Positions 1-64,000 of a stretch of 64,000 nucleotides of DNA are shown here, one piece after another (positions within the stretch are counted from its first letter, which is position 1; each line of letters starts with the position of its first letter). A program made the translations under genes and the position numbers. Where the stretch lies: positions 1-64,000 of the forward strand of contig JAAXWG010000005.1 of NCBI GenBank assembly GCA_013350285.1. Reading direction: 5' to 3'. This DNA is from Candidatus Altimarinota bacterium. GTDB taxonomy: Bacteria > Patescibacteriota > Gracilibacteria > BD1-5 > UBA6164. The notes below the pieces were generated by a model. The model ran no database searches. It was not told the DNA's origin and saw only the letters and a list, made by a program, of their open reading frames with translations.

Positions 1-2
1 AT

Positions 3-81
3 TGGTACACCCGGCAGGACTCGAACCCACGCAAAACCCAGGTCCGCGGCCTGGTGCTCTATCCAACTGAGCTACGGGTGC
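3..81 (-). tRNA. tRNA-Arg (anticodon GCG), CCA encoded
   Basis: On the minus strand this folds as a complete cloverleaf: a 7-bp acceptor stem (one G-U pair), a 4-bp D stem with A20 in the D loop, a 5-bp anticodon stem, a T loop TTCGAGT on a 5-bp stem, discriminator A and an encoded CCA. The seven-base anticodon loop is CCGCGGA, which puts GCG at positions 34-36 (plus-strand bases 45-47) and so reads CGC/CGU as Arg. A20 and C35 are established arginine identity elements. Position 33 is C instead of the almost universal U. The variable loop is about 7 bases. The fold is certain; the identity is likely. Confidence 0.9.
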
Positions 82-207
82 ATGTATCAAATAAGATTTC
101 TCTTTTTTGTTTTCCTATTGTATGAAGAAATATTATTTTTCAAAATTTAATTTTTCACTCAAAAATATTTTTAAAAATATTCTCTTTTACAAAGAAACGA
201 AACTTTA

Positions 208-213
208 TATAAT
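208..213 (+). promoter_or_regulatory. Candidate -10 box upstream of recJ
   Basis: A TATAAT hexamer lies 43 bases before the recJ start, in the 175-base gap between the tRNA (minus) and recJ (plus). No good -35 is visible at 16-18 bases. In DNA this A+T-rich such hexamers also occur by chance, so the support is weak. Nothing else stands out in this gap. Confidence 0.3.
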
Positions 214-256
214 CACTTACATAAAAAACTTTTAAGATAATTATTTTAAAAAAAAT

Positions 257-1903
257 ATGCAAGAACAACTCAGTATAAGCGGAAATATTATTGCTTATGA
301 TATAGATACAAAAGAAAAAAGTATAGAGGGAATACTTCGCTCTCGTTTTGAAAATGAAGCAGATATAGAAACTTCTTTGGATGATTTACTTGATCCCTAT
401 CTTCTTGCAGGGATGAGTGAAGCCGTGGCGAGGATAAAAAAAGCTCATACATCACAGGAAAGAGTAATTGTTTTTTGAGATTATGATGTTGATGGAGTGA
501 CAAGCACTTCTCTTTTGATGCATTTTTTTAAAAAGATTTGAGTCAATGCGAGTTATAGACTTCCACACAGAGCTAAAGATGGCTATGGACTGAAAAATTA
601 TTTTATAGATGAGCTTGCTTCTCTCGGAGTTTCACTCATTATCACGGTTGATTGTGGAACGAGAGATGGAGCAGTCGTTCAATATGCAAAAGAAAAGGGA
701 ATAGAAGTCATTATTACTGACCACCATACCGTTCCAGAAGATAATTTACTTGAATCAGTGTGTCTTATCAATCCAAAGAGACAGGATTGTCCTTATCCAT
801 TTAAAGATTTGGCAGGAGTGTGAGTTTGTTTTAAGCTTATTATGGCTCTTGCAAGAGATTTTTTAAGCGAAGCAGAATACAAAAAATACATTCAAGAATC
901 TATTGATATTGTGGCGATTGGAACGGTTGCGGATTGTATGGTGCTGACAGGAGAAAATAGGATTATTGTCCAAGAAGGCTTGAAACAAATAAAAAATTCG
1001 AGATCAAGAGGAATTAAAAAAATGATAGAAGAAAAAATTCACGAAGATTTGGATGCAGATATTTTTAGTTTTCTTATTGGTCCAAAGCTCAATTCAGCCG
1101 GAAGAATGGCTGATCCTTATAAGGCGGTAAGTCTTATTCTCAACCAAGAAGAAAGTGTGCATACGACTTTGCAAGAACTTGAAAATCTCAATGATAAGAG
1201 AAGGAAATTGACTTATAAATTTTTTGATGAAGCAATGCTTCAAATTAATCAAGATGATAATATTTTATTGTATCATTCTCCGGAAATAGAGCACGGGATT
1301 ATCGGTATTGTTGCAGGAAAATTAACGGAGCGATTTTATAAACCATCAATTGTTTTGATAGAAGAAGGTGATAAACTTGTGGCAAGTTGTAGAAGTCCTG
1401 AGTATTTTAATATTTCTGAAATATTAGAAGAAAATAAGCATTTTTTTGAAGCTTTTGGTGGACACAAACAAGCAGCTTGATTTACTATAAAAAAAGAAAA
1501 ATTTGAGGAGTTTAAACACATTATTTTACAAAAAGTTAATAATCAAGATTTTTCTCTCTACAAAAAAAAGATTATTGTTGATAAACTTATTTCTCCAAGT
1601 GAAATAAGTTTTAAACTTATCAAAGAAATGACGAGATATAAACCTTTTGGTATTGGTAATACCAAGCCTATTTTTATGATACAAAATCTTGATTATTCTG
1701 CGATAGAATATCTTGGATCATGAGTCGATCATATAAAAATAAATCATAAAGACGGCTATAAAATCTGTGGATTTTGATTTTGACATTGTCGTGATATTTT
1801 AAGACAATCTTCAAAAATAAGTATTATTTTTGATCTACTTGAAGATAATTTCAATGGAAAAAAAGGGATTATGCTCAAGGTACTAGATATTATTATAGAG
1901 TAA
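257..1903 (+). CDS. recJ: Single-stranded-DNA-specific exonuclease RecJ
   Basis: 548-residue 5'-3' exonuclease on single-stranded DNA, used in recombination and mismatch/base-excision repair; the length is normal for the family. The DHH-superfamily metal ligands are visible: GDYDVDG at residues 74-80 (its first Gly is a UGA codon), the DHH triad at 155-157, then the DHHA1 domain with GPKLNSAGRM near 275 and the closing GGHKQAAG near 401. The ATG at 257 is used because it gives a normal N-terminus before motif I; no Shine-Dalgarno is seen. A CGA codon near base 1330 falls at the conserved Arg of the E-R-F motif, showing that CGA still means Arg here. A weak long-loop inverted repeat follows the stop. 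Confidence 0.96.
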
Positions 1904-2025
1904 AAAAACTTGTTATATATATAAGAAATTAAGTATATTATTTATTGTCAATAAGTTTTTCTTTTAAAAAATAAAAAAGTTTTTATACTCTTAAACAAGA
2001 TTTTTTTAAAAAATAATAAAAAATA

Positions 2026-3252
2026 ATGAAGCTAAAATCTTTTTCAAAAGCTTTTACTCTCGTGGAGTTGATAATAGTAATAACAATAATTACAATATTA
2101 TGAGCAATAAGTTTTTTAAGCTATCAATGATTTACTCTTTCGGCAAGAGATAGTAATAGGATTACTCAAGTGGCAAATATAACAAGGGCTATAGAAGCAT
2201 ATAGAATAAATAAGACAGTTCCAATGCCAGAAAATGCTATAAGAATAGAGAATAATGGGAATCTCATAGCTTATCAATGATATCTCTGACAAGAATGATT
2301 AAGTATAATAGGAGGAAATCCTAGATGATGAAAGGATCCAAAAGATGATACATATTTTAGTTATTATGTAACAGAAAGTTTTTATAATTATCAATTACTC
2401 GTATATCTAGAAAGATGAGTATCATATATTCCTCAGACATATGCAGATGCTGTAGACTATAGTAAAAGGATAGTAAGAGTATATGGAGATAGATTATGAA
2501 TATTAACAGATATAAATAATACTCCAATTCAAGAAATACCAAATATAAAAGCTGTTGGAAAATTTGATATAGCAACAGCGACAGGAGTATATGTTGCTTA
2601 TTTATGAGAAAATTATGTAATAGAATGAACAGGAAGTATGCTTACTCAAATAAGTCCAAATGGAAATTGTAAAAGAATAAAAGAATTAGGAATAGGTAAA
2701 AAAAATGGAATTTATAATATTAATCCATTAGGGACATGATTTATTCAGGTTTACTGTGATATGACAACAGATTGAGGTGGGTGGACATTGGTAGCGAGAA
2801 GTGTAAATGGAGGGAGTTGAGATTTTTGATGGAATGTATCTACAGGGGCGGTTGATAATTATACAAAACCATATTCTTTATGAATTTTATCAAAAAATAT
2901 TATTTCAAAATGACAATTATTGGTTGCTCGTTATATAAACAAAAATCAGATACAACTTGCACTTAGATTTAATGTAGATAAAAATATATTAATAACAGAT
3001 TATAGCTGAGATTCTCCTACATCATCTCAAAAAGTAGTTTATGATTGATGAATTCTTGATACAGAAAAAACTTGGAATCATGCAAGAATGTTTCTTCAGT
3101 GGTGATGAATTAACAATACGAGTTATTATCCTTTTAGAGATATAACTCCATTAGGTATATATTGATTGAGTTCTTGGGGATTTAATACTGCTGCATATAG
3201 TTCAGGCTATTGAGCTTTTAATTTACAGCAAGGAATGATATTTGTTCGCTAG
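2026..3252 (+). CDS. Type IV pilin-like protein with C-terminal fibrinogen-like domain
   Basis: 408 residues. The N-terminus is a class III (prepilin) signal: a short basic leader, then AFTLVELIIVITIITILG, giving Glu at +5 after cleavage at the Ala, followed by a single hydrophobic helix. The end matches the fibrinogen C-terminal domain: GIYNINP near residue 228, then VYCDMTTDGGGWTLVAR at about 242-258, the signature of FReD lectin-like domains. The family links suggest a pseudopilin exposing a sugar- or protein-binding head at the cell surface, perhaps for attachment to a host cell (inference). Glycines are frequently UGA. It ends 9 bases before the convergent rsmG stop. Confidence 0.85.
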
Positions 3253-3261
3253 AATATTTTT

Positions 3262-3894
3262 TTATTTCCTTACAAAAATCAAAATTCTTTCTTGGTCGCC
3301 GAGAGTATATTTTTCTATTTTTTCAATTGTTGCTTTCCGTTTTTTAAGGATTTTTTCTCCTTCTTTGAGTTCTTCAGGATTATTGCTTTTATAGGCGATA
3401 AAATATCCTCATTTTTTCACAAGCGGAAGAGCATATTCAAGCAGTTTTGGAAAATAAGCAACGGCTCTGGAAAGGAGAAAATCATATTTTTCTTTGTATT
3501 CATCTTTTCTTCTCATTTCTTCGGCTCTTCCCACAATTGCTTTTATATTTTCTAGCTCAAGATTTTCTACGAAATACTGACAAGATTTTATTTTTTTCTC
3601 AGTAGAATCAATAAGATCCATTGAAAAATCTTTTTTATCTTCATAAAATATTCACAAAGGAATTCACGGAAAACCACCTCAAGTTCACAAGTCTCAAATA
3701 TTTCAAGAAAGATTTATAAATTTTGTGAGCATCAAGCTATCAATAAAATGTTTTTCAACTACTTCATCTTTTTCTCGGATAGAAGAAAGATTTATTTGTG
3801 CATTTTTTTCCAAAAAAAGTTCAAGGAATTTTTCAAATTTTTTTTGTTGTTTTTCGTTTAATATGAGATTATATTTTTTTAATAGCTTTTGCAT
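3262..3894 (-). CDS. rsmG: 16S rRNA (guanine-527-N7)-methyltransferase RsmG
   Basis: 210 residues, normal for RsmG (GidB), which methylates N7 of G527 in 16S rRNA using S-adenosylmethionine. The N-terminal helices carry the family motif around INLSSIREKDEVVEKHFIDS. The SAM-binding loop DLGTGGGFPGIPL spans residues 68-80, and three of its glycines are UGA codons, so under the standard code the gene would look broken. Convergent with the pilin gene upstream in coordinate order. It is transcribed away from the zinc-ribbon gene's 3' end, so it may be co-transcribed with that gene. Confidence 0.95.
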
Positions 3895-3935
3895 AAGAAA
3901 GTATTTTTTATTAATTAATATTTATTATAATTTTT

Positions 3936-3992
3936 AAAAGATATATAAATTATTATATCTTTTTTTTATTTTAGATAATTCGTGAATTATCT
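3936..3992. repeat. Two inverted repeats between the zinc-ribbon gene and rsmG
   Basis: AAAAGATATA (3936-3945) pairs with TATATCTTTT (3954-3963), and AGATAATTC (3973-3981) with GAATTATCT (3984-3992). They sit in the 175-base gap between two minus-strand genes. The longer T run lies on the plus strand, which fits no nearby plus-strand gene, so a terminator role is uncertain. Confidence 0.35.
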
Positions 3993-4069
3993 TTACATTT
4001 TTTTCAGATTCATATTAATCAGTCTATAAATCTTTTCAACTTTTAATCTTTTTCACTATTCACTATTCT

Positions 4070-6037
4070 CTAATAAATTTCCTTATTATAACACTCTTCA
4101 CAATAGACTATCTCAGGTCTTTCAGGAGCATAAGTTGTCTGTATTTCTTTTCCACACTTATCACAGTTCCTTGTATAAAGATGTCTTGGATTTCTTAAAC
4201 TCATCCTATCAAGATGTCTTTGGTCTGGATGTCTTCTTGGAATGGGAAGATTATGTTTTCTATAAAAAGCGAGTTCTTCTTTTATTATTCTAAAAGGTTT
4301 TTTAGTAACTTCACACTCAATAGCCCAGTTCAAAATATCATCAGGAATATCTGCAATATTTTCAGGAAGCTTACTTGCAGGGATAATTTTTTCTACCTTA
4401 GGAAAAGGAGCTTCATAAGTGCTGTATTTAAAGACCGGTCTTTTTCAAGCTTCTTCAAGAGTATTATAAGTATTTCATTCTCTATCAATATAATAAAATC
4501 CCCCTGCCTCCACTCCGTTTTGGCTGTCCCCCTTAATAAGGGGGATGTCCCTAAGGACTGGGGGATTAATTGGATAATATTCTTGAGCAACGGTTTCATT
4601 GTATCCAAAAGGACTAAGAGAACTTGGAAAAAATTCTCACCATTCTTGCTCCCCCTGCTTCACTATCGCTCAGCTTTCCCCCTCAATTGAGGGGGATTTA
4701 GGGGGAGTCATCATATGTTCTATAATTTTTGGCACCAATTTTTCATATTCTTCTTTTGTATATTGTTTATTGAGGATACAATAGGATTTATTACGGAGTC
4801 AAATACATCAAAAAAGGTAAGATGATGAAATACAAGAATCACAATAATAACAATTTTTTGCTTCGGGCCAAATATCAATAGAAAATAAACAGTGAAACAT
4901 ATTTACTCATCAGGTAGAAATTTCATATGATAAAGAAGAATTACAACAACTATAATCTAAGTCATAAGAATTGTCTGTATCTTGAATAAATTGGGCATAT
5001 TTTATATTTTCAATATTTTCTCAATCAAAAACAAAAAAAGAGTTTTTAGAATTTTGAACAAAATCACCTAATACATTTTCACAATTTTTTATGTTTAGAT
5101 TTTTTTGGATAGCTATCTTGATTATTTGTTCAAATTTTTCTTTTATATAAAAAATACTATTTTGCTTAAAGATTTCTTCTTTTCTTCTTTTATATTCTTC
5201 GGGGGTATATTTTATATTTTCTATATAAAATGATTTATTTTTTAGATTTGTGGATAATATACAATTACTACATCAATCACAATCATAAATAAAATAACAA
5301 TCCTTACAACTAATACTTTTAATTATATAAAAACAGTTAAAACAAGAAAAAATATCTATTCATTCATAACAATACTTACATTGATTTGCCAAAAAGCAAT
5401 CTATACAACCAATAGAGTTATTTACTCTCTTTCCATAAAGACAGTTTTCACTTTCTGCACAACTTATAATAAGATAAGAATTTTTACAGTGAGTTATTTG
5501 ATTTGTAAAATTACAATTTTCACATGTTTTATCTACATAAAGATTTATTCTTGGAACATTGAGCAAAATGCTTTCAAACTGCTCAAAAAATCATCTACCA
5601 AAATCAAAATCTTTCCCATAATCAGTCGCCTCCCATTTATCACCCCACCATATTTTTTGTTCATAGACTTTATAGGGTTTATCAGGAGAATAGATTGAAA
5701 TAATATCTTTGCCACTAAAATCACATTTTCTTTTATAGAGTTTTCTTTCATTTCTAAAACTGAGTCTTCTTTGTTGTCTGCAATCAGGACAAAGGGTAGG
5801 AGGAGGGATAAGATATTTTACTTTTCCATTTCAGAGATTTTTAAATCCGGACTCAAAAAAAGAGTCCGGACTTTTCTCTCAATTAAGACCGGTCTCCTTT
5901 AAAGAGACCGGTCTTTTTGGGTTTGGAAATACTGGACTTATTTTCTTATAAAATTCCAAATCTTTGTCTGTGATATCAAAATTTGATCCACAATGTCTAC
6001 AAATATTTGTTTCTATAATTTTTTCATTTTGAAGCAT
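4070..6037 (-). CDS. Cysteine-rich zinc-ribbon protein of unknown function
   Basis: 655 residues read through numerous UGA-Gly codons with no TAA or TAG. It has a CxxC near the N-terminus (CRHCG), another in CPDCRQQRR, a long central run of Cys pairs of the type CENC, CIDC, CKYC, CFNC, CKDC, CSNC, and a C-terminal pair CDKCG...YCEEC: a multi-zinc-ribbon protein. A segment reading EWGEFFPSSLSPFGYNET resembles an uncharacterised protein type I recall from candidate-phyla bacteria (from memory, not checked). No catalytic motif is recognised. The gene carries several palindromic repeats in frame (5846-5870, 5885-5915, 4649-4707, 4499-4565, 4430-4443), which translate without breaking the frame. 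Function unknown; nucleic-acid binding is a guess from the zinc ribbons. Confidence 0.8.
4430..4443. repeat. GACCGGTC palindrome, single unit, in frame
   Basis: Perfect 14-base palindrome AAAGACCGGTCTTT inside the zinc-ribbon gene, same core as the pairs at 5885-5915 and 57301-57332. Translated as Lys-Arg-Pro-Val-Phe. Confidence 0.75.
4499..4565. repeat. CCCC...GGGG palindromic element, copy B, in frame
   Basis: G+C-rich block TCCCCCTGCCTCC... with an inner palindrome CCCCCTTAATAAGGGGG and a matching GGGGGA end. It lies inside the zinc-ribbon gene and is translated without a stop. Composition is much richer in G+C than its surroundings. Same general build as copies at 4649-4707 and 56570-56623. 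Confidence 0.75.
4649..4707. repeat. CCCCTCAATTGAGGGG palindromic element, copy A, in frame
   Basis: Starts CTCCCCCTGC, contains the perfect palindrome CCCCCTCAATTGAGGGGG and ends GGGGGAG. Inside the zinc-ribbon gene it is translated as a proline/serine-rich stretch ending SPSIEGE. Closely similar in sequence to the intergenic copy at 56570-56623. Confidence 0.8.
5846..5870. repeat. AGTCCGGACT-type hairpin, in frame
   Basis: TCCGGACTC (5846-5854) and GAGTCCGGA (5862-5870) form a 9-bp hairpin, just beside the GACCGGTC hairpin at 5885-5915. Both lie in frame near the N-terminus of the zinc-ribbon gene. Confidence 0.7.
5885..5915. repeat. GACCGGTC hairpin, paired unit, in frame
   Basis: AAGACCGGTCTC (5885-5896) and GAGACCGGTCTT (5904-5915) are inverted copies of a unit that is itself nearly palindromic. 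The same paired unit occurs in lepA at 57301-57332. Here it encodes RPVSLKETGL in the zinc-ribbon protein. Confidence 0.8.
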
Positions 6038-6202
6038 ATTTCTTAATAAAAAAGTATGAAAAAAATATGGTTATAAGATAAAGTAATTTATATAAAAAGC
6101 AAATAAATCAACTTATCAACTTATACCGTAAATTATAATTTTTTTGATTTTAGCTAAATATTTTTTATACTTATTTTAAATCTTATTAAAAATACGAATA
6201 CT

Positions 6203-8686
6203 ATGCAACTCACAAAAGCAATTTTGCATACAACTGATACTTATATAAACTCTCTTAAAAAATCATGAATAGAGACAGTTATGGATATGATTATGCACAC
6301 ACCAAGAGATTATGAAGATAGGACCAATGTTCTTGATTCTCTTTCTCTCGTGAATATAAAAGAAAAAAATACTCTTCTCCTTACTTTAATATCTATTTCT
6401 AGCACAAGAACAGCAAATAATAAATTGCTTACAAAGGCTATTTTTGAAGATAAATCTTGATTTTTGAGTGAATGAGTTTGGTTTAATAGACAATATTTTG
6501 CTAACTCAATAAAAGTTTTTGAAGGGAAAAAGGTGATTGTATCATGAAAGGTAAAATATGAATATGGAAAACTTGTTTTTTCTTCTCCGGATGTAGAGAC
6601 AGATTTATCAAAAGTATCCTGAGAAATAGTTCCAATTTACCCTGATGCAAACTATATTCCATGAAAATGGATAGAATCAAAAATGGAATTATTGAAAAAT
6701 TATTTTGAAGAAATACAAGAAAATCTTCCTCTAGAAATTTTGAAAAAATATAATTTTCTTCCGAGAAAAGAAGCATTTTTAAAAATTCATTTTCCAAAAA
6801 ATAAGCTTGATATTTCTCAAGCAAAAGAAAGACTTGCTTATGAAGAATTATATCTTATCAATTACAAAGCAATTGAAAAAAAATATCAAAGTTTTTCTCT
6901 CTCAGAGTGAAAAAGTATAGCTCTTCCTTTTTCTCCCGACTTAGTAAAAAATATTATTGCAAAACTACCTTTTTCTCTTACTGACCAACAAAAAATCTCT
7001 CTTTTTCAGATACTCAAAGATATGGAGCTTTCTCATGCTATGAGAAGACTTCTTGAAGGAGATGTAGGAACAGGGAAGACAATAGTGGCACTTATTTCAG
7101 CTATTCATGCTATTAAGCAGTCAGAAATTCTTGGTAAGAAGATACAAGTCGCTTTTATGGCTCCGACAGAAATTTTGGCAAGACAGCATTTTGAAAGTAT
7201 GGGAAATATTATTTTTGAGTATGGAATAAGCCTAAATCTTCTTGTTTGAAGTACTTCTGCAAAACAAAAAGAGTCTATAAAAAAAGATTTAAAACAAGGA
7301 AATCTTGATATTATTGTTTGAACTCATGCGATTATTCAAGAAGATGTATCTTTTCATAATCTTTGATTTGTTGTAATTGATGAACAGCATCGTTTTTGAG
7401 TAAAACAAAGAGAAGTGCTTGAATCTTGAATTTTATCTTTTGTAACAAATGGATTTCGTTTTATAGACAATATAGAAGAAGCTGATTTTGATTTTATAAA
7501 AGCAAATATTATTTGTAATTTGTATTCCAAAAATAAACATAATCTCAAAAAAGAAGATTTCAGTGTCATAAAAGACAAGGATAAAATTATTGCTTTTTGA
7601 AGGATTTTTTCTCTTTCTTGAGACGAATATGAATTAGCAAATTTATGGGTTGATCCATCATATAGAGGAGAAAAACTTGGAAATAAATTGATAAAATTTT
7701 TGTATATGACAAAAATAAATTCAAAAGAAAAAAAACTCTTTGTGTTATGTAAGGAAGATTTATTCCATTATTATGAAAAATTATGATTTGATGAAATGGA
7801 TGAAAATTACTCTCTTCAATTTTTTGAAATGATAAAAAATGCAAGGCTTTTTAATGAAGAATATAAACTTATGCAATTAAAAGAGTTTGATATTATAGAA
7901 AAAATCTCCCTTGTTGATACGAAAAGTTCGCTTATTCCTCATTCTCTCAATATGACTGCAACACCAATTCCAAGAACTCTTGCTCTTACTTTGTATGGGG
8001 ATCAAGATTTATCCATTATTTCTGAATATCCAAAAGGAAGAAAGGAAATATTTACTCGTGTCGCAAAAAATGATGAAGAAAGACAACAAATAGAACTTTT
8101 TGTGAGAAGTGAATTAGAAAAATGAAGACAGGTTTTTTGGATTAGTCCTTTGGTAGAAGAATCAGAGAAAATAGATCTTGCTAATGCGATAAAAACAAGT
8201 GAAAGTTTGAGAGAAATATTTGCTCCTTTTTCCGTTGGACTTTTACACGGAAAAATGAAAGCAAAGGAAAAAGAAAGTATAATGAGACAATTCCAAAATA
8301 ATGAGATTCAAGTTTTATCTTCTACTTCGGTTGTTGAGGTTTGAGTTGATATTCCAAATGCAAGTATTATGTGTATTGAATGAGCTGAAAGATTTGGTCT
8401 TTCACAACTTCATCAATTTAGGGGAAGAGTTGGAAGAGGAAAGCACCAATCGTATTGTTATCTTTTTCCCAGCTCATGACAAAAAACAGATAGGCTGAGA
8501 GCAATGGAAAGGACAAATAATGGCTTCCAACTCGCAGAAATAGATCTTGAAATCAGAGGACCGTGAGAAGTGTATGGAGTGAGACAAAGTGGAATTCCAG
8601 ATTTAAAAATGGCTGATTTGAGGGATTTAGAACTTATAAGTACTATCAGAGAAGATATAGAGTCTTTGTTTAAAAAGAAAAAATAG
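6203..8686 (+). CDS. recG: ATP-dependent DNA helicase RecG with inserted GNAT acetyltransferase domain
   Basis: 827 residues against about 690 usual. RecG remodels stalled forks and Holliday junctions. The wedge/OB region is followed by Walker A GDVGTGKT (286-293), the DExH box IDEQHRFGVKQRE (around 392-404), [12 protein letters not shown] from 584, and the C-terminal QFRGRVGRG and EIRGPGE motifs. The DEQH box and MTATP are 191 residues apart instead of roughly 25-30. The extra ~160 residues look like a GNAT N-acetyltransferase: [17 protein letters not shown] (motif A, acetyl-CoA pyrophosphate loop, VDPSYRG at 483-489) and YYEKLGF at 523-529. The frame is continuous across the insertion and both helicase halves are intact. 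Whether the GNAT is active, and its substrate, are unknown. Confidence 0.95.
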
Positions 8687-8743
8687 TATTTTTTTATAAA
8701 TTTTATATAATCTTTTAAAGATTTTTATATTAAAAGTTTGCTT

Positions 8744-9769
8744 ATGAATCTTCTTGAATTATTTTTTACTGTTTCTTGAATAGTTATTTTTATATTAGGG
8801 CTTGATATTGCTCGTAGGCAGAAGTTTAATGCTCTTCATTTTTTTATATTTTTGTCTATTGGTTCAGGACTTCTTGTTTTTACTTTTTTTCCACGAGTTT
8901 TAAACTTTGTTGGACAACTTTTTTGACTTCAGAGATGAGCTGATTTACTTGTGTATTCATCTATTATTTTTTTGATATATTTTTCTCTTCTCCTTCTTCG
9001 TAAAACAGAAGAAAATAGAAGTGATTTAACAAAAATTGTCAGAGAAATAGCAATAGAAAATTCACCAAAAACTTTGATAAATGGGGAATATGTATTTGTT
9101 GTTCCTGCATATAATGAAGAAAAAGTTATTTATGAATGAATAAATAAGATAATTGAAAGATGATATGAAAATATAATTGTTATCAATGATTGATCAACGG
9201 ATAGAACAAAATTTGAATTAGAAAAATTTTGAAACAAATTAATAGTACTAAATCATTTCAAAAATAGGGGACAATGAGCAGCACTTGAAACAGGGTTTGA
9301 ATACATAAGGAGGTATGGAGCTATTAAGTTTGTTATAAGTTTTGATAGTGATTGACAGCATAGTTTAGATGATATTAAATTTTTTGAAGAGGCAATACAA
9401 AGTAATAAAGATGCTATGATTTTTCTTGGTTCAAGATTTAAATGAGTTGCCAAAAATATAAATTTCACGAGAAAACTTATACTCAAGCTTGGAATAATGT
9501 TTACATTTGTTATAAGCCATATTAAACTAAGTGATACTCATAATGGCTATAGATTTATAAAAAAAGAAGCTTTGAATGATATAAAAATCACTATTGATGG
9601 GATGGGACATGCTTCTGAAATAATTGATACAATAGCAACAAAAGGAATAAAATTTTTAGAAGTTCCAGTAACTATACATTATGATGAATATAGTAAGGCA
9701 AAATGACAAAAATCAAGTAATGCTATAAATATAGCTCTTAGATTTATATGGAATAAGTTTTTTAAATAA
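8744..9769 (+). CDS. Membrane DUF2304 fused to a family 2 glycosyltransferase
   Basis: 341 residues. The first ~115 contain three hydrophobic segments (about residues 5-22, 30-50, 65-85) and resemble DUF2304, ending in a charged linker. From about residue 108 follows a GT-A glycosyltransferase: VFVVPAYNEEKVI, VINDGSTDRT and the metal-binding SFDSDGQH, like dolichyl-phosphate mannosyltransferase (DPM1)-type enzymes that load a sugar on polyprenyl phosphate. DUF2304 and such GTs are often separate neighbours; here they are one chain. It is followed by a strong hairpin terminator. Sugar and acceptor are not determinable from sequence. Confidence 0.85.
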
Positions 9770-9776
9770 AGTTTGA

Positions 9777-9812
9777 AATCTTGGTAAAAATACTTATAGT
9801 TTTACCAAGATT
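9777..9812 (+). terminator. Rho-independent terminator after the DUF2304-GT2 gene
   Basis: AATCTTGGTAAAA and TTTTACCAAGATT form a perfect 13-bp stem around a 10-base loop, followed by TTA and a T-rich stretch. It lies between the GT gene stop and the antitoxin start. Confidence 0.85.
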
Positions 9813-9833
9813 TTACTTTATAAAAATATTTTT

Positions 9834-10103
9834 ATGTTAATAGAAAATAATTTTGTTTCTATCTCTGACTTGAGAGATAAAACTTCACAAGTTATAAAGG
9901 ATTTATCAAAGTCGGGAAAAAAAATACTCCTCTCTCAGAATAAACCTATTTGAATATTTTTAAGTATTGAAGAATACAATGCTATGCAAAAACTTTCATT
10001 TGAAAAAGAAAAAGCAAGCCTTGATGATATTAAGGCTTATAAAAATAGTTCTCATTGACTTGATTGAGTAGAAGCTTTTAGTTTTTTAAATAGTTTGAAA
10101 TAA
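9834..10103 (+). CDS. Phd/YefM-type antitoxin
   Basis: 89 residues. Begins with FVSISDLRDKTSQVIKDLSK, the N-terminal DNA-binding layout of Phd/YefM antitoxins (an S-x-x-x-L-R segment followed by a helix), then KPIGIFLSIEEYNAM, the usual central strand and helix. The C-terminal part would wrap the toxin. It is one base upstream of a RelE-type toxin, the normal antitoxin-first order, and such antitoxins usually repress their own promoter. Only 21 bases separate it from the preceding terminator hairpin, so its promoter is very short or overlaps that hairpin. Confidence 0.85.
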
Positions 10104-10104
10104 T

Positions 10105-10377
10105 ATGTATAAAGTCATACTTGAAAAAACAGTTCAAAAATTTTTACTTAAGCATAAATGAGAGGAGTTGATAGATAAATTTGAAAGAGCAATAAGGATT
10201 TTGGCACTCGATCCCTATGAAAATAATCTTGATATAAAAGTCTTAGTTTGACTTCCTAACTCATATAGACTGAGAATTTGAGATTTTAGATTTATATATG
10301 AAATAATAGAAAAAAATTTAGTAATTTCATTTTTTGATGCTTGAAATAGATGAGATATTTATAAAAAAATTAAATAA
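10105..10377 (+). CDS. RelE/ParE-family toxin
   Basis: 90 residues with the RelE/ParE fold pattern: VILEKTVQKFLLKH at the start, then ALDPYENNLDIKVL, SYRLRIGDFRFIYEI and the closing strand LVISFFDAGNRGDIYKK, whose R-G-D-I-Y-K ending is typical of RelE-type mRNA interferases. The start codon is one base after the antitoxin stop and the stop is one base before galE, so the pair is likely co-transcribed with galE. Whether it cleaves mRNA on the ribosome or acts like ParE on gyrase is not clear from sequence. Confidence 0.85.
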
Positions 10378-10378
10378 T

Positions 10379-11485
10379 ATGAAAAAAACAATTTTAATTA
10401 CAGGAGGAATAGGATATATATGATCTCATGGAGTTGTAGCTTTTGAACAAGCTTGATACAAAACGGTTATAGTTGATAATTTATCAAATAGTAATGTAGA
10501 TATTCTTGTTGGAATAGAAAAAATATTGTGATATAAACCAGATTTTTTTGAAACAGATTTGAGAACTGTTAAATGAGAATTATTAAATGAAAAATGAATA
10601 AATAAAATAAATTATATTGATTGAAAAAAAATTAAATGATTTTACTCTTTAGAAGAAATTTTTCAAAAATACAATTTTGACTGAGTTATTCATTTTGCTT
10701 GACTTAAATCAGTTGGAGAATCGTGTCAAAAAGCACTTGCATATTTTGATAATAATATTGTTTGAAGTTTAAAACTTTTTGAGATGATGGAAAAGTTTAA
10801 AGTAAAAAATATTATTTTTTCAAGTAGTGCAACCGTTTATAATATGGATAATAGACAGGACTCTTTAAAGATTGGACTTAAAGAAGATGAACTTATTTGA
10901 AATACTACAAATCCATACTGAACAACTAAATTTTTACTTGAAAATATTTTGAAAGATTTAGCAAAATTTTCGTGATTTAGAGTGATAAATTTAAGATATT
11001 TTAATCCTATTTGAGCTCATAACTCTTGATATATAGGAGAAAATCCATCTTGAATTCCTAATAATCTCCTTCCTTATATTATGAAGGTTGCAACTTGAGA
11101 GCTTGAAGAACTCAAAGTTTTTTGAAATGATTATGATACTCTTGATGGTACTTGAGTAAGGGACTATATAGATGTAATTGATCTTATTGATTGACATTTG
11201 AAGGCTTATTCAAATTTAGAGAGTGGTTTTAATGAAAGGTCAGTCTCAGGAAAATTTGAAACTTATAATTTATGAACAGGGAAGTGAGTCTCTGTTTTGG
11301 AAATGATAGAAGCAAATAAAAAAGTTATTTGAAAAGATATACCTTACAAAGTTATTTGAAGGAGAGAAGGAGATTTAGCAAGTGTTTTTTGTAATCCAGA
11401 GAAAGCAGAAAAAGAACTTTGATGGAAAACAAAAATTTCTTTGGAAGAAAGCTTAAGAAATAGTTGGAGATTTTATAATAACTAA
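10379..11485 (+). CDS. galE: UDP-glucose 4-epimerase GalE
   Basis: 368 residues, slightly longer than the usual ~338. Interconverts UDP-glucose and UDP-galactose, feeding the polysaccharide genes nearby. The N-terminal Rossmann NAD loop reads TGGIGYIGSHG, the catalytic pair is in NPYGTTKFLLE (Tyr and Lys of YxxxK), and VRDYIDVIDLIDGH and NLGTGKGVSVLEM are the usual late motifs. A short extra segment (around KGINKINYIDGKKIKG) lies before FYSLEEIF. Starts one base after the toxin stop and is followed after 9 bases by a GT2 gene. Confidence 0.93.
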
Positions 11486-11494
11486 AAAAATATC

Positions 11495-12328
11495 ATGAAA
11501 GTTTCAGTTTTAATTTGTACTTATAATTCTTGAAAGTATATTTTTTCAACAATAAAAAATGTTTTAAATCAGACATTATGAGATTTTGAATTATTAATTT
11601 TGGATAATAATTCTTCTGATGACACAGTAAAAAATATAAAATCTTTTCAAGATGAAAGAATAAAATTATTTGAATTATACAAAAATCTTTGACCTTATGG
11701 AGGTTTAAATTATTTGCTTGAAAAGTCTTCTTGAGAATATATTGCTATTCTTGATCATGATGATTTATGGGCTTCAAATAAATTAAAAAAACAAGTAGAT
11801 TTTTTAGATAAAAATATTAACTATATTTGATGTGGTACAAAGACGGTGATGTATTATGAAAGTGATAAAAAATATTTTTTGTATTATTTAAAAGAAAAAA
11901 ATAAATATACGATTCATTCATCTCTTGTATTTAGAAAATGAAATTATAGATATGATGAAAATATATTGTATTTTGCAGATGCTTATTTTCAAAAATTTAG
12001 TTTATGTAAGTGAGAAAATAAAATTTATAATTTAGATGAAACTTTGACTTTTCATCTTATAAAAGATAATTTCAATAATTTAACTTATTCTTGGTTTCAG
12101 TTAAATTTAAAAAATATGAAAAGATTATTTGATGTTCATTGAATGACTTTTTATGCTTTTTTAGTTTTTTTATATGAAATAAAAAGATATGCCATAATTA
12201 GGATAGGTATTGCAAAAATATTCCCTAAATTTTTTAAATGTTTTGATAGATTGCCTTATAAATTAGTTTGAGATTGATTTAAAAATTTTGAAGGAAGTGA
12301 ATTTGAAAAAATATTTGAGATAAAATAA
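11495..12328 (+). CDS. Glycosyltransferase family 2
   Basis: 277 residues. GT-A fold: MKVSVLICTYNSGKYI at the start, LILDNNSSDDT for the nucleotide site and AILDHDDLWASNKL with the acidic metal-binding motif. The C-terminal third has no clear membrane helix. Transfers a sugar from a nucleotide donor during surface glycan assembly (family knowledge); donor and acceptor unknown. It follows galE by 9 bases and is probably in the same transcript. UGA is the main glycine codon. Confidence 0.88.
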
Positions 12329-12390
12329 AATTTGACTTTAAGTTTTAACAAGTATAATTGCTAAAATTTAATTTTTAATAAAATTAGCAA

Positions 12391-13601
12391 ATGAATATTG
12401 GAATAAAAGAGTATTTTATTTAAATAAAATACTTAATTATTTAGATAATACAGAGCTTATAAAAGTTTTGATATGACAAAGAAGAGTTGGTAAATCTTAT
12501 ATAATGAAGCAAATTATATATTTTTTAGAAAATACAAAGAAAATAAAATCTTCAAATATTATTTATATAAATTTAGAAATTGATTTCTTGAAATTTAATA
12601 ATATTTTAGAGTTAGATAATTATATAAAAAATATTATAAGAAAAGTAAAAAATAAAAATAGATTTTACATTTTTTTAGATGAAATACAAGAAATTTCTTG
12701 ATGGGAAAAACTTATAAATTCTTATAGAGCAGATGATAATTTTGATGTAGATATATTTATTACTTGAAGTAATGCAAATTTACTTTCATCTGATTTATCA
12801 ACATATTTAACTTGAAGATATATAGATTTTGAGATAATGCCATTTAGTTATTTAGAGTATTTATGATATTTTAATTTAGAAAATACTAAACAAAATTTTC
12901 TAAATTATACTAATTTTTCTTGAATTTCAGAGCTTTATAAGTTATCAGATAATGATTCAAAATTAAATTTTTTGAAATCAATAAAAGATAGTATTATCTT
13001 AAAAGATATAGTAAAAAAGTTCAATATCAAAGATATTGATTTACTTGAAAAATTATTTTTTTATTTAGCATCAAATATTTGAAATTTATTTTCACTTAAT
13101 TCAATTGTAAAAAAATTAAGGTGAATAGAAATAAAAACAAATACAACAACTATTTGAAATTATATAAATTTTTTGGAAAAAACTTATATTTTACACTGAG
13201 TTTCTAGGTATGATTTAAAATGAAAAAAAATTCTTGAATGAGAAAAAAAATATTATTTAAATGACTTAGCTTTTAATAATTTTTTTTCTTCAACTTATGA
13301 TATATGATGATGAAAAAAATTAGAAAATATTGTTTATAATTATTTAAGACAAAATTGATACACTATCTATATTTGAAATATATGAGATTTAGAAGTAGAT
13401 TTTGTTGCCGAAAAATGAAAAGAAATTTTGTATATACAAGTTGCTTATATTATAAATAATGAGGATGTTTTTAGAAGAGAGTTTTGAAACTTAGAGCAAA
13501 TAAAAGATAATTATACAAAAATAGTATTATCTTTGGATGATGTTTTAACACCATATAAATGAATAATTCATAAAAATATATGGGATTTTTTAGCTAGTTA
13601 G
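12391..13601 (+). pseudogene. AAA-type ATPase with DUF4143-like C-terminus, probable frameshift at the start
   Basis: From about base 12372 to the TAG at 13599 one frame reads as an ATPase of the DUF4143 group: KRVFYLNKILNYLD, Walker A IGQRRVGKSYIM, Walker B YIFLDEIQEIS, the sensor segment FITGSNANLLSSDL, TGRYIDFEIMPFSYLEYL, then a C-terminal nuclease-like core with LEVDFVAEKG. That frame has no ATG, GTG or TTG before the conserved start. The only good ATG (12391, MNIGIK) is in another frame and reaches TAA after ten codons. One extra A in the AAAA run at about 12405-12408 would join them. So it is either a fresh frameshift, a sequence error, or an unusual start. Terminated by the hairpin at 13606-13629. 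Confidence 0.75.
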
Positions 13602-13605
13602 AAAT

Positions 13606-13629
13606 AAAGAGATGATTTATCATCTCTTT
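13606..13629. terminator. Bidirectional terminator between convergent genes
   Basis: AAAGAGATGA and TCATCTCTTT form a perfect 10-bp stem with loop TTTA, with T-rich DNA on the plus side. It separates the ATPase gene (plus) from the end of the polysaccharide operon (minus). Confidence 0.8.
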
Positions 13630-13638
13630 ATAATTTTT

Positions 13639-14619
13639 TTACTGAAATTTTTTAAGAATAAATGATTTTATTTTATTTAATGATTTTTTAGGAATCATAT
13701 TTAATAATTTTTTAGGAATCAAAAAAGCGATTATGAATACTATTATTTTGTTAATTTTAAATTTATATTTTAATGATTTTTTGATGCTTGAAAAAGCTTT
13801 TTTATAATTTCAAATGCTTAAATTTGATAGCGAATTTGTAAAATAAATATTAGAATATCAAATATTTTTTAATTTTTCAGGGCAATATTTTTCTATGACT
13901 TCAGAGAGCATACTAAGAATTTTATCATAATTCTTTGAAATATTATTTTCATAAATTCTGTATCAAAAAGCTATATTTTCATCTATTGAAAAATAATTTT
14001 TATCTCTTAATTTTTGAAAAATTTTTATATTTAAAACCCAGTCATTTGAGAAAATTTCTTCATCAAAACCTCATGTTTCTTGTAAAAAATCTTTTCTTAT
14101 AAGAGATGAAGAAATTGATAAAAGAGGAACTTTACAATAAATATTTTCTAAAATTTTAGAAGTATCATTATCAAAAAATTTAAATGTATTGAATATATTT
14201 TTATGAATAGATAATCAGCTCAAAATATTATTTTCGTAAAAAGTTCAATTTCAATATATAATTTTAAAATCAGGATTTTTTAATAATTTTTTTCTTTTTT
14301 CATCTAGTGTTGATAATATAAAAAAATCATCACTATCCATAAAAGTTATAAATTCTCAATTAGATTTTTTTATAGTTTGATTGTAAGTGTATCAAGGTCA
14401 TTTATTTTCTTTATTTTCATTAAATATTATTTTTATTTCTTTATTATTATCTATCCAATTTTTTATTATTTCCTTTGAATTGTCATTTGAACAATCATCA
14501 ACAATAATAATTTCAATATTTTCAATATTTTCAAATTTTATAATACTATCAAGACATTCTTTTATATAAGGTCATTTATTGTAATTTGCAATACAGATTG
14601 TAATGATAGGATTAGTCAT
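13639..14619 (-). CDS. Glycosyltransferase family 2
   Basis: 326 residues, last gene of the minus-strand polysaccharide operon. GT-A motifs: ITICIANYNKGPYI, EIIIVDDCSNDNSKEII, and FITFMDSDDFF with the metal-binding acidic group. A basic, hydrophobic C-terminal third may lie on the membrane. Very A+T-rich, with glycine written mostly as UGA. Starts 4 bases upstream of the next gene's stop-side gap, consistent with translational coupling. Specific sugar unknown. Confidence 0.87.
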
Positions 14620-14622
14620 TTT

Positions 14623-15411
14623 TTATTTATTAAATTTTATATATGATAATATTTTTTTAGAAATTACTTTTGGAATTAATAAATAAGAAAACCATAAAAT
14701 AATACTTTTCATAAAATTTGGATAATAGTTTCTATATTTTATGCATAATCTTATTGATTTTATAATCATCTCTTTATGACTTTTATTACTAGTATTATTT
14801 AAATGATATCTATATTTAAATAGAAATTCTTGTAGATTATGCATTTTTGAAATAGTTCATATTTTTAACCATAAATCATAATCATCTGTTTTAATAAATT
14901 TATTATCTAAAAATCCAACTATATCTAAAATATCTTTTCTTATTAATACAGCTCAACAAGCAAATTGAGAAGATCTTAATAATCTATTTCTAATTATTTC
15001 ATCCGTTTCTGGAACTATATTTTTTCATATAATATTATTATTCTCATCAACATTTATTATATTACATCAAACCAATCAGTAATCAGTATTTTTTTCAAGA
15101 AATTCTACTTGTTTTTTTATTTTATCTTCCATAAAAATATCATCATGATCTAAAAAACATAAATACTTTCAAGTAGATTTTTTTATTCAAATATTTCTAC
15201 TTTCAACAATATTTAAATTGTTATTATTTTTTATATAAATAATTCTATCATCATTAAATGATTTTATTATATTTTCTGAATTATCTTTTGAAAAATCATT
15301 TATTATAATTAATTCAAGATTTTTATATGTTTGATTTAAAACAGAATTAATTGTTTCAAGTATAAATTTTTCTCAATTATAAACAGTTAAAATTATTGAT
15401 ACTAAAGGCAT
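14623..15411 (-). CDS. Glycosyltransferase family 2
   Basis: 262 residues. Motifs MPLVSIILTVYNGEKFI, LIIINDFSKDNSENII and YLCFLDHDDIFMEDKI define a GT-A transferase; ACGAVLIRKDIL and TDDYDLWLKIG are typical later segments, the last holding the likely catalytic base region. Gly codons in these motifs are UGA. It sits 3 bases downstream of the preceding gene's stop in the operon. Donor and acceptor cannot be told. Confidence 0.88.
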
Positions 15412-15414
15412 ATT

Positions 15415-16371
15415 TTATTTATTAGTGTATATTTTAATTAATAAATCATTTAAAAATTTTGGAATAATTATTCTAATTAATATTTTAATTCTATTAAATA
15501 TATTTAATTTATAGGAATATTTAAAAGATTGATATAAAAAAGTAAGACTTTGAATTTTATTATTATTGGAAATATTATAAATTGATTTTAAATAGTTTAT
15601 TCTATATAAAATTATTTTTTTTATTAATTTATCTGAGTTATATATTTCTAGATAATACTCATAAATTGATAAATTTTCTTGAAATAAAGTATCTTTATTT
15701 TCAAATCAAGAAAAATTATTTCAATGATATCTATAGAAAAAAATTTTATTTTTTAAATATCATATATTTATTTCAGGTAGAATTCTCAAATATGTAAAAA
15801 AATCTAATAATCAAAACATTTTTTCTCAGTTTGGTGAAAAAAGTGGATAAAATTTGTCATAAATAGAATACTTTAATGTTACACATCAAAAAGATTTTAT
15901 AAAATTTTCTCAATATTTAAGAAAGTCAATAAATGAAATTTTTTTTAAGAATTTCATTTTAGTTTTGTTGTTTATTATATTTCATTCTTTATTAATTTCA
16001 CTATATCAGTTATATAAAAAATCAGTATTTGGATTATCTAAAAAATATTTTATCTTATTTTCTAAATTATCATAAGTATATAGGTCATCTCATTCTAAAA
16101 ATGTAATAAATTCGGTTTTTTTATCTACCATTTCAAATAAAAAATTCATATTATTAACTATTCATTTATTTTGAGAATGATGCCAAGCTTTTATTTTTTC
16201 AGGATATTTTTCTACATATTTCTGGATGATATTCCAAGTTTCATAATTTGGACTATCATCTCAAATTAAAAGCTCCCAATCTGTAAATGATTGAGATAAA
16301 ATACTTTCAATAGTTTTTGCTATAAAATCTTGATGTTTATAAGTTGTTGTTATTATTGAGATTTTTGGCAT
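15415..16371 (-). CDS. Glycosyltransferase family 2
   Basis: 318 residues. Starts MPKISIITTTYKHQDFIAKT, followed by DWELLIGDDSPNYETW and ITFLEGDDLYTYDNL (GT-A metal motif). After about residue 200 it continues with a lysine/isoleucine-rich tail without obvious membrane helices. In my translation every glycine codon I noted is UGA, none GGN, so the gene is fully adapted to code 25. Two bases separate the upstream methyltransferase stop from this start. Confidence 0.87.
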
Positions 16372-16373
16372 GA

Positions 16374-17111
16374 TTATTTTACTTTTAGTATTATTAAAAT
16401 GTTTCAAGTAAAAGGATTATATTTTGTTGGTCATATTTTAGATAAATTCAATTTATCTAAAATAATAAATTTTAAATTTACTATTCATATAAGAAATAAT
16501 CAAAATAATCAATGTTTTGATAAATATTTCATTTTGAATAAATTTAAATTTTGATATTCAGTAGTATCTCATTTATATTCAATAATTTTTGAGTTAGTAA
16601 ATATTTCAGGAATTATATCAAACATTATATTTTGATAATGTTTTGGATATGGATGATATTCCCATACATGAGCTATTGTAAGTAAAATATATCATCATTT
16701 TTTTGTAATTCTCTCAATTTCTTGAGCATAAAATTTTACATCTTTTAAATGTTCAAATACTTGAGTACTAATTACTATATCAAATTTTTTATCTTCAAAT
16801 GGAATTTTTCATCATTCATAAATAATATAATTTCAATTATTTTCAGGAGATTCTCATATATCTAATCAATAATATTGACAATTTTTTTTATAAAAAAAAT
16901 CTTTATATATCATATTTCAACATCAAAAATCCAATATGGTATTATTTTTCATTACAAATTTATCTACAAAATAAGTTATATATTTCTTTAAACTTATAAA
17001 ATGTATTCTTGATATATTTAGTATTCAAGGAATAATTCTATCTCAATAAAAAATATTAAAAAGGGTATTAGTTAATTTTTTTCACAAAAGATTTTTTATT
17101 ATTTCTTTCAT
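16374..17111 (-). CDS. Class I SAM-dependent methyltransferase
   Basis: 245 residues. The SAM loop reads ILDFGCGNMIYKDFF, followed by YYGLDIG for the ribose contact, then KKFDIVISTQVFEHLKD and ITKKGGYILLT, the standard order for class I methyltransferases of the Methyltransf_11 type. Set among glycosyltransferases, it may methylate a sugar of the repeat unit or cap the chain (inference). Its start abuts the stop of the upstream GT gene (TAAATG). Confidence 0.87.
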
Positions 17112-18047
17112 TTAATATTTATTAATTTTTAAAATATTTTTAATTATGTTTTTTATTAAATCTAAATCTTTATTATTTCTTATAAAATTCTCTATTTTTA
17201 TAGATTCTGATTTTTCAATAAGATTTCTTCTTTCTTTTCCTATTTCTGTTAAAATACAGTTTTTTAAACCAAAATTTTTCTTCAAATATTTTAAATGTAA
17301 AAATGTTAAATTAAATCTTTTAAAAAATAAATTATGTTTTAATTCTTCTCATATTTCATTTTGAATATAATATGTAGATACTGAAACTGGATATATTCAG
17401 TGATCTCAATATTTTCAAGAATATATATCATTTTTACAAATTCAAATATTATTATTTTTTTTAAATAAATTATATCACCAATATGCAATATATTTTTTTG
17501 GTATTTTTTCTAAGATATATTTTCTTATTTTTTTCCATTTTTGTGAAATTAATAAATTATCATCATCTAATCTCATTACATATTTATAGGATGATTTAGA
17601 AAAACACCAATTAGTATAATATGAAAAAGAATATAAACTATTTCATATTAAATTTTTTGTTCATATTGGTAATATATTATAATTGTATTCAAAAAATTTA
17701 ATTTTTTTTTGGTATTTTTCTGCAAGTTTTAAACATATTTTTTTAGTATTATCCGTAGACATATTATCTACCAATATTATTTCATCTAAAAAAGGAATGT
17801 GAGATTCTACTACTATTTCTAAAAAATCTTCTGCATTTTTTAGTCTTGCAATTCAACTAATCCCCAATGGTTTATTTTCTGTAAACCATTCATAAGGTAT
17901 ATTCATCTCTTTTATTCACTCTTTATTTATGAGAATATTTGAATCAAGTTTTTTTGCTATAATTTTCAATTTTATTCAAGCAATTATATCCATTAAAAAT
18001 CTTGTAATTTTGATATTATCAAAAAACTTATATATTTGTATTATCAT
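17112..18047 (-). CDS. Glycosyltransferase, family 2-like
   Basis: 311 residues. After ~60 N-terminal residues comes LGISGIARLKNAEDFL, then DEIILVDNMSTDNTKKI and YVMRLDDDNLLIS, a GT-A pattern with a DDD metal site. The divergent first motif (ISGIARLKN in place of the usual V.I.TYN) resembles GT2 members acting on longer acceptors. The stop abuts the methyltransferase ATG. The start overlaps the upstream gene by 7 bases (ATGATAA), suggesting translational coupling. Confidence 0.82.
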
Positions 18048-18847
18048 TTTCTTAGATATTTAGATAATAATCATACTCTATATTTAATTGTTCATATTAT
18101 TACTTTCTTTATTCAAATAATAAATCATTCATCAAATAAAGATTTGAAACGAGTGCTTAAAAAACTATTTCAAATATGAATTATTATTCAGTTTTTTAAA
18201 TTTACTCATCTTAATCATAAATTTTTAAATCTTGTTCAAATAGCAAATTCATCTACATAGTTTTCATATCAAAACATTATTTTTTTCATTTCTTCAGTTC
18301 TTCTCATTCATGGATTATATGAAAATCCTTTACATAAATCTCATTTTTCGTCATTACGAAAATATATAAATTCTAGATTATTTTCAACTATTTTCTCATT
18401 TGAAAATAACTCATTATATCTTTCATTTTCTTCTTTATCTAATAATTTTAATCATCAATCTTTTTTAAAATCTCTTAATTGAACAATTCATATATTTTTA
18501 TTTTTTTCTAATAAATTAATAGATATATCAAAAAAATTAAAATCAACTTTTTTAAAAAACCAATCATCTTCACAATGGAAAATATAAGGGGTGTTAATAT
18601 TTTTATATAATTTTTCTAATGCTCACTGTTGTTTGCTTCAACTTGTATAAATTAAATCCCATCATTTTAAAAATCAGTTTTTATTTTCTTTTATGATTTT
18701 TTTTATATGTGATTTTTTTGTTGAATCTTCTGTAATTATTTTTTTGTATTCAGATAAATTAATATTTTTTCAAAGGGAAATAATTGTTTTTTTTAATAAT
18801 TTATATCTTCAACAAGAAGTAATTCATATTGTAATTTTTTTATTCAT
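18041..18847 (-). CDS. Putative glycosyltransferase
   Basis: 268 residues. ITIGITSCGRYKLLKKT at the start, an acidic IFHCEDDWFF that could be the metal site, and AIGTRFKNLGLRG near the C-terminus. The pattern resembles GT-A glycosyltransferases with an E-D-D motif, but the match is weaker than for its neighbours. It overlaps the acetyltransferase by 8 bases and the next GT by 7. Role in the glycan pathway is inferred from context. Confidence 0.75.
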
Positions 18848-19517
18848 TTTTAGTATTATTATTTAAAAAGTCTAAATTATAATTTTTCTTAACTTTTTCA
18901 ATATCCCAATTCCACCGTTCTAGTTTTAGTAAATTATTAATGGTATTTTCATCAAAACGATATTTTATAACTTTTCATGGATTTCAAGCATATATAGCAT
19001 AATCAGGAACATCTTTTGTTACTATAGTTCAAGCTCATATTACAGCACCATTTCAAATTTTTATTCAAGGGAGAATTATACAATTCATTCATATCCAAAC
19101 ATCATTTCAAATAATTATATCTCATCAATGGTGTTGTTCTTTATAATCAATAAAAGGATAATTTGTGAGTTTATTACTTAAGTGATCATTATATGTAATC
19201 ATATTTGTATTCATTGCAACACAACAATATCTTCCTATTTCTATTTTATAATTGTTTAATGAAAATAAAAATGTATTAGGTCAATTTATATATGAATATT
19301 CTCAAATTTTAAAATTTCATCTTATAGAAGTTTCATAAAGAGAAACATTGTTATCAAATTGTATTACTTTATTTATTATATCAAGAATTGAAATTTTTTG
19401 AATAGTTCATCGTGATAAATTAATATTTTTATATTGAATTGATAAGATTTTCTTTTTTATAAAATTTTTGAAAAAATTTGGTAAAAAAGAATTCCAAAAA
19501 AAGTATGCTAGTCTCAT
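18840..19517 (-). CDS. Hexapeptide-repeat O-acetyltransferase
   Basis: 225 residues. The C-terminal half is a left-handed beta-helix: HHGGDIIIGNDVWIGMNCII, LPGIKIGNGAVIGAGTIVTKDV, then YAIYAGNPGKVIKYRF, the hallmark of CatB/NodL-type acetyl-CoA-dependent O-acetyltransferases; the catalytic His is probably in the N-D-H or H-H-G-G segment. Most turn glycines are UGA. It ends with a CGG-TGG pair where relatives usually have Trp-Trp, noted in findings. Likely acetylates a sugar of the surface polysaccharide. Confidence 0.87.
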
Positions 19518-19519
19518 TT

Positions 19520-20371
19520 TTATAAATTATCCAAATAATCTTTTAATCACTCTTTCCAATTTCTTAACTTTATATCACTGTCATTTATGAGTTTTGAAAA
19601 ATTAGGTCTTTGGGCTTTTGTTTGATATTCACTTATTTGACAAGGAATTATTTTTGTATTTTTTTCTTGCATTGTAATTATTTCACAAGCAAAATCAAAC
19701 CAACTAATATCATTATTTTCTGTTTCATTTGAAAAATGAAAAATACTTCCTCTATATTTTTCAATATTTTTTATTACTTGAGAAACTGCGAGACTTAAAT
19801 CCACAGTATAAGTAGGGTTTCAAAATTGTTCATTGATGACTTTTAATTCACTTTTTGTTTCAGAAAGTCTTAAAATAGTATTTACAAAATTCTTAAATTC
19901 TTTTCATCATCCATAAAGCCAACTTGTTCTTACAATAATAGCATTTTTATTTTCTTTTAGGGCAAATATTTCTCATAAATATTTACTCATACCATATTCA
20001 TTTATAGGATTGCAAATATCATTTTCATTATATCAGCTTTCTTTTTTTCCATCAAAAACATAATCTGTTGAAAAAGTTATAAAATCTATTGCATATGTAT
20101 TTGAAATTTTTGCAAGATTATAAACTCCAAGAGTATTGATATGATAATTTAATAATTTTCATATATCTTCTGCATCATCTACTGCAGTATAAGCAGCACA
20201 ATTTAAAATTATGTCAGGATGTATTTCTTTGACTTTATTTTCTATGGATTCAATATCCATAATATCAAGAGTATTTTTATCATACGAAAATATCTCAAAA
20301 TCATTTTTATGCCTATCTACAAAATCTGTTGCGAGCATTCCGTTTGCTCATGTGAGGAGGATTTTTTTCAT
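19520..20371 (-). CDS. rmlD: dTDP-4-dehydrorhamnose reductase RmlD
   Basis: 283 residues, usual length. Catalyses the last step of dTDP-L-rhamnose synthesis using NAD(P)H. N-terminal NAD(P) loop LLTGANGMLA, DIILNCAAYTAVDDAE, FSTDYVFDGKK, the catalytic NEYGMSKYLGE (Tyr and Lys) and IIVRTSWLYG are all in place, as is QRPNFSKL near the end. The stop is 2 bases before the acetyltransferase start. Together with rmlC, rmlA and rmlB this completes the rhamnose pathway in one operon. Confidence 0.93.
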
Positions 20372-20373
20372 TT

Positions 20374-20934
20374 TTAGAAAGGATTAATTATTCTAAAATC
20401 ATTCAAGCTCATATTTTTTTTATCTTTTTCAGAGATGATAATTTTTTCACTATCAAAAAAATCTTTCCAATTTATATTGAGTTCTTCATCATTCCACATA
20501 ATTCATCCTTCTGATTCTGGATTATAAAAATTGTCACATTTGTATACAAATTCTGTATCATCTGTTAAAGTGAGAAATCAATGTGCAAATCATGTAGGAA
20601 CAAATAATTGTTTTTTATTTTCACTATTTAAGACTACTCAAAACCATTTTCAAAAAGTGGGAGAGTTTTTTCTCAAATCAAGAGCGACATCATAGACACT
20701 TCAAGCAATAACTCTTACCAATTTACTTTGTGTATTTTTTGTCTGAAAATGGAGTCCTCTCAAAACTCAAGCTTTTGATTTAGAATGATTATCTTGAACA
20801 AAATTACAATTTATTCAAACATTATCAAAGTCTCATTTATTATAAGTTTCCATAAAGAAACCTCTTTCATCTCAATATACTTGAGCTTCAATTATCATAA
20901 GTCAGTCAAGAGGAGTTTGTATAAAGTGAAACAT
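20374..20934 (-). CDS. rmlC: dTDP-4-dehydrorhamnose 3,5-epimerase RmlC
   Basis: 186 residues, usual length. Cupin epimerase acting at C3 and C5 of dTDP-4-keto-6-deoxyglucose. Visible motifs: DERGFFMETY, VQDNHSKSKAGVLRGLHFQ (catalytic His in RGLHFQ), VYDVALDLRKNSPTFGKW and LFVPTGFAHGFLTLTD. UGA encodes several of the motif glycines. Preceded by an A-rich spacer of about 47 bases with repeated AAAGATTAA units after rmlA. Confidence 0.94.
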
Positions 20935-20981
20935 ATAGTAAAAGATTAAAAGATTAAAAGATCAAAAAATTAAAAAATCGT
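20935..20981. repeat. Short A-rich direct repeats between rmlA and rmlC
   Basis: Imperfect tandem copies of AAAGATTAA/AAAGATCAA fill most of this 47-base spacer. Probably slippage-derived; no function evident. Confidence 0.5.
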
Positions 20982-21857
20982 TTACTTTTGTATCAATCTG
21001 AGTAGATATTTTCAATAATTACTTTTAAGAAGTGGTTTTGCTAATTCTTCTAATTTTTCTTTTGAAATCCAACCGTTGAGATAGGCTATTTCTTCAGGAC
21101 AAGCAATTTTAAATCCCTGTCTTTTTTCTATTATTTCTATAAAATTACTTGCTTCTAGCATACTCTCATGAGTTCCTGTATCGAGCCAAGCATACCCTCT
21201 ATTGAGTATTTCTACTTTGAGTTTTCATTTTTTTAAATAAGCAATATGTATATCAGTAATTTCTAATTCTCATCTTTTTGATGGTTGTACTTTTTTAGCT
21301 ATTTCTATAGATTCATTGGTATAAAAATAGAGTCATGGAATAGCATAATTGGATTTTGGATTTTGAGGTTTTTCTTCTATTGAGATTACATTTTTATTGC
21401 TATCAAATTCTACTACTCATGATCTTTCAGGATCATTTACAGCATATCAAAATATATAAGCACTTCTTGTTTCTTTTACTTTTTCTTTAATATTTTGGAG
21501 AAGTAAAGAAAAACCTTGTCAGTAAAATATATTATCTCCCAAAATTAAACAAATATCATCATCTCAAATGAATTTTTCGCCAATTATAAAAGCTTCTGCA
21601 AGTCAATTTGGTTTTTCTTGTATTTCATAATAGAGCTTAATTCACCATTTTTTTCCGTCTCATAAAAGTTTTTTGAAACCTGATTGATCTTCTGGAGTCG
21701 TAATAATAAGAATATCTTGTATTCCTGCAAGCATCAAAGAGGAAAGGGGATAGTAAATCATCGGTTTATCATAAACAGGCATAAGCTGTTTACTGATAGC
21801 TTGAGTTATAGGATAAAGTCTTGTTCCGCTTCATCAAGCGAGGATTATTCATTTCAT
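20982..21857 (-). CDS. rmlA: Glucose-1-phosphate thymidylyltransferase RmlA
   Basis: 291 residues, usual length. Makes dTDP-glucose from glucose-1-phosphate and dTTP. The N-terminal signature [18 protein letters not shown] has its glycines partly as [49 protein letters not shown] and [10 protein letters not shown] follow in order. The ATG at 21855-21857 is chosen since it gives the conserved MKG start; another ATG five bases downstream is in a different frame. Confidence 0.95.
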
Positions 21858-21886
21858 AAAAAAAAATTAAAGAAAATAGTAATTAA

Positions 21887-22837
21887 TTATTTATTTAAAT
21901 AAAAATGTATTGTTTTTACAATTCCATCTTCAAATTTTATTTTTGGGATCCATCCAAGTTCATTTTTTATTTTTGTCGCATCAATTGCATATCTCATATC
22001 ATGTCATTTTCTATCTTCTACAAAATCTATAAAACTTTCATCTTTTTTCATTTCTTTCAAAATAAGTTTTGTGATTTCAAGATTTGTATATTCATTATTT
22101 CCACCAATATTATACATACTTCAATTTTCTGCTTTTGTAAAAACTTCCCAAATAGCATCACAATGATCTTCTACATAGAGCCAGTCTCTTATATTTTTAC
22201 CATTTCAGTAGAGAGTAACTTTTTTGTTATTCTTGAGAAATTCTATAAAATGAGGAATAAGTTTTTCACTATCTTGATTTGGTCAATAATTGTTACTACA
22301 TCTTGTGATAACATATTCTATTCAAAAAGTTCTTCCATAAGCTTTTACAAGTAAATCACTTGATGCTTTTGATGCACTATAAGGACTTGATGGATTTATT
22401 GGAGTGGATTCAGTAAAAAATCATCCTTCTGGAATATCACCATAGACTTCATCAGTAGAAATATGATGAAATCTATTGAGGGAAAATTTTTTATGTGCTT
22501 CAAGTAAATTTTGTGTTCCTATTACATTTGTTTCTGTGAAAATAAAAGGATTTTTGATACTATTATCTACATGAGATTCAGCAGCAAAATGAATAATATC
22601 TGTTGGATTATATTTTTTATAAATTTCTTCTACTTTTTGTTTATCTCTGATATCTACTTTTTCAAAAAAATAATTTGAAGAATTTTTTACTTCTTCACTG
22701 ATATTTTCTAATTTTCAAGCATAAGTGAGAGCATCAATGTTTATAAAATCAATATTTTTATTTCATAATACATATTTATTTAAAAAATTTGATCCTATAA
22801 ATCAAGCTCATCCTGTTATTATAATTTTTTGCTTCAT
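21887..22837 (-). CDS. rmlB: dTDP-glucose 4,6-dehydratase RmlB
   Basis: 316 residues, slightly short of the usual 330-360. Converts dTDP-glucose to dTDP-4-keto-6-deoxyglucose with bound NAD. The Rossmann loop is ITGGAGFIGSNF (two Gly as UGA). [22 protein letters not shown] (catalytic Asp-Glu), [14 protein letters not shown] (YxxxK) and TRCSNNYGPNQ are all intact, followed by [13 protein letters not shown]. The stop is 30 bases from the rmlA start. Confidence 0.95.
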
Positions 22838-22838
22838 A

Positions 22839-24359
22839 TTAATTTTTTAGTTTTCTTATATTATTCAATTCTTTCATAAATAAACTAAACTCTTTATAAT
22901 TAAAAAACCCAAAAATACAAAAATAAATTATACTTATAATTGTGACAAAAAATAAGCTATCAAGTCTTCAAAGATTTTGTAAAAAAGGATGTATATAAAA
23001 ATATATTCATCATCATAAAAGACTTAAAAAGAGGATATTTTTTGTAAGAAAGATGAAATCAAATTTTGATTTAAAATCTTTTCCAAGTTTTATTTCTGAG
23101 AGTATCCGTATGACAAACCATCAAATTCATGTTGCAAGACTTGAACCTGCAACTCAAAGCATTTTTATAAGTATATAATTTGTAATAATATTTATTATGA
23201 CAGCAATGAGGATAATATGTATTCTTTCTTTTACTTTTCCTATACCTGCCATTATATTGAAATTTACTTGAAGCAAATAATTAAAAGTGAGAAGAAGAAT
23301 AGAATATTTTAATATTACTCAGGACATAATATATTTTTCTCAAAAAAGAATAAAAGCTATTTTTTCAGCAAAAACAAAAAATAATATATTGAAAGCAATT
23401 CAAATACTGAGGAAATTTTTGTTGAAAAGAGTTTTTATTGAATTTATTTTATCATATTGTTTTTTGCTATGAAGTTCTGAAAAAACAGGAAATAAAAGAG
23501 CAAATATTGGTCAAATAATCATAAAAGGAATAGAAATAATACTTAAATAATTGGTATAATATCAAGCATCTTTTGTTCAAAGCATATAAATAATCATTTG
23601 CATATCTATTTGTCCCAAAAGAGTTCATGCCTGAGCTCATAAAAAAACAAGAAGTGCATATTTAAATATCGGATAAAACATTTCTTTACTCCAAATTATT
23701 TTTTCTCATCTTAAATAATTTTTGAAATAATGTTTATAAAAAAGAAAAATTGCCACAAATATGCCTATAAAGAGTCATACAATCCAAGCATAACTGTAGC
23801 TTATAATAGTTCATTTTCAAGTGAAAAAAAGAAAAAGAGTAAAAAGTACTAAAACCCCCATTCTCCAAAGATCCATTATTTTATTATAAAAAGTATTTTG
23901 TATTGCCATAAAAAAGGTAGCAATAACTTCAAATATATTGATTCAAAGGAAATAAAGAGCAAAAATTTGCATTATCTCCTTTGCTACACTTGATTTAAAA
24001 TAATGACTTGCTAAAAAATCTGCTCAAAAGAAAAAGAATAAAGCAATAGAAATTCAAGTAATTATCTGAGCAAGAAATGCATAGGCAATAATGGTTTTTA
24101 CTTTATCATATCGTTTTTGTTGTATGTATTCTGGGACAAAATGGTTAATACTTTCACTCATTCATAAATCATTGTAAGCAGTTACCATACTTATAAGACT
24201 TATAATTCAATAAAGAACTCAAACTTCAGAAACACTGAGCTCTTGAGAAACTACAATTTTCACTATATATCCCATAGGAGCAATAATATAGGAAAATATG
24301 TACAACCATATTCCTTTTTTTATAAATTTTTCGGCAAGACTATTGTGTTCTTCTATCAT
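22839..24359 (-). CDS. Polysaccharide flippase (Wzx/MATE-like)
   Basis: 506 residues, almost wholly hydrophobic with about 12-14 predicted membrane segments, the layout of polysaccharide-biosynthesis flippases (MOP superfamily). Begins with a short polar stretch LAEKFIKKGIWLYIFSYIIA. An internal MITAYNDLGMSESINHFVPE-like segment (near residues 60-80) is typical for the family. Likely flips lipid-linked repeat units across the membrane. Located between ugd and rmlB, with its stop one base before the rmlB start region. Confidence 0.87.
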
Positions 24360-24378
24360 ACTCTATTAAGTAATTTTG

Positions 24379-25707
24379 TTATTTTCCTATTCATTCATAG
24401 ATAAATCCATATTTTTCTATATTTTCTTTTTCCCAGATATTTCTTCCATCTATTATTATATTTCATATCATTTTTTCTTTTATTTTTCAAAAATCAGCAA
24501 TTCTAAATTCATCCCATTCTGTAAGCAAGAAAAGAACATCTGCATTTTCAAGAACTTCATACATATCCTCTTCAAAGAAAAATATGTGTTCTTCTCATTG
24601 AAAAATATTTTTCATTTGATTTGCTCATTCTTTGTCAAAGCAAGAAATTTTTGCGACTCATTCTTTGAGAAGTTCTTTTATAATATCAATACTTGGAGCT
24701 TCTCTTGTATCATCTGTTTTTGGTTTAAAAGTCAGCCCCCAAATGGCAATATTTTTTCAAGCAATATTTTTTTGATATTTTTGATATTTTTTTATAGGAA
24801 GAGTTTTTTGTTTTTCGTTTACTTCTTCTGTTGCTTTAATTATTTTGAAATCAAAGTCATAATCTTTCCCTGTTTCTATAAGGGCTTTTATATCTTTTGG
24901 AAAACAACTTCCCCCATAACCAATTCCTGCATGAAGAAATCTATTTCCGATCCTTTTATCAAGTCCCATTCATTTAGAAATATCTTCAATATTCGCTCCG
25001 ACTATTTCCGCAAAGTTTGCGATTTCATTGATAAAACTAATTTTTGTAGCAAGAAATGAATTTGATGCATATTTTATAAGTTCTGCTGATTTTATATCCG
25101 TAAAAACGATACTGGAATAATTTCTCAAAATAGGTTTATAAATATTTCCCATATATTCTTTTGCTTTTTGTGTTTCTACTCCACAGACAATTCTATCAGG
25201 AAGCATAAAATCTTTTATAGCCGTTCCTTCCCTCAAAAACTCCGGATTAGAAACAACATCAAATTCTTTTTTTTCTTTTCTTTTTTCTATTTCTTCTTGA
25301 ATTATATTTTTGCAAATTTTTCAAGTTCCAACAGGAACGGTAGATTTATTAACAAGGATTTTATATGAATTTATGTATTTTCAAAAAGTTCTTGCTACAG
25401 CTTCTACATATTGTAAGTCAGCTTTATTATGATTTTCTTTATCTGGTGGAGTTCATACCGCATTAAAAATAATATCTCAAAATTCTATACCAAGTTTTGC
25501 ATCAGTGGTAAAAAGAAGTCTTTTATGAGCATAATTATTTTTTACAATTTCTTCAAGTCCAAATTCATAGATAGGGATAATTCATTTTTTGAGATTTTCT
25601 ATTTTTCTTTCATCGACATCAACACACATTACCTCATGTCCTATTTCTGCAAAACAAGCTCCAGAAACAAGTCCTACATATCCAGTTCAAAAAATAGCAA
25701 TTTTCAT
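24379..25707 (-). CDS. ugd: UDP-glucose 6-dehydrogenase
   Basis: 442 residues, usual length. Oxidises UDP-glucose to UDP-glucuronate with two NAD+. [20 protein letters not shown] is the Rossmann start (first loop Gly as UGA), VGTPP and KSTVPVGT follow, then [31 protein letters not shown] with the catalytic Cys, and [17 protein letters not shown] in the C-terminal nucleotide-binding domain. First gene of the polysaccharide operon; the promoter should lie in 25708-25820. Confidence 0.96.
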
Positions 25708-25755
25708 AAAAATAAAAGATTAAAAATAAAAAAGAGTCGTAGTAAAAATTTTTTG

Positions 25756-25794
25756 TCATTTCGAGTGAAGTGAAAGGAAATCAAGAAATCTTTT
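25756..25794. repeat. GTCATTTCGAG...AGAAATC repeat element
   Basis: Reads GTCATTTCGAGTGAAGTGAAAGG... and ends AGAAATC; its ends match, in opposite orientation, the hairpin at 41742-41764 (GATTTCT...GAAATGAC). It lies in the gap between ugd and the malic enzyme gene. Confidence 0.5.
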
Positions 25795-25820
25795 TTAGCA
25801 CAAAATATCTAAAAGATAAA

Positions 25821-26984
25821 TTATTCTTTAATTGCTTTTGCCACTACTTTTGCTACTCCTTTATCAAAAGGAGAAGGAATAATTTTTTTTGGATTTGGGT
25901 TTTTTACATATTCCGCCAAATTTTTTGCAGCATTGATTTTCATTTCATCTGTTATTTTTTTTACTTTATTTTTCAGAGCTCAAGCAAAAATTCATGGAAA
26001 AACAAGAACATTATTGAGTTGATTTGGATAATCACTTCTTCCCGTTGCTACTATCTTTGCTCCTGCTTCATAGGCGAGATCTGGAGAAATTTCTGGTGTT
26101 GGATTTGCCATTGCAAATATCATTGGATCTTTATTCATTGATTCGACCATTTTTTTTGAAACAATATTTCATTTTGAAACTCAGATAAATATATCTCTTC
26201 CTTCCATCGCTTCTTGAAGTCATCATTTAATACAAGATTTACTATTGGGATCAAGTATACATGCAGTATTTGTCATATCTGTAAGCATTTCTTTTACTGG
26301 ATTGAGTCATTCTCTTCATTTATAAATAGTTCCAACCGTATCAACCATAACAATGTCTTTTATTCCATAGTGAAGGAGAAGTTTAGCAATAGCAACTCCT
26401 GCTGCTCCTACTCCATTGATAATTACTTTTACTTCTTCTTTCTTTTTCTTAGTAATTTTTAATCCATTTATAATTCCTGCAAGGACCACAATAGCAGTTC
26501 CATGTTGATCATCGTGAAATACGGGAATATCAAGTTCTTCTATCAGTCTTTGTTCTATTTCAAAACATCTCGGAGCACTAATATCTTCTAAATTAATTCA
26601 TCAAAATCAAGGAGAAATAAGCTTGATAGTTTTTATTATTTCTTCGGTATTTTTGGTATCAAGAACAATAGGAAAAGCATTTACTCAACCAAATTGTTTA
26701 AAAAGTACACATTTTCATTCCATTACAGGGAGGCTTGCTTCAGGACCTATATCTCCAAGTCCAAGTACTGCTGTTCCATCACTAATAACAGCAATAGTAT
26801 TTCCTTTTATAGTATAGTCATAAACTTTTTTCTTATCTTTTGCTATCTCAAGACATGGTTCAGCGACTCACGGAGTATAGGCAAGACTTAAATCTATTTT
26901 ATTTTTGAGTCTCACTTTTGAAATAGTTTCTATTTTTCAGGCAAGTTTTTTATGAAGTTTTATACTCTCTTTTGCATAGTCCAT
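25821..26984 (-). CDS. NAD(P)-dependent malic enzyme
   Basis: 387 residues, the short bacterial type. Oxidatively decarboxylates malate to pyruvate and CO2. Clear motifs: YTPGVAEPC near the start, [47 protein letters not shown] (metal binding) and the NAD loop [14 protein letters not shown], then [11 protein letters not shown] and [17 protein letters not shown]. It is the only central-carbon enzyme in the window, in an organism group that often lacks most central metabolism. Divergent from the GT-C gene at 27081. Confidence 0.95.
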
Positions 26985-27042
26985 ACTTATATACTTTAGG
27001 AAATAAAAAAATATTTTCTCTTTATATTTTAAAAAAAAAATC

Positions 27043-27048
27043 TATAAT
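27043..27048 (+). promoter_or_regulatory. Candidate -10 box upstream of the GT-C gene
   Basis: TATAAT 33 bases before the ATG, in the 96-base divergent spacer with the malic enzyme gene. The -35 region is poor. Confidence 0.35.
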
Positions 27049-27080
27049 CCAAAATAGATTTTAAAAATTAATTTTTATTT

Positions 27081-30000
27081 ATGATTAGATTGCTTTTTAG
27101 AACTTTTTTTGTTTCTTTATTTGCTCTTGTAGTAATGTTTTTTTATTATGTTACTTTTTCTTTTCATAAAGAAAATTTTGATGGATATTTCTTTTATGGA
27201 ATATTTATTTTTTTAGCTTATATTGGATATAAGTTTTATTATTATTTTAAGGACGATAAAAAAGTAATTTTTACTCCATGGACTTTGCTTAATCTTTTTT
27301 TGATTCAACTTTTTATTTTTTGTCTTAGTTTTTTTCATTTTAATACTATTGCTGTTTGAAATGGAATATTACTTTTTCTAAAAATATTATTTTTTCTTAT
27401 TCTTCCTATTTTCTTAAGTTTTTTATTTTATAGCAGTTGATATACTTTACTTTCTTATAAAAAATGATTTCAAGAAGAGGGGAAAATTTTTAAAATTTTT
27501 ATATCCTATGGTATTGGAATATTTTTATTTATTAGTTTCTTATCTATTGCCTGATTTCTTTGATTTTATACTCTTTGGAGTTTTCTTATAATTGTATTGT
27601 TATTTCTTGTTTTTTCATTTAGAGAGTTTTTTGCTTCTTTTAAAAAAATTTGAAATTTGCAAATGGTTTTTGATAATCATCAATTTTGATCAGACAATTT
27701 TATAAAAAAATTCCAACCCTATCTTCTCTCATCAGAATTTCTTTTTCTTATAATAACAGCTCTTCTCTCAGTAAATTTTATCAATATTATGAGACCTTTT
27801 CCGATAGGTTGGGATGATTTGGGAGTATATATGAACTATGCAAACCAAATAGCCTATACCTGAGAAATTTTTTCTTTTTGACAGATGATATCTTGGCAAG
27901 TATTTACAGGAATTTGATTTTTATTTTGAAGTAGTACACAGGCTTTTTTTATAAATAGTTTTTCTTGACTCTTAATATCTATTTTTTTAACACTTTTTAT
28001 TCATTCTTTTTTAAATAATTCAAAACAAAAGAAAACATTTTTTAATATTCCTCTTCTTGTAACGGCTATTTATATTTCTCTTCCTATGGCTATTTTTCAT
28101 TTTGCAAAAGATATGAAGCTTGATCAAGGACTTTTTCTTATCAGCATGATAGCTCTTTATTCTCTTTATTATCTTTTTTATAAAAAAGAGAAATTAGAAA
28201 AATGAGCAGTATTTTATTTCTTTCTTATAGGAATATTACTTGGATTTACATTTTCTATAAAATTAACAAGTTTACTTCTTATTTCTGCTTCTTTTGGTCT
28301 TTTCTTTTTTTACAAGCTTGGATTAAGTGGTTTTTTATGATTTTTATGAATCTTTTTTGCTCTTTTTACAAAGTTTCATTTATGGGATTTTATGAGTGTT
28401 GTGTATCCAAAAAATGATATTCAATTTGTAAATAATTTTTCTCTTGTCTCTTTTGTTTTTTGATTATTGTTTTTATGATATTGATTTAAAAAATACAAAA
28501 ATATTCATCATTTTCTTTTGTTTTTTGTAAGTTTACTTCTATGAATCATCGTTTCATTAATTCCTTGGATTTCTTACAATATATCTACTATAAAATCGTG
28601 AAATATAAATATCTGAACTCTTATTTCTTGAGAGATGAAAATATTTACACCTGATTATACACTTATTCATTCGCAAAAACATTTAGATTCTTTAGAAAAT
28701 AAGGCAGTAATGAGTAATGAATGAATATCTTCAAATGAGGATTTAGGAAGATATTTTTGATATGAAAAAGGAATAAATAATTATGTGAAACTTCCTTGGA
28801 ATCTTACAATGCAAGCAAATCAAAGAGGAGAATTTACGGATATAAGTTATATTTTTCTTGCTTTTCTTCCATGACTTTTTCTTTTTCTTCCTTATAGAAA
28901 AAAATATTATCATGTGTTTATTTATTTCCTTCTTTTATTTGCTGTTTTTCTTTTTGTGCTTAAGGGGAGTTCTTTGTTTTTTAGCAATATTTTTTCTTCA
29001 CTTACTCTTCCTTTTTGATATATATTTTTATTTTTATTTTTTGTCATAAATATATTGTTTTTTATTTTTTCTCTTGATATAAAAAATCATAAAAATCTTG
29101 AACTTTTTGTTTTTAATTTTGTTTTTTCTTCTTTTTATGTTTTCTTATGGTTAATCTCTGCTTTTTGAATAGTTTGGTATGGGATTATCATGTATCTTAC
29201 TTTTCTTGTATCTTTTGCTTTTTGACTCTATTATCTTTTTTCTTACGATGAAGAGGAAGAAAAGATAAAGCTACAGGTAAGATTTTTTTGTAGTTTTGTA
29301 GTCTTTTTTCTTATAATTTTTTATTTTTTCAATTCAGCAATTCCCCATCTTTTTATTAATCTAAAAACAGCTTGATATACAGAATATAAGCTTTGAAAAA
29401 TGAATGAGAATGAAGCAATATTTTCTACTCATCCTGAGTATTTTGATTTTCTTTTTGAAATGAATATAGATAAAGAAAAACAAGAAATACTTATAAATTC
29501 TCTTAAAAAAGAATTAAGCGATTATATTTCAACTACACAATATGCTCAAAATATTTTACCTATTTTGGAAAAAATACATGGAGCAAAATGATTAGAAGCA
29601 TTTTTGTGAGAATTATCTCTCTATGAAAATGTGGATATAAATGTGAGAAGAGAAGCTAAAAGGATAAGAAATAAGCTTTATAAATCTATTGTCCATCCTT
29701 CTTTAGATATGAAAAGTAATGCCATTATTTATAGAGTGGGAACTTTTATGAAATATTTTATTTCTGATAATGTATATAGGCTCTATGATGATAGTTTGCT
29801 CTTTAATTTTGATAAATATATGTATGATGAAACCAATATAAATACATGAATAGAAAGAATAAAAAAATTAGGAATGTCTTATATTTTGGTAGATTTAAAT
29901 GCGGCAACAATAGATAAAAGTCCTGATGGAGATCTTACAAAAAGATATGAAGAAATGTTGAAAAGTTTTACTTCTGATAAACTAGAACTTGTAGGAAGTG

Positions 30001-30338
30001 ATAGTATTTGTCTTATGCTCGCTTTAGAAGATTATAAAAATTCTTCAAGAAAAGAAGCTGATTTAGATGAATATATGAAATATGCATGAGTAAATTATGA
30101 TAGTATGGATAAGCATTGAAATGAATTATTGCGATCACAAAAACTTTCTTCTTGTTATACAAAGATTAATAATCTCGTAGCAAGTGGAAGTATAAATAGC
30201 ACAAAACATCCTTATTTGTTATGAATTTATACTTATTTAAAAAGTGAAAATAACTCTCTCAAAACAGAAGAAGATTATACAAGATTTTATATGCAATATA
30301 TTCCTTCTTGATACAAGGTGCTTTTTAGGATAAAGTAA
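27081..30338 (+). CDS. Large multi-spanning membrane protein, probable GT-C glycosyltransferase
   Basis: 1085 residues. About the first 760 hold many hydrophobic helices. After the N-terminal helices comes an extracytoplasmic loop MRPFPIGWDDLGVYMNYANQ, whose acidic pair after a helix is the kind of site GT-C enzymes (PMT/ArnT/PglB-like) use for polyprenyl-phosphate sugar donors. The last ~320 residues are soluble and charged. Proposed role: transfer of a lipid-linked sugar or glycan outside the membrane, fitting the nearby polysaccharide genes and the DPM1-like fusion at 8744. No exact family is recognised. Confidence 0.65.
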
Positions 30339-30436
30339 GAAAGAAGATTATGATAAAATCCTTACAATTGTTCAACTTTTTGTAGAAAATGGAGGAACAA
30401 TAACTTTTGAAGAGAAAACGGAATAGAATTTTTTTC

Positions 30437-32194
30437 TTAAAAAGAAAGTATATTTAAAATTTTTCTCTTTATAGGATTTTTTGTAGTATATCTTTTTACT
30501 GTTTTTATAGCTTTTTTTAGACCATCATTATAATTACCTCAAAAACTTTTATCAAATTCTTCACTAAAAGGAATAAAAATATGTATTGTTTCACCTATTT
30601 TCCCTTTATTTTTATTTATCATTTCTTCTGAATTATCTTTTCTTGTTTCAGCAGTTTCTAGATTATTTATTCTATCAGAAAATTTTCATTCGCAGGCTAT
30701 TTTTATAATTTCGTTTATTTCATCTTCATTATTTTCATTTAAATTTATTTTTATTCATTCATTTTTTAAGTTTGTGATATTTTTTTCTAGATTTTCTTTA
30801 AAACTTTTAAGACTTCTGAAATGCTCCATATATTTTTTATTTCTTTCTTTTTTATATTTATCTTCTATTTCTTCATAATATTGCATATATTTAGCAAATT
30901 TTTCAAGAGTCATTCATAAAGGAAGCTCTTTTTCTATATTTTCTCTCTCATTTTGAGAAAGAGTTTTATAAGGATTATAAGTTATTTTATTTATTATTTC
31001 TTGAGAAAACTTAGTTTTTTCTCTTATTATAGTATTTTCTTCTCATTTAAAAATATCTTTATATTTTTTATAAATTTTTTCATACTTTATTTTAATTCTT
31101 TTATTATCATTTAAAAGTCATGATTTTTCAAGACATTCTTTTTTAGTTTGATATTCCTTATCATCCTCTTTTATATGATTAAGAACAGAATCTTTACTAA
31201 TAGAATAAACAGCAAGAGCAATTTTTTCTCAAAAAAATGAACGGAGAGTGCGAAAATCTATATCTGTATCTTCTATAATGTCGTGAAGTAAGGCAACAAG
31301 AAAAGCATCAAATGTTTTATTTTTTGAATATCTTATTATATTAAAAGCAGAATTTCTTAGATGTTCAAAAAAACGACTTCTATCATTTCTTAGTATTTCT
31401 TGAAATTTCCATTTTGAAAGAGCATAAGCATGTTTTACTTTATTGAGATATATTCAAGCTTCCTCATATTCTTCTTTTCATTTGAAAAAATTTCTATAAG
31501 CCTCTCGTAAAAGGAATTCTATAGATCGTACAGGACTTCTCTCTTTTTTATTACTAAAACTATTATCAAGTCTAGAGAGAGTAAAATTATTTTCTTTTCA
31601 TAAAGTAGGGAGTCTAGAAGGTCATTTTTCTCTTTTTCTTTGACCTAAAATATTAACTATTTCTTTTTGAAAAAACATTTCCCATTCATTTGGAATTTCT
31701 GAAATTTGTGCTTTACTTTTATAATTAACTTGTTTTTGACTTATAGTAAAATGTTGTTTTTTACTTTCTTCAAACATTTCTTCTCAGAAAGTATTTTTGA
31801 TTGCATGATGAAATTCTTCTCATTCTTCACCTTCTCTAAGAGAAAGAAGATTATTTATAAGTGTAGCTATAAGATAATTAAGACCTTTCCCTTTTGTATT
31901 ATCAAAATTTTTATTATCTAAAAAACTTTGAATAATTCATAAAAAATATTGAAATTTTTCTCTATATTCTTTTCAAAACATTTGAGAATAAATATCTTCT
32001 CATAGAGCAAAAATTTCATTAAATTCTTGCATCTTATAGCGATTTTTTTCCTCAGGAGAATCATAAAAATCAAGCTCTCAAAAAAGCTTGTTATATACAT
32101 CTCCCCGCCAATATTCTATTTCTCTTTTCGGAGAAGAGAGATATCGTATGACTCAGATTTTTTTCCAAACATCAAATCTTTTTTCTTTGCTCAT
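30437..32194 (-). CDS. HD-domain protein related to RelA/SpoT hydrolase domain
   Basis: 585 residues. In the middle (about residues 270-350) is an HD phosphohydrolase core: SRFFEHLRNSAFNIIRY, then FDAFLVALLHDIIEDTDID, with HD and the ED pair typical of (p)ppGpp hydrolases of the SpoT type. Long, highly charged N- and C-terminal regions show no synthetase motif. It may hydrolyse (p)ppGpp or a related nucleotide. Its coding direction converges on the GT-C gene. The link to SpoT rests on this one domain. Confidence 0.68.
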
Positions 32195-32262
32195 AAAGAA
32201 AACTTATAAGAGATTTTAATATAAGGAATTCTAAAAATATTGCAAATTTATTTTTTTATTTT

Positions 32263-33441
<1,179 letters not shown>

Positions 33442-33446
33442 AATTT

Positions 33447-34100
33447 TTATTTATCATCATCTAAATTTTTTTTGAGGTCATCTATTGAAATTTTTGTTTT
33501 TAAATGTTCTATATTTTCTTCTCTTTTTTGTTCTCTTTCTTCTTTTTGAGTTTTTGTAAAAAATTTATTTTTATAAAGTACATCAAGCATAGCATGGTGC
33601 CATTCAGGATCTTTTATTTTTATACTTTTTATTGTTTCAATTTCAGTTTTTACTTTTCCTCATTTTTCAAAAAAATCATCTCTTCAGAGATTATCAATAT
33701 CGGCATCTTTTATAATTGCTTCAAATATATCTTTAGGCTCTTTATAGTTTGGATTTGTTGCTAAAATAATTCTTTCTATTTCTTTTATTTTTTCATCAGA
33801 ATACAGCATCGTTTTTAAAAAATTTTCTGCTATTTTTGCTCCTATTATTTCATTTTCATCATAACGAACAACGAATCCTGTATCATGAAATAGTGCAGCA
33901 AGACCAATCATTTCTCTATCTTCATCATTTAGTCCTTCTTTTTTTGCAAGATAAGTACTTCTTTCATAGACATCAAGGGTATGTTCATATTGATGATAGT
34001 AGAGATCATCAAGACTCGTAAGAAGTTTGTTTATATATAATTTTGCTTCTTCTGTTATATTTTTAGGAGGAAGAGCTTTTATTTTTCACTTTATTTCCAT
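33447..34100 (-). CDS. HD-superfamily phosphohydrolase
   Basis: 217 residues. The HD pattern is visible: YHQYEHTLDVYERS (first His), MIGLAALFHDTGFVVRYDENE with the HD pair, and AIIKDADIDNLGRDDFFEK with the last Asp. Such proteins hydrolyse phosphate esters or nucleotides. Similar to predicted HD hydrolases of about 200 residues; substrate unknown. Lies 5 bases after the tgt-side gap and 2 bases before the RseP gene's stop, suggesting one operon rseP-HD-tgt. Confidence 0.83.
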
Positions 34101-34102
34101 AC

Positions 34103-35419
34103 TTATTTATTAATTAATTTACTGATATCATTATATGTTATAATTATACTAAAAGCAATTAATAGAACAAAAAATAATATATGAATAAATCATTCAATAT
34201 GAAGAGGAATTCACTTTTTTTTGCTAAATTTTTCACTTATCATATTGATACAAATAAATAAAAATCTTCCTCCATCAAGGGCAGGAATTGGAAGGAGATT
34301 AAAAACTCAAAGATTAATACTTATAAGAGCTCATAAAAGAAGAAAAAAAGAAAATCCAAGATTAAGACTTTGTCATACTATTTCTACTATTCCTACTGGA
34401 CCGCTGACACTTTGAAGAGCTTCTTCTCTTTGTTCTTTTTCTCAAGAAGAAATATTTTTTACCAAAACTCCGAGAGCTTGTAGTGTAAGAAGAGATTGAT
34501 TATAGGTTTCTTTTATTCCATATTGTATTGATTTTAAAAATCAATATTTATAGATAAAATTTTCATTTGGATGAATGTTTTCTCCCATATAAGATCAGAT
34601 TTTCCCATCTTTAGAAATATTTACTTTTAAAATTTCTTTTTTCTTATTCCTCAGTATTTCAAAACTTACTTCTTTTGAAGCGAAAGAAGTAAGAATATTT
34701 TTTACTTCATCAAAAGAATTTACATTTTTATCCTCTATAGCAAGAAGTATATCTCATTTTTTTATTCCTGCTTTTATAGCATTACTTTTTTCAACAGGAG
34801 CAAGAACAATTCAGTCTTCTTTTATAATTACTCATTCTTTTAGGGCTTGTTCAAAGCTTGGAATAAGTTTTATATCCAAATTTGTTTGTATGCTATCATT
34901 TATTCCTATTGGTTTTACTCAAAAGAAAAAAAGACAAGAAAAAATAATTATAGCAAATATAAAATTCATTCCTACTCATCACAAAATAATAAGAGCTTGT
35001 TGCCAATAAGGCTTATTACTGAGATTATCTTTATCTTTATTTTCTTTGAGTTGCCAAGCTATTTTTTGTTTTTCTTCTTTTTTTATTTTATTTCCATTTT
35101 TATCAAAAACTTCCTTTTTTTCTTTGATATATTTTTCAATTTCCTCTGAAGAGAGAAGTTTTTCTTTTTCATCATACAAGAAAAAAATATGATTTTGTTC
35201 TCATTTTAATCGTACAAATCATCCTAAGGGAATCCAATTAAGTGAAAAAAGAGTTCAAGTTTTGTCTGTAAAAAGTTTTTTTGCTCTTGGAGGAATTCCA
35301 AGTCAAAATTCTTCCACTTTTACTTTAAAAATACGAGCAAGTTTAAAGTGTCAAAATTCGTGAATAAATACAATACAAGAGAATAATACAATGGAAGCAA
35401 GAATTCAAAAAAATACCAT
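34103..35419 (-). CDS. rseP: Site-2 membrane zinc metalloprotease, RseP-like
   Basis: 438 residues. TM1 contains HEFGH (Gly is UGA), the zinc-binding active site; the second site is NLLPIPALDGGRFLF near the C-terminus, with the third Asp ligand. GGFVRLKGE follows TM1 (its Arg is CGA) and PYWQQALIILGGVGMNF precedes TM2. One PDZ domain (IKAGIKKGDILLAIEDKNV) and four membrane segments match RseP/RasP. About 50 charged residues are inserted between GFVRLKGE and PYWQQA. Acts in regulated intramembrane proteolysis; the substrate is unknown. Confidence 0.93.
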
Positions 35420-35487
35420 AGAAAGAATTTGATTATTATTATTTTAATAAAGCCATTGTAAGAACTTATAAAAAAATTCAAATTTTT

Positions 35488-35516
35488 TTGTATTTTATCT
35501 CTTTTTATACTATAAT
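35488..35516 (+). promoter_or_regulatory. Sigma-70-type promoter for the 1404-residue gene
   Basis: TTGTAT (35488-35493), 17-base spacer, TATAAT (35511-35516), 32 bases before the ATG at 35549. Spacing and hexamers are near consensus and it lies in the divergent gap with rseP. Confidence 0.65.
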
Positions 35517-35548
35517 AGATGAAATATTTATTATTTATTTATATTGTT

Positions 35549-38500
35549 ATGGCTGATACAAATAATGGTGGAAATGCACCAAAAGAATGAGAGGGCGAGA
35601 ACTTAGAAAGAGATTGAAAAAAAGATGATTCTTCTTTAAAACCAAAATTTCTAAAAGAGTTTGCAGAGGAGAAAAAATTATGAGAAAATAAAGAAAATTA
35701 TTGAGAATTTCTTAATAAACTTTTTTCAAATAATGTGAGTTTTGAAAATTTTAAAGCAGATTTATATAAATTTTCAAAAGGAAGGTGGATTTCATATGCT
35801 ACTGACGAAGAGAAAAATGAAAGAAAAAAATTTGATTGTAAAACAAATATGAATTTAAATGATTTAAGAAATCAGTTTAGATCTGACTATATGACCCTTA
35901 AACAAAATAGTGATAAGTTAGAAGAATTATTTTCAAAAGAATTTAATTTACTACCAGAAGAAAAAATTAAATTAAAGAAAATATTTAACACAATTTCGCA
36001 AAACGATTTCTATATTTATGCAAGAAGTTTTACAGAAAGAAAAAAACTTTTGGAAAAAAATGGTATTAGAGATACTGTTGAATTTAAAAATATGCCGAAA
36101 ATGTTTTTGAAATTAGTAGAAGAAAGTGATTTTAAAAAAAGACAAGATAATTTTTCTGAAGCAGATAAAATAATATTTAATAAATTTTTTAAAAAAATAG
36201 AATCTTGAGAAGTATCATTTGATAAGTTGGAAGAGGGAGATATATATGATTTTTTTATGAAAATTTTGAGACCTACAGAGAGGATAGAATTTTTAAAAGA
36301 ATTTTTCCCATATATATCATTTTGAGATTTAAAATGACTTGAAATTCTTGGTGATGAAAAGATTTTAAAGATAAAAAAAGGTATTTTAAGAGAATATTTT
36401 TCTCAAGTTGAAGGAAAGTGAACAATAAGTGATAATGAGTTAAATGAATTTTTAAGATGAAAATCATGGAATTTTTTTGATGATATTCTTATTTCTACAG
36501 AACAGATATTTACAAATGAAAATTTCTCAGAAGAAAAATTTCAGGAACTTTTGAGTGATTGAAAAGGAATAAGAGATAGTCAAGAAAATAAAGAAAAGTT
36601 TTTTAAACTTATAAAAAAATCTGAAATGTCAATTATTGATGATTATAATAATTTCATAAATTATACTTCTTCTTGATTGAAGTGAGATTTTTATAAAAAA
36701 TTAGCAGAACTTAAAAATGTTACTTGAGCAGAAAATTTTAAAGATAAATGAGTTATTGTTTTTACTTATCCTTCTTCTGATAAAGAAAAAAGAGAAAGAT
36801 GAGAAAAAGAAGTTCGTTATCTTGAGATAGGGAAAATAGATGAAAAAAATGAATGATGAGGGGCTTATATGATAGATAGATGATTAAATAAATATAATCC
36901 AAAGAAAGATATAATTCCTTGATTTTTCTCTTTTCCTCAACTTTATGATTTTTTAAAAGATTGAAATAAAGAACAATGAATAAGTGATATAGAAGTTAAA
37001 ATTTTATCTTGAGATAGTTTTCAGGAAGATCTTAATGCTTGAAAAATTGAAATAGATACAAGTCTTGAAAATTTTAAAGATGAAATAGATGTGGCTCAAA
37101 ATGTAGGAAAATATAAAGATGAAATAGAAAGACTGAAAGAGGAGGAATGAAAAACAGAAGAAGATAGTGAAATTAAAGATTTGAGAGAAAAAATTACACA
37201 AGAAAGAAAAAGTTTACATGGTAACATTGAAGCACTAAAAGATAAACTTGATGAAGTAGATGAAGCTGGGAAAAATTTTGGTTTGGAAGAAGGAACAACT
37301 TTTACACTAGATGGGGGAAAGGGGATATTTACTATAAAAAAAATTGCTTATGATCATATTACAGTTTCTTCTCCATTTTGAGAGGAATGTCCTAAATTAA
37401 TTGAATTTTTTCAGGTTTTTGAAAAAAGATGATGAAAAAGAGTTTCAAAAGCAAAAAAAGCTGAAGATGTAATACAAGAAATGTCTGAACAAAAAGATAT
37501 TTGAGATTCTTGGAAAGAGATTAAGTTTGAGAATAATAAGTTTATTTTAAAGGGAAAAGATAAGAATAAAAAGGATAAAGATTATGAATGTAATATATTT
37601 ATTTCTCCAGGGAAAGATTCTAGTGATGATGGAAGAGATTTTATAAAAATTCATTCTATCAATGGAGATAGGGTAAGTGTAAGTTTTTGAGAAAGAAAAG
37701 TAGAAAAAAAAGAGAAAAAAAATAAAAAGACAGAGGAAGTAGAAAAAATAACTGAAAATACAATAGACTCTATTAGTCCAACAAAATATGAGCTTAGTAT
37801 GGGGCAATTAACAGCACTTTTAAAGCAAAAGGAAATGAAGCCTGATTCATATGAAATGAATGAAGAAAAAAGAAAACAAAAAGATGAAGTAGAAGAGGTA
37901 AAAGGGATGAAAGGTAGTTGGACTTCAAGATATATGCAAGGTTTTTCTTTTGATAATATTATAAAAGGAGCAACCCTTTGATGGAAGGGATATACAGAAC
38001 GGTTGGAAAAATGATCAGAAGAAAAAGCAGCAATGTTTGCAAATAATACACTTGGAAAAATATGATTTCTTCCAAGTGAATTAAGAACTACTTTTCAATC
38101 AAAAGTAGAATCAGAGCAAAAGAAAAGAATGGAAGAATATATAAGTCAGCTTGATACACTTGATTCAAAAGATGCAACATTGCTTATAAAGGAACGGTTA
38201 CTTAATAAAGATGTTCCTCAATATAAATTAGAAGCAGGACTTGTTTTTTTAATGCAAAAATATTGAGTGCTTTATGCTAAAAAACATTTACAAGAATATC
38301 AGGGAACTTTTCTTTGGTATAAAGCTCTTGGTGGAGAAGTGTGAGATGATCTCTACAATGAAGTAAAGGCTGAGTTAGAAGGAAGAGGAGAATGTTTTGT
38401 AGAAGAACATCTTGTCTATGTACTTTTGGTAAAACAATGTTGACCAAATGGTTATAATGGAATAAAAAGAAGATCAAAACTTCATAAACACTTTAAAAGG

Positions 38501-39763
38501 ATTAGAGCTGAATGAAAGGAAAAGGAAATGAAAGATTGATATAAAGATTGATGAGATGAAAGAACTATGACAGGAAGATTAAAAGGCTTTTATAGTGAAC
38601 TAAAAAATGGAAATACTCCAAATGCTCTTGGTTGGGCAGAAAAAGTTATGGAAAAATGATCTCCTTGAATGAAAGATATTAGTGAACCTGCTTTTATAAT
38701 TGCTTTTTCATGAGTTGCTTATGATATGGATAATGTTGTTCTTCGTGATCATTGTAAAAAATTTCTAGAAAAAGGGCATATTGTTCCTATGTGGAAATTT
38801 TTAACCTTAAAAAAAGATATAGATTTATTGAATGATTCTATATTAGCAGTATCAAAAAGAATAGAACAATTGGAGCCAAAATATAACTGAATTGCAAACA
38901 GAGCTCAAAAAATTTTTGATAATTTACATAAAAGAACATGAGATAAGGCGGGTATAAATGCTAGAGTTTCTGAAACACAAAGCTTTTATAAAGATTATGG
39001 TGAAGTAATAATAAGAGCGATGTATAATCTCAATGATGGAAGAACTGATAAAGATAGCCGTTTTAATAAAATGCTAGAAGTAGAAAGTAAAGCAGGATAT
39101 CACCTTGATTGACAATATCATAAAGAAGGAAATAAAAAATTTGCAGAATATTATAAAAAAATGAATCATCTTTGTGAGGATGAAATTGAATATAATAAGG
39201 AACACCTTAGAAATGATACTTTAAAACATAGATGAATTTCATGAACGAATGCGAAAGAATCAGCTTTTCAATCTTTATGAGCGATAAGTTGAGGAGGATG
39301 GAAGAATAAAGTTGTCTGAACATTACATTGGGAAGAACTCAGAAATGAACTTATTGCTACTATGAGAAGAGATTATGGTCCAATAAGTGAAGAAGCTAAA
39401 AAATCTATAAGAAAAGATAATATTAAACATATTTTAAAACCAATTATTTATGCATCTATAATATCAAATCCTTGAGTTCCAGATGTTATAAGAATGGCAT
39501 TTGAAGATTATATGCCTGAATTATCTAAATGGGGAATTGATTATAAAAAAGATATACAGGGAAAATTTTCATATGATGACTTTGATAAAGATGAAAGTCC
39601 AGAAGTAAAAGATTATTTGGAAAGATTAGCAGATAGTTTCTATGAGAATATTCCAAAATGAAGATCTTGAGAAAAAAAATGAGCTAGTGATAGTAGTTCA
39701 CTTGATACAATTATTATTTGACCAACAAAAGATTCAGTAGATAAGGCAACTTGAAAAAAATAA
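35549..39763 (+). CDS. Large charged protein of unknown function
   Basis: 1404 residues, no signal peptide or membrane segment seen. Very rich in Lys and Glu. N-terminal ~480 residues look helical; around 490-560 a coiled-coil-like stretch includes GKYKDEIERLKEEEGKTEED; two small beta-rich modules follow (near EEGTTFTLDGGKGIFTIKKI and FIKIHSINGDRVSVSFG). The second half (from about MSMGQLTALLKQKE onward) is again helical, with segments such as LGWAEKVMEKGSPGMKDISE. No nucleotide-binding or catalytic motif recognised. It has its own promoter and a strong terminator, so it is a single-gene unit. It could be a scaffold protein, but that is a guess. Confidence 0.8.
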
Positions 39764-39783
39764 AATTTTACTTTTAAAAAGAT

Positions 39784-39823
39784 AAAAAAACCATAGACAA
39801 AATATTTTGTCTATGGTTTTTTT
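39784..39823. terminator. Strong bidirectional terminator
   Basis: AAAAAACCATAGACAAAAT and ATTTTGTCTATGGTTTTTT form a near-perfect ~19-bp stem with A and T tracts on both sides. It lies between the convergent large gene (plus) and pseudopilin gene (minus). Confidence 0.9.
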
Positions 39824-39840
39824 ATGTAATATAATACCCC

Positions 39841-40476
39841 TTAATCCTCTCCTTCCCAATTTGAAAGAAGAAGATCAAGACGGATTTCATAAGGTTCAGA
39901 TGAGCTTGAATCTCCCCATCGTACAATAGATGCAATATTCATTTTTTCATCGTTTGATGTAGGAGTCATATCTCCGTCAGTATCTTCATAGTTTATCAAT
40001 ATTTCTCTTGTGAAAAGAGGAGCAAAATTTGTTCCTCAGCTTTGAGTATAAAGTCCATCTCAATCAAAATTTACTCTAAAATCGTTTCTATAATTACTAT
40101 CTCTATATCCTGTTCATGAGCTTATTTCTTCTTGAAGTTTCCATCTATTATCAATATCTTTGTATACAACAAAGCTTGTATTATTTTGAATATCTGTTCC
40201 TGTTCCTGTATTACTAATACAATTGACATCATAATTGAGGGTATTCCAACAATTTTCCAAATCGGCACTAAAAAGAAGGGTATTTGTATTTCTTATATTC
40301 GTCAAAGCCTCAACTCATTCTCTTGCTATTTGAATAGCTACTATACGATTTCAGGTACTTACTGAAAGTGCTTTTGATCGTGAAAAAATATCATACATTC
40401 CTACTATTCCCATTACAACAATAAGCATAATGACAAGGGCTTCTACAATACTTGTTGCTTTTATATTTTTTTTCAT
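39841..40476 (-). CDS. Type IV pseudopilin-like protein
   Basis: 211 residues. N-terminus MKKNIKATSIVEALVIMLIV followed by more hydrophobic residues: a short basic leader, then a helix with Glu at +5 if cleavage follows the Ala, as in the pilin-like protein at 2026. The rest is a small globular domain with NCWNTLNYDVNCI (two Cys that may pair). Probably a minor pilin or secretion pseudopilin (PilV/GspI-like), processed by a prepilin peptidase not in this window. Single gene with the divergent rlmN upstream. Confidence 0.78.
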
Positions 40477-40620
40477 ATTTTATATTGTTTAAGGAAAATT
40501 TTTCATTAGCTTTCTTAAAAAAAAGGCTTCTTTGATAATTGTATTAATTTTATAAAATATTCAAAAATAATTTCTTTCTTTTCTTTTTTATTTCTATATA
40601 CTTTCAAAAAAATTATCATT

Positions 40621-40626
40621 TATAAT
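40621..40626 (+). promoter_or_regulatory. Candidate -10 box of rlmN
   Basis: TATAAT ends 8 bases before the rlmN ATG at 40635, so the transcript would have almost no leader. No good -35 is visible; treat as tentative. Confidence 0.3.
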
Positions 40627-40634
40627 TTAAAAAT

Positions 40635-41684
40635 ATGTTTTCCATACACGATGAAGAAGCAATAAAAAAATTTTTTTCTTGACAAAAAATCCCACTTTTT
40701 CGCTATGCACAAATAGAAAATGCTCTCTATAAAAACTTTGTTTTTGATTTTGAAGCGATGCAAACAATTCCAAAAACTCTACGAGAGCAACTCATAGAAA
40801 ATTTTTTCTTTTTTTCGCTTACTTGTTATGAAAAAATAAGCTCTGAAAATGGGCAAACAACAAAAATTCTTTTTAAGACAAGTGATGGATTTTTTGTAGA
40901 AAGTGTGATTATGAGGCATTTAACAGGAAGAAATACTTTGTGTATTTCTTGTCAAGCAGGTTGTGCTATGGGTTGTAGTTTTTGTGCAACGGGAAAACTC
41001 GGACTTCAAAGAAATCTTACATTTTATGAAATAGTGGAACAAGTAATGTTTGCTGCAAAACTGCTCAATGAAGAAGGAGTAATTTTGAGAAATGTCGTCT
41101 ATATGGGTATGGGAGAGCCTTTTTTGAATTATGAAAATGTAAAAAAATCTATTCAAATTATTTGTGAGCAAAAAAAACTCAATCTTGCAAATAGGAGAGT
41201 AACGGTTTCAAGTTGTGGAATTATTCCATGAATACAAGCATTTATGAATGATTTTTCTCAAACTTCTCTCGCTATCAGTCTCCATGCTCCCAATGATGAA
41301 GTGAGAAATATGATGATGTCAGTCAATAAAAAATATCCTCTCGCAGATTTGATGCAGACACTTCTTGAATATGAAAAAAAGACAAATAAAAGAATTTTTT
41401 ATGAATATATTATGATTCAGTGAGTCAATGATTCTCTTGCTTTAGCAACTGAACTTGCTCAACTTCTTGAATGAAGGCTTGCTCATGTAAATTTTATTCC
41501 GTATAATTCCTGAGAGGGAAGAGGTGGAACCTATAAAGCTCCTTCAAGGATTATTATTGAAAATTTTCAAAGAACACTCGAAAAATATGGGATTCCTTCA
41601 ACGATTCGTGCCACGATGGGAGATGATATAGATGCCGCTTGTTGACAGCTTGCAAGGAAGAAAGGAGAAGAGGAGAAGGAATAA
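40635..41684 (+). CDS. rlmN: 23S rRNA/tRNA (adenine-C2)-methyltransferase RlmN
   Basis: 349 residues, usual length. Radical-SAM enzyme methylating C2 of A2503 in 23S rRNA and A37 in some tRNAs. The iron-sulfur site CAMGCSFC sits at residues about 110-117 (CxxxCxxC). Before it is RNTLCISCQAGC; after it VVYMGMGEPFLNYENV, TVSSCGIIPGI and SLHAPNDEVRN; the C-terminal Cys is in DIDAACGQL. IQGVNDS and FIPYNSGEG are also in place. Upstream is a divergent pseudopilin. Confidence 0.95.
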
Positions 41685-41741
41685 AAGTTTTTTATTCTTT
41701 TAAATACTACTTCTATAAGTAGGATTTTGTTTATTGTAATA

Positions 41742-41764
41742 GATTTCTGCATTCGCAGAAATGA
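41742..41764. repeat. Hairpin repeat GATTTCTGC/GCAGAAATGAC
   Basis: ATTTCTGC (41743-41750), loop ATTC, GCAGAAAT (41755-41762), perfect 8-bp stem. Its outer ends GATTTCT and GAAATGAC match the element at 25756-25794. It occupies the 224-base gap between rlmN and secD, where nothing else is evident. It could also end rlmN transcripts. Confidence 0.55.
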
Positions 41765-41908
41765 CAAAAAATTAGTTTTTCAGAGTTTCCTTAACTTTTA
41801 TTTTTTCCATTTAAAAAATATAAAGAAATAGTATTTACTTTTTTTCTTTTTACTTTTTGAAAAAAATTATTACATTTAATGAAATTTTAATTTTATTTTA
41901 ATAGATTT

Positions 41909-43612
41909 ATGAGCAAAAAAAGTAATTTGTTTTGGAAATTTCTTTCCATAGTCGTTTTAGGAATTATCCTTTGATTGTATGCATTTCCTTGGAATTTGTA
42001 CAATATTAATATTCCTTATCTTTCTTCTGAATACAAACTGGGACTTGATCTACAATGAGGAGTAGAGCTTGATTATAAAGTAGATTTAGATGAAGTAAAA
42101 AAAGAGCAAGATTATGATAAAACAAAAGAAGATTCTATCATAGAAGGATTAAAATCTATTATAGACAAAAGAATTCAAGTATTAAATATCAATGATTCTC
42201 AAATTACTTCTGCAACTTATGGAAATGAAAAACACATTATTGTGCAAATTCCTTTGAAGGGAACAAATTCTACTGAAAACAAAGAAAATATAAAAAGAGC
42301 AAAAGAGGCAATAGGAAGAGTCGTAAAAATAGAATTTAAAGAAAAAAGAGATAAAATCACAGAAGAAGATATACAAGCAAGAGCAACTCTTGCAAATGAG
42401 GCTCTAAAAGAAATCAAAAACTCGTCATTTTCTCTTGCATCAAATAAATTTAAAGATAATTATGAAAATGTAGATACAGGAACTCTTACTTGAACACTTA
42501 GCGAATTAAAGTCTTATTTTTCTCTTCCACAAGAATTTAAAAAAGAAGGACTTGTAGACAAGGTGCTTACTTGAACAGGAAAAGAAACTATTAGTTTTGA
42601 AAATGGAACATTACAACAAAGCTCAAGTGGGATAGGATATTGGGTAACAAAAGTTAATACTATTAGCAAAGCAACTTGAACAGGAAGTGATATATATGAT
42701 ATAGATTATATTTTTATTACACAAAAACCATCAGATTGGAAACCAGCTCAGGATAAAAAAGGAAGAATACTCAATGATAAATATTTTGTAAAATCATCAG
42801 TGCAATTTAATCAAGCATTTCAACCTATGGTAGAACTTACCTTTAATGATGAATGAGCAGAAATTTTTGGAGAGCTTACTCGTAGATTGACAGGAAAACA
42901 ACTTGCTATTTTTGTTGGAGGACAACTTCTTACTGCTCCAAATGTAAATGAAGCTATTTTGACAGGAAAGGCAGTTATTACAGGAGAATATAGTCCTGAA
43001 GAAGCTCGTATGTTATCACAAAATATAAACACTTGAGTTGTTCCTGCTCCTATCTATCTTACTTCAGAAAGAAGTATAGATTCAAGACTTTGAATAGATT
43101 CTCTTTCTAAACTTATTGTTTCTGGACTTATAGGTTTTGCTATCATAGCACTCTTTCTTATGCTTGTTTATAGAGCTTCTTGAGTTGTTGCCTCTATTTC
43201 TCTTCTTTTATATATTCTTATGGTTCTTGCTGTTGTAAAATTCTTTGGAATTATTCTTACTCTTGCTTCTATTGCAGGTCTTATTCTTTCTGTTGGTATG
43301 GCGATAGATGCAAATATTTTGATATTTGAAAGAATAAAAGATGAACTCAAGGAAGGGGAAAAAATGGATAATGCTTTGAAGCTTGGTTTTGAACAATCAT
43401 TTAGTGCTATATGGGATAGTAATCTTACAGGATTAATAGTTGCTCTTATTTTATTTATTTTTGGTATCAATCTTATTAAAGGATTTTGACTTATGCTTGC
43501 TATTTGAATTGTAATGAGTCTTATAGTTTTCTATTATATTAGTAGAGTGTTTGTATTTTTACTTGCAAAAATTGATATGAAGCAAAAAAACTTTATTGGA
43601 TTGAAAAAATAA
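41909..43612 (+). CDS. secD: Protein translocase subunit SecD
   Basis: 567 residues. One N-terminal membrane helix, then YKLGLDLQGGVELDY (the LGLDLxGG signature), a periplasmic region with VELTFNDEGAEIFGELTRRLTGKQLAIFVGGQLLTAP, AVITGEYSPEEARMLSQNI, and five more helices containing LTLASIAGLILSVGMAIDAN and ILIFERIKDELKEG. Uses the proton gradient to pull secreted proteins out of SecYEG. SecF, usually next door or fused, is absent here: the next gene is a peroxiredoxin. Confidence 0.95.
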
Positions 43613-43616
43613 TTTT

Positions 43617-44078
43617 ATGAAAATAAATACAAATCAAAAAGTTATTTTTGTCTCTGGTGAAACAGAAGAAATAAAAAAATTGTGAGATATTTTTTCCTTA
43701 TATGAAAAAACTCTTCTTTATTTTTACCCAAAAGATAATACTTCTGGTTGTAGTTTGGAAGCTTCTGATTTTAGCAAATTTCTCAAAAATTTTCAAAATT
43801 TATCTATAAATATTGTGGGAGTTTCAAAAGATGGAGTAAAATCTCACAAAAAATTTATTCAAAATTATAATCTCAATATTTCTCTTATTAGTGATGAAAG
43901 TTTAAATCTCCATAAAGAGTTTGGAGTTCTTTGAGAAAAAAAATTGTATGGAAAAAGCTATATAGGAACAATACGAAGCACTTTTCTTCTTGATAGAGAA
44001 GGGAATATCTTGAAAGAATGGAGAAATATTCAAGCAAAAGGACATAGTGAAAAATTATTGGAAGAATTACAAAAATAA
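43617..44078 (+). CDS. Peroxiredoxin of the Bcp/PrxQ type
   Basis: 153 residues, usual length for thioredoxin-fold peroxidases that reduce hydroperoxides. LLYFYPKDNTSGCSLEASDF carries the peroxidatic Cys. The resolving Cys found five residues later in most Bcp proteins is replaced by Ser, so this enzyme is probably 1-Cys or resolved by another thiol. NIVGVSKDGVKSHKKFIQNY and STFLLDREGNILKEWRNI complete the fold. Its start follows secD by 4 bases, suggesting co-transcription. Confidence 0.87.
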
Positions 44079-44138
44079 TTTTATTTTTCAAAAAAATAGT
44101 CTATAGTGTAAAAGTTTTATTTTTATAACTTTTTTCAT

Positions 44139-44570
44139 ATGGCAAAAAGTGGAGTTTTTTCAAAAGTTATAGTCAAAAGAATGGCTATTTCTCTTTTTCT
44201 TGGAGTATTATTTTGACTTCTTTGTGCTTATCTTGCATCATCTTGAGCAGGAGAAAATTATTGGGGAGGAGCAATAATGTGGAACATTATTTTCAATAGG
44301 ATATTGATAGGATTTGTGGTAGCTATCCTTGGTCTTATTACGATTCATCCTCTTTTTTGATTTAGAATGTATCCATTTTTGAGATGAGCAGTCGCTTGAG
44401 CAATTATAAGTATAGATATATCTTTTTGAGCTTTTATTATGCAAATGCAAAATGCTTCTAGTATAGCAATAATGACTATTATTGCTTGAGCAATTTATGG
44501 GATGATTATAGATATTGTTGCTACAAAATGTGCTTGAGAAGGAGAAGAGGCTTTTAAGAGTATAAAGTAA
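44139..44570 (+). CDS. Small four-helix membrane protein
   Basis: 143 residues. Hydrophobic stretches at about 14-35, 50-70, 80-105 and 110-130, rich in Gly and Ala (several as UGA), with a polar C-terminus EGEEAFKSIK. No catalytic motif seen. Homology not recognised beyond a general resemblance to small integral-membrane proteins. Located after the peroxiredoxin with a 60-base gap. Confidence 0.7.
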
Positions 44571-44596
44571 AAAAAAGAAAGAGAAATATAAGATAT

Positions 44597-44625
44597 TTGC
44601 AACGAAAAAATATATATGCTAAAAT
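44597..44625 (+). promoter_or_regulatory. Promoter with extended -10 for the PH-domain gene
   Basis: TTGCAA (44597-44602), 17 bases, TAAAAT (44620-44625) preceded by TGC, an extended -10. It is 33 bases before the ATG at 44659. Confidence 0.6.
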
Positions 44626-44658
44626 ATATTTACTTTGTAATTTCTAACTTTAATATTT

Positions 44659-45108
44659 ATGGGATATGTAGAGAGTAATTTATTAGATAATGAAAATATT
44701 ATATATAAGGGAAAAATTCATGATTTTTATACTTTTGTTATGTTAATGGGAATAATTTTTTGATTACTTTTATTTATTGTCTGAGTTTTTTCTAAAACTC
44801 CCATATGGGCATTATGACTTTCTATGATAGTAGTTTTTTTATATAAATTATTTTTCTTTTTAACTATAGAAATCGCTTTGACTAATAAAAGAATACTATA
44901 CAAGACTGGTATTATTGCAAGATCAGTTTTTGAATTACAATTAAATAAAGTAGAAAGTGCAAGATTAGATCAGACTATATTTGAAAGAATTATTTGAGCT
45001 TGAACACTAGTGATTAGTTGAACATGATGACATAGTAAACCTATAGAAAATTTATCAAAACCACTAGATATTAGGACTCTTATTTATCAACAAATTGAAG
45101 CTAATTAG
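44659..45108 (+). CDS. Membrane protein with bacterial PH-like domain (DUF304/bPH2)
   Basis: 149 residues. Two membrane helices near residues 22-60, then IEIALTNKRILYKTGIIARSVFELQLNKVES, the typical bPH2/YdbS-like core (TNKRILYKTG then the L-x-K-V-E strand), finishing with KPLDIRTLIYQQIE. Family members are often involved in membrane or cell-envelope functions; a precise role is unknown. Convergent with the DUF4153-like gene, only 5 bases between stops and no visible terminator. Confidence 0.82.
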
Positions 45109-45113
45109 TTTTT

Positions 45114-47051
45114 TTATTCTCTCTTTATGAGAGCATATCAATCAACATTAGTATAACTATTATTATTTTCATCTGTTTTTATATATTTTGGATTTTTTAT
45201 ACTGAGATTTGAAAAGAAAAGTTTTATTTTATAGTGGTCTGTTTCAAGCTCATAAATAAGATTTTCCTTTGAAAGAGCATGGCTTCATAATGTATTTATT
45301 TTTTGTAAAATTTGATCTTCTATTACTTTGATAGAAGTTTTTTCTGTTATTTTTCCATTTTCTAAAACCTCAAGAGTTTGAAGCTTAGGAATTATTTTTA
45401 CACGAAGGAGAGAATTATTATTTGTTTCACTTAGATTACTTATAAACTCATAATTACCTAACTCTATAGGGAAAAATGAATCACTTTTAGAGTCTATATA
45501 TACTTCTATAAATTCTTGAGAATCATTTTTAAGTGAAGAAAAATATTCTTGTTGAATTTTTAGTTTTGCTGTTAAGCTACTTACAATTTCCCATTTTGTC
45601 ATTTCTCTATATTCTCTTTTAAGTATTCTTCCTCTTTCGCTTAAATCTGTTGTATTTTTAAATTCATTTATTTTATTTTCTTCAAAGTTTTTTTTATGTT
45701 CAGTTGCAAGAGCATTATATTCTTTGGAAAATAATAATTTTATATTTTTACAATTATCTAAGTCGCAAAGATAAGATATCCCATTATATATTTCTTTTGC
45801 TAAATTTTTATCAATATCAGAACTTTTATTTGGAATAATGATTTCCCCATCTTGTAGAATATGAGCATCAATGAGATTATTTTTTAATCTTGTAAGTTGC
45901 CTTGTTTCTGGAAGCTGATAAACAGACCACGGACCAATAGAGATAATGATAGTAAAAAGAGTCAAAATAAGTGGAATATATCACAAGTATTTTTTCTTAC
46001 TAAAAATATAGTAAAGAGAAATAATCAAAAGCCAGATTCAAAATACAACGACAAAATACCTATTGACGGTAATATCATACTGATAAATTCTTAAGTAAAT
46101 TGCATAAAAAAGCATACATATCTGAGGAACGACAACAAAAGGAAAAATCTTTCTGAAAAATTGTATGTATTTTGTTTTTTCTTCAAAAATATAGGAAAAA
46201 ATATAGGCAAGATATCAAAAAATAGAAAATCCTATCACCATCCAACTGACTTCTCATTTTGGCCATTCTCAAAAATGAAGTAAAACTTTTGCAGAATAAA
46301 GATAAAGAATAATAAAATAAATATAAATAAAGGGAATAGCAATATACTTTACTAAAAATGAGAAAAAAATATTTTCACTGAAATCATTTTTTGAAAAAGT
46401 TTCGCTTGTTGGTAATTTTGATAAGCCAAAAAATGGAGTAATACAAACAAGAGCAATGATCGCCCAATCGGAATATATCTTTTCTAATAAAATTCCTTTC
46501 AAGTCAAAAAGAGTAAAAATGGCTGAAAGAGCTATCATTCAAAGAAAAGAAAGCACTCATCCAAGAATAAATGACAGAAGAAACACCACACTGATTTTAT
46601 AAAAATAGCTATAATATATTGATTGTTCTGCTGTTTTTTTGAGAATATCTTTCAAATAAGGAGCAAAAAGAAGAAAACCAATAATTCCAAAAAGACTCAA
46701 AATAAAAAGAAGAAAATTTTCAAAATCGTTTATATAGTGTGAAAAAGAGAGAAAAAAAAGTCATCAAAAAATAAGAGGAAAAAGTTGAGTCATATATTTC
46801 TTTTTTTGGCTTTGATTGATACTTTCAGAAAAAATAGAGCTTCCTATACTCAAAAAGAAAGTAATAACAAGGCTCATAATTCCTTGAGTAAGGCGATTAT
46901 CAATAAAATCTGACCAATCTCAGTGAATCATAACCAGAAAAACAAGAGCCGTAAAAAGCAAAATTCCGATACTCACAGGAAAGCGAGAAAAGACATTTTT
47001 TACAATTCCTTTGATATTTTCAAGTTTTAAAAAACGAAAAAAGTTTTCCAT
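45114..47051 (-). CDS. Polytopic membrane protein, DUF4153-like
   Basis: 645 residues. Roughly ten to twelve hydrophobic helices fill the first 380, followed by a soluble domain of ~260 residues. The helical part, with KYIAIPFIYIYFIILYLYSA, resembles the DUF4153/DUF4173 family of membrane proteins. The C-terminal part contains GPWSVYQLPETRQLTRLKNN. Function unknown. It stands 26 bases downstream of murC and probably shares its transcript. Confidence 0.7.
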
Positions 47052-47077
47052 ATTTTTAGAAATTAAAGGGTAAAATT

Positions 47078-48403
47078 TTATTGTATCTCATATCTCAGAT
47101 TATCTACATTTCCTGCTCCGAGAAGAAGAATAATACTTGATGCAGGATTTTTTTCGTCGTATGTTTCTATAATTTTGAGAGTATTTTTTATACCATTTCA
47201 AAAAGTGGCTTTTGGACTATCAATAAGCTCAGCAAATTTTTTTCCATCTATTTTTTTCTTATTTTCTTCACTATCTCTAGAAGCATAAATATCAGGAATA
47301 ACGAGGAAATCACAAGCTCAAAAACACATTTTAAAATCATTTAAAAGCTCAAGAGTTCTTGAATATTGGTGTGGCTGAAAAACACAATAAAGTTTTTTGT
47401 CGGTGTATTTTTCTTTTATAGCTTTCGTTGTCAAAAGTATTTCTGTTGGATGGTGTCCATAATCACTCATAAGTATATTTCCATTTTTTGTTTTTTTGAT
47501 TATTTCCATTCTTCTCCACACTCAATTATAATTTTCGAGAGTTTTTATGATATTTTTTTCTTCTTCATCTAAAATTTTTCCTACAACATAAGCGAGTTTT
47601 GCATCAAAAAGAATATGATTTCAAGGAATTTGCATAGAAATTTGTGGAAAAATATATTTTTCTCATTTTATAATAAAATAATTTTCATATACTTCTACAA
47701 AATGAATATCATCTCTCAGAGAAAGAAGAGATTTACAAAAATTATTGTTCATATTTATGAGAGCAAAGCCTTGTGGTCTGATATTTTCTACAAATTTTTT
47801 AAAAGCTTGAACATAGTTATCTATATTTTTATAATAATCAAGATGGTCTGCTTCTATATTGGTAATAACTCAAATAAAAGGCTTATAATTGAGAAATGCT
47901 TCTTTATATTCACAGGATTCAAGTACAAAGTATTTGTCATCTTTTCATGTTTGTCTCACAAAAAAATTTTTTTCATCAAATTCTTTAACTATAGTTCCAA
48001 CAATACTTGAAAAATCTTTATTTGAATTTTTTAGAATAAGACTTACAAGGCTTGTTGTCGTAGATTTTCCGTGAGTTCAAGCAATAGCAATAAGTTTTTT
48101 ATCATCGCTAACAAAGCCAAGAGCCTGAGGATATGATATACAATGAAGTCCTAGAGATTCTGCTTTTTTTCTCTCTCTTTGATTTTTTTGTACAGCTTCT
48201 GAATATATGACAAGCTCAAAATCACTCTGTATTCTTTCTTCATCTTCTCCTATAATTATATTCATCCCTTCTTTTTTCAAATCTTCTATAAGAGGACTTC
48301 CTACTAAATCACTTCCATATATTTGGTATCATAAAGTATTATAATATCTTGCAAGAGCTGATATTCCTATTCATCCAATTCAAATTATATAAATTTTTTT
48401 CAT
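47078..48403 (-). CDS. murC: UDP-N-acetylmuramate--L-alanine ligase MurC
   Basis: 441 residues, close to the usual 460-490. ATP-dependent ligase adding L-Ala to UDP-MurNAc in peptidoglycan synthesis. N-terminal IGIGGIGISALARYY binds the UDP part, then GTHGKSTTTSLVSLIL (ATP loop), VITNIEADHLDYY, GVWRRMEIIKKT, YGHHPTEI and VFQPHQYSRT in the C-terminal domain. Several loop glycines are UGA. Shows that this reduced organism makes its own cell wall, at least in part. Confidence 0.94.
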
Positions 48404-48581
48404 AATAGTCTTATTTTTATAGATTCCTATCTTCATATAAATGGGAAAAAAATATTTTTCTAATATCTTTTTCTCTTATTGTAATCATTCTTTTAGTTCT
48501 TCAAAAGATTTTTTTGTTTTTTTTCGCTTTTTTTTTCTTAAAAAGTTGTTATATTGAATATACTATTTTTTAGTAAAAATT

Positions 48582-49253
48582 ATGGAGATACAACCAAAAT
48601 TAGAATCTTCTTGGCTTCAAGTTCTTGAAAAAGAATTTAAAAAAGAATATTTTCAAATAATAAAAAAAACTCTTGTAGATGATATACAGGCTCATAAAAT
48701 TCTTTATCCTCCTATGCCTCTTATTTTCAATTCCTTTAACATTACTGCTTTTGATGATGTAAAAGTCGTTATACTTGGGCAAGATCCATATCATTGACCC
48801 AATCAAGCTCACGGACTCAGTTTTTCTGTGCAGGACGGAGTTTTGTTTCCTCCGAGTCTTAAAAATATTTTTAAAGAAATAAAAGAGGATATAGGAAAAG
48901 AGATTCCTGCATCTTGAAATCTTGAACGATGGGCGAAAGAGTGAGTGTTGCTTCTTAATGCGATTTTGACAGTGAGAGCTGGGGAACCAGCAAGTCATGC
49001 AAAAATAGGATGGGAACAATTTACGGATGCCGTGATAAAAACGATTTCTGATAAAAAAGAAGGAGTAGTATTTTTACTTTGGGGAAATTTTGCAAAGAGT
49101 AAAAAAACACTTATTGATATAAATAAGCACTTTGTTTTGGAAGCAAGTCATCCTTCCCCACTTGGAGCTCACAAAGGATTTTTTGGGTGCAAACATTTTA
49201 GTAAGACAAATGAAATTTTGAAAAAACTTGGGAAAAAGGAAATAGAGTGGTAA
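48582..49253 (+). CDS. ung: Uracil-DNA glycosylase
   Basis: 223 residues, normal for family 1 UDG. Removes uracil from DNA. Motifs: [11 protein letters not shown] with the catalytic Asp (final Gly is UGA), [38 protein letters not shown], and the substrate loop HPSPLGAH with the catalytic His. Divergent from murC across 178 bases that hold nothing recognisable beyond T-rich sequence. Confidence 0.96.
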
Positions 49254-49283
49254 AATTTTTTATATTTCTTTAAAATTAAAAAT

Positions 49284-49649
49284 ATGGATAAAAAAGTATT
49301 TAATGAATGGTTTATAAAACTTGGGGAAGCTTGGAGTGAGAAAAATCCTCAAAAAATTCGTCCTTTATTTAGTGAAGAGTTAGAATATTTTGAATCAGTC
49401 TTTGAAGATCCTGTGAAAACTTTGGATGGTGTTATGGCTTTATGGGAAGTAGTTCCTTTAAATCAAGACAATGTAAACTATGACTTCAAATTAATTGCGA
49501 CGGATGAAGATATTGCTATTGCAAATTGGGAAGTATCAAGAACACTTCTCAAAACAAATGAAAATCAACACATTGATGGAATCTTTATGATAAAGCTTGA
49601 TGAAAATGGGCAGTGCTATTATTTTAAGCAATGGAGAGCAGTGAAGTAG
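49284..49649 (+). CDS. NTF2/SnoaL-like protein
   Basis: 121 residues with no UGA codon. The pattern FNEWFIKLGEAWSEKNPQKI, then EDPVKTLDGVMALWEVV and FKLIATDEDIAIANWEVSRT, and a final GIFMIKLDENGQCYYFKQW, is that of NTF2-like cone-shaped folds (nuclear transport factor 2/SnoaL). Such proteins bind small molecules or act as isomerases or hydrolases; the substrate is unknown. It follows ung by 30 bases and may share its transcript. Confidence 0.82.
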   Translation: MDKKVFNEWFIKLGEAWSEKNPQKIRPLFSEELEYFESVFEDPVKTLDGVMALWEVVPLNQDNVNYDFKLIATDEDIAIANWEVSRTLLKTNENQHIDGIFMIKLDENGQCYYFKQWRAVK

Positions 49650-49702
49650 GGGGGTATTTATAAAAATTAGAAAATATTTTTTGCAGTTTCTAAATTTGAT
49701 GT

Positions 49703-51775
49703 TTAATCATCGGTAACTCATCCTCAACCAAATCAACCACCTCAACCAGAACTCCAACCACCTCATCCTCAAGCATCTAAACCAGAAGAGAAAGTATTAT
49801 TATTATCATCTTTTTCTTTTCTTTTTCTTTCTTCCTCTTTTCTTCTTTCTTCCTCTTGTTCTTCTCTTTTTCTTTCTTCTTCTTCTTGTTCTTTTTTTAT
49901 AATTAAGGCAAGAGCTTCACCAAGTCACATATATTTTATTATAGTTTCAAAATCATCATCGAATTTTATTAATTGATTTTTAATTTTTGATAAATCTTTT
50001 TTTTGTGAATAATTTGAATCTATCTCAATAATTAACTGATTTAAAATTGATATAGTTCATTGTAAATCAAAATCTTTAAATTCTCTTTTGCCAGTTTTTT
50101 GGATGTAAGCTTCAGCATTTTTCTTATATTCTGGATTAATATTTATTGATTTAAGTTTTTCACTTCTTTGTTTTGTTTCATTTGGAATCGAATTATACCA
50201 ACTTATTTCTCTTTTCATATCTGAAGTCACTTTTTCTATCGAGCCAAAAATATTTTTTGATTGATCATTAAGAGATTGTAATTCTGGAATATCTTTTTGC
50301 TTATAAGCTTCTAAAAATTTCCCATTAAAAGTATCTATATTTTTTTTAAGTTCGTCTAAATCAAAATCTATTTCATTTCAATATATATTTTTATATTGAT
50401 TTACTGTTTCTGAATATGAATTTTTATGGCGAGAAAAATCTTCACTTATACGAGTATTCATTCATTGTATTGAACGATAAAAATCAGGGATATTCTTAAG
50501 AAAAGCTACTACATTAAATAATATACTAATAGCATCATCAAGTTTTTCTGTAAAGATAATTACATCATCATCTTCTGTCTCAATCTTGGGTATAGTTATT
50601 TCTCATATTTTAAAATTTTCTTGTTCTAATTTTACTTTTAATTTTTGAGCTTCTTCAGATAATTTTTTGAAATTAGTAAATTTACTCTCTTTTTTTTCTA
50701 CTTCTTGTTGATAGTTACTCACCCAATTAGGAATATCTCTTTCAATGTTAGATACAGTATTAATATATTTATAATATATATTATTTCATCTTATTGTATT
50801 TCTCCCGTCTATTATATTATCTAAATCTTCTTCGGAATAATTACTCATTTCTTCCAAAGATTTTTCATACTCAAGAATATATTTTTGTATAAACCAATCT
50901 GGATATTTTTGTTTTTCACTTTCTATTCTTGTTTTTAAATAGATAATTTGTTTTTTAATTTTATCTTTTAATTTTTTGTTTTTTAATTTCTTTATTCATT
51001 TATATGATTTATATCATAAGAAACCTACCAATAAGATACCTGCAAGTGTATTTAATGAATCTAATAAATTTGCTTTATCCTTTGCTATTTGTGTTTTATT
51101 ATTTTCTTCTACCTCATTTTTTACTTCTTGAACATTACTTTTCTCTCTGGTAACATTATCTATTTCATCAGTAATATAATTCAATCTTCAATTTACATCT
51201 TTTTTATCATATACTTCCTTTGATTTCCTTACAATTTTTCATGCCTTTAAGTCTGTTAGATATCACTCTACTCAGCTTGCTGTTTCAATTCTATAGAGTG
51301 AAGGTTTCATAGTATGGAGTACAACTATTCCATTATTTGCTCATTCAAGACCAATTTTTCAGTTAGTTCATATATAATTTGCCATTTCTTCAATAGAACC
51401 AAATCAGTATTCTTCAAAACTATTCACTACAACAACGATAATTTGATTATATAATTCTCAATCTATTTTTTTCTTAAGTCTAGATTCTATTGTATTTTTA
51501 GTTTCAGGAGATAATACTCAAACTTCATCTACTACAGGATTATGTTTTATTTTTGAAATTAGAATATCAAGTTTATCTTTGATTTCATTTTTACTTTCTT
51601 GAGATACTCATTCTTTATCTACTACAGATAAACTAGAAGAAATAATTTTTGCAGTCTTATTTTGAGTTCCTTCAGATACAATTCAAAAATTATTATTAGG
51701 AACGGTTTCTTTGTTAGTACAAGCTTGTGCACTTAGTGCTAACATTGTTCAAACTACAAGTCATTTTACTTTCAT
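49703..51775 (-). CDS. TPM-domain protein with coiled region and Gly-rich tail
   Basis: 690 residues. N-terminal secretion signal ending in AQACTN, a possible but atypical lipobox. Then a TPM (TLP18.3/Psb32) fold near residues 75-200: NQIIVVVVNSFEEYGFGSIEE..., GLEGANNGIVVLHT, YRIETASGVEGYL. One membrane helix follows (LAGILLVGFLGYKSY), then a long helical, charged region. The C-terminus is GGGGGWSSGGGGFGGGG, typical of TPM proteins. TPM proteins are linked to membrane-protein quality control or phosphatase activity; the role here is unknown. Confidence 0.8.
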
Positions 51776-51850
51776 AATATTTATTTTAGGGGAAGTAAAT
51801 ATTATTTATAATAAATGTATTTTATTATTTGTCAAAAATATTTTCTAAAA

Positions 51851-52549
51851 TTATCTTCTTCCCATAAAATAGTCCTTTTTTTCTTTGTCTAATTTTTCAA
51901 GTGAATACCTGAGCATCGTTCTTGGCATAATTTTATGATATTTTTCTAAAAAATTGATGAGTATTTTTTCGTCTCTTTTTCATACTTCTCGAAGCATCCA
52001 GCCACAAGCTTTTTGTATCAAATCGTGCTTATCTGCGAGAAGAAGCTCACAAATTTTTATTGTATCATCAAACGAATTTGCTTTTATAAAAGCAAAAGTA
52101 GACATAATAGCAATTCTTTTTATCCAAAGATTTTGAGATTTTACATATTCATAAAGGAGAGAAATATTCCCATTTTTCTTTAAAAAATCTCCTATCACAT
52201 AGGGAACAAAAGTATCTACCAAATCCCAGTTATTTATACTGGAAATATTTTTTAAGCTGAGTTCAAAAAAGTATTTTTTTTCAGTTTTTCATTCTTCATA
52301 ATTGAGGCGAATAATGCAAAGAGCGAGAAATCTTTGTTCGTGAATATTTGATTGAAGGAGTTTTTCTAAATCATCTACTGATAAATCTTTGTATTTTTTT
52401 GCTAATTTTCTTAGAATTGGCACGGTAATTCACAAAAAAATATCTCATTCCCCATATTCTCAGACTCAAGTTTTGAAAAATCTTTGGAGGATTTTTGCTT
52501 TGTTTTTGTCTTGAAAAAATTCAAGTTCATTAATAAGATTTTGAAACAT
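51851..52549 (-). CDS. DNA alkylation repair protein AlkD-like
   Basis: 232 residues, usual length. HEAT-like-repeat DNA glycosylase fold for alkylated bases. The N-terminal part includes FLGITVPILRKLAKKYKDLS, typical for AlkD, then EQRFLALCIIRLNY, NNWDLVDTFVPYVIG (the NWDxVD motif with Trp and Asp lining the DNA site), SQNLWIKRIAIMSTFAFI and IQKACGWMLREVGKRD. Likely repairs alkylated purines. Confidence 0.9.
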
Positions 52550-52572
52550 TTTTTAAGATTAAAAAATTATTT

Positions 52573-53052
52573 TTAAAAAGAAAGTCCCCAGTTTTTTAGA
52601 TCATATTTTTCTTGTTTGAGTACAAAAGAAATTTGTTTTTGGATTTCTTGTATATCATCTTCATTGAGAGCTTCAAAATCTTTGTAAAATCCCGTTGATC
52701 TATCTGGAAGATTGACTGCTTCTTGGTATGCTTGGTACTTTGCATCTTTTGCTCTCCCATAAATATGCATATGAAAAATAGGCTCTTTTCCCGATTTAAA
52801 AGCCCAGTTTCCCATATCTTGATAATTGAGACGAATAATCTTTATTCCACGATTGTTCATTGCTACTTCAAAGGATTCTCCAATAATCATAGTGAGTCGG
52901 ATAAATTCTATAGCAAGAGCAGGACTCATTTCTGTCCTATTTTTTATAGAGACTTTTGGGAGTATTTTTATATGTCCTCCATCGGTTCTTGTGATATGTG
53001 GAGTTTCAAAACTTTCTACCAAAAAATTTTTCGTTTCATAGATATAAGCCAT
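52573..53052 (-). CDS. HIT-like family protein
   Basis: 159 residues without UGA. A DGGHIKILPKV segment resembles the HIT fold start, and FHMHIYGRAKDAKY holds an H-x-H pair (the family's usual form is HxHxH), which would be the nucleotide-binding histidines. The last third is helical. Could hydrolyse dinucleotides or AMP-linked substrates, by family. Lies 18 bases from the acyltransferase stop, so probably co-transcribed with it and alkD. Confidence 0.65.
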   Translation of the reverse strand: MAYIYETKNFLVESFETPHITRTDGGHIKILPKVSIKNRTEMSPALAIEFIRLTMIIGESFEVAMNNRGIKIIRLNYQDMGNWAFKSGKEPIFHMHIYGRAKDAKYQAYQEAVNLPDRSTGFYKDFEALNEDDIQEIQKQISFVLKQEKYDLKNWGLSF

Positions 53053-53070
53053 AAAATACTGATTATTAAA

Positions 53071-54090
53071 TTATTTTTTATATGACATTCATAGAATAAA
53101 AGGGAAAAATTTATTGACTATAAAGATAATCGGAACGAGGAATAATATTGTAAGAAAAAATTGAGTAAATCAAAATAAATAGCTTCTTTCGTATGAGAGA
53201 AGTCAAAAAGAGAGGAAAAAAATATTTTTTTGTATCAGGATTTTTATCCATTCAAAACCGAGAATGATGATAGAATTTTTTCAGAAAAAAGACAAAATCT
53301 TGTTTTCTCAGATAAGTTTTGAAATAATGAGAAATGTGATAAATCAGAGCAAAGCATCGAGCAAAAAGAAGGCATAATTTCCATAATCATTGGTAGAAAT
53401 ATTAGTTGGATTTACAAACAAAATATGGATTCAAAAAACGATTATGAGAAACAAAATATATCTGTAATCTATCTTGTCAGCAAATTTTTTAATCTGCTTT
53501 TTAAAGATATTTCCAAAAGCATAAAAAAGCATTACCATAAGCCCTATTTCAAGTCCCCACGGAAATCTAAAATTTGTAAATTTACTCTCTATATAGACAA
53601 GCAAAGAAATCACGATAACTGAAAAAATCTTCATTTCCTTTGATTGTATCATTTTATTGATAACAAAAAAATAGATACTGGTGACAAATAAAGCAGGAAG
53701 AAACCAAGTTGATACATTTGAAATATTAAATCATCCGGTGTTATTGATATAGCCTCATTTATCGCCGAGATAATCTCCATACAATACTCCGACAAGAAAA
53801 TCTCGTATACTTGTTCAGCTAAATTCTCAAAGAAGTTTGTTTATAGCGAAAAAAATGATATTGAAAAAGAAAAATGGAACAACAAGTCTCAAGAATTTAT
53901 TTTTGAAAAATTTTGTAAAATCAGTGTGTTTATCTTCACTAAACAAAAATCACGACACGATAAAAAACAATGCCACATGAAAAGAAAAAAGGTATTTTGT
54001 CAGAGGATTTCCCAAAGGCAAACCACAATGCCCAAGAACGATGAGCAGTATTCCTATTCATTTCAGGTTATCAATCCGATTTATTCTCAT
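53071..54090 (-). CDS. Membrane acyltransferase 3 (OafA-like)
   Basis: 339 residues, about ten hydrophobic helices. MRINRIDNLKGMGILLIVLG followed by HCGLPLG carries the catalytic His of the acyltransferase-3 family, with FSFHVALFFIVSGFLFS and RFPWGLEIGLMVMLF further on. Family members add acyl groups to surface carbohydrates or lipids; here it could modify the surface polysaccharide made by the operon at 13.6-25.7 kb. Confidence 0.85.
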
Positions 54091-54120
54091 AGGTTAGTTT
54101 TATAGGTTAGAATTAAGAGA

Positions 54121-56040
54121 TTAAGAAAAACTATTAATAAATTTAATATTCTGATAAATTTTTTCTCGTTCATTAATTATTAAGAGTTTTATGTAACCAG
54201 AATGACTTTCAGAATCTTGTCAGTGTAACTCTTGTCAGTTTATACTTATTCATAATAAGAATATAAATTTTTTATTAAAATCAATATTAACCTTATTTGT
54301 TTCTAATGGATTTTTATCTTTGAAAATATATGGTTCCTTTTTTAAGGAATAGAATATTGATATACAATTTGAAAAAAAGGTATAATCTTTTAATTTTACA
54401 TAATTTATAAGTATTAAATTATATAAATCTTTATTATTAAAGTTTAATATTTTTTCTTTATTATCTTCTAATTGTAAAATCAAATTAATATGATTGAGTA
54501 ATTTTTTAATAAATCTGAGATTTTCGCTATTAAATATAGTATCAAATCAATTTAATACAATTTTTACATCTTCGGAAGTAAATTTGCAACCAATAATTTC
54601 TAATATATTTTCAAAATTTCTTAAAAAATATTCTTCTAATTGTTCTTTTGTTGGTTTTATCAAATATTTTTCAATATTTATAATTTTATCAATATAAATT
54701 CATTCAAATCATCTATCTTCTAGTATTTTAGTTATATGTTTCTTATCATACGACACTAAATATATTACATTTTTAAAATCTCATAAATTCTTTACGATAT
54801 TTAGCATCATTATTACTTCTTCTGGTTCACATCTATCTAAATCATCTATTACAATGATTATTTTTTTATCAATAGTTCATAGATATTTGTTTATATTATC
54901 TTTTATTGTATTTAAGTTTTCATCTTTAAATAAAGCATTTAATATTTTAAATTTTCAATCTAAATTTGTTAATAAAGAGAGATATGATTTTATCTCTTTT
55001 GAGAAATAATTATTATCTAAAATCTTTGAAAAATCTGTTAGAAATTTTTCAACTATATTATCTTTTTCATAGTTCCAAGGATTAAATTTATAGAAAATAT
55101 AGTTATTTCTTCAGTCTATAAAATCATCATAAAGTAAGTTTATAATACTACTTTTTCAGCTTCACCATTCTCATACTATTCATATACTATATGATCCTTT
55201 TAATTCCGAAGTATCTATTCAATTTATTATATCATATATATTTTTTACGAAGTTGTGATATCAAAAAATATCTCATCATAAACTTATAGGATCATCATTT
55301 AATGGCTTTATATAATTAGATTGTATATTATTAAATATCTTAGATTCTCTTGAATATTTTTTATAATGTTTAAATTTTGTTATTAATCATTCTTTTATAT
55401 TTTTTGAATTACTAAAATCTTTAGGATTAATTTTGTTATAAATTTTCTTATATGATTTTATGTAATAAGCATTTGTACTTTTTTTCTTATCTGTATTTAA
55501 TAAAATTTTTATTTCACCAAATAATATGAAAATAGTAAAAATTATTGAAAAGAGATTAAATGTTATATTATTATAGTTTGGAGAAAAATATATTATCCCT
55601 ATTAAAATTATAAAATTAGGAAGATTTATTAAATATTTTTGTATAAAATTATATATTTTAAGAAAGTTTTTTATTATTATAAAAGAAAAAATTAGATAGG
55701 ATGTTTTGAACAAAATATCTTTATTATTCAGTATAATTGATTGTATTTCTATAAATATACTTTTATAATCTAAGATAAATTTTAGATAATTTATTTTTAC
55801 TAGAATAAAAAAATAAAATAAAAAAAAGAAAATTATTAAGATTCAATTATATACTTTATTTATGTATAAAAGAAATTTTTTTATGTAAATATTTTCAATT
55901 AATATTCTATATAAAAAATATAAAAGTCTTATTATAAACTCTATTAACCAAGAAATTATAAACTGAATAAACTCTATTATTTTTATTGGTATATTTAATA
56001 TAAATGATAATATTTTAAAAATTATTTTCTTTTTCTCCAT
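54121..56040 (-). CDS. KAP-family P-loop NTPase
   Basis: 639 residues. The first ~210 hold several hydrophobic helices and look membrane-anchored. Then a P-loop: SIGIVGEWGSGKSSIINLLY near residue 290, in which all three Walker A glycines are UGA codons, and IIIVIDDLDRCEPEEVIMML as Walker B, the KAP pattern. The C-terminal region is helical. KAP NTPases are membrane-linked STAND-related ATPases found in bacterial phage-defence and signalling contexts. Alone here, next to a DUF559 nuclease; no partner is confirmed. Confidence 0.85.
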
Positions 56041-56108
56041 AACTGAGAATTTATTAGGAATAAATATTTTTATATATTTTATATAAGTATGTAATTAAAT
56101 CAAAAAAT

Positions 56109-56128
56109 AAAGAGATTTTCATCTCTTT
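56109..56128 (-). terminator. Terminator after the DUF559 gene
   Basis: AAAGAGAT, loop TTTC, ATCTCTTT: an 8-bp stem whose minus-strand exit is T-rich. It separates the DUF559 gene from the KAP gene. Confidence 0.7.
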
Positions 56129-56133
56129 ACAAT

Positions 56134-56517
56134 TTAGTTTATTCAAAGCTCTTTTTCTAACTCTCTACAAACTACATCAAAATTTTCCATGATATCTTTA
56201 TTGGTAAATCGCAAGACTTTTAATCAAAGTCATTCTAAGATTTGAGTTCTTTCCTCATCATAGGCAATTCAAGCTTCATCAAAATGAGTTTCTCAATCTA
56301 CTTCAATTACGATTTTAAGCTTTGGGATATAAAAATCAACTATAAAATTATTAATAGGTCTTTGCCTATAAACTCTAAATTTTGAATTACTTATATTTCT
56401 TAAAAATCAAAACCATATCTTCTTTTCTGGTTCTGTCATATTTTTCCTTAATTCTTTTGTTTTTTCTTTAAGCTTTAAATTATAAGGTAATCTATTATTT
56501 AACTGAATTATATTCAT
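56134..56517 (-). CDS. DUF559 (Vsr-like) endonuclease-domain protein
   Basis: 127 residues, the compact DUF559 form. NLKLKEKTKELRKNMTEPE, KIWFGFLRN, YRQRPINNFIVDFYIP, LKIVIEVDGETHFDE (catalytic Asp/Glu region) and LGLKVLRFTNKDIM follow the family exactly. The fold is related to Vsr/PD-(D/E)XK nucleases. A CGA codon stands at the conserved Arg of VLRF. About 50 bases upstream of it (56570-56623) is a palindromic repeat of the family also found inside the zinc-ribbon gene. Its physiological role is not known. Confidence 0.92.
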
Positions 56518-56569
56518 AATTAAATTTTAGTATTAAAAAGCCTCTTGCTCATTTCTTTACTATTATTAA

Positions 56570-56623
56570 CTCCCTCTGCTCGTTCCTCGCTTTCCCCTTC
56601 AATTGAGGGGGACTAAGGGGTAG
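56570..56623. repeat. CCCCTTCAATTGAGGGG palindromic element, intergenic copy C
   Basis: CTCCCTCTGC start, CCCCTTCAATTGAGGGGG core, GGGGTAG end, in the 116-base gap between the DUF559 gene and lepA. Same family as 4649-4707. Confidence 0.8.
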
Positions 56624-56633
56624 CTAAAAAATC

Positions 56634-58622
56634 CTATTTCTTTAATAAATTTATAAAAACCTCACTTGGCAAACTAACTTTTCAGAATTGTTTCATTTTT
56701 TTCTTTCCTTCTTTTTGTTTATCAAGAAGCTTTCTTTTTCTTGAAATATCTCATCCATACAGCTTTGCAGTCACATCTTTTCTGAGAGCAGAAATATCTT
56801 CACGAGCAACGACTTTTCCTCCGACTGCTGCTTGAATTGCTATCGCAAAAAGAGCTTTTGGGACAACTTCTTTGAGTTTTTTTGTAATTTTTCCTCCTAT
56901 ATTTTGAGCTTGAGTTCTATGACACATCATACTGAGAGCTTCTACTTTTTCTCCGGCAATCAAAAAATCTAGCTTTACGAGGTCATCTTCTCTATATTTT
57001 AAAAATTCATAATTCATAGAAGCATATCCACTTGAGAGACTTTTGAGTTCATCATAAAAATCACTTATAAGCTCACTCATTGGAAGCTCATAGGTCAGCA
57101 TAATTCTTTCTTGATCCAAAAAATTTTGGTTCACAAAAATTCCTCTTCTTTCCTGAGCAAGTTTCATCAAGTTTCCGACATATTCTTTTGGAGTGATAAG
57201 TTCACATTTTGCGATAGGTTCTTCCATAGAAATGTAGAGTTCTCTTTTTGGGAGATCTTCTGGGTTTGATATAAAGAGAAAAGTAAAAACTTTTTCTTGA
57301 GAGACCGGTCTTTCTATTCTAAGACCGGTCTCGCCCACTAGCTCACTATGAAATCTATTGTATTCTTCTCTTTTGTCTCCTATCATTTTTACTTTGTAAG
57401 TTACTTGAGGGGAAGTAATAATGACATCCATATTAAACTCTCTTATGAGTCTTTCTCTCACGATATCAAGATGAAGGAGTCCGAGAAATCCACATCTATA
57501 TCCATGTCCAAGAGCAGGACTTACTTCTGGTTCTATTGTAAGGGCTGAATCATTGAGCATAAGTTTTTCTACAGCATCTACAAATTGCGGATATTCATCA
57601 CTATTTATAGGAAATATTCATGCAAAGATAAAAGGAGTTACTTTTTTAAATCAAGGAATTGCTTGGGCATTTTCTACTTTATCTTTTGGTCATTCATTAT
57701 CTGCTGGTTTCCAAAGAGTATCTCATACCTTTGCTTCTCTGATAGATTTAAGTCCCGTTACTACATAGCCAATAGATCAAGTTTCTATTTTTTCACTTGC
57801 TTGGTATTTTGGAGCAAAGTATCCCACTTCAGTGACTTCTATTTTTTTTCCTGTATTGATAAAAAAGAGAGTATCTCACTTTTTTACTTCTCCAGAAAAT
57901 ATTTTTATATAAGAAACAACTCCTCTATAGGTATCATACTGACTATCAAAAACGAGAGCTTTGAGTTCTGATTTTGGATTTATTGTAAGTCATTCTAAAC
58001 TTGTACGAGAATGTATTGAAAAATGAAGAATATCATTTCTTACATTTGTTCCTGAAGAAAGTGCATTTTCAAATACTTTTGGCATTTTTATTCTTTCTAT
58101 TACAGCATCAAGAATGCTTGAAACATTTTCTCAAGTTTTTGCACTTACAGGAATAATATCTTCTTTTTTACATCAAAGAAGATGGATAATTTCTTCCATT
58201 ACTTTTTCTACATTTGCAGCAGGAAGATCAATTTTGTTGATAATTGGAATAATATCAAGGTCATTTTCTATTGCCATATAGACATTGGAAAGAGTTTGAG
58301 CTTCTATTCCTTGAGTTGCATCTACGACGAGAATGGCTCATTCTACAGAAGCAAGACTACGAGAAACTTCATACTGAAAATCTACATGTCATGGAGTGTC
58401 TATAATATTCAGTTCATAGCCTTTCCATTGCATTCTTACCGGTTGGAGTTTTATAGTAATTCCTCTTTCTTGTTCTAGTTCCATCGTATCAAGCATTTGT
58501 CCTCTTTTCATTTCTCTTTTGTCTATAGTTCCTGTTATTTCAAGAAATCTATCAGCAAGAGTTGATTTTCCATGGTCAATATGGGCAATGATACAAAAAT
58601 TTCTAATATGCTCTAAATTCAT
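56634..58622 (-). CDS. lepA: Elongation factor 4 LepA
   Basis: 662 residues against about 600 usual. Ribosome-associated GTPase. [16 protein letters not shown] (G1), ERGITI (G2), then DTPG (G3) at the start; [23 protein letters not shown] and the C-terminal [29 protein letters not shown] with the [15 protein letters not shown] tail are all present. Between [12 protein letters not shown] and [14 protein letters not shown] there is a segment absent from typical LepA, containing [20 protein letters not shown]. Its DNA is a GACCGGTC paired palindrome (57301-57332), inserted in frame. Confidence 0.95.
57301..57332. repeat. GACCGGTC paired palindrome inserted in lepA
   Basis: GAGACCGGTCTTT...AAGACCGGTCTC; the two halves are inverted copies of the unit at 5885-5915. 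In frame within lepA, at about residues 431-441, in a loop that is short in typical LepA. Confidence 0.85.
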
Positions 58623-58792
58623 ATTTTTTCTAATATTATAAAAATCCTTTCTATAATACGAAAAATTTATATTTTACAATTTTTATTGGAGAAAAAGAGA
58701 CCCTTTGAATGTTTTATTTTTTAAGATTTTCTTGAATATTTACCATATTCTTTATAATAAAATCAGAATTTTATAATTTATTTTAATCACTT

Positions 58793-59890
58793 ATGGCTAA
58801 GTATACTGAAAAAAATGTCCTTATTATTTTTACTGGCGGGACAGTTGCTTGAAATGTAGCCAAAAGTAATGTTTCACAAAACAAAAAATCTGATCCAAAT
58901 AATTTTATAGAAGTACTAGATAATTCTGTAGAAATCATAAAAATGAATTGGAATATTGAAATTATTCCTTCAATTATTGAGATTTTCAATCTTGATAGTT
59001 CAAATATACAACCAGAAAATTGGACAAAGCTGATAGAAACAATACAAGAAAACTATGATGATTATGATTCATTTGTTATTCTTCATGGAACCAATACTAT
59101 GGGCTATACTGCATCAGCACTTTCTTTTTGATTAGAAAATATTAACAAACCGGTTATCATCACAGGGGCACAAGTTCCTCTTGGCTATCTTGGAACGGAT
59201 TCAGTAACAAATCTTGTTAATGCTTTACGACTCGCTGTTCGGTGATATCATGAAGTAAAGTGAGTGATGGTTGTTTTTTGAAGTAAAATTATTTCAGGAA
59301 CGAGGGTGAAAAAATGATCGGATTTTGATTATGATCCATTTAACTCTTTTCAAACTGGTTCTCTTTGACAAATAGGTCGTTTTATGAGAATAAATGATGG
59401 AGCTTTAAAAAAACATGTAAGTTATCTTTCAAAATGGAAACCGCTCGCTATTCAATCACGAGTTTTAAGTATAAAAAAGGATTTTGATGCAAAGTGAATT
59501 GTTTCATTGACAGAATTTCCTGGAATGTCAGTAGATATTTTTCAATCTCTTGTAGAAAATAATAATATAAAAGCTTTTATTTTAAGAGCTTTTGGAGCTT
59601 GAGATCCAAGTGCTCATTTGTTTCCAGCTTTTGAATTCTTAAAAGAAAAAAGAATTCCAATTATTGTTACAACTCAGGCTCCGTGAGGAGTTTCAAGTTT
59701 CCAAGTTAATGAGACAGGACAATTTTTAAAAGAAAATGATCTTGCAATTCCAGCTTTTGATATGAGTATTGAATCTATGATGGTAAAGCTTAGTTGGTTA
59801 CTTGGTCAAAAATGTAGTTATGAAGAAATAAAATATAAAATGTTGGAAGATTTTCATGGTGAAATAAATGTTGAAAATGAATTAATATAA
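58793..59890 (+). CDS. L-asparaginase, type I family
   Basis: 365 residues, usual length. Nucleophile Thr in VLIIFTGGTVAGNVA, the second Thr motif with VILHGTNTMGYTASALSF, KPVIITGAQVPLGYLGTDS, and the Lys region. Hydrolyses Asn to Asp and ammonia; a GatD-like role is possible but no gatE partner is seen. Its own promoter likely lies in the 170-base upstream gap, which holds two TATAAT hexamers (58753 and 58772). Last of the plus-strand genes before two smaller genes. Confidence 0.9.
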
Positions 59891-59986
59891 AAATAAATTG
59901 TAACTTGAGTTTATACTATTTGTAGAAATTTGATTTTTGATTTTTAAACTTATAATATCTTGGTAATTATTAATAATTTAAATTTT

Positions 59987-60199
59987 ATGGCACAAACAAT
60001 TAAAAAGATACTTGGTATGATGATTATTGTATTTTCTTTTATTTCTTTTTTGATAGGGATTTTGATGATTTGGTGATTTCTTGATACAAAGGAGACTTTG
60101 GAGATTTTTTTGAAGCTTCTTTATACATTTATTTCTTTTTCTTTCCTTTCACTTATTATACTTTTAGTAATGCATTTTAGCTCAAATAATGGGAAATAA
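59987..60199 (+). CDS. Small two-helix membrane protein
   Basis: 70 residues. Two hydrophobic segments, about 9-30 and 42-62, with a short charged loop between them. It falls between the asparaginase and the NUDIX gene, 17 bases upstream of the latter, and probably shares that transcript. No homology recognised. Confidence 0.6.
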
Positions 60200-60216
60200 A
60201 TTATAATTTAAGTACT

Positions 60217-60654
60217 ATGATATTTGCAGAAATTCCTCAAGATTTTAATCCAAAAATGGAAGTTTCATCTTGTTTGATAAAGTGTAAAGATGAATATCTT
60301 TTTCTTTTGAGACATCCAAATAAGCCTCAATGAAATACTTGGTGACTTCCTGCATGAAAATTGGAAAACAATGAAGATATGTTTCTTGCTTGTAAAAGAG
60401 AAACATTTGAAGAGACTTGATTTTCTCTTGAAAGAGAAAATATTAAGTTTTATAAATCTTTTCCCATACGATATAAAGAATATGATTTTTGGTATCATAC
60501 TTTTTTGTATGAAATAGATGAAAAATTTGATGTAAAAATAGATCCGGTTTCACATACTGATTTTATTTGGTTGTCTCTTGATGAGATGATTCAAAAAGAT
60601 AATTTAATTCATGACCTTGATGGAGTAATAGAATATATAAAAAAGTCTTCTTAA
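60217..60654 (+). CDS. NUDIX hydrolase
   Basis: 145 residues. The NUDIX box GKLENNEDMFLACKRETFEETGF has the G-x5-E-x7-RExxEExG pattern that binds Mg2+ and pyrophosphate. MEVSSCLIKCKDEYLFLLRH and WGLPAGK precede it. Hydrolyses nucleoside diphosphates linked to another group X; the substrate is unknown. A strong terminator follows. Confidence 0.9.
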
Positions 60655-60672
60655 TTTAAGAAGACTTTTTTT
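60640..60672. terminator. Bidirectional terminator after the NUDIX gene
   Basis: AAAAAGTCTTCTT and AAGAAGACTTTTT form a 13-bp stem with a five-base loop, overlapping the end of the NUDIX coding region and continuing into a T run. It separates it from the convergent surface-protein gene. Confidence 0.85.
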
Positions 60673-60674
60673 GA

Positions 60675-63314
60675 TTAAAATCAAACTGGAGGATTTTTTT
60701 GTATATCTGGATTGTACTCAATTATAAAAGGATTATCAAAAGTATCACACTTTCCATTGGTATTATTATCTATACATCCTTTATTTCCTCTTCTTACATA
60801 GTTTAAATCATATACCATAGCGAGATTAAAATCAGTAGTTTTTTCTCATCAAGGAAGTTTGTAATCTCATCAAGAAAGAATTGCTCATCCAATGGTATTT
60901 CTTGTAAATAGACTTCATTTTAATGTAAGTTGATTTTGTAAGTTGGAAGTTCTTTTTGATGAATCACTTGTATAAACTTTTCCTGTATTGTCAGTAGAAA
61001 TAAATCCTCCATCAGCATAAATAAGAGCATTTATATAAGTAACTTGAGGAGTGATATATATATTTCCAGAAGTATTAAAATCTATTTTAGAATTATAATT
61101 ATCTTTTAAAACAATTATTCAAAGAGTTTTTCAATTTTTATTTAGATTGTTATCTATTATAACATTTCAATTTTTTACAATAAGAGTTTCATATTCAATA
61201 TTTTCTCAAGAAATAGTTATATCTCATTCACTATATTTTACTTTTTTTATTATTTGTCCATTTTTCATTCATTTTATAAGTTCATAAGCATTCTTTTTTA
61301 TTGCTTCTCTTAATTTTGATTTATATAAATCAGAAAAATTATCTTTTTGTCCTGTAATAGTGTATTTTCAGCTTGATTGAGATGTTCCAATAATTTTTAC
61401 TCATTTAAAATCATCAATTCCTCATAGTTGTATAAAATCATTGTTATCAAAATCATCTTCTTTTGCTGAAAGATAATAGGATATATTTTTTCCTCATATT
61501 TCATAAGAAATAATAGGACAAGGATTAAGGATAATACTAGGATTTTTTACAAGTGTCTTTGCTTGTTTTGATGTATTTATTCTTAAGCTAAATTGAGGAG
61601 AAAGAATAAAAGAAATACCATTTTCTATTTGGAGAAGATTAAGAATTGGACTTGGTGAAGATACATTTTCTACTGTATGATTTTCAGTGTTTTGAGCCTG
61701 TACACTTCATTTGAAATTATTAAGATTTGGATTTACATTGATAGAAGTTTTTCTTATAAGTTCAAGTTTATAATCCATATTTGTTCCTATTTCAGGACTT
61801 GCTTCCCAAGTTTTTCATTCATCTTTTGAAGCCTTGAGAAGTCAAACAAAAGGTTTTTTAAATGCTATACGAGGATTTATAATAAGGGAACTTGAGCTAG
61901 AAAGAAGAGTAGAATCTTCTTGTTGAGAATGTTTTGGAATAAGTAAATCTATAGTTATCTTTTTCTCATCAGGAGTTTTTGATTTTATATCGAAGCATAT
62001 TTGAGAATTTCTAAATGAAATATTACTTACAACAAGTGCTTCTCATCAATTTTTCTGTACATTATTAAGAAATATTCCTTCTTTTATATCAACAAAATTT
62101 GATGATAATTCTCCATAATCTTTTCAAAATTTATTTCCATAGGAGTCTGTTATATTTTGGCAAATATGAATTTTATCACTATTATTTGCAAAAGGATCAC
62201 CACTTACTTCAGGTCATCAATCAGGAGTATAATTATTATTTGCTATAATTATAAGTTTTATATTTTTTAATGGGCTAAATGTTGATGGATTATCTCATTT
62301 TCATTCTCATTGAAATTCAAGAGTATATTTTCATTTTGTTGTAAATTTTTCTGATGCAAAAGAAATACTATGATTTCAAGAATCTTGTATATTTACTTTT
62401 TCTTTTTTTGTTGGAGAAGCAGGAGCATTATTTTCCCAATTATTTATAGAAAGGTTAAGATTTTCTATTCATTTTGGTTTATATCCTGTTCCAAGAGTTT
62501 TTAACTTTACTTCAAAATCTAATTTTGAATTTGCATAACAAATGAATTGATCCCATCAATTTACTTTTGTTTTTTCACATCCATTTATATCTATAAAATC
62601 TATAGTTGGTGGAGTTATATTATTATCAAATGGTGGAAGATCTATATTGAGAGGAGTTGGGATTTTTGTATTTATAAGGCTACAAGTATTTGTTGTACAG
62701 GTACGATTTCCTCATTCTCCACTACAAGTATCTCATGTTGCTCAAGTTCAAGTTGTAGTTTTTGTACAATCATTACATTCACTTTCATCACTATATTCTA
62801 TAGTGTTGCCATTTCAAAAAAGAGAAAAAGGATTTGCAATATCAGAAAATTCAAAATCTGTATCCCAACTAGGGGTAAGTTTTCCATTACTATCAACAAG
62901 AAGATTCATTTTTGCTGAAAATTCTTGCAAGTAGTTTCCACTGATATTTTTTCTTATTTTTTCAGGAACTCAAAGAGTAGAAAGTATTTCTTGATTTGTT
63001 GCATATATTTTAAATTTCTCAATTATTGGTTTTATGGGACCATTTGAAATATTTTTTGTACATACAAATTTTGAAGAGCTTGCTTTATAACAATTTACTC
63101 AATTAATTCAGCTTATATTGAGAAGAGAAAAAATATCTTTTGCTTCATATGTTTTTTTTGTATTACAGGCTGTATTTTTTGTTGTAACTTGTATATTATA
63201 AGGAGCAATTATATTTGTTCCATAAGTCATATTATTGACATCATCCCGATTTGCATAGCTTTTTGTTATAATCAAAAGAAGAATAACAAAAAAGAAACTA
63301 TATATTTTTTTCAT
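60675..63314 (-). CDS. Large secreted or surface protein of unknown function
   Basis: 879 residues. Signal peptide MKKIYSFFFVILLLIITKSYA; the ATG at 63314 is chosen over one 51 bases upstream, since it puts the basic residues at the very start. A Cys/Thr-rich segment (near residues 185-210, DCTKTTTGTGATGDTC) is followed by a long beta-rich region. Near the C-terminus are short repeated strands such as ITISGENIEYETLIV and NVIIDNN, perhaps a beta-solenoid, and the end has CIDNNTNGKCDTFDN, which could bind calcium. No named family recognised. Likely exposed at the cell surface. Confidence 0.75.
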
Positions 63315-63334
63315 AGTATTATTTTTTTTTAAAA

Positions 63335-64000
63335 TTAATATAAGTGAGATACTTTGGCTGTCCAAGTTTTATTTTTTATATCAAGTGAAATCTTTGCATT
63401 TTCTTCTTTCCATAAAGAACTATTTTTATCATACCACCAATATCAATTTTTTTCTCCATTTCCATATTTTTTTTGTTCCATATTTTGTATATCTTCATCA
63501 TTTATTTTATAACTTATTTCTATTTTTTCTCAATTTTTTAATTTTAAAAAATCTCAATCAGAATTTATAAAATCAACAAAAGCCATTCCTCAACTTTGGA
63601 GATACACTATTTTTCACTCTTTTGTAAGAGCTTTTCTATTCAATGACACTTGTCATTCATTTGCTTCTTTTCAAGAGACAAAGTTTATTTTTACTTGAGC
63701 TTTTCACTTATAGCAATCTCAAGATTTTGTAACAAGAGAACATTCATTTAATTTTATAGATACTCAAGGAATTTTTATTTCTTGAGTTTTTCCAATTTCT
63801 TTTTCTTCTATGATAGCTTTTTTCATAGCAACTTCTCCTATAAGAAGTTTTCCTTCTGAATTAAGAGAATTGAGATGAAGCATAGCATCTCAATAATTAT
63901 CACTTCTTATAAGTATATCAAAACTTTCTATTCATTTTAGCCATTCAAATTTTTTTGTTGCTTTTCATTTTTCAAAACTTCATAAATTTACTCCATTAAC
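63335..64000 (-). CDS. Partial surface-type protein, 5' end beyond the window
   Basis: 222 codons of the C-terminal part are visible, ending ...WTAKVSHLY and TAA. Features: SFDILIRSDNYGDAMLHLNS, repeated beta-strand-like stretches (KLLIGEVAM, EIKIPGVSIKL) and EKNGYWWYDKNSSLWKEE. Similar in composition to the upstream-coordinate secreted gene at 60675-63314 and 20 bases from its start, so they are probably co-transcribed. Function unknown; the start and N-terminus are outside the window. Confidence 0.65.

Follow-up and report, generated by a model that had tools for sequence, protein, structure and literature searches.

A pilin fused to a fibrinogen-like domain belongs to an order-wide family whose tails appear to be exchanged between heads

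The gene at positions 2026-3252 of the window, by which is meant the whole 64,000-nucleotide stretch analysed (C2:1-64000 of a 1.28-Mb assembly in 8 contigs, 98% complete), encodes a pilin head fused to a C-terminal fibrinogen-like (FBG) domain, and is one member of a multigene family that is spread across the order and whose tails can be exchanged. The fusion had been put forward in an original prediction, and it is now borne out by profile matches, by a predicted fold and by conservation in dozens of relatives. The reading that we favour, with moderate confidence, is that the product is a modular, probably minor, type IV pilin, which displays an exchangeable FBG recognition domain and belongs to a family with homogenised heads. 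The features concerned are the following:

2026..3252, + strand: probable type IV pilin of modular build, ending in a fibrinogen-like domain (408 aa in code 25)
2026..2052, + strand: class III leader peptide, residues 1-9 (MKLKSFSKA), with an N_methyl PF07963 match at residues 7-29
2053..2661, + strand: pilin head module, residues 10-212, from family-wide conservation in alignment A1
2059..2205, + strand: long N-terminal pilin helix, residues 12-60, from DSSP of the predicted model
2665..3249, + strand: fibrinogen-like domain, residues 214-408 (PF00147, NF040941; fold match over 206-408, Z up to 11.4)
2749..2784, + strand: VYCDMTTDGGGW signature, residues 242-253, at whose end head and tail usually part in related genes
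2785..3249, + strand: variable tail downstream of GGGW, closer to tails of other genomes (41% to L150) than to those of its own paralogs
3229..3249, + strand: conserved terminal strand QGMIFVR, residues 402-408, from alignment A1 and the predicted model
257..1903, + strand: RecJ-type DHH exonuclease, the upstream neighbour, a housekeeping gene unrelated to pili
3262..3894, - strand: convergent downstream neighbour, a housekeeping gene with homologs in 20 of the 20 genomes searched, which from a reading of its sequence we take to encode an RsmG-like methyltransferase
C1:157121-158434 (L013), C1:47398-48666, two genes on C4 and a longer gene on C8: other pilin-FBG fusions of the same genome

When translated with code 25, the gene yields 408 intact residues, with in-frame TGA read as glycine (n=24) and TAG as the stop; the standard code (table 11) was rejected, as it leaves the gene fragmented, with no covering ORF of at least 80 aa. 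The gene stands alone among housekeeping genes and is not part of a pilus operon. In all 20 of the 20 relatives searched, each of which has rsmG, no pilin-FBG homolog was found beside that gene, and near rsmG at L201, L202 and L203 only pilin-head matches were seen.

Several other features of the window were recorded. At 6203-8686 (+), an 827-aa RecG-type helicase read in code 25 carries a GNAT domain (Acetyltransf_7, 43 bits, residues 451-530) between its DEAD part (283-408) and Helicase_C (637-746), which may represent a domain insertion or an assembly chimera. A 211-aa protein at 39841-40476 (-) has a degenerate minor-pilin-like start (ATSIVEALVIMLIVVMGIVG) and no Pfam match, and the block at 12000-20000, which combines glycosyltransferase-like and sugar-nucleotide genes at a GC content of 16-20% (surroundings about 27%), resembles a surface-polysaccharide locus.

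The N-terminal region of the protein had been described as a type III signal followed by a pilin helix, and this description holds: a class III leader is matched over cut-off by PF07963 N_methyl (24.1 bits against 21.2) and TIGR02532 (19.4 against 16.3), its cleavage is predicted before Phe10, and the model places strands after the helix at residues 12-60. In alignment A1, which comprises 36 fusions, the head is well conserved as far as the GGGWT motif. Elsewhere in the genome there are seven matches to PF00437 (PilB/PilT-family assembly ATPase), eight to PF00482 (PilC-type platform protein) and a prepilin peptidase (PF06750, 92.8 bits). With several ATPase and platform paralogs more than one machine is possible, and the head's best full-length profile kin include GspG/PRK10574 models, far below their cut-offs; the protein might thus be a type II-like pseudopilin, or a surface-anchored protein outside a long pilus, in which the head provides a membrane anchor and secretion tag. 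We regard this as rather improbable, since the full pilin head, with its long helix and beta domain, is conserved, and since the characterised precedent is that of modular pilins at the pilus tip (PMC9934059). Under the favoured reading as a pilin, prepilin peptidase would process the head, which would then be built into the type IV pilus of the cell, perhaps at its tip, with the C-terminal FBG domain facing outward for recognition.

The fibrinogen signature VYCDMTTDGGGW, which had drawn attention to the C-terminal region, lies far above chance, as judged by PF00147, NF040941 and PDB hits to FBG proteins. Both profiles exceed their curated cut-offs, with PF00147 Fibrinogen_C matching residues 214-268 (30.8 bits, cut-off 22, E 3.3e-7) and the NF040941 GGGWT domain matching residues 214-256 (57.8 bits, cut-off 30, E 7.9e-16), and sequence matches of the tail in the PDB include FIBCD1, lamprey serum lectin, MFAP4, TL5A, tenascins and intelectins. 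The COLFI profile (PF01410), which had been named alongside FBG, gave only sub-threshold matches, and kinship with fibrillar collagens was set aside in favour of FBG/GGGWT. The profile matches reach only the first ~55 residues of the FBG domain, and the remainder is backed by the predicted fold. An AlphaFold2 model built on an alignment of 25 relatives (pLDDT 77.9, pTM 0.75) recovered in the C-terminal region the fibrinogen fold on which the original prediction had been staked: Foldseek returned FBG domains at probability 1.00, and with VIA-align residues 206-408 matched tenascin-R, ficolins, TL5A and intelectins (Z from 11.4 to 10.1, rmsd ~3.5, 160-180 residues), the best match having Z 11.4 and rmsd 3.4 over 166 aligned residues (model 209-408) and all 50 of the 50 entries listed being FBG or intelectin proteins. 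An FBG fold over residues 206-408 is thereby supported by the model, in which the distal half of the domain (about 321-395) is of low confidence, with pLDDT at about 50-65 over 321-380. For a pilin of a second tail type the model was weaker (Z 6.8 at best) and too uncertain to prove an FBG fold.

Animal FBG lectins carry a second disulfide and a GGWW-type region near the ligand site. In the translated protein no cysteine follows Cys244 of the FBG domain, and the second disulfide/GGWW-type region of ficolin/TL5A-type lectins is missing. On these sequence grounds the protein would not be placed among the animal FBG lectins of the ficolin/TL5A type; its ligand site is remodelled relative to theirs, so that the type of ligand is not readable from the sequence.

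In the window genome, a search with NF040941 found six places over the cut-off and three below it. All six of the former are pilin fusions, the 2026-3252 gene included, and all nine NF040941/GGGW places lie in or beside pilin-type ORFs. Kindred pilin heads in the same genome bear other C-terminal modules, namely a right-handed beta-helix, a FecR-type module or a region of no recognised family, and in one case a module with a sub-threshold Fib_succ_major match. A pilin with the same head type (L017, G000:C8:301387-302982; 43% identity to the 2026-3252 head) has a tail that by eye, with no profile support, resembles the formylglycine-generating-enzyme/C-type-lectin fold.

Among relatives, matches to NF040941 (E of 1e-3 or lower) occur in 55 genomes out of 77 from the same order, which is of Gracilibacteria type and uses code 25 (51 over the cut-off), with up to 32 copies per genome, and in none of 191 genomes sampled across the phylum outside the order, 14 of them from the same class. 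A search with a DNA pattern specific to code 25 found 90 stretches, and the listed matches with informative titles all belonged to Candidatus Gracilibacteria or Patescibacteria. When GGGW ORFs of code-25 relatives with a complete 5' end were screened by regular expression, a canonical pilin signal was found at the start of 54 of 76; among the remaining 22, several begin in a degenerate pilin-like manner, and the FBG proteins of one genome are mostly secreted. Tandem arrays of 4-6 pilin-FBG genes are present in several relatives. Isolate McBI.71 (G060; L082, L083, L098) has 32 GGGW matches, of which those inspected are secreted proteins without a pilin head, one of them with three FBG signatures in 998 aa.

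Evidence that heads and tails have separate histories comes from comparisons within genomes, where near-identical heads (94-97% in DNA) joined to unrelated tails were seen in three genomes. In the window genome, four heads form one supported clade of the head tree, and L013 (C1:157121-158434) and L014 (C4, about 112.6 kb) share the stretch between nt 16 and 671 at 95.7% DNA identity, some windows reaching 98-100%, while their upstream sequences and tails are unrelated. In MAG 4281-140...061, three genes share the segments 3..754, 3..763 and -26..757 (identities 0.95-0.97), and in KhW_metabat.16 the shared segment runs from -2 to 746 (identity 0.94), again with unrelated tails. In these four comparisons homology stops within ~10 nt of the end of GGGW (762, 762, 765 and 744), and a further array pair and a STA_93 pair also stop there (700 against 696, and 1363 against 1362); two other pairs stop elsewhere, 82 nt past GGGW and about 270 nt before it. 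As the GGGW motif is itself constrained, real crossovers may sit somewhat upstream of these estimates.

The same pattern is found between genomes. Two species, represented by MAG-139 (L113) and MAG-1076 (L109), can be compared at the first gene of their arrays. Homology there covers the 5' flank and the head (-295 to 753), is lost at 753, which is the end of GGGW, and is back 5 nt past the stop codon. At this syntenic locus only the tail has been replaced, over the whole stretch between GGGW and the stop codon. The MAG-139 tail and the MAG-56 tail at the same position have 74-75% identity, against only 48% for their heads, and the MAG-1076 tail is a member of another tail cluster. Across the family, tail similarity is undetectable in 32 of the 48 head pairs at least 55% identical, among them all six with heads at 88-97%, and 11 tail pairs at least 40% identical have heads under 50% (in one, tail 75% and head 48%). 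Heads of the window genome cluster together, but those of its tails for which relatives were found match other genomes. The window genome is without a close relative (none in its genus among the compared genomes), and the evidence for swaps comes from loci other than 2026-3252.

Two other accounts of these discordances were weighed. Repeats may be misassembled in MAGs, but several independently assembled genomes show the within-genome pattern, and the L113/L109 swap concerns genes only 74% identical, with no near-identical repeat. It could also be that no tail exchange takes place and that ordinary paralogs under diversifying selection simply have ends that evolve fast, with heads constrained by assembly; in favour of this, the tails are exposed and vary greatly in alignment A1. 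This we consider very unlikely. The identity of 94-97% between heads extends to silent sites, with the tails at alignment noise; breakpoints between head and tail are sharp; and many tails have clearer kin in other genomes (41-55%) than in their own. Moreover, at syntenic orthologs without a swap the tail is as conserved as the head or more so (head 73, tail 87), and because tails can exceed heads in conservation in this way, fast evolution alone fails to explain the pattern. Simple fast divergence of tails is accordingly disfavoured by the breakpoints, by the discordance of head and tail and by tail kin in other genomes. To judge from the compared sequences, FBG tails are exchanged in modular fashion among pilin heads. 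In the mechanism that we propose, homologous recombination or gene conversion between paralogs would homogenise the heads within a genome, while old and diverse FBG tails would be exchanged between heads at junctions at or near the YCDM-GGGW codons, a short shared stretch where tails change; each cell would then have several pilins, with one handle and different grips.

Other sources of tail diversity were also examined. A search with RVT_1 gave a single match, a 735-aa reverse-transcriptase protein on C1 (L186, G000:C1 about 9-11 kb) with the motifs GLPQG and YNDD, which is not obviously of DGR type; on the evidence of this protein, a DGR seems a less likely origin of the diversity. Spread by phages or plasmids was set aside, since tblastn gave only partial similarity around the FBG start (cyanophages and Pseudomonas megaplasmids). 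In S-RIM14-type cyanophages (KX349303.1 and others), hypothetical proteins encoded at about 31.2-31.8 kb have 34-41% identity to residues 153/182-261, a stretch that extends through the GGGW region of the 408-aa protein.

As regards function, the FBG tail would most likely bind surface glycans of a host or prey bacterium, and the bacterium itself is tiny and probably host-dependent. FBG and intelectin domains are mostly domains for recognition of glycans or proteins. This counts against a pilus-linked role other than host adhesion, such as self/kin recognition, attachment to surfaces or matrix, or DNA uptake with ComEC, as does a report, cited in PMC11452946, that another episymbiotic patescibacterium needs its type IV pili to adhere to its host (Xie et al., 2022). 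Such a role is nevertheless suggested by the pilins with beta-helix, FecR-type or Fib_succ_major-like modules in the same genome and by the proposal that type IV pili of this group also serve DNA uptake (PMC8080830), and we hold it to be possible, though unlikely. From the binding of host proteins or glycans by the modules of Streptococcus sanguinis PilB and PilC, and from the reported part of type IV pili in host adhesion of that episymbiont, we infer adhesion as the role of the pilin. A further reading, offered only tentatively, is that of recombinational switching of adhesins in an order that depends on hosts: at the conserved YCDM-GGGW codons, acting as a built-in junction, whole FBG domains would be exchanged between pilin heads, and the host or prey cells that a lineage grips would change with them.

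It has long been asked how Patescibacteria select their hosts and keep hold of them, and most of the group is uncultured. The family described here provides candidate host-recognition proteins that are concrete, expressible, order-specific and present in multiple copies. Pilins with interchangeable recognition domains predict that host range should follow the tail repertoire, and the GGGW junction makes tail exchange testable from long reads alone.

Modular pilins, bacterial GGGW domains (in NCBI annotation) and fibrinogen C domains in the giant proteins of a related epibiont are already known. The pilin-FBG fusion and the swapping of its tails are apparently unreported, as no report of either was found in the open-access literature searched and no text in it brought Patescibacteria, fibrinogen and pilin together. 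The start of the FBG domain of the 408-aa protein is a clear member of NF040941 GGGWT_bact ('fibrinogen-like YCDxxxxGGGW domain-containing protein'), a model of 46 residues that is silent on pilin fusion and whose listed examples on Pseudomonas plasmids match the FBG part only. With the animal FBG/intelectin lectins (ficolins, TL5A, FIBCD1, tenascin FBG and intelectins) the protein shares the predicted fold, the CDM-GGGW start and the terminal strand, and it differs from them in having no cysteine after 244, a remodelled distal region and fusion to a bacterial pilin. In the antigenic variation of Neisseria pilE/pilS, a conserved 5' pilin part is joined to a 3' part that recombines with silent cassettes. 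The family described here is alike in its conserved 5' pilin part and recombining 3' part, but whole domains from separate intact genes appear to be exchanged, as opposed to short silent-cassette segments. In Ca. Strigamonas methylophilicida, an Absconditicoccaceae epibiont, fibrinogen C domains occur in giant membrane proteins for which host recognition has been proposed (PMC13059738); an FBG-type domain, at the surface of the epibiont and by prediction at the surface here, is common to both systems, whereas the Strigamonas proteins exceed 1,500 aa and the word 'pilin' does not occur in the text of PMC13059738. A close parallel in architecture is with the modular pilins PilB (vWA) and PilC (ConA-like lectin) of S. 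sanguinis, whose grafted modules attach to proteins or glycans of the host (PMC8179133; PMC9934059); the 15 frequent modular-pilin architectures in the main text of PMC8179133 do not name an FBG domain among them. Like PilB and PilC, the 408-aa protein combines a class III leader and pilin module with a large recognition domain at its C-terminus, of a kind not specific to pili, and unlike them it carries a fibrinogen-like module and belongs to a family with many paralogs per genome, in which heads and tails recombine.

Follow-up and report, generated by a model that had tools for sequence, protein, structure and literature searches.

The window, that is, the whole stretch of 64,000 nucleotides that was analyzed, carries a gene for a DUF559 nuclease beside a short palindromic element, and this locus raises the question of whether the nuclease spreads the palindrome family that adjoins it, in the way in which RAYT transposases are associated with REP palindromes. 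DUF559 proteins are widespread and unexplained. The features of the window that bear on this question are as follows.

56134..56517, minus strand: DUF559 nuclease gene, 127 aa, one open reading frame under code 25.
56570..56623, no strand: palindromic element, consisting of a CTCCCTC arm, the spacer TGCTCGTTCCTCGCTT, a core hairpin and a AAGGGGTAG arm.
56594..56611, no strand: core hairpin CCCCTTCAATTGAGGGGG, from a match search of the window and the genome.
56634..58622, minus strand: neighboring gene on the upstream side, lepA/EF4 by sequence reading, with the element in the gap between it and the DUF559 gene.
54121..56040, minus strand: neighboring gene on the other side, a P-loop NTPase gene by sequence reading.
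4649..4707: 59-bp mini-element without a nuclease gene, in frame within a minus-strand gene of a paralogous family.

The nuclease frame was intact when read with code 25 and broken with the standard code, and TGA appears to be translated as glycine in this genome. The protein matched the PF04480 profile with 95.7 bits (cut-off, 20.6) and keeps the conserved R-Q, D-F, E-x-D-G, H and D residues. A gap of 52 bp separates the gene from the element, in agreement with the original prediction that a palindrome adjoins a stand-alone DUF559 gene, and the unit of about 54 bp (56570-56623) proved to be longer than was seen then. There is no palindrome in the gap between the P-loop NTPase gene and the DUF559 gene, and the element lies at one end of this locus only. 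The genome of the window (1.28 Mb in 8 contigs) contains 3 DUF559 genes, and the other two have CCC..GGG palindromes of different sequence types at their edges. Three weak matches to Y1 transposases were also noted in this genome (G000:C6:284-643, C7:251-547 and C8:1239-1406), all of them within 1.5 kb of contig starts, as is expected for a multicopy element that breaks the assembly.

Searching with the core CCCCTTCAATTGAGGGG revealed an exact copy at 56594-56610 and a relative with 1 mismatch at 4678-4695. With up to 3 mismatches, the window yielded 4 strand matches versus 0.06 expected from shuffles, and with up to 1 mismatch the whole genome yielded 33, while the reversed control yielded 0. 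The relative belongs to the in-frame copy at 4649-4707, so that the claim of a related element inside a distant gene also held. Elsewhere in the genome, the unit is 59 bp long (CTCCCCCT...CCCCCTCAATTGAGGGGG...AGGGGGAG) and has the outer arms CTCCCCCT and AGGGGGAG, between which lie a spacer and the core hairpin; the spacer TGCTCGTTCCTCGCTT is common to the window copy and a copy at C3:49306 (L014), and many other copies have TGCTTCACTATCGCTCAGCTT. Since the majority of the TCAATTGA-type copies sit in one duplicated gene family, at two positions, they represent few independent insertions, and the palindrome count of this genome is inflated by that family.

Paralogues with and without the element coexist in the family. 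The empty form was found in three of them (L016, L018 and L022) as CATATGATGAAAACATGAGAATGG, one with AAAACTTGAG, and the filled form in ten, nine of which carry the full unit and one a unit shortened on the right side; a typical filled paralogue reads CATATGATGA, the 59-bp element and CAAGAATGG. The comparison, which omitted one distant element-free paralogue (in L019), gave a net gain of 54 bp with the reading frame kept. No target-site duplication was seen at this one site of the genome with empty and filled paralogues, so that this single site lends no support to classical transposition. Bases would seem to have been lost on insertion, as judged from the living paralogues, which stand in for the missing exact ancestor of each filled copy. 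At loci L012-L022, several short palindrome types are patched together in the variable linker that precedes the PTLCPDCR motif; beside the one studied here, they include AAGACCGGTCTC, AGTCCGGACT, AACCCCGGGGTT and TCATTCCTGCGAAGGCAGGAATCT.

The original prediction had called for a genome-wide count of DUF559 against such repeats, and this revealed an association in two independent groups, namely, 145 genomes of the window's class and 249 Pseudomonadota genomes, in which DUF559 is present in 76 and 86, respectively. In the class, DUF559 was searched for along with the pattern CCCCCTN{2,30}AGGGGG. The 76 genomes with DUF559 had a median of 11 palindromes (mean, 17.7) versus a median of 1 (mean, 2.6) in the 69 genomes without (Mann-Whitney p=1.1e-14), and the observed difference was reached in 0 of 20,000 trials when the DUF559 labels were shuffled within taxonomic families. 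DUF559 occurred in 40 of the 43 genomes having at least 10 palindromes and in 36 of the 102 having fewer than ten. In family f13, the counts were 0, 3, 5, 5, 10, 12, 16, 19, 21, 46 and 72 with DUF559 versus seven 0s and two 1s without it. A little of the class signal is composition, because the reversed control pattern was also somewhat higher with DUF559 (mean of 1.9 versus 0.7). Exceptions were found in both directions: the DUF559-free genomes G035, G139 and G047 had 27, 50 and 11 palindromes, respectively, and five more had 6-7, and nine DUF559 genomes had 0 or 1.

Ten relatives found in named records came from Proteobacteria, a Bacteroidia and Peregrinibacteria. Counting of the pattern CCCTCTCCCN{2,14}GGGAGAGGG in the genomes of the eight relatives outside the Peregrinibacteria gave 8, 1, 6, 13, 97, 0, 88 and 207, versus 1, 0, 0, 0, 0, 0, 0 and 5 for the controls. 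In the 249 Pseudomonadota genomes, for which a strong DUF559 match was defined as E below 1e-10 and relatedness was not corrected, the same pattern had a median of 12 (mean, 32.5) in the 62 genomes with a strong match, a median of 0 in the 24 with weak matches only and a median of 0 (mean, 1.6) in the 163 without a match (strong versus all others, p=6.9e-24). Five or more palindromes were present in 37/62 of the strong-match genomes versus 10/187 of the others. The pattern was absent from 14 of the 62 strong-match genomes, and three genomes were rich without a strong match: G292 (107), G313 (105, weak match only) and G206 (57, control 11).

A second palindrome type, GTCATTCC..GGAATCC, occurs in 29 of the 145 class genomes and is much less dependent on DUF559 than the CCCC..GGGG type, with t=2.2 versus 6.1 when family terms were included and t=0.4 versus 6.3 when they were left out; on this ground, general repeat-richness was rejected as the cause. 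GIY-YIG gene number was a weak predictor of both types (t=2.0 for CCCC..GGGG, versus 6.1 for DUF559).

Palindromes at the edges of DUF559 genes were analyzed at 83 loci, consisting of the three of the window's genome and 80 of the class with flanks of at most 10 kb to either side; the latter were hand-picked among the matches listed, with full-length genes preferred, and are not a random draw. Perfect CCCC..GGGG hairpins within 150 bp of the gene amounted to 3.05/kb upstream and 2.49/kb downstream versus 0.04-0.06/kb and 0.01-0.04/kb, respectively, at 2-10 kb, so that they are about 60-fold denser next to the gene. Within 300 bp, CCCC..GGGG hairpins were present at 50/83 loci versus 4/83 for the GGGG..CCCC type. 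A broader detector found a hairpin within 300 bp at 66/83 loci, on both sides at 33 of them, and no palindrome at the other 17, while windows moved by 2.5 and 5 kb gave 2/70 and 5/68. With the same detector, Pseudomonadota DUF559 loci scored 30/30 versus 7/30 at windows shifted by 0.9 kb.

The two ends of a locus were mutually inverted (score of at least 40) in 14/81 cases versus 3/239 for ends of other loci, 2 of the 83 loci with short flanks having fallen out, and in 12/30 versus 5/89 cases in Pseudomonadota; the GIY-YIG control gave 2/23 versus 0/69. Terminal inverted repeats, a trait of classical transposons and MITEs, are present at DUF559 loci. Direct repeats between the two flanks were also frequent (13/81 and 12/30), which is expected because each end is itself palindromic. 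The end consensus, read by eye and not as a computed profile, is CCCTCTCCC-loop-GGGAGAGGG-TTAGGGTGAGGG, and the opposite end carries its mirror. At two Pseudomonadota loci, L258 and L265, the inverted ends are long (about 70-120 bp) and of the type GGGGGAGAAGG..GATGAGGGGTG, which may resemble rhizobial and Brucella palindromic repeats.

Nuclease identity was then compared with end similarity, after 35 of 3403 pairs had been dropped (28 for the same host gene and 7 for a homologous neighborhood). Within the same family but in different genomes, rho was 0.31, versus -0.01 for segments 1.7 kb off, and none of 1000 permutations of the labels within families attained the observed value. Across different families, rho was 0.19, which is less telling because background segments gave 0.13 there as well. 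End sequence types track nuclease lineage.

At 34 of the 83 loci, DUF559 forms part of a single open frame of 330 aa or more, shared with a neighboring protein. NCBIfam named the host family for 28 of the 29 embedded proteins scanned (none for L087), and the remaining five are MnmA split by DUF559 (PF03054); the same host family was recognized on both sides of the nuclease in 27/34 and on one side or none in the rest. Repeated hosts are MnmA (6), Elp3 (4), LeuRS (3, including L024 of the window's genome), RecG (2) and UvrC (2), and further hosts are IleRS, ValRS, MiaB, RimO, RecQ, RarA, Tgt, TsaC, PrmC and riboflavin synthase. At the Pseudomonadota locus L266, DUF559 stands behind a type I methylase subunit in a single frame.

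Of the 31 genomes searched for MnmA, 24 gave an unbroken match; DUF559 interrupts it in 6, at profile position ~132-137, and a short insert does so in 1. The loop from ATGHYAR to KDQSYFL, a motif that missed 11 of the 31 entries, comprises 17 residues and looks empty in six genomes, holds palindromes in frame in G107 (one) and G084 (two), and measures 152-200 residues with the nuclease. In some other genomes this loop has unrelated expansions, which marks it also as a tolerant site. Three different loops of Elp3 were found to hold the nuclease; one of these contains a palindrome alone in G096 and G140, and no palindrome in G090. Palindromic elements thus lie in frame in the genes for MnmA and Elp3 and in the paralogues of the window's genome.

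Group I or II introns were rejected as the carrier, since no Rfam intron family matched across nine loci (110 kb), and so were inteins, since no intein domain appeared in a Pfam scan of two embedded proteins or among the NCBIfam matches of the 29. The LeuRS frame of the window's genome (L024:121-4299, contig C3) also contains NUDIX and Ham1-like domains (residues 393-513 and 1243-1347), and an IleRS elsewhere (L078) contains NUDIX-like and phosphoglycerate-mutase-like stretches. No palindromes were seen at the edges of the NUDIX domain in L024, and these extra domains may be older insertions whose ends have been lost, or else fusions.

As for the enzyme itself, the core residues (the Q of R-Q, the D of D-F, the E and D of E-x-D-G, the H and the later D) were identical in 83/83 loci, 34 of which are embedded, and the residues neighboring this core were the same in at least 95%. 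The E-x-D-G-x-x-H core was present in 30/30 Pseudomonadota DUF559 proteins. A sequence profile matched 3HRL, an "endonuclease-like protein" (E=3.5e-34), and the catalytic domain of a homing endonuclease, I-Bth0305I (3R3P, E=1.2e-4), and with an AlphaFold model of mean pLDDT 84.5 the best two Foldseek matches were again 3HRL and I-Bth0305I (2.9e-5 and 1.9e-4). The modeled DUF559 fold is of the EDxHD homing endonuclease type. YcjD was handled as a member of the PD-(D/E)XK superfamily in 2005 (PMC1189080), a DUF559-containing gene found with cyanobacterial inteins was placed in the EDxHD family (PMC9403480), and the EDxHD homing endonucleases are reviewed in PMC3943268. PADLOC gave weak matches only, and a defense system reading was rejected for that reason.

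DUF559 is a strong candidate for the spreader of these palindromes because, in bacteria far apart, its gene sits between palindromes that also occur dispersed in these genomes, often in frame within housekeeping genes. The association across genomes, the adjacency on two sides and the covariation of ends with nuclease lineage favor the originally predicted function of a nuclease that may spread the palindrome family beside it, and the inverted ends, the empty and filled sites, the conserved active site and the fold were observed as well. Spread caused by DUF559 is the best reading that we infer from these data, and we give a probability of about 0.62 to DUF559 being the mobility nuclease of a bacterial, REPtron-like element whose ends are palindromic and inverted. 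In its autonomous form, DUF559 would lie between two palindrome ends, and the scattered palindromes would be short copies of these ends that are not autonomous, corresponding to the REPs of RAYT systems. The nuclease would recognize its own end type as a hairpin, cruciform or duplex and break DNA at the end or the target, and repair would copy the element in. Insertions in genes would survive if the frame is kept, so that nuclease and palindromes would come to be translated in loops of housekeeping proteins, with the element probably staying in the mature host protein.

An unlikely alternative course of events would make DUF559 a hitchhiker, that is, a homing nuclease inserting in frequent, tolerated palindromes that a RAYT, an IS200-type enzyme or replication slippage spreads. 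The nearest solved relative after 3HRL is indeed a homing endonuclease, Y1 transposases were matched in 64/145 class genomes, the window's included, and palindrome-rich genomes without DUF559 exist. However, the DUF559 effect persisted in class genomes without a Y1 match (median of 7 versus 1, p=5.2e-8), while genomes without DUF559 revealed no clear effect of Y1 on palindromes (p=0.10), and a regression with family terms gave t=4.7 for DUF559 versus t=1.1 for Y1; RAYT/Y1 as the sole agent was rejected, since the DUF559 effect holds without Y1. That end types follow nuclease lineage also argues against a hitchhiker.

Still less probable is a reversal of cause, by which palindrome-rich genomes would keep DUF559 as a Vsr-like repair or surveillance nuclease, for example one resolving hairpins. 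Vsr (1cw0) does appear lower in the fold search (E=0.076), and PMC12907096 reports a Caulobacter DUF559 protein in connection with the DNA damage response in cells without a cytosine methyltransferase, but such a role leaves unexplained the palindromes at both edges of the DUF559 gene itself, the presence of DUF559 inside unrelated housekeeping genes and the ends that follow nuclease lineage. GC-rich hairpins beside a gene are also expected if a horizontally moved gene is simply bordered by intrinsic terminators or insulators, an explanation that we regard as very improbable here: no more than 16/132 and 4/78 flanking hairpins had a T-run, on one strand or the other, at a distance of up to 9 nt, by which most of them were rejected as intrinsic terminators, many have a G-run tail, many lie inside open reading frames, and other genes are without such hairpins (GIY-YIG, 4/23 loci with the broad detector; shifted windows, 2/70).

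The likeness to RAYT/REP systems that had been proposed stands for the genetic arrangement, with a small gene between palindromes, many related palindromes dispersed in the genome, palindromes with a tail, and covariation of enzyme and palindrome. It fails for the enzyme class, since DUF559 (PF04480) is a nuclease of the PD-(D/E)XK/EDxHD type with a fold near 3HRL and I-Bth0305I, whereas RAYT is a Y1 HUH transposase. The palindrome tail also differs, being a G/C-run (~TTAGGGTGAGGG, by eye) and not GTAG or CGTC, and the DUF559 gene itself, unlike RAYT, often lies in frame in host genes. Recognition of REP by TnpA-REP is the subject of PMC8266576. With EDxHD homing endonucleases such as I-Bth0305I, and with 3HRL, DUF559 shares sequence profile, fold and insertion into conserved genes, but its loci are without introns (nine loci) or inteins (scanned proteins) and have palindromic ends together with end-only copies elsewhere. 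Likewise palindromic and in frame in unrelated protein genes are the Rickettsia palindromic elements, but those reviewed in PMC10969869 are longer, about 150 bp, and passages of that review name no enzyme for them. MITEs and IS200/IS605 ends are similar as short non-autonomous repeats with hairpins; the DUF559 element, by contrast, is without a DDE or Y1 enzyme, and no target-site duplication was seen at the one comparable site.

This REPtron-like element has a fair chance of deserving its own class. A bolder version, to which we would give somewhat less than even odds, is a separate pan-bacterial class in which a nuclease of the Vsr/homing type, equipped with palindromic ends, mobilizes end-only palindromes as well as itself through break-and-copy, resides in frame in essential proteins without splicing, and supplies the enzyme for at least one large in-gene palindrome family. 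Among the open-licence papers that keyword searches listed, no title or abstract opening linked DUF559 to palindromic repeats, which does not prove the absence of such a link.

Other nuclease genes were included in the hairpin analysis. The same hairpin method, applied to all 30 Y1 and all 30 GIY-YIG loci, detected IS200-type hairpins beside Y1 genes; the flank tests for inverted ends and nearby CGTC-type hairpins covered the 23 GIY-YIG and 22 Y1 loci of 30 with full flanks, and the broad-detector control covered the same 23 GIY-YIG loci. By reading, CGTC-type REP-like hairpins lie near a few GIY-YIG nuclease genes (2/23 loci, L187 and L194), and the genome-wide trend between GIY-YIG and CGTC-type REPs is weak (t=2.6). 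A parallel pair of GIY-YIG nuclease and palindrome is possible.

If our main reading is true, DUF559 would drive a family of palindromic repeats by which intergenic regions are remodeled and conserved proteins such as MnmA, LeuRS, RecG and UvrC gain peptides. Palindromes would have a second route to mobility, one that uses an enzyme unrelated to RAYT. The spread of in-frame palindromes would then be directly testable, for example with ycjD of Escherichia coli K-12 and its adjoining element. K-12 ycjD (b1289) is a DUF559 gene, which was read in MG1655 by its place; searching E. coli genomes at the DNA level with a distant relative as query gave no match. The gene is adjoined by CCCCTCACCCTAACCCTCTCCCCAGAGGGGCGAGGGG, and a second, partial palindrome overlaps its 3' end. 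Of 5426 complete E. coli genomes, 3365 have ycjD and 5093 have the 44-base element, at 1 to 6 places each, and because element copies remain in strains without ycjD, the association is loose within this species. After fabI, K-12 (L321) has a palindromic element and ycjD, while two strains (L322/L323) have genes for a TetR-type regulator and RND efflux; since the strains differ by an efflux operon, this spot is not a clean empty site. At the tkt-ypfG site, compared in seven strains (L325:1500-1560 and L326-L331), some strains carry a DUF559-type element, and K-12 and others carry a REP-like sequence, presumably a classical REP. Since strains have either the one or the other, the tkt-ypfG site is polymorphic within E. 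coli.
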